Part shown: positions 1-39,913 of the stretch, piece by piece
How the letters are laid out: each line of letters opens with the position of its first letter
Numbering within the stretch: the first letter of the stretch is position 1
NCBI GenBank assembly: GCA_900498245.1
Contig: LS998015.1
Location: forward strand, 1,390,405 to 1,430,317
Direction of reading: 5' to 3'
DNA: 39,913 bases
Source: Candidatus Zixiibacteriota bacterium
Lineage (GTDB): Bacteria; Zixibacteria; MSB-5A5; GN15; PGXB01
Made by a program: the position numbers and the translations under genes
The notes under the pieces: model-generated
Told to the model about the DNA's origin: nothing
The model's input: the letters and a program-made list of their open reading frames with translations, nothing else
Database searches by the model: none

Positions 1-641
1 TTCTTGAGAAGGAGCAGGTTATGCTCCAGTTTCTTGCCGAATCCGATGCCCGGATCGATAATGATCTGCTCTTTATTGAGCCCGCTCTTCAGACAGAAAT
101 CGATTCGTTCCCGGAAAAAGTCATAAATTTCCTTAAGGCAGTCATCATAATGGGGAGAGACCTGCATTGTCTGCGGCATTCCCTGCATATGCATCAAAAT
201 GACCGGTGCGCCGGCGTTGACAAGTACTTTTGCCGTCTCCAGATCAAAGCGGAGCGCCGAAATATCATTGATAATATCGGCCCCTTCCTCCAGGGCCTGC
301 CGGGCGACTTCGGCCTTGGTGGTATCGACAGAAATCGGTATGTCCGAAAATTTCCGGGTGGCCCTGATGACCGGGATAACACGGTTCAGTTCTTCTGCGA
401 CCTCGACCGGCCGGGAACCGGGCCGCGATGATTCCCCGCCGATATCGATAATGTCGGCCCCCTCATGAATGAGCCGTTTGATTCTATTAAGCGCATCGCC
501 TCCCGCCAGATACCGGCCGCCGTCGGAAAACGAATCCGGCGTTACATTCAGTACTCCCATAATAAGCGGTTCGGCCAAATCCAGTTGACGGCTCCGGGGC
601 AACCTGATTGCGCGATGTTCCTGTGCGATCGACACGGTCAT
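1..641 (-). CDS. folP: Dihydropteroate synthase, 3' end cut by window edge
   Basis: Joins 6-hydroxymethyl-dihydropterin pyrophosphate to p-aminobenzoate to make dihydropteroate in cytosolic folate synthesis. Reading the minus strand from ATG 641 gives MTVSIAQEHRAIRLP, then the family signatures MGVLNVTPDSFSDGG, GADIIDIGGESSRPG, SVDTTKAEVA, IINDISALRFD and ILMHMQGMP, and finally IDPGIGFGKKLEHN before the left edge, so the C-terminal part of the barrel is missing. The start is fixed by an in-frame stop two codons upstream of ATG 641. It is the last visible gene of the tilS-hpt-ftsH-folE-folP operon and sits beside folE, another folate enzyme. Identification is by several independent motifs. Confidence 0.95.
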   Translation of the reverse strand, partial: MTVSIAQEHRAIRLPRSRQLDLAEPLIMGVLNVTPDSFSDGGRYLAGGDALNRIKRLIHEGADIIDIGGESSRPGSRPVEVAEELNRVIPVIRATRKFSDIPISVDTTKAEVARQALEEGADIINDISALRFDLETAKVLVNAGAPVILMHMQGMPQTMQVSPHYDDCLKEIYDFFRERIDFCLKSGLNKEQIIIDPGIGFGKKLEHNLLLLK

Positions 642-758
642 AATTTAATTTATGGATTTAAGTTTCGATTTAATATAGAAATCAATACCCCAAACGGCAA
701 CAATTTTAAATTGATACGCCGGAAAATTGAAATTAAAGCGGGGAGACGGGCTTCCTTT

Positions 759-1313
759 TTACTGCTTTATCAGGGCCATCGCTTCGGCGCGGGTGGCGTC
801 TTTGCGCAATACCCCGCGAATGGCCGAGGTGACCGTTTTCGAGCCCGATTTTTTGACTCCGATCATGGTCATGCAGAGATGCTCGGCTTCGATAATAACC
901 AGCAGTCCTTTCGGCGTCAGAACTTCGTTAATCGTATCGGCGATGGCCGAAGTCAGGTTTTCCTGCACAGTCGGGCGATGCGATAAGACTTCGACAATAT
1001 TAACGATATTGGAAAAGCCGGTAATTTTGTTGGTCTGGGGGATATAAGCGATGTGCACTTTTCCGAAGAAGGGGAGAAGATGATGTTCGCAGAGGGAATA
1101 GAAGGAAATATCCCGGACAATGATCAATTCATCCTTGTTGTCGCTGGTATAGAGTTTGAGTGTCTTTTCCGGCCGGGATTTGATGCCGTCGAGAACCTGC
1201 TGATAAAATTCGTAAATCCGCTCGGGGGTTCTTTTCAAGCCCTCCCGATCCGGGTCCTCGCCGACCCCTTCCAGAATCAGGCGGACCCCCTTGATAATTT
1301 TCTCTTTATCCAT
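759..1313 (-). CDS. folE: GTP cyclohydrolase I
   Basis: Converts GTP to 7,8-dihydroneopterin triphosphate, the first step of pterin/folate synthesis. From ATG 1313 it is 184 aa, a normal length. The zinc-site segment SLCEHHLLPFFGKVHIAY carries the first Cys and His, and the second Cys lies in EAEHLCM. PxRIYEFY, GFSNIVNIVEVLSHRPTVQE and SAIRGVLRKD are also family-typical. An earlier ATG at 1349 is in frame but would lie wholly inside ftsH. Starting MDKEKI at 1313 leaves an 8-base overlap with the ftsH stop, typical of translational coupling. Neither start has a convincing Shine-Dalgarno sequence, so coupling decides. Confidence 0.96.
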   Translation of the reverse strand: MDKEKIIKGVRLILEGVGEDPDREGLKRTPERIYEFYQQVLDGIKSRPEKTLKLYTSDNKDELIIVRDISFYSLCEHHLLPFFGKVHIAYIPQTNKITGFSNIVNIVEVLSHRPTVQENLTSAIADTINEVLTPKGLLVIIEAEHLCMTMIGVKKSGSKTVTSAIRGVLRKDATRAEAMALIKQ

Positions 1314-3282
1314 CGACTTTGGGTACCGGTTCCGGTTCGCTGACCTCATCGGGCGCGGAGCGTCCTATAATAACATCGATTTCATGGCCATCAAGAACTT
1401 CTTTTTCCAGAAGAGCGTGGGCTAGTTTGTCGAGTTCCAGCCGATGACCGGTCAATATGTCCATTGCGGTCTGTTCCGCTTTCAAAATAATGGCACGGAC
1501 TTCTTCATCGATGAGCCGGGCCGTTTCCTCGGAATAGTCACGATGCTGGGCGATTTCCCGGCCGAGAAATATCTGCTCCTCGCGCCGGCCGAATGTGACC
1601 GGGCCAAGCCGATCCGACATTCCCCATTTGCAGACCATATTCTGCGCGATTTCGGTAATGCGGCGTAGATCGTCGGAAGCGCCGGTGGAAAGTTGGCCGA
1701 AAACTACTTTCTCGGCCACCCGTCCGCCCATGGCATAGACCAGTCTGGTTTCCAGGCGCTCCTTGGAGTGGGTGTGACGTTCATCCATCGGCAAATAATG
1801 GGTTACGCCGAGGGCCATACCGCGGGGAATGATAGTAACTTTATGGACCGGATCGGCATCCGGCAGGAATTTCGAAACCAGAGCATGCCCCGCCTCATGA
1901 TAGGCGACCATTTTCTTTTCTTCTTCCGGTATGACCAGGGAACGCCTTTCCGTTCCCATCATCACCTTATCCTTGGCTTCTTCGAAATCCTGCATTGTTA
2001 CGGCATCGCGATTCTTGCGGGCCGCCAGAAGCGCCGCCTCATTGACCAGATTGGCCAGATCGGCTCCCGAAAGCCCCGGTGTGCCGCGGGCCAATATTTC
2101 CATACTGACCCCGTCAGAGACTTTTATTTTCTTGGAATGAACCTTCAGGATTCCTTCCCGTCCCCGAACATCGGGGGAATCGACTACGATCTGACGATCG
2201 AAACGTCCCGGACGGGTCAGGGCGGGATCCAGAATATCGGGACGGTTGGTGGCGGCGATAAGGATGACGCCTTCGTTGGAATCGAAGCCGTCCATTTCCA
2301 CCAGCAACTGGTTTAAAGTCTGTTCCCGTTCGTCGTGCCCGCCGCCGAGACCGGCGCCGCGGTGACGGCCAACGGCATCGATTTCATCAATAAATATTAT
2401 GCATGGCGCATTCTTCTTGCCCTGCTCGAAAAGGTCGCGAACCCGACTGGCTCCGACCCCGACGAACATCTCTACGAAATCGGATCCGGACATCGAGAAG
2501 AAAGGCACGCCGGCTTCGCCGGCCACGGCCCGCGCCAGAAGAGTCTTTCCCGAACCGGGGGGCCCCAGAAGCAGGGCGCCTTTGGGAATTTTTCCGCCCA
2601 GTTTCTGGAATTTGCCCGGGTCCTTAAGAAATTCGATTATTTCGTGCAGTTCCACCTTGGCTTCATCGACCCCGGCGACATCATTAAATGTCACTTTGGG
2701 GCGTTCGTCGGTCAGAAGTTTAGCGCGGCTCTTGCCGAATGAAAAGAGGCCCCGGGGTCCGGATGCCCCCTGCATCTGGCGGAGGAAGAAGAGCCAGATA
2801 AAGATTAAGAGAAACCAGGGAGCGATGGAAATTAGAATTGAAAAGTAATTGGGGCCCTCGGTCTTGGCATTAATATTGACACCGGCCTTCTCCAGACGGT
2901 TTACCAGACTGAAACTATTATCATCGAAAGGAATGCGGGCGTTGAAACGGATGAATTTGCCGGTGGTGTTGCCGGATGGCAGGACGGTTTCGGCCTTGAA
3001 TTTTCCTTCGATCTTCCGATCGATAAAGACCACCGAGGCAATGTTCCCCTTATCCAGTTGATTCAGGAATTCGCTGTAGGTAATATCGGCGTAGTCTTTG
3101 CTGGAAGAGGTGTACAGGCTGTAGGCGAAAATGAAAGCCAGTATAATGACCAGCCAGAACACCAGCGATTTGGCCGGGCCCTTCCACGAGAATGATTCAC
3201 GATTTTCATCATCTTTTCCCGGACGATTGGGCCGACGAGGCGGCGGCCCGGCGAATTTATCGTCATCCTTATGCAAGTTCAT
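1306..3282 (-). CDS. ftsH: ATP-dependent zinc metalloprotease FtsH
   Basis: Membrane-anchored AAA+ protease that degrades misassembled membrane proteins and regulatory substrates. From ATG 3282 it is 658 aa. It has a short, charged proline-rich N-terminus, TM helix 1 at about 40-56, a periplasmic domain, TM helix 2 at about 150-166, Walker A GPPGSGKT at about 240, Walker [12 protein letters not shown] at about 295, an arginine-rich second region of homology ([19 protein letters not shown]), and the zinc site HEAGH at about 462. The start at 3282 is chosen over one 17 codons upstream because AGGAGA lies 9 bases before it. The upstream gene is hpt (66-base gap); folE overlaps its 3' end. Confidence 0.98.
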
Positions 3283-3348
3283 CAATTTCAATCTCCTAAG
3301 GTAATATACAATAATATCGGCAAAAATAGCCAATATATCGGTCTCTAA

Positions 3349-3879
3349 TTATTTGCCGGCCACTTTGCCGATAAAGGGGAGATTGCGATATTTCTGCGCC
3401 GCATCAAGCCCGAAGCCGATTACGAAATTTTCCCCGGCATCGAATCCGACATACTTAATTTTTATCTCCACTTTGCGGCAAGTCGGTTTATCCAAGAGTG
3501 TAACAACTTCGACCGAGGCCGGTTCCTGAAGTTTCATATTATCCATAATGGCCTTGACCGTATTGCCGGTATCGACGACCCCTTCGACCAGAAGAATGTG
3601 CCTCCCGGTTATCGATACATTCGGTCCTCCGCTCATGGTGACAATATCATCCGGTTTCGGCCCGCTGCCGTAACTTGACGCGGAAATAAATTCAAGTTCA
3701 ATCGGAATGGTGATCTGGCGAACCAGGTCGGCCAGAAAGATGACGCATCCTTTTAAAACGCCGACCAGAATCGGATCGCGATCGGCGTAATCGGCCGAAA
3801 TGCGGGCTCCCAATTCTTTTATGCGGGCCGCAATTTTGTCTTGAGGATAAAGAAGATCAAACTTGGTTCTTTCCTGCAT
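3349..3879 (-). CDS. hpt: Hypoxanthine(-guanine) phosphoribosyltransferase
   Basis: Purine salvage enzyme making IMP or GMP from the free base and PRPP. The 176-aa protein starts at ATG 3879 (MQERTKFDLLYPQDKI), overlapping the tilS 3' end by 23 bases. The VGVLKGCVIFLADLVR segment, LEFISASSYGSG and FDAGENFVIGFGLD are characteristic. The PRPP loop reads ILLVEGVVDTGNT. The catalytic Asp of DTG is present, but the usual acidic Glu-Asp pair is Glu-Gly here. A TTG seven codons upstream is a less likely start. The tilS-hpt-ftsH order is a widely conserved bacterial arrangement. Confidence 0.93.
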   Translation of the reverse strand: MQERTKFDLLYPQDKIAARIKELGARISADYADRDPILVGVLKGCVIFLADLVRQITIPIELEFISASSYGSGPKPDDIVTMSGGPNVSITGRHILLVEGVVDTGNTVKAIMDNMKLQEPASVEVVTLLDKPTCRKVEIKIKYVGFDAGENFVIGFGLDAAQKYRNLPFIGKVAGK

Positions 3880-5263
3880 GTTTCGTTCTACGGATTTCAA
3901 TTTCCAATACCTTCCTGGTTTTATTGTCTAATTTGCATCTTTCCGCAATCTGGTAGCCGACCAGCCAGATTATCCCCTTTTGGTCGGCCACAACCGGAAT
4001 TTCATCCCGGATATATTTGCCCGCTTTCCGATCGGTCAGAAAATCACCGATTTTCCTGGTCCCGGTCATTCCAAGAGGGGAGAAGCGGTCGCCCGGTTCG
4101 ATTTTGCGAAGAATAAGCGGCAGAATAATCTTTTCAAAATCAAGATTCACCACCTGCCCCTTTTTTTGTGTTTTCAGCCGGGATTTTTTCGGCAGAATAA
4201 GGCGGCTTCTAACTTCGGATGAAATCTCCGGGACAGCAGTCTTTTTCCCAACCTCCAGTTCTCGTTTGGCGAGGGCGATTTTCCTGCCGAAAATCACCAT
4301 TTTTCCCTTATCTCGTGCGACCGTTATACCGGAACCGACATGGATGGCTTTCAAAGTTCCATCCGCGACACCCAGAACCCGCTCCACGTCATCAAAGTCT
4401 CCGAATCCGGTCTTCCCGGCGGCCGTCTCAAGAATAAGTTTTATTACTCGTCTTCGCAGCGCCCTATCATAAGTGCCGAAGGGTTTCAAATCAACAACTA
4501 TTTTGCCCCCCGGAGTTGTCGTAGAAATTTCCGAAATTATCTGTACCGCAACACCTTTCAGAAGACGATCTTCATCCGAAACGATCGCCGCGTAAGTGAG
4601 AAGGGCCCGGCGAAAACCAATGCCGAATTTTTTCTCAATTAGCGGAATTATCTTATTGCGAAGATAATTCCGCGAATATTCCGATTGCCGATTGGTGCTG
4701 TCAAGCATTGAGGGCAGTTTGTTCTTTTTTAAATATTTTTCAATCTGCGCCCGAGACAAATTATGCAGGGGCCTGATAATTTTATCTTTCGACGGCTTTA
4801 TTCCCAATAGTCCCTGCGGCCCGGTACCGCGGAAAAGACGGAACAGGATGGTCTCGACAATATCATCCCGGTGGTGCCCCAGCGCGATTTTGTCATAGCC
4901 GTCCTCATCGGCGATTCTTTTCAGAATCAAGTACCGAAATTCCCGTCCCGCCTGCTCAAGCGAAAGGCGGCTCTCCCGGGCAAAGGCGGGGATATCGGCT
5001 TCCGCCACAAAAAAGGGAATATTCAGGTGGTGACAAAAGTCGGAACAGAAGGAGATTTCTTTACGGACGGCGCGCGGCCGGATCTTATGATTGATATAAC
5101 AGGCCCCGAGTTGAAATTTCATATCTTCTGATAGGCAACGCAGTATATGAAGAAGCGCGGTCGAATCCGGCCCGCCCGAAAAAGCCACCAGGACCTTTTC
5201 GTTCCCTTTTATGAGTTGCCCTTTTTCGATGTCGTTTCTGACATTTTCCACGATTTCCGTCAT
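3857..5263 (-). CDS. tilS: tRNA(Ile)-lysidine synthetase TilS
   Basis: Modifies C34 of the CAU-anticodon tRNA-Ile to lysidine so that it reads AUA. The protein is 468 aa from ATG 5263. It has the N-terminal PP-loop ATPase motif SGGPDS at about 29-34, then ACYINHKIRP, LGHHRDDIVETILFRLFRG, IRPLHNLSRAQI, and a C-terminal substrate-binding domain ending near DRFSPLGMTGTRKIGDFLTDRK, the usual TilS C-domain signature. An in-frame extension to 5338 is possible but lacks family character and would lie upstream of the predicted promoter. It is first in the five-gene operon and divergent from purL. Confidence 0.95.
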   Translation of the reverse strand: MTEIVENVRNDIEKGQLIKGNEKVLVAFSGGPDSTALLHILRCLSEDMKFQLGACYINHKIRPRAVRKEISFCSDFCHHLNIPFFVAEADIPAFARESRLSLEQAGREFRYLILKRIADEDGYDKIALGHHRDDIVETILFRLFRGTGPQGLLGIKPSKDKIIRPLHNLSRAQIEKYLKKNKLPSMLDSTNRQSEYSRNYLRNKIIPLIEKKFGIGFRRALLTYAAIVSDEDRLLKGVAVQIISEISTTTPGGKIVVDLKPFGTYDRALRRRVIKLILETAAGKTGFGDFDDVERVLGVADGTLKAIHVGSGITVARDKGKMVIFGRKIALAKRELEVGKKTAVPEISSEVRSRLILPKKSRLKTQKKGQVVNLDFEKIILPLILRKIEPGDRFSPLGMTGTRKIGDFLTDRKAGKYIRDEIPVVADQKGIIWLVGYQIAERCKLDNKTRKVLEIEIRRTKHAGKNQV

Positions 5264-5272
5264 ATTATGCCT

Positions 5273-5301
5273 ATGATATTTATCAAACCGCGATAATTCA
5301 A
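5273..5301 (-). promoter_or_regulatory. Predicted sigma70-type promoter for the tilS operon
   Basis: On the minus strand TTGAAT (5296-5301) and TATCAT (5273-5278) are separated by 17 bases. Transcription would begin near 5266, only about three bases before the tilS ATG, so the message would be almost leaderless. No good Shine-Dalgarno sequence precedes that ATG, which fits. Confidence 0.4.
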
Positions 5302-5317
5302 TAGAGAATCTTAATAA

Positions 5318-5346
5318 TTGACTCGCCATAACCGGCACGGTATATT
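5318..5346 (+). promoter_or_regulatory. Predicted sigma70-type promoter for purL
   Basis: TTGACT (5318-5323), a 17-base spacer and TATATT (5341-5346) give a good -35/-10 pair. The expected start near 5353 leaves a 20-base leader that contains GGAGG at 5363-5367 before the purL ATG at 5373. Confidence 0.65.
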
Positions 5347-5372
5347 CGGAATCCTAACCAGTGGAGGATGAG

Positions 5373-7601
<2,229 letters not shown>

Positions 7602-7608
7602 TCAAATG

Positions 7609-7637
7609 TAGGTCAGGATCGTCTTCGATCCTGACAT
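7609..7637. repeat. Palindromic repeat, copy 1 (AGGTC...GACAT type)
   Basis: The element reads TAGGTC, a palindrome, then GACAT. It shares its frame with copies at 9763-9791 (degenerate) and 9817-9867 (longer stem), and with the stem-loop at 10145-10172. Its location in intergenic DNA and the variable stem sequence suggest a mobile or dispersed palindromic family. Confidence 0.5.
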
Positions 7638-7643
7638 CTTTTT
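7612..7643 (+). terminator. Intrinsic terminator after purL
   Basis: A perfect 10-bp stem, GTCAGGATCG / CGATCCTGAC with a TCTT loop, is followed by five T. The same element is the best copy of a palindromic repeat family found again near 9763, 9817 and 10145, so it may be a repeat recruited as a terminator. Confidence 0.7.
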
Positions 7644-7711
7644 AAATGCTCCGTCAGGTCCTTAAATCCGTCGGTCGGAATGATGACCTTACGGCCCATC
7701 TTTCCATTCCT

Positions 7712-8038
7712 TCATCTCTTTAATAATTTCACTTTTTCGGCCAACTGGTATCTTGCGGGCTTTGACGATGTCCTTTGAATAATGCCCCGGGCCTCAAGGT
7801 CGAGTTTAATTGTTTCCCCGTACCAACTTATGTTGCCGTCAAAACGATCCTGCAATTTATCGTTGAGTAATTTGAATAATTCCGTATGCGTCGGTTCGGC
7901 TTTTCGCAGGAGCGATAATATTTCCTTTTTCACTCTTTCGTACTTTGACTTGCTGATATTTACACCTCTTTTGCCTTGTGGGTGTTTGGTGAGTATTTTC
8001 TCTTCGCTGTCACTTATATTTGTCCTGCTCTTTGCCAT
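7712..8038 (-). CDS. DUF6958-like small protein
   Basis: The 108-aa cytosolic protein has no membrane segment or signal. It starts MAKSRTNIS at ATG 8038, with GAGGT four bases upstream. The central part (ISKSKYERVKKEILSLLRKAEPTHTELFKLLND) followed by ISWYGETIKLDLEARGIIQRTSSKPARYQL resembles a widespread uncharacterised family that I recall as DUF6958. The helix-rich C-terminal half looks like a winged-helix fold, but no function is established. A near-perfect 32-bp palindrome lies 50-81 bases upstream of the start and could be its operator. Confidence 0.75.
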   Translation of the reverse strand: MAKSRTNISDSEEKILTKHPQGKRGVNISKSKYERVKKEILSLLRKAEPTHTELFKLLNDKLQDRFDGNISWYGETIKLDLEARGIIQRTSSKPARYQLAEKVKLLKR

Positions 8039-8087
8039 ATATACCTCATGATCTCGATATTGCGTAATCTGAAAGCGACAATTGCGG

Positions 8088-8119
8088 CCGTGCAATCGCG
8101 TTCGAACGTGATTGCACGG
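8088..8119. promoter_or_regulatory. Near-perfect 32-bp palindrome
   Basis: CCGTGCAATC (8088-8097) and its exact complement GATTGCACGG (8110-8119) flank CGTTCGAACG, itself a perfect palindrome. The only unpaired bases are G8098 and T8109. It lies between the lipoprotein stop (8167) and the DUF6958-like start (8038), both minus strand. There is no T-run, so it is a poor terminator. Operator for the downstream gene or an isolated palindromic repeat are both possible. Confidence 0.5.
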
Positions 8120-8166
8120 TTGAAAATATGATTGTTCAAGCCGCTATAAATAATAATATCGCCCGA

Positions 8167-8826
8167 TTAATGCGAGGCGGCATTGGAACTGACAACATCG
8201 CAGATGAAATAAAAATGCGTGTCAATCTTGTTGGCGATCGGAACGCCGTCCACCATGGTCGAAACCAGCGCGTTGACGGCATCTTCCGACTTCGCCGGCA
8301 ACATCGACATCAGCATGGCATCGACCGCCATGTTATGCGTGGCGCTGGCGGTATAGTTGGGCATGATCAAATAGACGCGCCAGAGGGCATTGTATTCGCC
8401 ATGCCCGGGATCTGAAGGCTGCGAGTCGAGAACATGATCGTGAAAATCATCCGGGGTGATACCGTTCCCCTGGTGGTCGCACGGATTGCACTGCGGCGGC
8501 GACGGCCAGTAATTGGTCAATTCGTCTCCCGTGACCGGATCGAACGGGTACACGACCTCGTAAAAATCGGCCTGGGCCTGGTCGGTCGGATTTTGTTTGA
8601 CGTCGATGGCATTGATGGTGACAGTGGTACCATTGAAATAGGCAGGCTCATATCCGGGCGGCATCCCCTGGGCAGTCGAAGGCATGGACGGCGTGGCTTT
8701 GAGCGGGCTGGCCAGTGAAGAATGTTGTGATGGGCCGACGGGGTCTTTTGAACACGATGTCAGGATCGCGGCGGCAGGGAAAACTAATGCGGCGGCGACA
8801 GCTATGAGGGTCTTGGAGTGTCTCAT
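8167..8826 (-). CDS. Uncharacterised lipoprotein
   Basis: The 219-aa protein has a lipoprotein signal: Arg-His-Ser-Lys, a hydrophobic Ala-rich core and lipobox ILTSC with Cys25. The start at ATG 8826 is supported by AAGGAGA four bases upstream. The mature part opens with a Ser/Pro-rich linker, and a CNPCDH motif lies near the middle. I recognise no family. It has its own upstream gap and no close operon partner. It probably sits on the periplasmic or outer face of a membrane. Confidence 0.7.
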   Translation of the reverse strand: MRHSKTLIAVAAALVFPAAAILTSCSKDPVGPSQHSSLASPLKATPSMPSTAQGMPPGYEPAYFNGTTVTINAIDVKQNPTDQAQADFYEVVYPFDPVTGDELTNYWPSPPQCNPCDHQGNGITPDDFHDHVLDSQPSDPGHGEYNALWRVYLIMPNYTASATHNMAVDAMLMSMLPAKSEDAVNALVSTMVDGVPIANKIDTHFYFICDVVSSNAASH

Positions 8827-9309
8827 ATGGTCTCCTTGTTTTGGGTCTCGTGGTTTCTTCCCAGCAAGAGAACCTTTAAATGCCTTAGTGTACTCCTTTA
8901 TCTTTCTGCCATTTATAAATGGCTCCTTCGAAAGACACCCCAACTCGATTTAATGTTGCCAATCCATGTCGCACCGAAACGATATGCCGACTGAGCGCGC
9001 CTGCATTCCGGCGCCCTCCCGTTGGACACATACGACAGGAAGAAGAGATCGTTGTCAAGCCCCGACCGGTCTTTTGCTCCGGATCATGTCGGCGCCCCTT
9101 TCCGTCGCTGGCAACGGCGCGGAATCCGATATTTGCGAAATATACGGATAGTGGGTCCATGAAGTTTGTTATCACTTGCCAATTTCTTTTTCGCCCGAGG
9201 AGAAAGCAGGTATTAATACTTCGACAGTTCAAATACCGCGGTTTGCTTATCCGTAGCATTATACATAACGAGGTAACTGTCAAAATACTACAAGCCAAAA
9301 GGAGGATTT
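8827..9309. other. Intergenic stretch, no gene recognised
   Basis: Open frames cross this 483-base gap on both strands, but their translations are Arg/Pro-rich without family character. The gap holds the upstream region of the minus-strand lipoprotein, a perfect 16-bp palindrome GCCATTTATAAATGGC (8908-8923), and the leader of the plus-strand gene at 9310. Confidence 0.5.
8908..8923. promoter_or_regulatory. Perfect 16-bp palindrome, candidate operator
   Basis: GCCATTTATAAATGGC is its own reverse complement and lies 82-97 bases upstream of the lipoprotein start at 8826. The position suits an operator or a -10 region (TATAAA is inside it). No regulator can be named. Confidence 0.3.
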
Positions 9310-9690
9310 ATGGCTAACTATTTGTTTGCTGTACCTCTTGCGCCCGGCAAGACGGAGATTTGGAAGGACTATATGAAGGAGATAACCGGGGCCCGCAACA
9401 AGGATTATAAAAAATCCCGAAAAAGCATTTCGCTCAACACCGAACAGGTTTTCCTGCAACAGACTCCGCACGGCGACATGGTCATTGTCAGATGGGAGAC
9501 GGATAATCCGCGAAAAATATTCGAGTATTTTGGCAAATCGGAAGATCCGTTCGATAAATGGTTCCGGGATAAAATCCTGATTGAATGTCATAACATGGAT
9601 TTTACTCAGTTACCTCAGCCGAATAAGGAAATATTCGATTATCAGGAGACGGAGTCACTCGAATATGCGGGAGTTCGTAAGAACCGATAA
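9310..9690 (+). CDS. Small conserved alpha/beta protein, function unknown
   Basis: The 126-aa protein has no signal or membrane segment. AGGAGG lies 5 bases before ATG 9310. The pattern of strand-helix-strand segments (LFAVPLAPGKTEIWKDYMKEI, VFLQQTPHGDMVIVRWET, NPRKIFEYFGKSEDPFDKWFRDKI) resembles ferredoxin-like dimeric alpha-beta barrel proteins such as the DUF6176 type. That is a fold-level guess only. It is monocistronic, followed directly by a strong intrinsic terminator. Confidence 0.75.
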   Translation: MANYLFAVPLAPGKTEIWKDYMKEITGARNKDYKKSRKSISLNTEQVFLQQTPHGDMVIVRWETDNPRKIFEYFGKSEDPFDKWFRDKILIECHNMDFTQLPQPNKEIFDYQETESLEYAGVRKNR

Positions 9691-9719
9691 TCTGCTTTGA
9701 CGTGCAGAAGCCTATTCTG

Positions 9720-9749
9720 AAACCCGGGTCATTTTCGGCCCGGGTTTTT
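9720..9749 (+). terminator. Intrinsic terminator after the small alpha/beta gene
   Basis: AAACCCGGG and CCCGGGTTT form a 9-bp stem around a short loop, followed by a run of T. It lies 30 bases after the stop at 9690. Confidence 0.85.
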
Positions 9750-9762
9750 ATCTTGAGCCCAA

Positions 9763-9791
9763 TAGGTCGGAGTCGTCTCTGATCCTGAGAT
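9763..9791. repeat. Palindromic repeat, copy 2 (degenerate)
   Basis: TAGGTCGGAGTCGTCTC followed by TGATCCTGAGAT lines up base for base with the element after purL (7609-7637), with several substitutions that break the stem. Confidence 0.45.
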
Positions 9792-9816
9792 TTTATTATT
9801 ATTTTCAGCCAGCCGT

Positions 9817-9867
9817 AGGTCGGGTCTCGAGACGTGAGCGTAGCAAACAGGCGAGAAACCCGACATC
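9817..9867. repeat. Palindromic repeat, copy 3 (long form)
   Basis: AGGTCGGGTCTCG pairs with CGAGAAACCCGAC, allowing a two-base bulge, across a 22-base loop, then ATC. The AGGTC start and GACATC end match copy 1. Confidence 0.5.
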
Positions 9868-10028
9868 TTATTATTGTTCTCCATAATCGCCCTCACATTT
9901 CATAATCTCACTCTTGTCGCAATAATGAGTCAATTTAATATTTGACAACGGTGACAAAATAAGAATTTCCGGAAGAATAATATCTTCTCAATTTTGACAT
10001 GGTTCATAATACAACGGAAATAATTGAT

Positions 10029-10079
10029 GTCAAGACCACCGCCAAATCCCACCTCTTCCACGCCATTCGGGGTCTTGAC
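10029..10079. repeat. 51-bp element with 9-bp inverted ends
   Basis: GTCAAGACC at 10029-10037 and its exact complement GGTCTTGAC at 10071-10079 bound 33 bases. The ends resemble the arms of the stem-loop at 10148-10170 (GTCAAGCCG), suggesting related elements. Confidence 0.4.
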
Positions 10080-10087
10080 CTACCCGG

Positions 10088-10132
10088 CTAGGCTACAGCA
10101 CGTTGAAGAAGCTGGTCGAAAAGGCATCATAG
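10088..10132 (+). pseudogene. Remnant of a second purL 3' end
   Basis: The codons translate to LGYSTLKKLVEKAS followed by a stop. The intact PurL ends [13 protein letters not shown]. Over the last 14 codons including the stop, 32 of 42 bases match, with the stops aligned and several differences silent (aaa/aag, ctg/ttg). The intact purL stop is followed by a palindromic element after about 10 bases, and this remnant is followed by one after about 15. It looks like the tail of a diverged purL copy left by duplication or by replacement. Confidence 0.6.
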
Positions 10133-10144
10133 AAGTTATTTTTG

Positions 10145-10172
10145 CAGGTCAAGCCGACTTGCGGCTTGACAC
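10145..10172. repeat. Palindromic repeat, related stem-loop
   Basis: A perfect 9-bp stem, GTCAAGCCG / CGGCTTGAC, with loop ACTTG. It begins CAGGTC and ends GACACT, like the other copies, and follows the purL remnant. Confidence 0.45.
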
Positions 10173-10354
10173 TCATGGGGAGTGCGGGATAATGTCAAGC
10201 CACAGACGGGCCCGGCTCACAATCTTGCATAAGTCATGTCTATCAAAAACCAATTGCCATAAAACACGCTTTATCTTAAATTAAAGTATAGAATTTTCCA
10301 GTTTGTCAGACGACATTCAGATCATTTGTTCTGTAAGGCGTAATGAGGTAATGT

Positions 10355-11443
10355 ATGTATTGTAGACAACGGCTCGTTTCTGTTGCGGCCTGCCTGTTGA
10401 TATCGGCGGGTCTTTTTATTTCCGGTTGTTCGGATGATGATAAACCGACCGCCCCGGCCCGAAGCTGGTCCTGGGTGTCGCTCGGGAGCGGCACGAATGG
10501 TCTTATTATGGCGCTTACTGTATATGACGGCAAATTGATTGCCGGCGGAGGATTTGATACCGCGGGCGGGGTCGCGGCCAAATATATTGCCGCCTGGGAC
10601 GGTTCCACCTGGACACCGCTCGGGACCGGTATGAATAGTTATGTCGCGGCACTTACGACATATAACGGCAAGCTGATCGCGGGGGGCTATTTTAATGTTG
10701 CGGGAGGAGTCTCCGCCAATTACATCGCCGCCTGGAATGGCTCGTCATGGGAACCGCTCGGGAGCGGCGCGAATGATATAATCTATGCCCTCACCGTCTC
10801 GGAGGGCGCATTGATCGCCGGAGGATCGTTCACAACCGCCGGCGGCGGGAACGCCCGGCATATTGCCTCTTACAACGGCTCAGCCTGGTCGGCTCTCGGC
10901 AAGGGAACGGAGAACTATGTGCGGAGTCTCGTTGATTATGGTCCCAATCTTATCGCGGGGGGCAATTTTGACTCCGCGGGCACGGTTCTGGCCTATGGCC
11001 TCGCGGCCTGGGATGGGTATAACTGGTCTAATGTCGGTCCCGGAATGGGTGAGTACAGTAGTGTTAGTGCGCTTATTGTAAATGGCGATTCCTTAGTCGT
11101 GGGGGGCGATTTTTACTACGCCGGTGGAGTGCTGGCCCAGGGGATCGCGCTCTGGTACGGCTCTCACTGGGGAGCGATCGGGACGGATATGAAAGGCGGG
11201 GTACGCACGATCACTTTCTATAACGGCAAAGTAATCATCGGCGGTAGTCTGTACACTACGGCGCCGAGCGGTGCACCGAGTGTCGCTTCGTGGGATGGTT
11301 CCACCTGGACTTTTATGGGAACCGGAATGGATGATGAAGTCAGAGCGGCCATCGTCTTTGGCGACAAGCTGATTGTCGCCGGGCAATTCACGACCGCTGG
11401 AGGAGTGGCCGTCAATCATATCGCAGCGTGGGAATATAAATAA
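10355..11443 (+). CDS. Lipoprotein with Gly-rich beta-propeller-like repeats
   Basis: The 362-aa protein starts at ATG 10355, with GAGGT five bases upstream. The signal peptide ends at lipobox ISGC (Cys25), followed by an acidic linker. The rest is about eight repeats of roughly 40 residues built on LGSG...V.AL..Y.GKLIAGG.F..AGG...IAAWDGS.W. This pattern is seen in large secreted propeller proteins of environmental bacteria and resembles Rax2/kelch-like blades. Binding partner and function are unknown. The coding repeats are still similar at DNA level, which suggests recent blade duplication. Confidence 0.85.
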   Translation: MYCRQRLVSVAACLLISAGLFISGCSDDDKPTAPARSWSWVSLGSGTNGLIMALTVYDGKLIAGGGFDTAGGVAAKYIAAWDGSTWTPLGTGMNSYVAALTTYNGKLIAGGYFNVAGGVSANYIAAWNGSSWEPLGSGANDIIYALTVSEGALIAGGSFTTAGGGNARHIASYNGSAWSALGKGTENYVRSLVDYGPNLIAGGNFDSAGTVLAYGLAAWDGYNWSNVGPGMGEYSSVSALIVNGDSLVVGGDFYYAGGVLAQGIALWYGSHWGAIGTDMKGGVRTITFYNGKVIIGGSLYTTAPSGAPSVASWDGSTWTFMGTGMDDEVRAAIVFGDKLIVAGQFTTAGGVAVNHIAAWEYK

Positions 11444-11914
11444 ATCATAATTTTCTAAAGCTGGTAACATTCAACGGTAGGACAAGCATTCCTGCTTGTC
11501 CCTTCGACCGATTCCAAAGTTGCACGGGGTCTTGCCGAAGACTCTTGTCCGAGGTGTGATCCCGCGCCATATGCACGGTGCAATTTCGGTATCAATTTGG
11601 TGTGACTCGGTTCGGGGGGCCAATAGGTACAGAGAAGTTTATAATTATGTCCATATATTATCAAATGCCGATCGATTTTTGCGCCCGCCAATTAGCGCCT
11701 GAATTTGCGCCAAAACATTCCCGTAATCTCCACATATTCATTCGGTTGAATGAAAAGATGCAAAAAATGGGGCCCCCTTTTGTATCAGAAAAGCGAAGCC
11801 AAATATCCACCATCCCCATATTGCCCATCGCCTTGCATCGAAAATCAATCGGCTTCGATTTATTCCATATATTGTGGTGCAAGGGGTTGCGGCCAAGAAA
11901 AAGGGGCGGACACA
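11444..11914. other. Intergenic stretch with one palindrome
   Basis: A 9-bp stem GGACAAGCA / TGCTTGTCC with a TTCC loop lies at 11480-11501. Outer CGGT/ACCG (11475-11478, 11507-11510) also pair. There is no T-run after it, so it looks more like a dispersed palindrome than a terminator. An open frame running from 11578 into pldA on the opposite strand is a shadow. Nothing else is recognised. Confidence 0.5.
11475..11510. repeat. Palindromic element GGACAAGCA-TTCC-TGCTTGTCC
   Basis: A perfect 9-bp stem with tetraloop, nested in a second short pairing. It differs in sequence from the AGGTC-type elements and may belong to another family. It lies 32 bases after the stop of the propeller lipoprotein. 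Confidence 0.5.
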
Positions 11915-11950
11915 TAAAAAGAAAGGGCCGGATACCCGCTGGTTCCGGCC
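11915..11950 (-). terminator. Intrinsic terminator after pldA
   Basis: On the minus strand GGCCGGA and TCCGGCC form a 7-bp stem, followed by CCTTTCTTTTTA. It lies 24 bases beyond the pldA stop. Confidence 0.75.
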
Positions 11951-11973
11951 TTCACAAAATTATAGAAGAGACA

Positions 11974-12771
11974 TTAATGCGAGAACATGACGCCGAGGCC
12001 GATTCGGGTCAAGGGGCGGTTGTAATCGACCAGAGATTCGCCATAGCCGTTCCATACACGCACTATGAAATAGCTGATTTCACTTTTCGGGATCGGGACA
12101 CTGTAACTCATTATTATTTCGCCCCGTCCTTTGCCGGGATTGCCGCGAAGCATCACGTGCGCCACATGGCGCCAGGGAAAGCGGTAGAAGATCTGCAGGT
12201 CGGCATAGCCGAGAAAATCGGTGATATCGGGATTGTCATCGCCGAGCGCATCAAGCGGATTTTTCTTTTGATCTTCCGGGAAGCGGTACCGTACCTTCAG
12301 ATGCAATAGGAAATTATTGCGGGAGTAATACGGGGAGAAATACAGTAAGTTCCAACTGCGCGAAATCGGCGGCCGCTGACCATTGGATTCGTGCTCAAAG
12401 CCGATATCGGCCCCGAGGAAGGCCGAGGGGAGAGCGATATGCTTGGTGCGATAGAAAAGTTCGGGATTATAATTGGTCTCCCGAAACGGGGCGGAGTTAT
12501 TGTGGTCATACGCCTGCCAGAAGGAAATTTGCGTATAGGCGAAGTAAATCCGGGTGTCGAACAATTGGTGTTTGGCGCTGATCTGGAAAACGGCCTCGGT
12601 TTGGGAACCGTCGTACTCCTCGCATAGCGTGACCGGGAGCATGAACATCTCTTTATGCAAAGAGAGGCCGGGGGCGCTTCGGACCATTTGAAAACTCTCG
12701 ACCGGCGATTCGGCGCAAAGCGGCGCCGTGATAAGGAGCGCCGCCAGAAGGACTCGTAAATTGATAGACAT
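11974..12771 (-). CDS. pldA: Outer-membrane phospholipase A (OMPLA)
   Basis: Calcium-dependent outer-membrane phospholipase that hydrolyses misplaced phospholipids in the outer leaflet. The 265-aa protein has an N-terminal signal peptide ending near AESPV. Family landmarks are all present: YTQISFWQAY, FRETNYNPELF, GFEHESNGQ containing the catalytic His and Ser, SRSWN with the catalytic Asn, DDNPDITDFLGYADL, and the C-terminal GYGESLVDYN followed by R-GLGVMF. The length is near that of the E. coli enzyme. It is followed by its own terminator. The barrel-protein gene at 12793 lies directly upstream with a 21-base gap, so the two are probably co-transcribed. Confidence 0.95.
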   Translation of the reverse strand: MSINLRVLLAALLITAPLCAESPVESFQMVRSAPGLSLHKEMFMLPVTLCEEYDGSQTEAVFQISAKHQLFDTRIYFAYTQISFWQAYDHNNSAPFRETNYNPELFYRTKHIALPSAFLGADIGFEHESNGQRPPISRSWNLLYFSPYYSRNNFLLHLKVRYRFPEDQKKNPLDALGDDNPDITDFLGYADLQIFYRFPWRHVAHVMLRGNPGKGRGEIIMSYSVPIPKSEISYFIVRVWNGYGESLVDYNRPLTRIGLGVMFSH

Positions 12772-12792
12772 ATATGTTATGCAGCCGGCAGT

Positions 12793-13761
12793 TTAGAAAT
12801 TCCAAACGAAATCGATGTACGGCAGCCAGTCTGTTTCATCTTCATTATCGCTTTTGTTATCCAGAGAAAAGGCTCCGCCGACGTCGATTGTCATAAATTC
12901 GCCCATGAGCCGGAGGCCGCCGATTCCGAGCACCCCGCTGTCGGCATCGCCGGGGATAAACCAGCATTCGCCGACCAGAGAAGCGCGCCGTCCCATGCGG
13001 TACTCGCCGCCGAACATGGCGGCCGGTTTATCGGCGATTTTATCGTTGGTGAAAGCGAAACCCAGGGCGCCGGTTACGCTTTGATCGTCGGTGCCATAGG
13101 TCACGTCGCTGAGTCCGAAATAGAAGGTCTTATCCCATAGCCGAAAGATGGTCAGGTTAATCGCCAGATCGAGATTTTTCCCGGTACTTATGCGGTATTT
13201 GGGCATAATATAGTACATCTGATTGTCAGCATCGGGGATGACCGAACCGCCACCGGATATCATGAAATTATCAGTGATACCGAACGCCAGGCCGGGGAAG
13301 AAGATCCACAGGTCATAGAAATATCCTTTGCCGGCCTTCAGGGTGCGGGCGGTCGGGCCGATGAGAAGGCGGGTCCGGTTGGCGTTGGGGTACCATTTGG
13401 GCGTCGGCTTTTCAAGTTCGGCCGCACTTTCTTCGGGCGGTTCGGTCTTTTTGATTTCCTTGGTTTCCTTTGTCTCCACCGGCGCCTTTACTTCTTTTTT
13501 CTCCGTCTCCTCTTTTATAGATTTAATTTTGCTGACGGCAATGGTCATTTCGCCCAAATCGGTCTGAAATTTGATTTGGTCGGCGCGGATTTCGGTGATT
13601 TTGCCGACCAACGTGGAGCCATCCTCAAGAATGATTATCTGCTTAACTCCTTCACCGGGGATCTGGAGCGTGCCGGTATAGGCAAGGGCACTGCCCGAGA
13701 TGAACATAATCAATGCGGCCAGAGCCACAAGTTCGAGGGATAGTCTGAAGAATTCGCGCAT
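12793..13761 (-). CDS. Predicted outer-membrane beta-barrel protein with N-terminal SH3/Sm-like segment
   Basis: The 322-aa protein starts at ATG 13761, with AAGGAGA six bases upstream. A signal peptide (about 1-30) ends at SALA-YTG. Next is a small all-beta segment (IIILEDGSTLVGKITEIRAD, FQTDLGEMTIAVSKIKSI) of the kind that reports stress or contains a short SH3-like fold. It is followed by a Lys/Glu/Pro-rich linker, then about 200 residues of alternating strands ending in Phe (IDFVWNF), as in outer-membrane barrels. No specific family is recognised. It is followed by pldA. Confidence 0.7.
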   Translation of the reverse strand: MREFFRLSLELVALAALIMFISGSALAYTGTLQIPGEGVKQIIILEDGSTLVGKITEIRADQIKFQTDLGEMTIAVSKIKSIKEETEKKEVKAPVETKETKEIKKTEPPEESAAELEKPTPKWYPNANRTRLLIGPTARTLKAGKGYFYDLWIFFPGLAFGITDNFMISGGGSVIPDADNQMYYIMPKYRISTGKNLDLAINLTIFRLWDKTFYFGLSDVTYGTDDQSVTGALGFAFTNDKIADKPAAMFGGEYRMGRRASLVGECWFIPGDADSGVLGIGGLRLMGEFMTIDVGGAFSLDNKSDNEDETDWLPYIDFVWNF

Positions 13762-14186
13762 ACAATGTCTCCTTCCTTTACACGCCCGCAGGTCCGGCAA
13801 ATCGACTCTCCGGTCCCGGTATGGTTGTGACGCCACAGGATTAGCGCCGAATAATATTCAATTCACTTTAATTGCAGCTTTAGTAAATCCGGGCTTCAAA
13901 ATCGCCGCAGGCATCCGGAAAGAGACAAAAGCAATTTGATTTGAAGGTGGGCAGTGATTCGGGGAACTTGAAAAAAGCAAGGAAATTGTCAGGGGGCGGA
14001 AGGGATCGCTTACCATAGGATATTTTATTCTCCCACAAGGTGCCTTAAATATTTTCCCGAACATTGGATAATCTGACTGAAATTAAATTCATGAAAAGAG
14101 ATTGTCAAGTCAATTTTCCTCGACATCAATGCATAACAGATTAAAGAAGCAGAATTATTTCGCTATCCACACGGGGGGTATTTGCC
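13762..14186. other. Intergenic gap between divergent genes
   Basis: About 425 bases separate the minus-strand barrel gene from the plus-strand membrane protein. Apart from the promoter beginning at 14187, I see no gene, repeat or RNA. Confidence 0.5.
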
Positions 14187-14216
14187 TTGACAAAGCGGTG
14201 GAATTTTTCTTAAAAT
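14187..14216 (+). promoter_or_regulatory. Strong predicted sigma70-type promoter
   Basis: A perfect TTGACA (14187-14192) and TAAAAT (14211-14216) are 18 bases apart. The gene starts at 14263, giving a leader of about 40 bases. Confidence 0.65.
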
Positions 14217-14262
14217 CATAAAGAGGCAAATCGCGACACAATCGAAAGGATGTCGGTCGAAG

Positions 14263-14922
14263 ATGCGCGGGGAAGACAGCCGTCATATCAACAAATTGGT
14301 TTACCTGTTTTTCTTCGGGGCGGCGATGGGGTTTCTGGAGGCCGCGGTGGTGGTCTATCTTCGGGCGTTGTACTATCCTGAAGGATTTTCATTTCCGCTG
14401 AGGGGAATGCCGTCGAAAATAATAACGTTCGAAATATTCCGCGAACTGGCCACAATAATAATGCTATACACCGCGGCGGCAATTGCGACCCGCCGTTTCT
14501 GGGAGCGGTTCGGATATTTTCTCTTCGTTTTCGGCCTCTGGGATATTTTTTATTATATCTGGCTGAAGGCGACTTTAGGATGGCCGCAGTCGATTTTTGA
14601 TTGGGATATTCTTTTTCTGATACCGGTACCCTGGATCGGTCCGGTGATAGCGCCGGTTTTGATAGCGATACTGATGACAATTGTCGGGGCGCTTATTTCG
14701 TCACTTTACCGGCGAGGTTTTCGGCTTCGAACCACTTTATATTCGCGGCTATTGGGGGGAGCGGCAACAATCGCTATTCTCTATACATTTATGCGGGATT
14801 CGGGTGCGGCCCTTTATCAGAAGATGCCGCAACCGTTTCTTTATTGGGTGTTTCTCCCGGCATATTTGCTCTACATAATCGTTTTTTATTACACATATCG
14901 CAGGTCCAGACGGCATGTCTAA
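14263..14922 (+). CDS. Uncharacterised integral membrane protein
   Basis: The 219-aa protein has about six hydrophobic helices and a very basic C-terminus (YRRSRRHV). A central run (GLWDIFYYIWLKATLGWP...WDILFLIPVPWIGPVIAP) is rich in Trp and Pro between helices 3 and 4. I have seen this in an uncharacterised membrane family of many bacteria. No cofactor motif is present. AAAGGA lies 13 bases before the ATG, a weak site. It is 220 bases upstream of the giant cytochromes, but CRP-like sites between them suggest separate control. Function unknown. Confidence 0.75.
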   Translation: MRGEDSRHINKLVYLFFFGAAMGFLEAAVVVYLRALYYPEGFSFPLRGMPSKIITFEIFRELATIIMLYTAAAIATRRFWERFGYFLFVFGLWDIFYYIWLKATLGWPQSIFDWDILFLIPVPWIGPVIAPVLIAILMTIVGALISSLYRRGFRLRTTLYSRLLGGAATIAILYTFMRDSGAALYQKMPQPFLYWVFLPAYLLYIIVFYYTYRRSRRHV

Positions 14923-14977
14923 GGGACAAATATGTCGGCTATCATCTTAGAGGAAAAAAGGGGCAAAAATGTGGGTA

Positions 14978-14995
14978 AAGTGAATATTTTCACTT
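14978..14995. promoter_or_regulatory. CRP/FNR-family-type palindrome, site 1
   Basis: AAGTGAA-TATT-TTCACTT is a perfect 7+7 palindrome, matching the AGTGA-N6-TCACT form of CRP-family sites. It lies 148 bases before the 11-heme cytochrome gene and shares the 3' half TTCACTTGC with site 2. Confidence 0.45.
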
Positions 14996-15074
14996 GCCAG
15001 GGTGGAGGGGTCGATATATATTGGCGATAAAATAGGATAATATTGATATGAATTATCCATATGATTAGGTTGGC

Positions 15075-15093
15075 TTGTGAAACTATTCACTTG
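15075..15093. promoter_or_regulatory. CRP/FNR-family-type palindrome, site 2
   Basis: TTGTGAAACTATTCACTTG holds TGTGA-N6-TCACT, nine of ten bases of the CRP consensus TGTGA-N6-TCACA. Its centre is 97 bases from the centre of site 1 and about 60 bases from the cytochrome start. Confidence 0.5.
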
Positions 15094-15142
15094 CAGAACA
15101 ACAAGATAGAGTCGTTTGCAAAAATAAGGATTTACATGATTT

Positions 15143-17044
15143 ATGGGTAACAGGCAAATTTGGGGTAGAATAATTCTCGCGGGGATGATAATTCTGGCCG
15201 CCGGATCAAACCTTCTCGGTCAGGAAGCGATCAGTAACAGTGATTGCATGAATTGCCATGATGTGGCGGGCGGTGAAATCGGAAAGACGATTGACAGCTC
15301 ACTGGCAATGTCATCGCACAGCGGGATGAGTTGCACCGATTGCCACAGTTCCATCAAATCGCTTCCTCATGATGAAAAAGTCGCCCCGGTGGATTGCGGC
15401 ATTTGCCACACGACGGAATCGGAGCAGTATAAATGGCACGGACGCCTGCAGTATCCGGGCGGTTCCGATATCCCGGATTGCGCCGATTGCCACGGCAAGC
15501 ATGACATTCTGCCGGTGACCAATAAGGACTCGCGAATAAATCCGATAAACCTGCCGATGACTTGCGGGCGGTGCCACAGCGATCTTAATCTGGTAAAGAA
15601 GCACGATATTCTAATCGGGAACGCCGTTTCGGTTTACGAAAGCAGCGTACACGGCAAAGCGGCGCTGGGCGGAGTATATACGGCGGCGACCTGTAATGAC
15701 TGTCATTCGACGGCGGGAACGGCACATAAAATTCTTTCGCCGGGCGATCCGGAATCGTCGATTAACCATTTTAATATTCCCCGGACCTGCGGCAAGTGTC
15801 ATCGCAATGTCGAGAATGACTACTGGGAAGGAATTCATGGAAAACTGGTGGCGCGGGGAGAGACCGATGCGCCGGTTTGCACCAACTGCCACGGCGAGCA
15901 CGGTATCATTGCGCCGAGCGACCCCCGATCTCCGGTCAGTCCGGCCCGTATTGCGGAAGCGACCTGTTCTCCCTGTCATGAATCGGCGTATCTTAATGAA
16001 AAGTATGGCATCCCCGGCGGGCGCTTGAAATCGTTTGTCGACAGCTATCACGGATTAAAAAGCAAGGCGGGAGACGTGACTGTGGCCAACTGCTCATCGT
16101 GCCATGGCGCCCATAGAATACTACCCCATAGCGATCCGACCTCTTCAATCTTCCCGGCAAATTTGAGGAAGACCTGCGGCCAGTGCCACCCGGGGATATC
16201 GGCCGAGATGGCCAAAACCCCGATTCATAGTACGCCCGGCATATCGCAAACGCCGCTGGCGCGGACGATAGGGAAAATTTATATAGTTGTCATTATACTA
16301 ATTATCGGCCTGATGCTGGTTCACTGGCTCATTGACCTGCGCAAACAGATCAAAAACATAAGTCTGAAAGAACAGATCAAGCGGATGACCTATAATGAAG
16401 TCTGGCAACATACATTCCTTATGGTAACATTTATTACCCTTGTGATTACCGGCTTCGCCCTGAGATATTCGGAGTCGTGGTGGGTGCAAATAATGTTCGG
16501 TTGGGAAGGAGGGTTCCCGGTCAGGGGTATTGTTCACCGGACGGCGGCGGTGCTTTTCATCCTCACCAGTCTCTGGCACCTGTTCTATCTGACCACGCCT
16601 CGGGGCCGCCAATTCCTGAAGGATATCTTTCCCAATAAGAAGGATTTTGGCGAATTTATCCAAATGATTAAGTATAACCTCGGCTTCAAGGTTACCAAGC
16701 CGGCGTTTGGGCGATTCAGCTATATCGAAAAAGCAGAGTACTGGGCGCTGGTCTGGGGGACGGGCGTAATGATACTTAGCGGCCTGTTTCTCTGGTTCGA
16801 CAATCTGGCAGTGGCCTGGTTTCCCAAGGGATTTCTCGATGTGATGCTTGTCATGCATTTTTACGAGGCCTGGCTGGCATTTTTGGCGATACTCATCTGG
16901 CACATGTATTCAACCGTATTCAGCCCCAATGTCTATCCGATGAACCCGTCATGGTACACCGGGAAAATGCCGAAGGAATGGTATGAACATGAGCATCCGG
17001 ATGACCCGGCCCTGAAGGAAAAAGAAGAGACAGTCGAGGAATAG
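15143..17044 (+). CDS. Eleven-heme cytochrome c fused to b-type membrane domain (CbcL-like)
   Basis: Likely an inner-membrane quinol oxidoreductase passing electrons to periplasmic carriers. Residues 1-26 are a signal peptide. The periplasmic part (about 35-360) carries 11 CXXCH motifs (first CMNCH, last CGQCH), many followed by spaced HG or SVHG segments that supply distal His ligands. The C-terminal part has about five hydrophobic helices with His residues suited to b hemes (WQHTFLMVTFITLVITGFAL, GIVHRTAAVLFILTSLWHLFYL, MLVMHFYEAWLAFLAILIWHMY), resembling formate dehydrogenase gamma/HydC domains. The architecture matches Geobacter CbcL (9 c hemes plus HydC-like b). It forms an operon with 17073 (28-base gap). 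Confidence 0.9.
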   Translation: MGNRQIWGRIILAGMIILAAGSNLLGQEAISNSDCMNCHDVAGGEIGKTIDSSLAMSSHSGMSCTDCHSSIKSLPHDEKVAPVDCGICHTTESEQYKWHGRLQYPGGSDIPDCADCHGKHDILPVTNKDSRINPINLPMTCGRCHSDLNLVKKHDILIGNAVSVYESSVHGKAALGGVYTAATCNDCHSTAGTAHKILSPGDPESSINHFNIPRTCGKCHRNVENDYWEGIHGKLVARGETDAPVCTNCHGEHGIIAPSDPRSPVSPARIAEATCSPCHESAYLNEKYGIPGGRLKSFVDSYHGLKSKAGDVTVANCSSCHGAHRILPHSDPTSSIFPANLRKTCGQCHPGISAEMAKTPIHSTPGISQTPLARTIGKIYIVVIILIIGLMLVHWLIDLRKQIKNISLKEQIKRMTYNEVWQHTFLMVTFITLVITGFALRYSESWWVQIMFGWEGGFPVRGIVHRTAAVLFILTSLWHLFYLTTPRGRQFLKDIFPNKKDFGEFIQMIKYNLGFKVTKPAFGRFSYIEKAEYWALVWGTGVMILSGLFLWFDNLAVAWFPKGFLDVMLVMHFYEAWLAFLAILIWHMYSTVFSPNVYPMNPSWYTGKMPKEWYEHEHPDDPALKEKEETVEE

Positions 17045-17072
17045 AGACCCCAATTTGCGGCGGAAAGAAACA

Positions 17073-19862
17073 GTGACGGCCATTCGGTATAAATTCAATA
17101 TATTATTGTTTCTGGTGTGTCTGACATTTGCCGGCGGGATCGCCATGGGGCAGACAGCCGATGATTGCCTTTCCTGTCACGGCGATATTACTCTTACAAC
17201 TGCGCGCGATGGCAAGCAGATATCGCTCTTTATCGACGAAAAAATTTATAAGAAATCGGTGCATGGCGGTAATGACTGTGTGACCTGTCATGCCGATCTT
17301 TCCGGGACGGAATTTCCCCATAAGGCAAAGGTCGATCCGGTCGATTGCGGGTTGTGCCATGACCAGGTCGCGGCCGTCTATGACGGAAGCCTGCACGGAA
17401 AGGCGGTGACAGCCGGAATAAAGCTGGCCCCGCGCTGCTGGGATTGCCACGGCAGTCATGATATTGTTCCGGTGAAATCGCCGGAATCGCGAGTGACCAA
17501 ATTCAACATTCCGTTTGTTTGCGGCAGTTGCCATAAGGAAGGAACTCCGGTCAGCCGCGATTTTGCCATTCCTCAGGACAGCATTCTGACCCATTATTCC
17601 GAGAGTATTCATGGCGAGGGGCTGTACAAGCAGGGGTTGACAGTAACAGCGGTATGCTCGGATTGTCACACGGCTCATAATGTTCGCCCCCACAGCGATC
17701 CGCAGTCAAGCATTTATAGAGACAATGTTCCCAGAACCTGTGAGAAATGTCACGGGCGAATCGAAAAGGTCCACCTGAAAGTGGTTCGCGGTGAGTTGTG
17801 GGAAAAGGAGCCGAACAAAGTTCCGGTTTGTGTCGATTGTCATTCGCCGCATAAGATAAGACGAATCTTCTATGAGCAGGGAATGTCGAATCAGGATTGC
17901 CTGCTCTGCCATGGAAAGAAGGATTTGACCGCGATTCGGGACGGAAAAACCGTTTCGATGTATGTCGATTCGCTGGAGACCCAGCATTCGATTCATTCGA
18001 AAGTATCATGCGCTCAATGCCATACCGGCATTACCCCGTCGCATCAGCGCCCCTGCGCGACGATAACATCGAAGGTAGACTGCTCCATCTGCCATGAGCA
18101 GGTGGTGGAGACATATAAAACCAGCACCCATGGAATGCTTGCGGATAAGAATGACCCGGTGGCGCCGGTTTGCCGCGACTGCCACGGTACCCATAATATA
18201 TTGGGGCACGCCAACGAGGAATCGCCGACCTACCCCACTCACGTGCCGGATTTGTGCGGGAAATGCCATCGCGAAGGGAACAAGGCGGCGGTTCGATATA
18301 ATGGAACCCAGCACAACATCCTGGAGAATTATACCGAAAGTGCTCATGGCAAGGGACTTCTTCAAAGCGGGTTGGTGGTCACGGCGATGTGCACCGATTG
18401 TCATACTGCCCATCATGAATTGCCGCGAGATAATCCGGAATCGAGCATTAATCATAAGAATGTGCCGGCGACATGCGGACGGTGTCATAACGGCATTTAC
18501 GAGCAGTTCGAACAGAGCATTCATTCGCCTCTGGTTTCAAAGACCGACAAACCGCTTCCGGCCTGCATCGATTGCCATCAGTCGCACACCATAATTCGCA
18601 CCGATACGGAGGGTTTCAAACTTGGGATTATCAACCAGTGCGGAAAATGTCATGAAGATGTGACTAAAACCTATTTCGATACATTTCACGGCAAGGTCTC
18701 CAAACTGGGATATACGGCGGCCGCCAAGTGCTATGATTGCCATGGGGCACATAACATTCTGCCTCCGTATGAACCGAAATCGACTCTTTCGCGCACCAAT
18801 ATTGTCAAAACCTGCGGACAATGTCACCCAGGCTCGCACCGCCGCTTCGCCGGTTATCTAACCCATGCGACTCATCACGATCGCCACAAATATCCGATTC
18901 TTTTTTATACGTTCTGGTTCATGACGATTCTTCTGGTTGGGACCCTGACGATTGCCGGAACGCATACGCTGCTCTGGTTACCCCGTTCGTTCCAGATGAT
19001 GAAGAAACACAAGCAATTACGGATTGCGGCCCTGGGGAATCTGGAGTATGTCCGTTTCCGGACCCTGCCGAGAAGACTTCATATTCTGGTTATCATCAGT
19101 TTCCTGGGACTGGCATTAACCGGCATGACCCTCAAATTTTCCTATCTCGGCTGGGCGCAGTGGCTATCGGGGGTTCTGGGCGGATTCGAATCGGCCGCGT
19201 ATATTCACCGGGTCTGCGCGGTGATAACATTTTTCTATTTTGGGGCGCATATCTTCGATCTGATCCGAACCAAAATAAAGGAGAAGAAGACCTGGCGGCA
19301 GATACTATTCGGGGCGAATTCGATGCTTCCCAACAGAACCGATTTGAAAGAAGTGATCGGGACATTTAAGTGGTTTTTCGGTCTCGGGCCGCGGCCCAAC
19401 TACGGGCGATGGACCTACTGGGAAAAGTTCGACTACTTCGCCGTTTTCTGGGGTGTGGCAATTATCGGGACGACCGGACTGATGCTCTGGTTTCCGGAGA
19501 TTTTCACCCGCTTCCTGCCGGGCTGGATAATAAATGTGGCGACTATCGTGCATTCCGACGAAGCGCTTTTGGCAGTGGCATTTATATTCACAGTGCATTT
19601 CTTCAATACTCATTTCCGGCCCGACAAATTCCCGATGGATACGGTAATATTTACGGGCCGGGTACCGCTGGAGGAGTTGAAACAGGATCGCCCCCGCGAG
19701 TATGAGGAAATGATCAAAAGCCGCGAGATTAAGAAACATCTGGCTGAGCCGTTGCCGCCGGTCGTTATCAGGGGCCTGAAGATTTTCGGCGGGATAGCAC
19801 TATTTATTGGGATCTCTCTTATTTTTCTCATCATATATGCTGAAATATTCGGCTATCGCTGA
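17073..19862 (+). CDS. Nineteen-heme cytochrome c fused to b-type membrane domain (CbcL-like)
   Basis: Very large paralogue of the preceding protein: about 929 aa with 19 CXXCH motifs. After a signal peptide, two tandem blocks of eight hemes share visible sequence (DCLSCHGDITLTTARDGK in block 1, DCLLCHGKKDLTAIRDGK in block 2). Three further hemes and a b-type membrane domain follow (HRRFAGYLTHATHHD, then about five helices including YIHRVCAVITFFYFGAHIFDL and IVHSDEALLAVAFIFTVHFFNTHF). I prefer GTG 17073, with GGAAAG upstream, over the in-frame TTG 17055. A role as quinol dehydrogenase feeding periplasmic or outer-membrane cytochromes is inferred from architecture; the substrate is unknown. 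Confidence 0.88.
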   Translation: MTAIRYKFNILLFLVCLTFAGGIAMGQTADDCLSCHGDITLTTARDGKQISLFIDEKIYKKSVHGGNDCVTCHADLSGTEFPHKAKVDPVDCGLCHDQVAAVYDGSLHGKAVTAGIKLAPRCWDCHGSHDIVPVKSPESRVTKFNIPFVCGSCHKEGTPVSRDFAIPQDSILTHYSESIHGEGLYKQGLTVTAVCSDCHTAHNVRPHSDPQSSIYRDNVPRTCEKCHGRIEKVHLKVVRGELWEKEPNKVPVCVDCHSPHKIRRIFYEQGMSNQDCLLCHGKKDLTAIRDGKTVSMYVDSLETQHSIHSKVSCAQCHTGITPSHQRPCATITSKVDCSICHEQVVETYKTSTHGMLADKNDPVAPVCRDCHGTHNILGHANEESPTYPTHVPDLCGKCHREGNKAAVRYNGTQHNILENYTESAHGKGLLQSGLVVTAMCTDCHTAHHELPRDNPESSINHKNVPATCGRCHNGIYEQFEQSIHSPLVSKTDKPLPACIDCHQSHTIIRTDTEGFKLGIINQCGKCHEDVTKTYFDTFHGKVSKLGYTAAAKCYDCHGAHNILPPYEPKSTLSRTNIVKTCGQCHPGSHRRFAGYLTHATHHDRHKYPILFYTFWFMTILLVGTLTIAGTHTLLWLPRSFQMMKKHKQLRIAALGNLEYVRFRTLPRRLHILVIISFLGLALTGMTLKFSYLGWAQWLSGVLGGFESAAYIHRVCAVITFFYFGAHIFDLIRTKIKEKKTWRQILFGANSMLPNRTDLKEVIGTFKWFFGLGPRPNYGRWTYWEKFDYFAVFWGVAIIGTTGLMLWFPEIFTRFLPGWIINVATIVHSDEALLAVAFIFTVHFFNTHFRPDKFPMDTVIFTGRVPLEELKQDRPREYEEMIKSREIKKHLAEPLPPVVIRGLKIFGGIALFIGISLIFLIIYAEIFGYR

Positions 19863-20026
19863 TTCGGAGAAATTTCCCCGGAATTCTCCACATAAAGTAA
19901 GTTATTGACCTTCAAATTTATATCAGACTACAAAAATTCTGGGAAAAATTAATTCCCACAAATAAGTCAACCAATTCCGTATTCTATTTTGGAAATACAA
20001 ATAATTGATAGGATAATGAAAGAAAT

Positions 20027-20449
20027 ATGCTATCATTAAAAGCACAATATGGATTGAGGGCGATTGTGGCGCTAGCCGCCAACTATGGGAAAGGGCCGAT
20101 TCAGGCTAAGGAAATTGCCAGTACACAGGGAGTACCAGTCAGATATCTGGAGTTGCTTCTGGCGCAATTGCGGCGGGCCAGACTGGTGGATGCCAATCGG
20201 GGAAAAAACGGCGGATATATTTTAGCCCGAGATCCGGGAGGGATAACGGTCTGGGATGTGGTGACGGCTTTTGAGGGGAAGATGATAATCACCCAGTTGA
20301 GGGAACCGGGGACCCCGGAAGACAACGCGCACGGTCTCTCTTTCATTTGGAAAGAAGCGGAGAAAAAGGTCATTGATTATCTGGCGTCGATTAAAGTTGC
20401 GGACATCATGGAAATGATCCGGACCGGTCAGGAAATGTATTTTATATAG
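20027..20449 (+). CDS. Rrf2-family transcriptional regulator (CymR-like)
   Basis: The 140-aa winged-helix protein has the Rrf2 N-terminus ([17 protein letters not shown]), the recognition segment [29 protein letters not shown], and the wing [23 protein letters not shown]. It has no cysteine at all, so it cannot bind an Fe-S cluster as IscR or NsrR do. That fits CymR, the cysteine-metabolism repressor that acts with CysK in Gram-positives. It lies 26 bases before the cysteine synthase ATG, so co-regulation of cysteine synthesis is the simplest inference. Confidence 0.88.
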
Positions 20450-20475
20450 TAATGGAAGATAATTCAGAGGTTACA

Positions 20476-21405
20476 ATGAGCAGGATAGCAGAAGATATAT
20501 CGCAATTAATCGGGAAGACACCGCTGGTGAAATTGCATCGGATGGGGAAGGGATTACCAGGGGAAGTGGTGGTTAAATTGGAATCTTTCAACCCCTGTTC
20601 GTCCGTAAAGGACAGAATTGCCTTCTTCATGATAGAGGATGCCGAAAAGAAGGGGCAAATAACAAACGACACAGTAATTATAGAACCAACCTCCGGCAAT
20701 ACCGGCATAGCCCTGGCTTTTATTTGTGCGGCGCGGGGATATAAATTGATTTTGACCATGCCTGATACGATGTCGCTGGAGCGCAGGAACCTCTTGAAAG
20801 CTCTGGGGGCCCAATTGATCCTTACGCCGGGAGCCGAAGGAATGCCCGGAGCAGTTAAAAAGGCCGAGGAGCTGGTCGCTTCGACCCCGCATTCATTTAT
20901 GCCGCAGCAATTCAACAATCCGGCCAACCCGGCGGCGCATCTGGCAACAACCGGTCCGGAAATATGGCAGGATACCGACGGCAAAGTCGATGTCTTAATT
21001 TCGGCGGTGGGAACAGGTGGAACTATTACGGGGACGGGAAAATTTCTCAAGAAAATGAAGCCATCGGTAAAACTGATCGCAGTCGAGCCGGAGGCGTCGC
21101 CGTTTCTTTCCAAAGGGGAACGAGGGCCGCATCCGATTCAAGGGATAGGCGCCGGTTTCAAGCCGGAAGTCTTGGACCTGAGCATCATCGACGAAATATT
21201 GACGGTCGGTAATGATGAAGCCATTATGGCGACGCGGCGGATGGTCAGAGAGGAAGGTATTCTGGCCGGCATTTCGGCCGGGGCGAATGTGGCCGTGGCC
21301 CTGAGGGTGGCGGCGCGACCCGAAAATGCTGGGAAGATGATAGTCACTTTCATCTGCGATACCGGTGAGAGGTATCTTTCGACCCCGACCTATCTAGAAC
21401 TCTAG
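20476..21405 (+). CDS. cysK: Cysteine synthase A (O-acetylserine sulfhydrylase)
   Basis: PLP enzyme making cysteine from O-acetylserine and sulfide. From ATG 20476 it is 309 aa, the usual length. The PLP lysine is in NPCSSVKDR (Lys45), substrate loop [11 protein letters not shown], phosphate loop GTGGTITG, and the late [12 protein letters not shown] and [13 protein letters not shown] are typical. The start at 20476 has AGAGG five bases upstream. An in-frame ATG at 20452 lies just after the Rrf2 stop without a binding site. It probably forms an operon with the Rrf2 regulator. Confidence 0.95.
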
Positions 21406-21628
21406 TTCGGAAGAGTTCGACAATCTCGTCCAATTCTGAAACGCTGTTTCGCATTGTGTTTCTGATTGAAACGATTCTGGGAATCCTTGCGTGGCGTTTT
21501 TTTTAATAATTGAAATGGATGCGATAACCTCTTGCCCTGCAATGGAAAAATTGCTCCCTGAAATTTGCTTTTCAGAATTTAATTGGTACGCCGTATGCAA
21601 TACTCACAGGTGGAATGTGGTTCTTGAA
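21406..21628. other. Intergenic stretch, no gene recognised
   Basis: Short open frames on both strands have no family resemblance and no ribosome binding sites. It precedes a possible small RNA. Confidence 0.4.
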
Positions 21629-21786
21629 TTGACATCAGGGGCTCAAGGAAGAGTAAAAGGGGGTAAGAGGTAACGGACTTCTCGATATGGTTGCCTCCAA
21701 TTTGAGAGGCCGCTTCAGATCCGGCAGGGGGAGTCTCAGGCGGCTTACGATAGAATGGCCTCGCTGAAATGCGGGGCCATTTTTTC
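21629..21786 (+). ncRNA. Candidate small structured RNA
   Basis: A perfect TTGACA (21629-21634) with an AT-rich -10 region near 21654 precedes about 120 bases of foldable sequence. GCCTC...GAGGC forms a hairpin near 21693, GCCGC...GCGGC closes a larger loop, and a strong terminator ends the unit. No open frame spans it. Similarity of TCAGATCCGG to the SRP RNA tip was considered, but the rest does not fit. It could instead be the untranslated tail of cysK. Confidence 0.3.
21754..21786 (+). terminator. Intrinsic terminator
   Basis: AATGGCCTCGC pairs with GCGGGGCCATT over 11 bp with one G-T wobble, loop TGAAAT, then six T. It ends transcripts coming from cysK or from the candidate RNA just before the next gene. 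Confidence 0.85.
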
Positions 21787-21810
21787 ATGGTTTTAGGGGG
21801 GCTTAGTACT

Positions 21811-21816
21811 TATAAT
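21811..21816 (+). promoter_or_regulatory. Perfect -10 box predicting a leaderless message
   Basis: TATAAT ends six bases before the ATG at 21823, so transcription would start at or next to the A of the start codon. No recognisable -35 box (TGGTTT at the right distance) and no ribosome binding site precede the ATG. Confidence 0.45.
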
Positions 21817-21822
21817 TGAACC

Positions 21823-22635
21823 ATGGCAAATACAGAATATAAATTTGGAATATCAACCACGTTCGATTATTCGGTCGATATCGGGACTCAAGTCGGTCTG
21901 ATTGCCGAAAGCGGCTTCGATTTCATCTCTATCGGGGCCAATTTGGAGCACAGCCATTTTGAGGAGCCGGCGAAATTCGAGCGAATTTTAAAGCAAGTCA
22001 AGGCAAAGGGATTGTTTGTCGATTCGGCACACGCCCCATTTGGAGAGGAATATGACCCGGCGCAGAGGGACAATTCGATTCGGGAAGGGGCGGTGAGCCG
22101 GCTAAAATCGTTCCAGAACCTGTGTGCTGTTTATGGGATCCCGATAATGATATTGCATCCCCATCACTATTTTGACGGCGGTCGCGAGGAATGCCTGGAA
22201 CGGGCCATAAAGTCCCTTCAAGAATTGAACGAAAAAAAGAGGCCGGAGGTCAAGATTGCTCTCGAGAATCTGCCGGGCGGCGATAGTGTCTGGATGTTTG
22301 AAAAATTAATGGATCGATTCAGCGATTCGGATTTCGGTTTCTGCTACGACAGTTCTCATGATAATATGAGTGGGGATCCCTTTGGCCTTCTTGAAAATCT
22401 CGCGGAACGACTGACAACCTGTCATCTTTCCGACAATCATGGCAAAGATGACGAACATCTGATTCCCGGGGACGGAATAATTGACTGGCGGAAAATGCGG
22501 GGTATTTTTGACAGGGCCATGAAGATCAGGAATATTCTTTTTGAAGTCGGGACAGGAGCGAAATTAAGTGAAGATCCCGAGATCTTTCTGGCGCGAACAG
22601 TAAGAGCGGCCAGAAAAATTTTCAGTTCCGCCTGA
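21823..22635 (+). CDS. Sugar phosphate isomerase/epimerase-like TIM-barrel protein
   Basis: The 270-aa cytosolic protein belongs to the xylose isomerase-like/AP endonuclease-2 TIM-barrel superfamily. Typical metal-site segments are VDSAHAPFGEEYD, MILHPHHYFDGG, IALENLPGGDS, GFCYDSSHDNM, TCHLSDNHGKDDEHLIPGDGIIDW and ILFEVGTG, which provide Glu, Asp and His ligands for a divalent metal. The substrate cannot be deduced: these proteins act on sugars, inositols or DNA. It starts with no leader, judged by the -10 box six bases upstream. The TPR gene follows after about 85 bases. Confidence 0.9.
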   Translation: MANTEYKFGISTTFDYSVDIGTQVGLIAESGFDFISIGANLEHSHFEEPAKFERILKQVKAKGLFVDSAHAPFGEEYDPAQRDNSIREGAVSRLKSFQNLCAVYGIPIMILHPHHYFDGGREECLERAIKSLQELNEKKRPEVKIALENLPGGDSVWMFEKLMDRFSDSDFGFCYDSSHDNMSGDPFGLLENLAERLTTCHLSDNHGKDDEHLIPGDGIIDWRKMRGIFDRAMKIRNILFEVGTGAKLSEDPEIFLARTVRAARKIFSSA

Positions 22636-22720
22636 GAGCGAAAAAATTCGCTGAAATTAAGGAAAGGGAAAATTGTATAAGTATAAACAGGCATTAGCAT
22701 ATGAGAGGAGACAGAAAATA

Positions 22721-23614
22721 ATGCGATCGATGAATGGAACCGTTGCTTTTTTTCTTATTGGCTTTTCGATTTTGTTCGGGGTAGCCGCCGCCCAGATGGC
22801 GCCGGGGCAGGATACGGTCGATTATCTTCTGGAACAGGGGGATCGGGCGTTTATCGGCAAGAATTATATGGATGCCCTCAAGGCCTATGACCAGGCCATC
22901 GACCTCGATCCGAAATTTGCCACATCGTATGTTCAGCGCGGCGTGGTGTTCGGCAACATGGGGCAATATGATAATGCCATTAAGGATTTTACGAAAGCGA
23001 TCAATCTGGATTCATCCGTCGGCATAGCCTATTACAGTCGGGCTCTGGCATTTGAAAGGAAAGGTCAGCCGGACAGCGCGATTGCCGACTACGGCATGGC
23101 CATCACCAATGAACCCCAGAACGGTTCGGCCCATTTTAATCGGGGGATTTTGCTTTACAAGAAAGGGCTTTATGATCAAGCCATCGATGATTACCAGAAG
23201 GCAATTAAGACAAAGCCCAATGACGAGAGAATATATATCAATCTGGGACACGCATACATGGCAAAAAAGGCCCTTGATCTGGCCGAGAAAAATTATTCAC
23301 AGGCAATCAAGATCAATTCCGGTTCGGCCGACGGCCATTATTATCGAGGGCTTGCTCTGTATGACCTGACTCGATATGAAGAGGCAATTGCGGAATTTAG
23401 AAAGACGATAGAAGTAAATCCAAATTATATCAATGCCTACTTTAATCTGGGGGCAACGCTGGAGTGGATGAAGCGCTATGATGAAGCGATTGATGCCTTC
23501 AATCAATACATCAAGAAAGCGTCCGTAACCGATGGAACAAAAATTCAAAATGTTCAAAATGAAATCAAAAATATCGAAGGGAAAAAGAAACGCGCCGCCG
23601 AACAGGGGAAATGA
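22721..23614 (+). CDS. Exported TPR-repeat protein
   Basis: The 297-aa protein has a signal peptide (core VAFFLIGFSILFGVAAAQ) and about seven tetratricopeptide units, with the A-Y/F-x-RG and LDPKFATSYVQRG type of spacing (for example AIKDFTKAINLDSSVGIAYYSRALAF and AIADYGMAITNEPQNGSAHFNRGILLYKKG). The C-terminus is a charged helix (GKKKRAAEQGK). AGGAGA lies nine bases before ATG 22721; an in-frame ATG at 22673 has no site. It is probably a periplasmic scaffold for protein-protein contacts; the partner is unknown. Confidence 0.88.
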   Translation: MRSMNGTVAFFLIGFSILFGVAAAQMAPGQDTVDYLLEQGDRAFIGKNYMDALKAYDQAIDLDPKFATSYVQRGVVFGNMGQYDNAIKDFTKAINLDSSVGIAYYSRALAFERKGQPDSAIADYGMAITNEPQNGSAHFNRGILLYKKGLYDQAIDDYQKAIKTKPNDERIYINLGHAYMAKKALDLAEKNYSQAIKINSGSADGHYYRGLALYDLTRYEEAIAEFRKTIEVNPNYINAYFNLGATLEWMKRYDEAIDAFNQYIKKASVTDGTKIQNVQNEIKNIEGKKKRAAEQGK

Positions 23615-23629
23615 AAGTCATTTCGGCTA

Positions 23630-24160
23630 TTATGATGCCGGATTTTCGGGTATAAAGGTGGGAGAATCGACGGGGGTTTTTCCCTTTAATTTTTCCTGAT
23701 AGTAAAGGTAGGTCATGGGAGGATTATCATTCAAAATTTCGGCCTCCGTAACCTCACCAATAAAAAGGGTGTGGGTTCCGATATCAAGCTGATTGACCAC
23801 CTTGGCTTCCATGAAGGCGACGGCGTTTTCAGTTATAATGGGGCAGCCGGAGGTGCCATAGCGAAAGGCGGCTGTGGCGAACTTATCGATAACCCTTCCG
23901 GAGCGAAAACCGAATAGCCCGATAAAGGGAAAAGGGGTCGATTCCTGCAGGATGGAAATACTGTATCGAAGACTCTCTTTTATGTATTCATGTGTCAAAT
24001 TGCTGCGGCTTATGGCGGCCGCGATACGAACCGGTTTGGAGGTTATCTGAAAGACCGTGTTGGCAATCTGGCCGTTGGGTTTACCGTCCAGGATAGAACT
24101 AACAATATAGAGGCCATAGCCCATTTTGCGCAGGGCATAGCGATCCAAAATTATCTCCAT
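23630..24160 (-). CDS. Flavin reductase-like (FMN-binding) protein
   Basis: The 176-aa protein belongs to the split beta-barrel flavin reductase family (DIM6/NTAB, also the N-terminus of high-molecular-weight rubredoxin). Seen are MGYGLYIVSSILDGKPNGQIANTVFQITSKPVRIAAAISRSN, the phosphate-site pattern, and late GTHTLFIGEVTEAEIL. It would use NAD(P)H or rubredoxin-type electrons to reduce FMN. AGGGG lies nine bases before the ATG. It is last in the CMD-GAF-flavin reductase group, 27 bases after the GAF gene, which suggests a shared redox-defence role. Confidence 0.9.
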   Translation of the reverse strand: MEIILDRYALRKMGYGLYIVSSILDGKPNGQIANTVFQITSKPVRIAAAISRSNLTHEYIKESLRYSISILQESTPFPFIGLFGFRSGRVIDKFATAAFRYGTSGCPIITENAVAFMEAKVVNQLDIGTHTLFIGEVTEAEILNDNPPMTYLYYQEKLKGKTPVDSPTFIPENPAS

Positions 24161-24187
24161 AATTTTATCCCCTCATCAATTATAATT

Positions 24188-24658
24188 TCAGATGATTCTA
24201 GAGGCGATATCGCAAATTTTCGATAAAAATTCCTGGTCTTCGGAATCAAAGGCTGCGGCGGTATGGGAATCGATATCGAGTTCACCAATAATCGCGCCGT
24301 TCTTATGGATCGGCAGAACAATTTCCGATTTGACGTTAATACTGCATGATAGATAATTGTCTTCGGCGGTGACATCATCAACGATAAATACTTTTTCGGT
24401 TTCCGCGGCCTGACCGCAAATCCCCTTGCCGAAGGGTATTTGGGTATGGGTGGTCGGTTCGCCGGAAAAGGGACCGAGAAGCAGCGTCCTTTTCTGCCCG
24501 GAGTCAACCAGATAAAATCCGACCCAGTTATAGGCGGCCACCCGGTCCATTAAAAGCTCCGTAATTTTCTGCAGTTTGGCGTCGCGGCCAAGAGAGGCGT
24601 CGGCCACGGCGGATACATCATTTAATAGGTTTAAAAAAGCGATTTGACGTTCATTCAT
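24188..24658 (-). CDS. GAF-domain free methionine-(R)-sulfoxide reductase-like protein
   Basis: The 156-aa single GAF domain has the MsrC pattern: NWVGFYLVDS, LLGPFSGEPTTHTQIPFGKGICG and SEIVLPIHKNGAIIGELDIDS. Cys81 and Cys105 are 24 apart, as Cys94 and Cys118 are in the E. coli enzyme. The position of the third Cys (E. coli 84) is His71 here. Reduction would therefore rest on the 81/105 pair. The ATG overlaps the upstream gene's stop by 8 bases, so translation is coupled. Function is inferred from homology. Confidence 0.88.
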   Translation of the reverse strand: MNERQIAFLNLLNDVSAVADASLGRDAKLQKITELLMDRVAAYNWVGFYLVDSGQKRTLLLGPFSGEPTTHTQIPFGKGICGQAAETEKVFIVDDVTAEDNYLSCSINVKSEIVLPIHKNGAIIGELDIDSHTAAAFDSEDQEFLSKICDIASRII

Positions 24659-25034
24659 GGGAGTGAACCCCCGATTTTCCCGGCTTTCCCGAGATTTTCA
24701 TTTCGTCCCAGGCCCGCCAGGCGCGGCGGAGATGGGGAATAGTAATGGAGCCTCCGACGACAAGCCCGACGGTTAGGGCCTCTTCCAACTCATTATCGGC
24801 GACCCCCTCTTCGAAACACCGTACGAGATGATACATGATGCAGTCGTCACACCGGAGAACCAGGGAGGCCACCAACCCCAGCATTTCTTTTGTTTTGGTC
24901 GACAGAGCCCCGTCCTGATATGTCTGCCAGTCGATATTATAAAACCGCTTGGTATTAATTCCGGCGTATTTCATGACAATATCATTCAATTTTTCCCGCT
25001 CCTCCCGAAATTTATCGGCTCGGCTTTTATCCAT
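24651..25034 (-). CDS. Carboxymuconolactone decarboxylase/AhpD-like protein
   Basis: The 127-aa helical protein has the AhpD-type redox signature LVLRCDDCIMYHLVRCFEEGV: CxxC with a His five residues after the second Cys. This supports peroxidase-linked disulfide chemistry rather than decarboxylation. ATG 25034 has AAGGAG eight bases upstream; an in-frame GTG at 25043 is too close to that site. It heads the CMD-GAF-flavin reductase operon. Its electron donor and substrate are unknown. Confidence 0.87.
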   Translation of the reverse strand: MDKSRADKFREEREKLNDIVMKYAGINTKRFYNIDWQTYQDGALSTKTKEMLGLVASLVLRCDDCIMYHLVRCFEEGVADNELEEALTVGLVVGGSITIPHLRRAWRAWDEMKISGKPGKSGVHSHE

Positions 25035-25075
25035 GACAGGCACTCCTTAAACCAAATCTGAGACACCAAATAAAT

Positions 25076-25105
25076 AAAGAACAGGAGAATTAACTCCTGT
25101 TCTTT
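25076..25105 (-). terminator. Intrinsic terminator after ferritin
   Basis: AAAGAACAGGAG and its complement CTCCTGTTCTTT form a perfect 12-bp stem with loop AATTAA. On the minus strand TATTTATTT follows. It lies 30 bases beyond the ferritin stop. Confidence 0.85.
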
Positions 25106-25135
25106 AAATATAATAAAATATTGAAAAAATCTCAG

Positions 25136-25624
25136 TTACTTTCTTTCACCGAGGTAGCGGTCAACCATAAACAGGCCCTGATTGGAATCGCCGACCATTT
25201 TCAACTTGTGGACGATATCAGCCGCGGTCGCTTCTTCCTCGACCTGCTCCTTGACAAACCACTGAAGAAAACCGGCAGTGGCGTGATCTTTTTCGGCAAT
25301 GGCCAGATCGGCCAGTCTGCCGATTAATCCTGTAATTTTCTGTTCGTGCTTATAGGCGGCCTCGAAAATCGACAGGGGCGTGCCCCATTCCGACTGCGGT
25401 TTGTCAATATTTTCCAGAGTGACTTTGCCCTGCTGTTCGTTGACATAGTCGAAGATTTTCAAGGCGTGAGTCATTTCCTCCTGCGATTGAATTCTCATCC
25501 AGTGCGCGAAACCGTCAAGATTGGCGGCCTTGAAATGGGCCGACATGGCCAGATACAGGTAAGATGAAAAATATTCCTCTTTGATTTGCCCGTTGAGAGC
25601 CTGTTCCATTTTGCTGCTAATCAT
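25136..25624 (-). CDS. Ferritin (FtnA-like)
   Basis: Iron-storage four-helix protein of 162 aa, close to bacterial FtnA length. Ferroxidase ligands appear in helix A (QIKEEYFSSYLYLAMS), helix B (QSQEEMTHALKIFDYV, with Glu-Glu and His), and late helices (LQWFVKEQVEEEATA). ATG 25624 is chosen because AAAGGA lies eight bases upstream; ATG 25633 would have the same site too close. No heme-ligand Met pattern of bacterioferritin is evident. Neighbours tpx and AhpD-like suggest oxidative-stress and iron control. Confidence 0.93.
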   Translation of the reverse strand: MISSKMEQALNGQIKEEYFSSYLYLAMSAHFKAANLDGFAHWMRIQSQEEMTHALKIFDYVNEQQGKVTLENIDKPQSEWGTPLSIFEAAYKHEQKITGLIGRLADLAIAEKDHATAGFLQWFVKEQVEEEATAADIVHKLKMVGDSNQGLFMVDRYLGERK

Positions 25625-25707
25625 TGTTAACATCCTTTCTTTCGATATATTTGCCTTTGAATATCGGGGCCGGTACCTCGGGGGGACGGCCCGGTTCAAA
25701 TTTCAGT

Positions 25708-26226
25708 CTAGGAGATCAATTTCTTTATTGCAGCGAGAGCATCATCGTAATTCGGCTCGTGGCTCGTTTCCTTGACATATTGGATATAGCGAATAATGCC
25801 TTTGGTATCGATAACGAAAATAACCCGGGCCAAAAGGTGAAGACCTTTTATCAGGACGCCATAGGTATTGCCGAAGGAGGCTTTCTGATAATCGGACAGA
25901 GTCATCACGCTATTGACACCGGCGGCCCCGCACCAGCGCTTCTGGGCAAACGGGAGGTCCATACTGATGGTCAATATTTTAACCTTGTCTCCCAATCCGG
26001 CGGCTTCCTTATTGAAACGACGAGTTTCGGTATCGCAAACGGGGGTATCCAGCGAAGGGACGGACGAAATGACGACCACTTTTCCTCTCAACGAAGAGAG
26101 TTGAAACGGCTTTAAATCGTTGTCAACAACGTCGAAATCGGGAGCCGAGTCGCCGACTTTCAGTTCATTTCCAATAAGGGTCAAAGGATTCCCTTGTGAA
26201 GTAACAACGCCAGTTCTTTCACTCAT
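25708..26226 (-). CDS. tpx: Thiol peroxidase
   Basis: The 172-aa peroxiredoxin of the Tpx class reduces hydrogen peroxide and alkyl hydroperoxides using thioredoxin. The peroxidatic Cys lies in SLDTPVCDTETRRFN and the resolving Cys in FAQKRWCGAAG, the correct Tpx pair. VGDSAPDF and DLKPFQLSSLRGKVVVISSVPS are family-typical. AGGAGA is five bases before the ATG. A 13-bp palindrome GCAAT-TCA-ATTGC lies at 26268-26280, 42-54 bases upstream, and could be an operator. Ferritin follows after 83 bases. Confidence 0.96.
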   Translation of the reverse strand: MSERTGVVTSQGNPLTLIGNELKVGDSAPDFDVVDNDLKPFQLSSLRGKVVVISSVPSLDTPVCDTETRRFNKEAAGLGDKVKILTISMDLPFAQKRWCGAAGVNSVMTLSDYQKASFGNTYGVLIKGLHLLARVIFVIDTKGIIRYIQYVKETSHEPNYDDALAAIKKLIS

Positions 26227-26541
26227 GACATTCTCCTCTTAGATCGATAAAGTGTTTTTTTAACATTGCAATTCAATTGCTCCCTTAGGGCCTTACAATA
26301 ACTTTTACGCCTTTAACAGGGGGAAATGTGATTTTGTTTCCCGGGTTGCATAAAATTTTGGCGGCGGGGGCTCTCCAAATTTATTGAAATCAATATTAAA
26401 AATTCGATAAATTGACTTAAATCAAGGCATCAGAGGGAGCCGCATCATTTTTTTGATGGATCAAATCTAATTGAGGTGGGAAAGGAGATTTAGCAGTTCC
26501 CGGCTTGCCTCGGACTATCAATTATAACAGGGAGAAAAATT
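26227..26541. other. Divergent control region between tpx and the HAO-like operon
   Basis: No gene. It holds the palindrome GCAATTCAATTGC (26268-26280) near tpx, an FNR-type site (26412-26425), and a second, shorter palindrome TTTGATGGATCAAA just downstream, near 26451-26464. Confidence 0.5.
26412..26425. promoter_or_regulatory. FNR/CRP-family-type site
   Basis: TTGAC-TTAA-ATCAA matches nine of ten bases of the FNR consensus TTGAT-N4-ATCAA. It is about 116 bases upstream of the HAO-like octaheme cytochrome gene, as expected for a gene set switched on without oxygen or by nitrogen oxides. Confidence 0.55.
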
Positions 26542-27981
26542 ATGCCAAAACTGGTATTTCCAAAAGTGTCACAATTAATGGCAATAATAGTCATTTGCGC
26601 CATAATAATTCCGCATTTGGATGCCCAGACGCCAGGGGACAAATGTATCGCCTGCCATGAAAAGGTTTCCCCCGGAATCGTCGGCCAGTGGCATCTCTCT
26701 AAACACAGTCAGGCCGGAGTTTCGTGCATAGACTGCCATGAAGCGGAAGCCTCCGACCCCGACGGCTTTATGCATAATGGCCAGCGAATTGCCATAATTG
26801 TTTCGCCAAAGGATTGCGCCCAGTGCCATGAAGAGGAATATTTTCAGCAAAAAGGGTCGCATCACGCCAAGGCTGCCGATATTTTGGGTTCTCTGGATAA
26901 TCTTCTCGGAGAGGTTATTGGAGGGGAACCGGCCGTCAATGTCGGCTGCAAGCAGTGCCACGGCGGTGTCGTTCGGATCGATTCCACCGGTCATCCAACT
27001 TCGGACACATGGCCGAATACCGGGATGGGCCGAATCAATCCCGACGGATCCCGCGGATCGTGTTCGGCGTGTCATGCCCGGCATGAGTTCTCGGTCAAGC
27101 AGGCCCGACAACCGGAAGCCTGCGGGAAATGCCATCTGGGGCCGGATCATCCCCAGATCGAGGTTTGGAACGAATCAAAGCACGGGGTTCTATATCATGC
27201 GGACCGGGAAAATTTGAAATTGGAAAGCCAGCCGTGGCGAGCGGGTCAGGAATATTTTGTCGGACCGACCTGTTCGTCGTGTCATATGAGCGGATCGGGT
27301 CACCAGGCCACGACCCATGATGTCGGTGAAAGAATCTCGTGGACATTGCGGCCGCCAATATCGGTCAAACTAAACATGGTCGTATTCGAGGATGACGGCA
27401 AGGAAGATATAACAGGAGACAACCCGGTGCTTCCGGCGGTCGGGTCGATGTATAAGGCTTCCGCCGGTCAAATGAAAAAGGTCAAGGCGGTCCTGGACTG
27501 GAAAGATCGGCGATCGCGGATGCAGGATGTGTGCGGTCAGTGTCACGAGAAATCATTCGTGAAAGGGGCGTACGCACAATTCGACGATATGGTTAACTTA
27601 TATGACGAGAAATTCGCCAAACCGGCCAAGGCGATTATCGATGAACTGAAGGCGGCCGGGAAAATATCGCAAGCCGATTTTGACGACCCGATCGAATGGA
27701 CCTGGTATGAGATGTGGCACCATCAGGGGAGAAGGGCGCATCACGGGGCGGCGATGCAGGGACCGGATTATGCCTGGTGGCACGGTCTCTATGAAGTGGC
27801 AAAAGTCTTCTATATGGAGTTCTTGCCTCAGGTAAAAGAGGTGGCAGGCGAGGAAATGGCGTCGAAATTATTCGACAAATATATCTACACACAACCGGGG
27901 CACCTCTGGTATCGCGACGGTTTGGGAAAAGATGCTCTGGGAAAAATTCAGAAATTTTATAAGGAACGATATGGGGAATAA
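26542..27981 (+). CDS. Octaheme HAO-like multiheme cytochrome c
   Basis: The 479-aa periplasmic protein has a signal peptide (about 1-28) and eight CXXCH motifs: CIACH, CIDCH, CAQCH, CKQCH, CSACH, CGKCH, CSSCH and CGQCH. The heme-free C-terminal part (EWTWYEMWHHQGRRAHHGAAMQGPDYAWWHGLYEVAK and TQPGHLWYR) is typical of the hydroxylamine oxidoreductase-like family. Members oxidise hydroxylamine or hydrazine, or reduce nitrite when the crosslinking Tyr is absent. Tyr residues occur here (for example PDYAWW), but I cannot tell whether the crosslinking one is conserved. AGGGAG precedes the ATG. It is first in an operon with Rieske and cytochrome b genes. Confidence 0.9.
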   Translation: MPKLVFPKVSQLMAIIVICAIIIPHLDAQTPGDKCIACHEKVSPGIVGQWHLSKHSQAGVSCIDCHEAEASDPDGFMHNGQRIAIIVSPKDCAQCHEEEYFQQKGSHHAKAADILGSLDNLLGEVIGGEPAVNVGCKQCHGGVVRIDSTGHPTSDTWPNTGMGRINPDGSRGSCSACHARHEFSVKQARQPEACGKCHLGPDHPQIEVWNESKHGVLYHADRENLKLESQPWRAGQEYFVGPTCSSCHMSGSGHQATTHDVGERISWTLRPPISVKLNMVVFEDDGKEDITGDNPVLPAVGSMYKASAGQMKKVKAVLDWKDRRSRMQDVCGQCHEKSFVKGAYAQFDDMVNLYDEKFAKPAKAIIDELKAAGKISQADFDDPIEWTWYEMWHHQGRRAHHGAAMQGPDYAWWHGLYEVAKVFYMEFLPQVKEVAGEEMASKLFDKYIYTQPGHLWYRDGLGKDALGKIQKFYKERYGE

Positions 27982-28065
27982 GGGGAAGATTTTTCTTGCA
28001 GGAAAGATAATAATTAATTAATATGGACTTTATCGATAGAAAAAGTATGTGTTGTCGGAGGCGTC

Positions 28066-28524
28066 TTGGATAGTTCCAATCAGGATCGGCGCGGTTTTCT
28101 GAACTGGCTTATCGGGGGAGGAGCGGTTGCATTTCTCGGTTCCGTTCTGTACCCGGTAGTAAAGTACATCGTTCCGCCGGCATCGGGGGAGGCCAATGTC
28201 TCCCAGGTAAAACTTCCGTTTAAATTGAAGGAATTGCAGGAAGACGATAAGCGGTTCAGAATTTTTAAATTTGGACGTACCCTGGGAATTATAGTCTGGG
28301 GCTCGGACAATAAACTTCATGCGCTATCCGCAATTTGTACACACCTTGATTGTACAGTCCAGTACCGGAAGGACCTCGGCCTGATCTGGTGTGCCTGTCA
28401 TAACGGCAAATATGATTTGGAAGGTAGAAATATATCAGGTCCGCCGCCGCGGCCATTAAAGCAGTTTGATGTCCATGTCAACCAGACCACCGGGGATATT
28501 GTCGTTGCCGAGGGACAGGCGTAA
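28066..28524 (+). CDS. Rieske [2Fe-2S] protein
   Basis: The 152-aa membrane-anchored Rieske protein has cluster ligands CTHLDC and CACHNGKYD, a GPPPRPL turn, and an N-terminal twin-arginine-like segment (DRRGFLNWLIGG) that also anchors it. The start is TTG 28066, supported by GGAGG four bases upstream; a nearby ATG is out of frame. It would pass electrons from quinol oxidised by the adjacent cytochrome b. Its stop overlaps the cytochrome b start (TAATG). Confidence 0.95.
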   Translation: MDSSNQDRRGFLNWLIGGGAVAFLGSVLYPVVKYIVPPASGEANVSQVKLPFKLKELQEDDKRFRIFKFGRTLGIIVWGSDNKLHALSAICTHLDCTVQYRKDLGLIWCACHNGKYDLEGRNISGPPPRPLKQFDVHVNQTTGDIVVAEGQA

Positions 28525-29645
28525 TGGAAAGGGCGACTTCACCCAAGAAATTCGGCCGAAGGATTTATACCTGGGTCGATGAGCGGCTGAAGATTGCCAC
28601 GCTGGTGGAATATATGTCGCACAAAGCGGTGCCCAAGCATCGCGGCTCGATCTGGTATTATTTCGGCGGGGCGACGCTATTCTTTTTCGTGGTGCAGGTG
28701 GTTACGGGAATACTTCTCTTGCTTTACTATCGGCCGGGTGCGGATTCGGCCTATGAATCGGTGAAATTTATAATTTCGGAAGTCTCCTTCGGGTGGCTGA
28801 TTCGGGCGATTCATTCCTGGTCGGCAAACCTGATGATTCTGGCTGCGTTCATCCATATGTTTTCGGTATTTTTCACGCATGCCTATCGGAATCCGCGGGA
28901 GATGACCTGGATTTCGGGAGTAATATTACTGGGGTTGGGCTTGATGTTCGGGTTTTCGGGGTATCTTTTGCCCTGGAACCAGCTCTCTTTCTTTGCGACC
29001 AGGGTCGGAACCGGCATGGCCGGTTCGTTGCCGATAGTGGGGAAATTTCTGATGACGGTGATGCGCGGCGGCGATGATGTCACGGGGGCGACAATTGGAC
29101 GATTTTTCGGTTTACACGTAGCGGTCCTGCCGGGCATTTTCGCGGTCCTGCTTTCTGTTCATCTCTTTTTCATACAGAGACAGGGGATGTCAGAGCCGCT
29201 GGAGTGGGAAACCGACAAGACGGCCGTTCACAAATACTATCCGTTTTTCCCCAATTTCCTGATGCGGGAACTTCTGATCTGGTTGATTATGCTCAATATC
29301 CTGGCGGTCCTGGCCGTAGTTTTTCCCGACGGTATCGGAGCGGTCCATTGGCCCCTGGGGCAGAAGGCCGACCCCTTTGCGCCGCCGCCGCCGGTAATTC
29401 GGCCGGAGTGGTATTTCATGTTTGCCTTTCAGGGACTGAAATTCATGCCGGCGCATCTTTTCTCAATCGAAGGGGAATTGATCGGGTTGGGGGTAATGTC
29501 TCTGGGCGGATTAATCTGGCTTCTGGTCCCGTTTCTTGCGCGAACCAAGGCCCCCGGAGAGAAACCGATTCTGATCAGCGCCTTCGGCTGGGTGGTTTTG
29601 ATATTTATCATTACGATGACTATTTTGGGATATTTGCTGAAATGA
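28524..29645 (+). CDS. Cytochrome b of a Rieske/b-type quinol oxidase
   Basis: The 373-aa polytopic protein has a full-length architecture with the b6-type N-terminal helices and the subunit IV-like C-terminal helices fused. Two pairs of His 14 residues apart (in IHSWSANLMILAAFIHMF and GLHVAVLPGIFAVLLSVHLFF) bind the two b hemes. The Qo-site PEWYF motif follows the IRPEWYFMFAFQGLKFMP segment. It would form a bc1/b6f-like complex with the Rieske protein; the usual c1 or f is replaced by multiheme c cytochromes encoded downstream. Its stop overlaps the next ATG (ATGA). Confidence 0.95.
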   Translation: MERATSPKKFGRRIYTWVDERLKIATLVEYMSHKAVPKHRGSIWYYFGGATLFFFVVQVVTGILLLLYYRPGADSAYESVKFIISEVSFGWLIRAIHSWSANLMILAAFIHMFSVFFTHAYRNPREMTWISGVILLGLGLMFGFSGYLLPWNQLSFFATRVGTGMAGSLPIVGKFLMTVMRGGDDVTGATIGRFFGLHVAVLPGIFAVLLSVHLFFIQRQGMSEPLEWETDKTAVHKYYPFFPNFLMRELLIWLIMLNILAVLAVVFPDGIGAVHWPLGQKADPFAPPPPVIRPEWYFMFAFQGLKFMPAHLFSIEGELIGLGVMSLGGLIWLLVPFLARTKAPGEKPILISAFGWVVLIFIITMTILGYLLK

Positions 29646-30904
29646 ACACAAGAGTACGAAATACGAGTCAATTATGGGTTGGAGTGGCCCTAATCGCGGC
29701 GGTGCTGCTGGTGCCGTCAATCGGCCGGGGAGACGGCTGTTATGATTGCCATTCGACATGGGAGGAAGGGAATCAGGCGCCGTCGAAATTGATTCATCTG
29801 GATGTTCATTACAAGGCCGGACTGGGATGCTCCGATTGCCACGGCGGCGATCCGAATGCCGATGATATGGATGTCGTGAGAAAGAGCAAAGGATTCAAAG
29901 GGGTGCCGAAACCGGCCGAGATTCCGCAATTCTGCGCCTCTTGCCACAGTGACCCGGTTTACATGATGAAGCATAATCCTTCATTGCCGACCGATCAATT
30001 GGAAAAATATAAAACCTCGGTTCATGGTAAACGGCTTTTGGAAAAAGGGGACACCAAGGTGGCCAATTGCGTTTCCTGCCATTCGGTGCATAATATAGAA
30101 ACGCCCCTGACGCCGACATCGACGGTCAATATTCAAAATGTTCCCAAGACCTGCGCCAAGTGCCATGCCGACTCGACCTATATGAAAGGGTACGGCATTC
30201 CCACAAATCAGTACAACGACTATGTCAAATCGGTTCATGGAGTGGCCTTGCTGGTCAATAAGGACAATGGCGCTCCGGCCTGCAACAGCTGTCATGGGAA
30301 TCATGGGGCTACCCCGCCCGGGGTTACGACACTGGCGGCCGTCTGCGGAACCTGTCATGCCCTGGTGGCGGATAATTTCGACAAATCCCCTCACAAGAAA
30401 GCTTTCGATGAAGCGGGGTTTCCCGAGTGCGAAACCTGTCACTCCAATCATTATGTCCAGAAACCCCAGTTGTATTGGGTCGGGATCACGGATTCATCCC
30501 TTTGTATAAGGTGCCACGCCGCCAATGACGGAACCCGGGGATTTGCAGTCGCCGATTCGGTTCATCTGGCCCTGAGCCGCCTGACTGATGCTTATGACAG
30601 GGCGGCCAAAGAAATCGATAGGGCGGATCAGAAGGGAATGATGGTAACCGATGACCGGTTTGCGCTGAATGATGTCAAGCAAAGCATAATTCAGGGAACC
30701 AACGAAGTTCATTTATTTGACGCCTCGGTGGTGGAAAAGACATCAGCCGAAGCAGTTAAGGCGGCGGACAAGGTCTATGAATCGGGGCAGAAAAAGATCG
30801 CCAATTACTATTTCCGCCGGAAGGGATTGGGAATAGCCACTCTCCTGATAACAATTCTGGTTATCGCCTTATTTTTCAAGATGAGATCTCTTGATAAGAA
30901 CTAA
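29642..30904 (+). CDS. Nine-heme membrane-anchored cytochrome c
   Basis: The 420-aa protein starts at ATG 29642, overlapping the cytochrome b stop by four bases. A signal peptide precedes nine CXXCH motifs (CYDCH, CSDCH, CASCH, CVSCH, CAKCH, CNSCH, CGTCH, CETCH, CIRCH) with interspersed SVHG and PHKK segments that offer distal His ligands. A helical linker and one C-terminal membrane helix (LGIATLLITILVIALFF) follow. It probably replaces cytochrome c1 as electron acceptor of the Rieske/b unit. An open frame extending upstream to 29204 overlaps cytochrome b and is not the gene. Confidence 0.92.
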   Translation: MNTRVRNTSQLWVGVALIAAVLLVPSIGRGDGCYDCHSTWEEGNQAPSKLIHLDVHYKAGLGCSDCHGGDPNADDMDVVRKSKGFKGVPKPAEIPQFCASCHSDPVYMMKHNPSLPTDQLEKYKTSVHGKRLLEKGDTKVANCVSCHSVHNIETPLTPTSTVNIQNVPKTCAKCHADSTYMKGYGIPTNQYNDYVKSVHGVALLVNKDNGAPACNSCHGNHGATPPGVTTLAAVCGTCHALVADNFDKSPHKKAFDEAGFPECETCHSNHYVQKPQLYWVGITDSSLCIRCHAANDGTRGFAVADSVHLALSRLTDAYDRAAKEIDRADQKGMMVTDDRFALNDVKQSIIQGTNEVHLFDASVVEKTSAEAVKAADKVYESGQKKIANYYFRRKGLGIATLLITILVIALFFKMRSLDKN

Positions 30905-30980
30905 AAATCTCGCTTTATTAATCAAGAAATTTGGATAGGTTTTGAATTATTATTTCTAGAGAAACAGGATACCATAAAAT

Positions 30981-32495
30981 ATGAGAGAATTGAAATTTCC
31001 ACGCCTGGTTTATAACTGGATCAGTACGGCCGGCGTCATAATCTCAGTCATTTCGGGATCTCTGGTTTTGCTACTGATGGGGATCTCGCTTTTCACACGG
31101 GATTCCAATCCCTACTTCGGCGTCTTCATGTACATGATTTTGCCGCCGTTTGTCCTGGCCGGACTGGCTTTGATCCCGATCGGAATGTATCGAACGTGGA
31201 AGAAATGGCGCCGGGAGGGGATCGAATCATACCCCAAATGGCCCTATATAGACCTGAATAAGCGCAGCCATCGCAACGCCACCGCCATCTTTTTTTTCGG
31301 GACGATTGTCTTCCTGGCGTTCGGGGCGGTCGGCAGCTATGAAGCATTTCATTACAGCGAGTCGGTCAATTTCTGCGGCAAGACCTGTCATACGGTGATG
31401 AAGCCGGAGTTTACGGCCTATCAGAATTCCCCCCATGCCCGGGTGGCATGTGTGGCATGTCATGTGGGGCCGGGGGCGGGATGGTACGCCAAATCGAAAC
31501 TTGCGGGGGCCTACCAGGTTTACGCGGTGGTGGCCGATAAATACCCGCGGCCGATTCCGACGCCGATTAAGAATCTGCGTCCGGCGCAGGAGACCTGCGA
31601 ACAGTGCCACTGGCCGGACAAGTTTTTCGGCGGCCAGCAGAAAGTATTCGATAATTATATGTATGACAGCACTAATTATTCCTGGCCGATAAACCTCTTG
31701 ATTAAAACAGGCGGAGGGGATCCCCGGACCGGTCAGACGGCGGGTATTCACTGGCACATGAATATTGCGGTTAAAGTCGAATATATTGCCCGAGATGAGC
31801 AGCGCCAGGATATTCCCTGGGTCAAAATAACGGAAAGGAAGACAGGGCGGTCGGTGGTTTATCAAAGCAAAGAAAATCCATTGTCGCAAGAAGAGATAAG
31901 TAAGGCGGTGCCTCGGGTCATGGATTGCATGGATTGCCATAATCGGCCCAGCCATATTTATAACTCGCCCGATTATGCGATAAATATGGCCATTGCTACC
32001 GGCAAGATTAAGAGCAGTTTGCCTTACATTAAGCGAATAGCAGTAGCGGCGATGAGCGCCCAGTATGACAACGACAGCACGGCCCGTGAAGGAATCGCCA
32101 ATTATATAATTGACTTTTATCATGACAGCCTGTCGGGTGTTTATGACAGCCGCCAGGGGGATGTCGACGCGGCGGTGGCGGCGGTTCAATATACGTACAG
32201 TCAGAATATTTTTCCGGAGATGAAAGTCCGTTGGACGGAATATGAAAATAATCTGGGGCACTTCATTTCCAAAGGATGTATGCGGTGCCACGCCGGGGAT
32301 CATGTCAGTTCCGACGGGGAAGTAATCACCCGCGAGTGTACTGCCTGTCACACGATCTTGTCGCAGGGGAGCGGCGGCAGGGCGCAAATGGCCTCTGATC
32401 AAAATGGTTTGGAATTTGTCCACCCCGAGGAATCGATCGGCGAAGCTTGGAAAGAGATGGGATGCTATGATTGCCATACAGGGGTTCAGCCCTAG
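30981..32495 (+). CDS. NapC/NirT-like heptaheme membrane cytochrome
   Basis: The 504-aa protein has three N-terminal membrane helices, unlike the single one of NapC. They are followed by a NapC-like start of the periplasmic part: an atypical heme site C-GKT-CH at 132-137, CVACH, CEQCH, CMDCH, CMRCH, CTACH and CYDCH (six standard plus one CX3CH). The AYQNSPHARVACVACHVGPG segment is typical of this family. It would take electrons from quinol and feed the HAO-like or nine-heme protein. AGGAT lies 12 bases before the ATG. The 76-base gap makes it the last gene of the operon. Confidence 0.88.
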   Translation: MRELKFPRLVYNWISTAGVIISVISGSLVLLLMGISLFTRDSNPYFGVFMYMILPPFVLAGLALIPIGMYRTWKKWRREGIESYPKWPYIDLNKRSHRNATAIFFFGTIVFLAFGAVGSYEAFHYSESVNFCGKTCHTVMKPEFTAYQNSPHARVACVACHVGPGAGWYAKSKLAGAYQVYAVVADKYPRPIPTPIKNLRPAQETCEQCHWPDKFFGGQQKVFDNYMYDSTNYSWPINLLIKTGGGDPRTGQTAGIHWHMNIAVKVEYIARDEQRQDIPWVKITERKTGRSVVYQSKENPLSQEEISKAVPRVMDCMDCHNRPSHIYNSPDYAINMAIATGKIKSSLPYIKRIAVAAMSAQYDNDSTAREGIANYIIDFYHDSLSGVYDSRQGDVDAAVAAVQYTYSQNIFPEMKVRWTEYENNLGHFISKGCMRCHAGDHVSSDGEVITRECTACHTILSQGSGGRAQMASDQNGLEFVHPEESIGEAWKEMGCYDCHTGVQP

Positions 32496-32516
32496 GCGGG
32501 GTGAGAAATAAAGGCA

Positions 32517-32556
32517 AAAAAATAGCGTCATGGCAGAAGCCATGACGCTATTTTGG
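32517..32556. terminator. Bidirectional intrinsic terminator
   Basis: AATAGCGTCATGGC and its perfect complement form a 14-bp stem with loop AGAA, flanked by A-run and T-run. It serves the NapC-like gene (plus) and the c554-like gene (minus). Confidence 0.9.
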
Positions 32557-32568
32557 TATTTATCGGGT

Positions 32569-33090
32569 TTACTTCTTCTCGGCCGGAGCTTCTTCCTTGG
32601 CGGCCATAGCATGTACTTTGAGTTTCATCTTGGCGAAATCAAAGGGCTCTTTGGAGGCAAACTGCGCCGGAACATTTTCGTGGCACTTTTTGCAGACCTT
32701 CTCGTCGGGCATAATCAAGCCAGCCTCGAGAGCCAACTTCTTATCTTTCATGACCGACATTTTCATATAGTCGGAACCCGGACCGTGGCAAGCTTCGCAC
32801 TGAACGCCGGTCAGCATTTCGCCGGCGGCATTCTTGCCGGTGGAATGGCAAGCGACGCACTTTTCGTCTTTCTGCTCTTCCGGTTTCAAACTATCCCAGG
32901 CCTTGGCATGTTTGGATTCCAGCCAGGTGGGGTAAACGTTGTCCTTCTTGTGGCACATCATGCACTTGCTGGCGCCAACGTAGGTATGTTTGGCGGGGGC
33001 AGGTTCGGCGGCCTTTTCCTGGGCGAAGGCGGGGGCCATGAAGATTGCCAGAACGGCAACGATTGTGAAAGTAATCACAAACTTCTTCAT
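32569..33090 (-). CDS. Tetraheme cytochrome c (c554-like)
   Basis: The 173-aa periplasmic electron carrier has a signal peptide (ending PAFA-QEK) and four CXXCH motifs (CMMCH, CVACH, CEACH, CKKCH). HTYVGASKCMMCHKKD, LESKHAKAWDSL and TGVQCEACHGPGSDY match the cytochrome c554 family, whose Nitrosomonas member accepts electrons from HAO. A Lys/Ala/Glu-rich tail ends it. It is monocistronic, between two terminators. Proximity to the HAO-like gene supports a shuttle role between that enzyme or the quinol oxidases and the outer-membrane conduit. Confidence 0.92.
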   Translation of the reverse strand: MKKFVITFTIVAVLAIFMAPAFAQEKAAEPAPAKHTYVGASKCMMCHKKDNVYPTWLESKHAKAWDSLKPEEQKDEKCVACHSTGKNAAGEMLTGVQCEACHGPGSDYMKMSVMKDKKLALEAGLIMPDEKVCKKCHENVPAQFASKEPFDFAKMKLKVHAMAAKEEAPAEKK

Positions 33091-33262
33091 TAAAACAATC
33101 CTCCTTAGGCGTTTTGCCTCATATTGGTTAGTCTCAAATCCAAATGGCTATATTCAAATCGTTTCTACTTATACAAAATAAACAAGATAATTGCAATCTT
33201 TTTTTGAATTTTTTCTCGGCCGAATTGTCCTGGGGAGATGAACTATTTTACGAATTTTACAT

Positions 33263-33293
33263 AAAAAAAGGCCCCTTTGCGGGGCCTTTTTTT
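33263..33293. terminator. Bidirectional intrinsic terminator
   Basis: AAAAAAAGGCCCC and GGGGCCTTTTTTT pair perfectly around loop TTTGC. It ends the minus-strand conduit operon 14 bases after its last stop. Confidence 0.92.
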
Positions 33294-33306
33294 GAAAGAC
33301 AACGAT

Positions 33307-34362
33307 TTAGTGAGATGCGATCGGGCCATAGCGGCGTTTGCCGACCAGAACGCCATTCATATAATCAATTGAGTTGCCTAAGACGCTTCTGACATAGGCC
33401 GGATTATGGACGCCCTCGGAACGGTCGCCTTCAATCATTAGGTAGTCAAACAGGCAGCCGGCGACATTTTTATCGGCAATGGTCAGGGTATCGCCGGAAG
33501 GGACATTCGGCAAATAAGAGCCCTGGGTGAAGGTCAGGACGCCGAAATCAATCAATTGGGTGCGCAGAGTGTCCATCATGGCAACGACATCGGTCTGGAT
33601 GCTGTCATAATCGAAGCTCTCGGCTGTAGTGTGGCAAGTCGTACAGACACTTGAAAGATCGCTGCCGGACTCTTCATCAACCATATTCCAACTATGACCG
33701 CCCACCATATAGCCGTCATGAACCTGGGGATTCGCCATATGGCAGCCGATGCAGGCATTGGTCACCTGGGTGGCATGAGGTGATTTATTATAAGTGTAAC
33801 CCTCAATTTCATAGCAATTAGTGCCATTGAGAATATCGGCCTGCATGCTGTGATGCGGTCCCCAGCGATTTGAGGTTATTTGATAGTCATCGCTGGCGAT
33901 GGCATTCGCACCCATCCGGGCCTGGTGGCAATTGGCGCAAAGATTACCTTCGCCGTGGTCAAAGGAAACGCCATTGGCCAAAGTTACGGCGGCCGTAGTT
34001 CTCAAGTTCAGGTTGCCGGAGGTATGAGGCGCATGGCAAGTGAAGCAATGGATGGCGGCGGGATGATCATAGGGCGCATCGTCGGATCCGGTGGCGAGAT
34101 AATCAAGGAAGCCGTTGTCGCTATGGCAGCGTCCGCACCCCGCACGGTTGGCATAATCAACTGTCGTGCCCGAGGCGTGAACGGAATTGGCGTATTCGCC
34201 TTCCGCCTGAATGAGACGGCTGTCGGAGTCACCATGGCAAGTGAAACAACTGGTCAGAACGCTCGATTCCTTGCTTTCATAAACAACCTTGCGCTCGCAG
34301 CCGGTAGCCAGCAGAAGTACTGCCAAGAATGCGATTGGCCCCAAAAGACGTAAGAATTTCAT
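33307..34362 (-). CDS. Hexaheme cytochrome c lipoprotein (candidate extracellular terminal)
   Basis: The 351-aa protein has a lipoprotein signal (lipobox LLATGC, Cys22). Six CXXCH motifs follow: CFTCH, CGRCH, CFTCH, CANCH, CIGCH and CTTCH. The last 100 residues lack hemes and end in EGVHNPAYVRSVLGNSIDYMNG, a helix found at the C-terminus of several large multiheme proteins. AAAGGAG precedes the ATG. It is encoded last in the conduit operon, after the barrel (12-base gap). The lipid anchor and position suggest the outer-surface electron donor, as with OmcB or MtrC, but it has fewer hemes than they do. Confidence 0.88.
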   Translation of the reverse strand: MKFLRLLGPIAFLAVLLLATGCERKVVYESKESSVLTSCFTCHGDSDSRLIQAEGEYANSVHASGTTVDYANRAGCGRCHSDNGFLDYLATGSDDAPYDHPAAIHCFTCHAPHTSGNLNLRTTAAVTLANGVSFDHGEGNLCANCHQARMGANAIASDDYQITSNRWGPHHSMQADILNGTNCYEIEGYTYNKSPHATQVTNACIGCHMANPQVHDGYMVGGHSWNMVDEESGSDLSSVCTTCHTTAESFDYDSIQTDVVAMMDTLRTQLIDFGVLTFTQGSYLPNVPSGDTLTIADKNVAGCLFDYLMIEGDRSEGVHNPAYVRSVLGNSIDYMNGVLVGKRRYGPIASH

Positions 34363-34374
34363 AATACTACTCCT

Positions 34375-35934
34375 TTAGAAGGACAGTTCCTTAATTAAAT
34401 TGATTTCTACGATATTGGCCGTGTAGTAATTATCCAGGAGGAGATAGTCGTCGAAATTATGCAGATTATACACGACTTCCAAATGGTGATTTTTTGCAAA
34501 GCGGTAGCCAAGGATTACACGGATATTATAGCTTTCAACATCAAGATCCCGTTGACTGCGGTAATATGTGGCCTCACAAGCGGCGGTCATATCATGATAC
34601 TCATGAAGAGACAGGGCGCCGTAGAGAATATGATCGCGGAACTCGAAAGTTTGAGTCACATTTTCATATTTGCCCGTGGAATAAGAATAACCGCCGGATA
34701 GATCGGCCCATTTTTTCATGATTAAAGTGCCATCGGCGCCCAGACGGTTGAAGTCGACTTTACTCCCGATATCGTCATTTTTGCGCTGTTTGCCTTCGTA
34801 TTTGAGTTCCAGGGAGCCGGTTTTGTTTTCGCGGTAATTAAGAACCAGGCGATAACGGGTGTGGTCCTCATTTCCCAACATGCGCACGCCATCCTTGACA
34901 TCTTCGGCGCGAGAACCGAATTCGCCGCGGAACTCCCATTTAGCACCCGGTTTGTACCAGCCGGCGGCGTAGAAAGAATTGGCGCGGACCTCATTGGCGA
35001 AATCATCGTTGACATCGTTCTGGTACCCCAGAGTGATGCCGCCTTCACCCGGCTGAGTAAGCATGAGATACACCGCGTGTGCCAGATTGTCGGTGGCGAT
35101 GAGATCGCTGTCGGAACTGGTGCGATCAAAGATGAAATGATAATTGAGGGCGAGATTTTTCGTCATATTTAGCAGAGCCCCACCCCAGACGGTATTGGTA
35201 CTGTACTTGAAATCGGTCGTTTTATACTTGGTTTCGAAATGGCGGAATCCGCCGGATAATGTTACCCATTCATATTTGGGAAACGGGAGAAGAGCATTGA
35301 GGCGGATATTGTAGCGGCTCTGGTCGCGGGCCGGATCGAGTTTATCCTTATAGTCGGCGGTGCGATACTCGGCCTGAAACATCCGACCATGCTCGTTAAA
35401 GCGGAAACCGGCATTATAGCAATTCTGGCGATAATCCATCTTTGTTTCGGCGCCGGGTAGATCGGGATAAAAGAGGGCCGTGGTCGAGCCGTGAAGATTG
35501 ATAAAACTCCCGCCGCCGAATAATTTCAGGTATTTGGAGGGGTAGTACCACAGCGAAGTTCCGGTTTGACTGCGGCGGGTGAAACTCCCGCCTTCGGCGC
35601 CGTAAATGCGGCGATACTGATTATTGCTGAGAGAAAGACCAAAGAGCCCCGGTTTCCCGAAGCCGAGAATCATGTTGCGGTTATTAAGAGTGATATTTTT
35701 CAGGTCGGCATTCAACCGCATGCCGTTTTGAAAATTATAATAAAATTTCTCGAATGAGAGGCCGAGTCCTTCGTAGTCGTTGAAAGTCGGCTGATTGATG
35801 GCCTGATTGCCCTTTTCGTCGATTATAGTATATCCGATCCGGACATTCCCATTGCCGGCATTTTCGGCCGCCACCAAACTCCCCAGAAGGAGGGTGAAGG
35901 ACAGGGTGACGAGGATTAATTTAGTTATTTTCAT
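34375..35934 (-). CDS. MtrB/PioB-like outer-membrane beta-barrel
   Basis: The 519-aa protein has a signal peptide (about 1-23) and long alternating-strand sequence with Gly/Tyr-rich turns. It ends in Phe (IVEINLIKELSF), the C-terminal mark of barrel proteins. No cofactor motif is seen. GAGGAGG lies six bases before ATG 35934; upstream in-frame ATGs overlap the cytochrome gene. Between a decaheme-type cytochrome and a heme lipoprotein, it fits the porin of a porin-cytochrome conduit. Assignment to the MtrB/PioB family is by context and size. Confidence 0.75.
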   Translation of the reverse strand: MKITKLILVTLSFTLLLGSLVAAENAGNGNVRIGYTIIDEKGNQAINQPTFNDYEGLGLSFEKFYYNFQNGMRLNADLKNITLNNRNMILGFGKPGLFGLSLSNNQYRRIYGAEGGSFTRRSQTGTSLWYYPSKYLKLFGGGSFINLHGSTTALFYPDLPGAETKMDYRQNCYNAGFRFNEHGRMFQAEYRTADYKDKLDPARDQSRYNIRLNALLPFPKYEWVTLSGGFRHFETKYKTTDFKYSTNTVWGGALLNMTKNLALNYHFIFDRTSSDSDLIATDNLAHAVYLMLTQPGEGGITLGYQNDVNDDFANEVRANSFYAAGWYKPGAKWEFRGEFGSRAEDVKDGVRMLGNEDHTRYRLVLNYRENKTGSLELKYEGKQRKNDDIGSKVDFNRLGADGTLIMKKWADLSGGYSYSTGKYENVTQTFEFRDHILYGALSLHEYHDMTAACEATYYRSQRDLDVESYNIRVILGYRFAKNHHLEVVYNLHNFDDYLLLDNYYTANIVEINLIKELSF

Positions 35935-35944
35935 ATTCACCTCC

Positions 35945-36913
35945 TCAATTGTCCAGTTCGGTTGCGTGACATCCGGCCTGGAAGCAATTGGGAAAGAGTT
36001 TGACGCCAAGATCCGGATCGAGGAAGTCTTTGTTGGTATTAGAGCCGTGAATATCGCTATGACAGAAAACACAGGCAAAGCGGCTCCCCAGCCCGCTGTG
36101 CATAGTGCGGTGCAGAGGGGGAATGCCGTGGCACTGCAAACAGGTTCCATTATCCGGCTGAGCCAGGAGCCGATCATTGGGCGAACCATGCGGATTATGG
36201 CACTCGGTGCATCCGCCGCCGTTGACGGCATGTTTATATACCACGGGATGTTCGTAGATAAACGGCCCGGCCTTGTCGCCGTGGCAATTCTGGCAGGGCC
36301 AGTCCATGCCGACAGCGAGGGAAGGATCTTTCAAATCGGACATCTTGTGACAATCGGTACAGCGGATATTGCCGGAATTCAAGGGGTGAGCCGAACGCTG
36401 CTTGAACTCCCTGGCGACGTTAGCGTGGCAGGTGGCGCAGAAATTTTCATCACCGTCTTTGACCAATCCCGGATTATGGTTGCCATGAATGGAGTGGCAG
36501 TCAAAACAGCCCAGACCGGCCCTGAGATGCGGATCGGCGGACGCCATCCCGGCCTGATGGACGGCAACATGACAGCGGCGGCACAATTCCGCCTGCTTAT
36601 CGGGCGTAAGCGCGCCGATATTGGTTATGGTTTCGGCGGAAGGATTGTCAAGATGCTTCTCCCATCCGTCATGGCACCCGATACAGCCAACGCCAATTGA
36701 TGATTTGGGCGAGATATCGGACATCATTTGATGGGGGGTGCCTTTTAAGGAGGCGCCTTTGTCATCATGACAAGTAAGGCAATCGGCCGATTTTTTCACC
36801 AGATCCTGGTTGCTGTAGTATTGAGCGGAAACGATGGGAACCAGGAGCAGAGAGAAAATCATGACCATTATCGCCTTAAACGGCAGTTTTGGAAATCTTC
36901 TCTTTCTTATCAT
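35945..36913 (-). CDS. Decaheme-type periplasmic cytochrome c (MtrA/DmsE-like)
   Basis: The 322-aa protein has a signal peptide (core IMVMIFSLLLVPIVSA) and ten CXXCH motifs (first CLTCH, last CVFCH). An eleventh, atypical CFQAGCH site (residues 310-316, CX4CH) sits at the C-terminus. Spacing (GCIGCHDGWEKH, GCFDCHSIHGNHNPG, CTECHNPHGSPN) resembles the DmsE/MtrA decaheme family that plugs into an outer-membrane barrel. It is first in the conduit operon; the barrel gene starts 10 bases after the stop. It would carry electrons across the outer membrane. Confidence 0.88.
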   Translation of the reverse strand: MIRKRRFPKLPFKAIMVMIFSLLLVPIVSAQYYSNQDLVKKSADCLTCHDDKGASLKGTPHQMMSDISPKSSIGVGCIGCHDGWEKHLDNPSAETITNIGALTPDKQAELCRRCHVAVHQAGMASADPHLRAGLGCFDCHSIHGNHNPGLVKDGDENFCATCHANVAREFKQRSAHPLNSGNIRCTDCHKMSDLKDPSLAVGMDWPCQNCHGDKAGPFIYEHPVVYKHAVNGGGCTECHNPHGSPNDRLLAQPDNGTCLQCHGIPPLHRTMHSGLGSRFACVFCHSDIHGSNTNKDFLDPDLGVKLFPNCFQAGCHATELDN

Positions 36914-37374
36914 ATCTCAGAGAATCCTATTTATATCAACAACTTTCTATTTTTTTCCTTGAGTTTGAAAATGAATTTAGAATTTCTTCCTTGTTAAATC
37001 TTTCACAAACTTTTATAAAAGAAACCGATTTTGGCGACCGCGATCGAATTTATGGGGGAACACTTTGCCATCCATGTCGAGCCGAACACTGTCCCAAAAA
37101 AGATTCCTGTATCCATACTTAGAATACCTTTTTGGTCTTAATTGTCGGTATCTTGATAATAAAGTTTAATGGCTGCGTCAAGGGAAAATGCAAAAATTAT
37201 TACGAAAGGAATAAAATTGATATTAATTCTCTACTAAAGAGGATATTTTTTTTGTTCAATTTCGAGAATCCGCTTATTCATATCGACTAATGCAATAATG
37301 GGGATATCGTGCCAATGAATCAGCGGAATGCGGCGTAGTTGTTTTAATTTGCAATATCATAAGACGAGGTACAT
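36914..37374. other. Divergent intergenic region, no gene recognised
   Basis: About 460 AT-rich bases separate the conduit operon (minus) from the TolB-like gene (plus). It must hold promoters for both. A TATAAA-type -10 box for the minus strand can be read near 36928, but no clear -35. No repeat or RNA is evident. Confidence 0.45.
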
Positions 37375-38442
37375 ATGAGAAGATTGCTTTATTCATTTAT
37401 TGCGCTAACCATAGGGACGAGCGCATTACACGCTCAAAATTACAGGAGCGGAAACTCGCACAACCCCGATTCGCTAAGGTTCCCCGAAGAGAAGCATCTT
37501 AAAGATGTCAGGATGTTGACGTTTGAAGGGCAGAATGCCGAAGCGTATTTTTCGTTCGACGAAAAGAAATTGTCATATCAAGCCGCGGTCGGCGATATGG
37601 GGTGCGATCAGATTTTCATAATGAACTTGGACGGAAGCGGCCGCAAAATGGTTTCTACCGGCCGGGGCCGAACGACCTGTTCGTATTTTTTGCCGGGTGA
37701 CAGCGAACTGATTTATTCATCGACTCATCTGGCCGACTCCGCCTGTCCGCCGCCTCCAGACATGTCGCACGGCTATGTCTGGAAGCTGTATGATACGTTC
37801 GACATTTTCAAAGTCAATTTGGACGGCTCGGGAATGTCCCGCCTCACCGATTCACCGGGGTATGACGCCGAGGCGACGGTATCGCCGAAAGGGGACAAAA
37901 TAGTATTTACATCGACGCGGGACGGCGATCCGGAAATTTATACCATGAATCTCGATGGCAGCAGTAAGACCAGACTGACGTTCGAAAAAGGGTACGATGG
38001 GGGACCGTTTTTCTCGCAAGATGGAAGGCAGATTGTGTTCCGGGCCAGCCGACCGAAAACGGAGCAGGAACTTGCCGATTATCATGAATTAGTCAAAGAT
38101 GGATTGTATCGTCCAACGACTCTGGAAATATATGTTATGGATGCCGATGGCAAAAATATGCGGCAGGTGACCAATCTGGGAAAAGCCAGTTTTGCGCCGT
38201 ATTTTTTCCCCGATGGTCAGAGAATAATTTTCAGCAGCAACGCCGGGAGTGATTCCGGCCGTGATTTTGATCTTTATATGGTCAATACGGATGGATCCGG
38301 GCTGGAGAAGATCACTTTCAATCCTACTTTCGACGGTTTCCCAATGTTTACCCGGGACGGGAAGCATCTGGTTTTCGCCTCGAACCGCTTCGATAAAAAG
38401 CCGGGCGAAACGAACATCTTCATGGCGGATTGGGTGGAATAA
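37375..38442 (+). CDS. Exported TolB-like beta-propeller (PD40 repeats)
   Basis: The 355-aa protein has a signal peptide ending near LHAQ. WD40-like PD40 blades follow, each with the IF(T)M NLDGSG...RLT...D..P..SPDG..IVF.S.RDG..EIY pattern (for example IYTMNLDGSSKTRLTF and LYMVNTDGSGLEKITF), giving about six blades. Such proteins usually bind partner proteins or peptidoglycan-associated lipoproteins in the periplasm. GAGGT lies four bases before the ATG. It has no obvious operon partner. Confidence 0.92.
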   Translation: MRRLLYSFIALTIGTSALHAQNYRSGNSHNPDSLRFPEEKHLKDVRMLTFEGQNAEAYFSFDEKKLSYQAAVGDMGCDQIFIMNLDGSGRKMVSTGRGRTTCSYFLPGDSELIYSSTHLADSACPPPPDMSHGYVWKLYDTFDIFKVNLDGSGMSRLTDSPGYDAEATVSPKGDKIVFTSTRDGDPEIYTMNLDGSSKTRLTFEKGYDGGPFFSQDGRQIVFRASRPKTEQELADYHELVKDGLYRPTTLEIYVMDADGKNMRQVTNLGKASFAPYFFPDGQRIIFSSNAGSDSGRDFDLYMVNTDGSGLEKITFNPTFDGFPMFTRDGKHLVFASNRFDKKPGETNIFMADWVE

Positions 38443-38448
38443 TAAATA

Positions 38449-38478
38449 TTGACAAAAAGAGGGAGAGGCTTAAATTAT
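38449..38478 (+). promoter_or_regulatory. Possible promoter for the dockerin-like gene
   Basis: A perfect TTGACA (38449-38454) is followed by AT-rich AATTAT (38473-38478) after 18 bases. It lies 58 bases before the ATG at 38536. Confidence 0.35.
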
Positions 38479-38535
38479 AAGTAGATAAAGTCATCGTCGA
38501 TTCGTCAATAAAGTAAATCAATATTGGGAGGCAAG

Positions 38536-39246
38536 ATGTTTTCAAAAGCGCTTTTATTTATTGGTGTCTTTCCGCTTGTAGCGATATTGCCCCTTTCTGT
38601 ACCGGCAGGCGGCCAGGCTCTTTGCGGCGATCCCAGCGGCGACGGTCAAATCAATATTGTCGATATCAGCTTCATGGTCAATTTTATTTACAAAAATGGC
38701 CCCGAACCCACTTCCATTTCGGTCTGTGATGTGAACCATTCAAATGGAATTAATATATTAGATGTTTCCTGTCTGATCAATTTCCTCTATAAGGGCGGCC
38801 CGTCATTAAATTGCGGGAACGTAGCCTCGGGGGACTTAATCGGCCACAGCCCTTGCAAGAGCCTTTTGGCAGCGAAGATATTCGACTCCATTCCCTCCGA
38901 CCAAGATTGCGTGCAGTATCAATATGACGGTTTTGGAACCCTGACGCTGAAACATATCAATGCGGGATTAAATTGCTGCCCGATAATCGCGGCTGACGTT
39001 TACGTCTCTGGAAGTACCATAACTATTGTGGAGATAGACTCAACGGACAATGGCGGCTGCAGTTGTCTTTGCACTTTTGATCTTGAATATGGGATTGATG
39101 ATTTGTTGCCGGGGATATATACTCTGAGGTTTGTCGAGCCGTATAAAACCACGTCGGATCCGCCGTTGGAAGTGATCATCGATATAGGGACCAATCCTTC
39201 GGGCGAATATTGTGTGTCGCGCTGTTGTTATCCGTGGGGGCAATAA
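38536..39246 (+). CDS. Secreted dockerin-like protein 1
   Basis: The 236-aa exported protein has a signal peptide, then two dockerin type I-like calcium loops: DPSGDGQINIVD and DVNHSNGINILD, each followed by a helix ending in F-YK-GGP. A Cys-rich module follows (LNCCPII, NGGCSCLCTFDLEY). GGGAGG lies four bases before ATG 38536. Dockerin-type repeats often attach secreted proteins to cohesin-like or surface partners. No enzyme domain is seen. A tandem paralogue follows after 122 bases. Confidence 0.88.
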   Translation: MFSKALLFIGVFPLVAILPLSVPAGGQALCGDPSGDGQINIVDISFMVNFIYKNGPEPTSISVCDVNHSNGINILDVSCLINFLYKGGPSLNCGNVASGDLIGHSPCKSLLAAKIFDSIPSDQDCVQYQYDGFGTLTLKHINAGLNCCPIIAADVYVSGSTITIVEIDSTDNGGCSCLCTFDLEYGIDDLLPGIYTLRFVEPYKTTSDPPLEVIIDIGTNPSGEYCVSRCCYPWGQ

Positions 39247-39368
39247 CTGAATTGGGCCGAGTAATTGCCAGGGTAAATTTAAAAAATTGAAGAGTGGGAA
39301 TGGATACCAAATTTATTAGATACAATAAATTCGAATCTGATAATTGCACAGAAATTATGGGAGGCACA

Positions 39369-39913
39369 ATGTTTATCAGGATCATTTTCTTAATCGGCAT
39401 CATCTCGCTAATAGCGACAATCCCGCAAGGCGCCATGTCTGGTGGCCTGGCTCTTTGTGGGGATCCCAGCGACGACGGCAATATTAATATTTTGGACGTG
39501 AGCTTTATGATAGATTTTCTTTATAAAAATGGGCCGGCGCCGGCTCAGCCATTGGTATGCGACGTGGATAATTCATATAAAGTCAATATACTGGATGTCG
39601 CCTATCTAATTAATTTTCTGTATAAAAGCGGGCCGGAGCCGTCTTGCGGCACGGAGCCATCGGGTGAAATAATTGGACATGGTTCCTGCAAACAGTATTT
39701 GCAGGCCAAGGCGCTCGATTCTATCTTTCGTAATCAAGATTGTATTCAATACCAATATGACGGTTTGGGAACACTGACATTGAAACATGTCAATGCCGGA
39801 TTGAATTGTTGCCCGGTGTTCGTGGGCGATATTCAAGTTTCTGGAAATACTATTACGATTACGGAAATAGACTCCACGATAGACGGCGGGTGCGAGTGTT
39901 TGTGTCTTTTCGA
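39369..39913 (+). CDS. Secreted dockerin-like protein 2, cut by window edge
   Basis: Paralogue of the preceding gene with the same order of parts: signal peptide, loops DPSDDGNINILD and DVDNSYKVNILD, then the GLGTLTLKHVNAGLNCCPV module. It is still open after about 181 codons at the right edge, which cuts the C-terminal Cys-rich part. GGGAGG lies four bases before ATG 39369. The shared promoter-proximal features suggest a recent tandem duplication. Confidence 0.88.
   Translation, partial: MFIRIIFLIGIISLIATIPQGAMSGGLALCGDPSDDGNINILDVSFMIDFLYKNGPAPAQPLVCDVDNSYKVNILDVAYLINFLYKSGPEPSCGTEPSGEIIGHGSCKQYLQAKALDSIFRNQDCIQYQYDGLGTLTLKHVNAGLNCCPVFVGDIQVSGNTITITEIDSTIDGGCECLCLF

Follow-up and report, generated by a model that had tools for sequence, protein, structure and literature searches.

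A putative outer-membrane electron conduit in Zixibacteria with an OcwA/NrfA-type lipoprotein as its proposed outer end

How would electrons cross the outer membrane of Zixibacteria, and which protein would take them over at the cell surface? These bacteria are widespread in genomes from the subsurface and from sediment and are credited with iron cycling, and iron-cycling genes have been described in them (PMC8478452). MtrAB or porin-cytochrome genes have already been listed for Zixibacteria (FeGenie, PMC7005843; PMC9769843), and one study describes mtrAB as present and extracellular cytochromes as lacking (PMC4411801). A broad survey of mtrCAB found it in three phyla, with no mention of Zixibacteria (PMC8805035).

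We analyzed a window of 39,913 nucleotides from a member of Candidatus Zixiibacteriota (positions 1390405-1430317 of a single-contig genome of 3.5 Mb). An earlier note on this DNA had taken the gene order of cytochrome, barrel, and heme lipoprotein as the hallmark of an electron transfer conduit. Reading the window directly, we do find these genes in that order, in one tight run on the minus strand at 33307-36913:

35945..36913, minus strand: MtrA/DmsE-type periplasmic cytochrome (322 aa, signal peptide, 10 CX2CH)
34375..35934, minus strand: putative outer-membrane beta-barrel sheath (519 aa, 26 predicted strands)
33307..34362, minus strand: six-heme outer-membrane lipoprotein of the NrfA/OcwA superfamily, proposed surface terminal cytochrome (351 aa)

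We propose that the three genes encode a conduit for electrons across the outer membrane, with an MtrAB-like wire and an OcwA/NrfA-type tip, and we would give this reading a probability of about 80%. It is based on the match of the cytochrome to an MtrA profile, on the MtrB fold and the 26 strands predicted for the barrel, on the kinship of the lipoprotein with OcwA, and on the conserved gene order.

Judging from its sequence, the cytochrome is a member of the MtrA/DmsE family. The DmsE family model (TIGR03508) matches it with E = 1e-49 and 169 bits, which is below the model's cut-off of 192 bits, and the MtrA chain 6r2q_A matches it with E = 1.3e-26 as a single sequence and 1.9e-47 by profile. 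(The PDB sequence table names 6r2q_A "Cystathionine beta-synthase"; entry 6r2q is the Mtr complex.) Because the alignment to MtrA stops at heme 10, the site that follows it looks like an addition:

35966..35986, minus strand: putative eleventh heme site CFQAGCH (CX4CH), residues 310-316, at the C-terminus of the cytochrome, with a conserved C...CH

The earlier note had pointed to an extra CX4CH at the end of this protein, and there is one, after the 10 CX2CH. It is real but not peculiar to one protein: all 40 cytochromes in the alignment retain the two cysteines and the histidine, and the site is conserved across the whole family. What varies is the spacing, which is CX4CH in 25 of these sequences, CX2CH in 3, and CX1CH in 12. 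A constant C...CH with a varying spacing is what we would expect of a heme site under selection. The CX1CH sequences are split between two places on the barrel tree, and the three spacing states require five changes. We considered whether CX1CH could be a sequencing error and rejected this, as it occurs in 12 genomes and at two places in the tree and is uniform within each. The C-terminus of MtrA faces outward (PMC7198977), so by analogy the eleventh heme would sit at the point of hand-over to the lipoprotein. The most surprising element is that CX1CH may be a covalent heme site, as the sequences suggest. The only trace of a CX1CH heme that we found in the literature is the motif list of a pipeline, which already includes CXCH.

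The open reading frame that was listed for the barrel (34375-36231) is over-extended. An AGGAGG site lies before 35934, so the gene likely starts there and spans 34375-35934. A relative of the barrel at 82% comes from an uncultured Zixibacteria MAG, and a contig scan with a barrel profile built from a closer set of 12 sequences gave relatives from named records that are Candidatus Zixiibacteriota. The barrel has no match in Pfam, NCBIfam, or the PDB sequences, and its family profile gives only noise against the PDB sequences. PF11854, the MtrB/PioB family, matches neither the barrel nor anything else in the host genome. The kinship with MtrB, at an identity of about 10%, rests instead on the predicted fold. 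The AlphaFold model from a 41-row alignment has a mean pLDDT of 91.6 and 26 strands, and its best Foldseek match is MtrB (6r2q_B, E = 6.7e-17, TMq 0.82), followed by TonB-dependent receptors with TM of about 0.5. MtrB is a 26-strand barrel in which the loop that joins the first two strands contains a small helix (PMC7198977), and the model has a short helix in the same loop, at residues 48-50. We therefore describe the protein as a predicted 26-strand outer-membrane barrel of the MtrB fold.

The lipoprotein has the lipobox LLATGC-ER and exactly six CX2CH, which is the number that the earlier note gave. That note called the heme-free C-terminal part unfamiliar, and here we disagree, as this part belongs to a known region:

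33361..33795, minus strand: NrfA-type C-terminal region, residues 190-334 of the lipoprotein (PF02335; profile alignments to OcwA and NrfA)

PF02335 matches this region with E = 3e-12 and 46.7 bits (the cut-off is 24.1), over model positions 234-372, which are the C-terminal third only. The region holds the last two hemes and heme-free helices with an S-x-G-V-H-N motif; in the structural model (pLDDT 81, pTM 0.81) the helices span residues 252-273, 298-313, and 321-340. Among solved structures, the family profile best matches OcwA (6i5b, 5.4e-7), then NrfA and octaheme nitrite reductases. It also matches 6qvm, which we take to be OmhA of Carboxydothermus, across the length of the profile. The fold search likewise puts OcwA first (E = 2.7e-4, probability 1.00, TMq 0.49), ahead of octaheme reductases, NrfA, and MccA. 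A TM of 0.49 is modest, so the safe claim, from profile and model, is that the lipoprotein belongs to the NrfA/OcwA superfamily. It is unusual in a conduit, as the earlier note held, but its kind is known.

In the profile alignment, hemes 2-6 of the lipoprotein pair with hemes 5-9 of OcwA, the ones that superpose on the core of NrfA (PMC6703420). This leaves heme 1, beside the lipid anchor, which could be an extra entry point for electrons. A different register from phmmer, which placed heme 1 on the catalytic heme of NrfA (E about 0.02), was set aside because the profile alignments to OcwA, NrfA, and the octaheme reductases support the other one. The catalytic heme of NrfA is bound by CXXCK (by CXXCH in some NrfA), and there is a catalytic tyrosine. 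Heme 2 of the lipoprotein, which aligns with the catalytic heme, has CGRCH, that is, CXXCH and not CXXCK. Heme 4, the third core heme, is followed in CANCHQAR (consensus CANCHHSR) by no counterpart of the tyrosine. As the features expected at the active site of a nitrite reductase are not retained, the name NrfA would be misleading for this protein, and automatic annotation may nevertheless label it a nitrite reductase. The lipoprotein also has a WGPHHS near the position of HH380/381 of OcwA, where the alignment is gapped. Nothing else in the host genome matches PF02335.

MtrC/OmcA was the other candidate for the outer tip, and we rejected it: the OmcA/MtrC model (TIGR03507) is above its cut-off in none of 60 genomes, and its best match in the host genome (3.4e-6, 26 bits) lies away from the three genes. 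The lipoprotein is likely the outer part that had been reported missing in Zixibacteria, and it gives a concrete candidate for the outer end. Its lipobox would suit a lipoprotein that faces the periplasm as well as one that, as we infer here, is exposed at the surface.

Is this arrangement general? The barrel is present in 58 of 98 close relatives and in 71 of 132 genomes of the phylum (49 of the 78 good ones). We read 41 loci with their flanks, namely the window and 40 relatives with the barrel. A cytochrome with 10-11 hemes lies directly upstream of the barrel in all 41 (one is cut by the end of the contig), and a multiheme lipoprotein lies directly downstream in 40, so the co-occurrence of the three genes, in the order that the earlier note described, is more than chance. 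The exception, L050, is on a short contig and has a tetraheme gene on the opposite strand. Most of the 40 downstream lipoproteins (27) are short NrfA-type forms. Another 9 are about 700 aa long, with 12-14 hemes, and have the NrfA-type part toward the C-terminus (we located it from coordinates in L083 and, in several others, through the search of the phylum). The remaining 4 (L051, L061, L062, and L081) are heme-rich, and we saw no NrfA-type part in them. Across the family, the lipoproteins have 5-16 hemes. As the lipoprotein changes its form while the cytochrome and the barrel stay, the tip seems to be modular and the wire constant. Relatives of the lipoprotein also occur without the barrel; overall they are present in 82 of the 132 genomes, and the host genome has a second copy at 2410247. 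The three proteins show correlated distances (r = 0.88, 0.63, and 0.50), although shared descent alone could yield such values.

If the three proteins do assemble physically, then the 26-strand barrel in the outer membrane would sheathe the MtrA-like cytochrome, whose ten hemes would span the membrane. The eleventh heme, at the outward-facing C-terminus, would pass electrons to the lipid-anchored six-heme lipoprotein at the cell surface. The lipoprotein would then act on an external acceptor as the terminal reductase (or as an oxidase in reverse), in the place that MtrC/OmcA has in Shewanella. Candidates for the supply of electrons are encoded nearby:

32569..33090, minus strand: tetraheme c554-like periplasmic cytochrome, candidate electron donor (PF13435, 4e-10)
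30981..32495, plus strand: membrane-anchored NrfH/NapC-like six-heme cytochrome, candidate inner-membrane donor (TIGR03153, 2.4e-12, below cut-off; PF03264, 1.3e-10)
28066..28524, plus strand: Rieske protein (PF00355, 1.3e-11)
28524..29645, plus strand: cytochrome b (PF00033, 3.9e-51)
29642..30904, plus strand: membrane-anchored nine-heme cytochrome (nine CXXCH)

The last three genes (28066..30904) are a candidate for a bc-type module of quinol oxidation. Electrons would probably come from quinol by way of this module or the NrfH-like cytochrome, along with the tetraheme carrier. Counting the window, homologs of the tetraheme cytochrome are near the three genes in 8 of the 41 loci and homologs of the NrfH-like cytochrome in 11, and the 11- and 19-heme genes at 15143-19862 of the window recur in up to 6. 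The Rieske, cytochrome b, and nine-heme genes are also found there in L067 and L072. These neighbors, parts of which recur, are in keeping with electrons passing from quinol via the periplasm to the wire.

The same proteins could carry electrons inward, from Fe(II) or from another cell through the lipoprotein to the periplasm. This has been proposed for MtoAB, PioAB, or direct interspecies electron transfer, and here it would be a variant of the conduit, differing in direction only. MtrAB-type conduits are known in both directions, and on the basis of genes Zixibacteria have been described as iron reducers as well as iron oxidizers (PMC8478452, PMC9769843). On the other hand, the Rieske/cytochrome b and NrfH-like proteins on the quinol side fit export, and we see no surface oxidase in the window. 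Gene content alone is compatible with either direction, and we think that inward flow is unlikely. It is more doubtful still that the cytochrome and barrel feed an enzyme for a small molecule at the surface, with the lipoprotein reducing nitrite, hydroxylamine, or the like, much as DmsEF feeds the DMSO reductase of Shewanella. The cytochrome is indeed closest to the DmsE model, the NrfA superfamily contains true small-molecule reductases and has no other PF02335 member in this genome, and OcwA itself slowly reduces nitrite (PMC6703420). But the position of the catalytic heme has CXXCH, the tyrosine after heme 4 is missing, and with 5-16 hemes and four lineages that swap out the NrfA-type part entirely, the family suits a contact surface better than a fixed active site. 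We think it very improbable that the barrel is a transporter or receptor unrelated to conduits, with these neighbors by coincidence. No sequence family matches it, which would leave room for such an origin, but its top fold match is MtrB and not a transporter, the number of strands fits, and a cytochrome is its neighbor in every locus that we read across the phylum. All of this agrees with the view of the locus as a conduit in the earlier note.

How does the proposed conduit compare with known systems? Shewanella MtrCAB/MtrAB (6r2q) likewise has an MtrA/DmsE decaheme cytochrome, a 26-strand barrel fold, and a surface multiheme lipoprotein, with clustered genes. Unlike in Shewanella, the barrel here has about 500 residues and no detectable sequence kinship, the cytochrome has the eleventh C-terminal site, the outer lipoprotein is of the six-heme NrfA/OcwA type and not MtrC/OmcA, and the gene order is A-B-lipoprotein. 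OcwA of Thermincola potens (6i5b) is a characterized terminal reductase of the cell surface; it can exchange electrons with electrodes, and its C-terminal three-helix bundle resembles NrfA (PMC6703420). The lipoprotein is related to it by profile and fold and shares the NrfA-like five-heme core and the helical C-terminus with S-x-G-V-H-N, but it has six hemes rather than nine, and a lipid anchor would hold it in an outer membrane, with a barrel conduit as its partner. It lacks the tetraheme front half of OcwA that resembles c554, although longer relatives bear an extra multiheme front part. With NrfA and its octaheme relatives, the lipoprotein shares the PF02335 C-terminal region, the last heme pair, and the helices; it differs from NrfA in lacking CXXCK and the tyrosine after the third core heme and in having an extra N-terminal heme and a lipid anchor. 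The Geobacter-type conduits (OmbB-OmaB-OmcB) and OetABI, which we compared by description, also combine a periplasmic cytochrome, a porin, and a surface lipoprotein cytochrome in one cluster.

The lipoprotein suggests that an MtrAB-like wire can bear a terminal cytochrome of a different superfamily, which links it to OcwA of Gram-positive bacteria. In the literature that we searched, which did not extend to most subscription journals, we found no report of an OcwA/NrfA-type tip on an MtrAB-like wire or of a variable eleventh site. A bolder version, which we put forward tentatively and would not bet on, is that the whole phylum has a conduit with an OcwA/NrfA tip and a shifting eleventh heme (CX4CH, CX2CH, or CX1CH), that the surface reductases of Gram-positive and diderm bacteria share ancestry, and that CX1CH is a natural site for covalent heme. 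With the variable eleventh site, one can test directly whether CX1CH is used in nature in this way.

We also note, from reading the sequence directly, a G+C-rich hairpin with runs of A and T, AAAAAAAGGCCCCGCAAAGGGGCCTTTTTTT, about 15 bases past the stop codon of the lipoprotein gene. This hairpin, which is absent from the output of a pattern scan, likely marks the end of the transcript.

At the C-terminus of the decaheme cytochrome, the putative eleventh heme site takes the form C-[FYW]-C-H (CX1CH spacing) in 12 genomes (loci L049, L050, L052-L054, L056, L057, L063, and L075-L078), and this form falls at two positions on the tree. The lipoprotein also has longer forms: the proteins of about 700 amino acids with 12-14 hemes (L079, L080, L082, L083, L047, L048, L058, L059, and L064) are fusions of an extra multiheme front part to the NrfA-type part, a two-part plan that resembles that of OcwA from Thermincola potens. 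As a side note, record DYGG01000036.1 (L086) is titled Ignavibacterium sp.; this name is probably wrong, because its barrel is the same as that of G006, a relative within the window's own family.

Several other genes in the window or elsewhere in the same genome (G000, contig C1) deserve mention:

Window 15143-19862, + strand: protein with 11 hemes that carries a fused membrane part resembling cytochrome b561, then a 19-heme protein (935 aa)
Window 26542-27981, + strand: HAO/hydrazine dehydrogenase-type octaheme cytochrome
Window 38524-39911, + strand: two adjacent paralogues with dockerin-type repeats (GDPSGDG...NILD)
L041:8095-9279 (C1:2410247): unlinked paralogue of the lipoprotein
L042:7155-10378 (C1, about 967100-970400): two adjoining heme-dense proteins

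Homologues of the 11-heme and 19-heme genes lie close to the triad in several relatives. The octaheme cytochrome matches PF13447 (7.9e-24) and NF052343 (2e-24, yet far below that model's cut-off). The unlinked lipoprotein paralogue has six heme sites, including two CX3CH and one CX4CH, and PorV-like and electron-transfer flavoprotein-like genes are nearby. The heme-dense pair, with about 16 CXXCH in 415 amino acids and about 26 in 669, bears a distant likeness to the triad's decaheme cytochrome. The second dockerin-type paralogue extends past the window's end.
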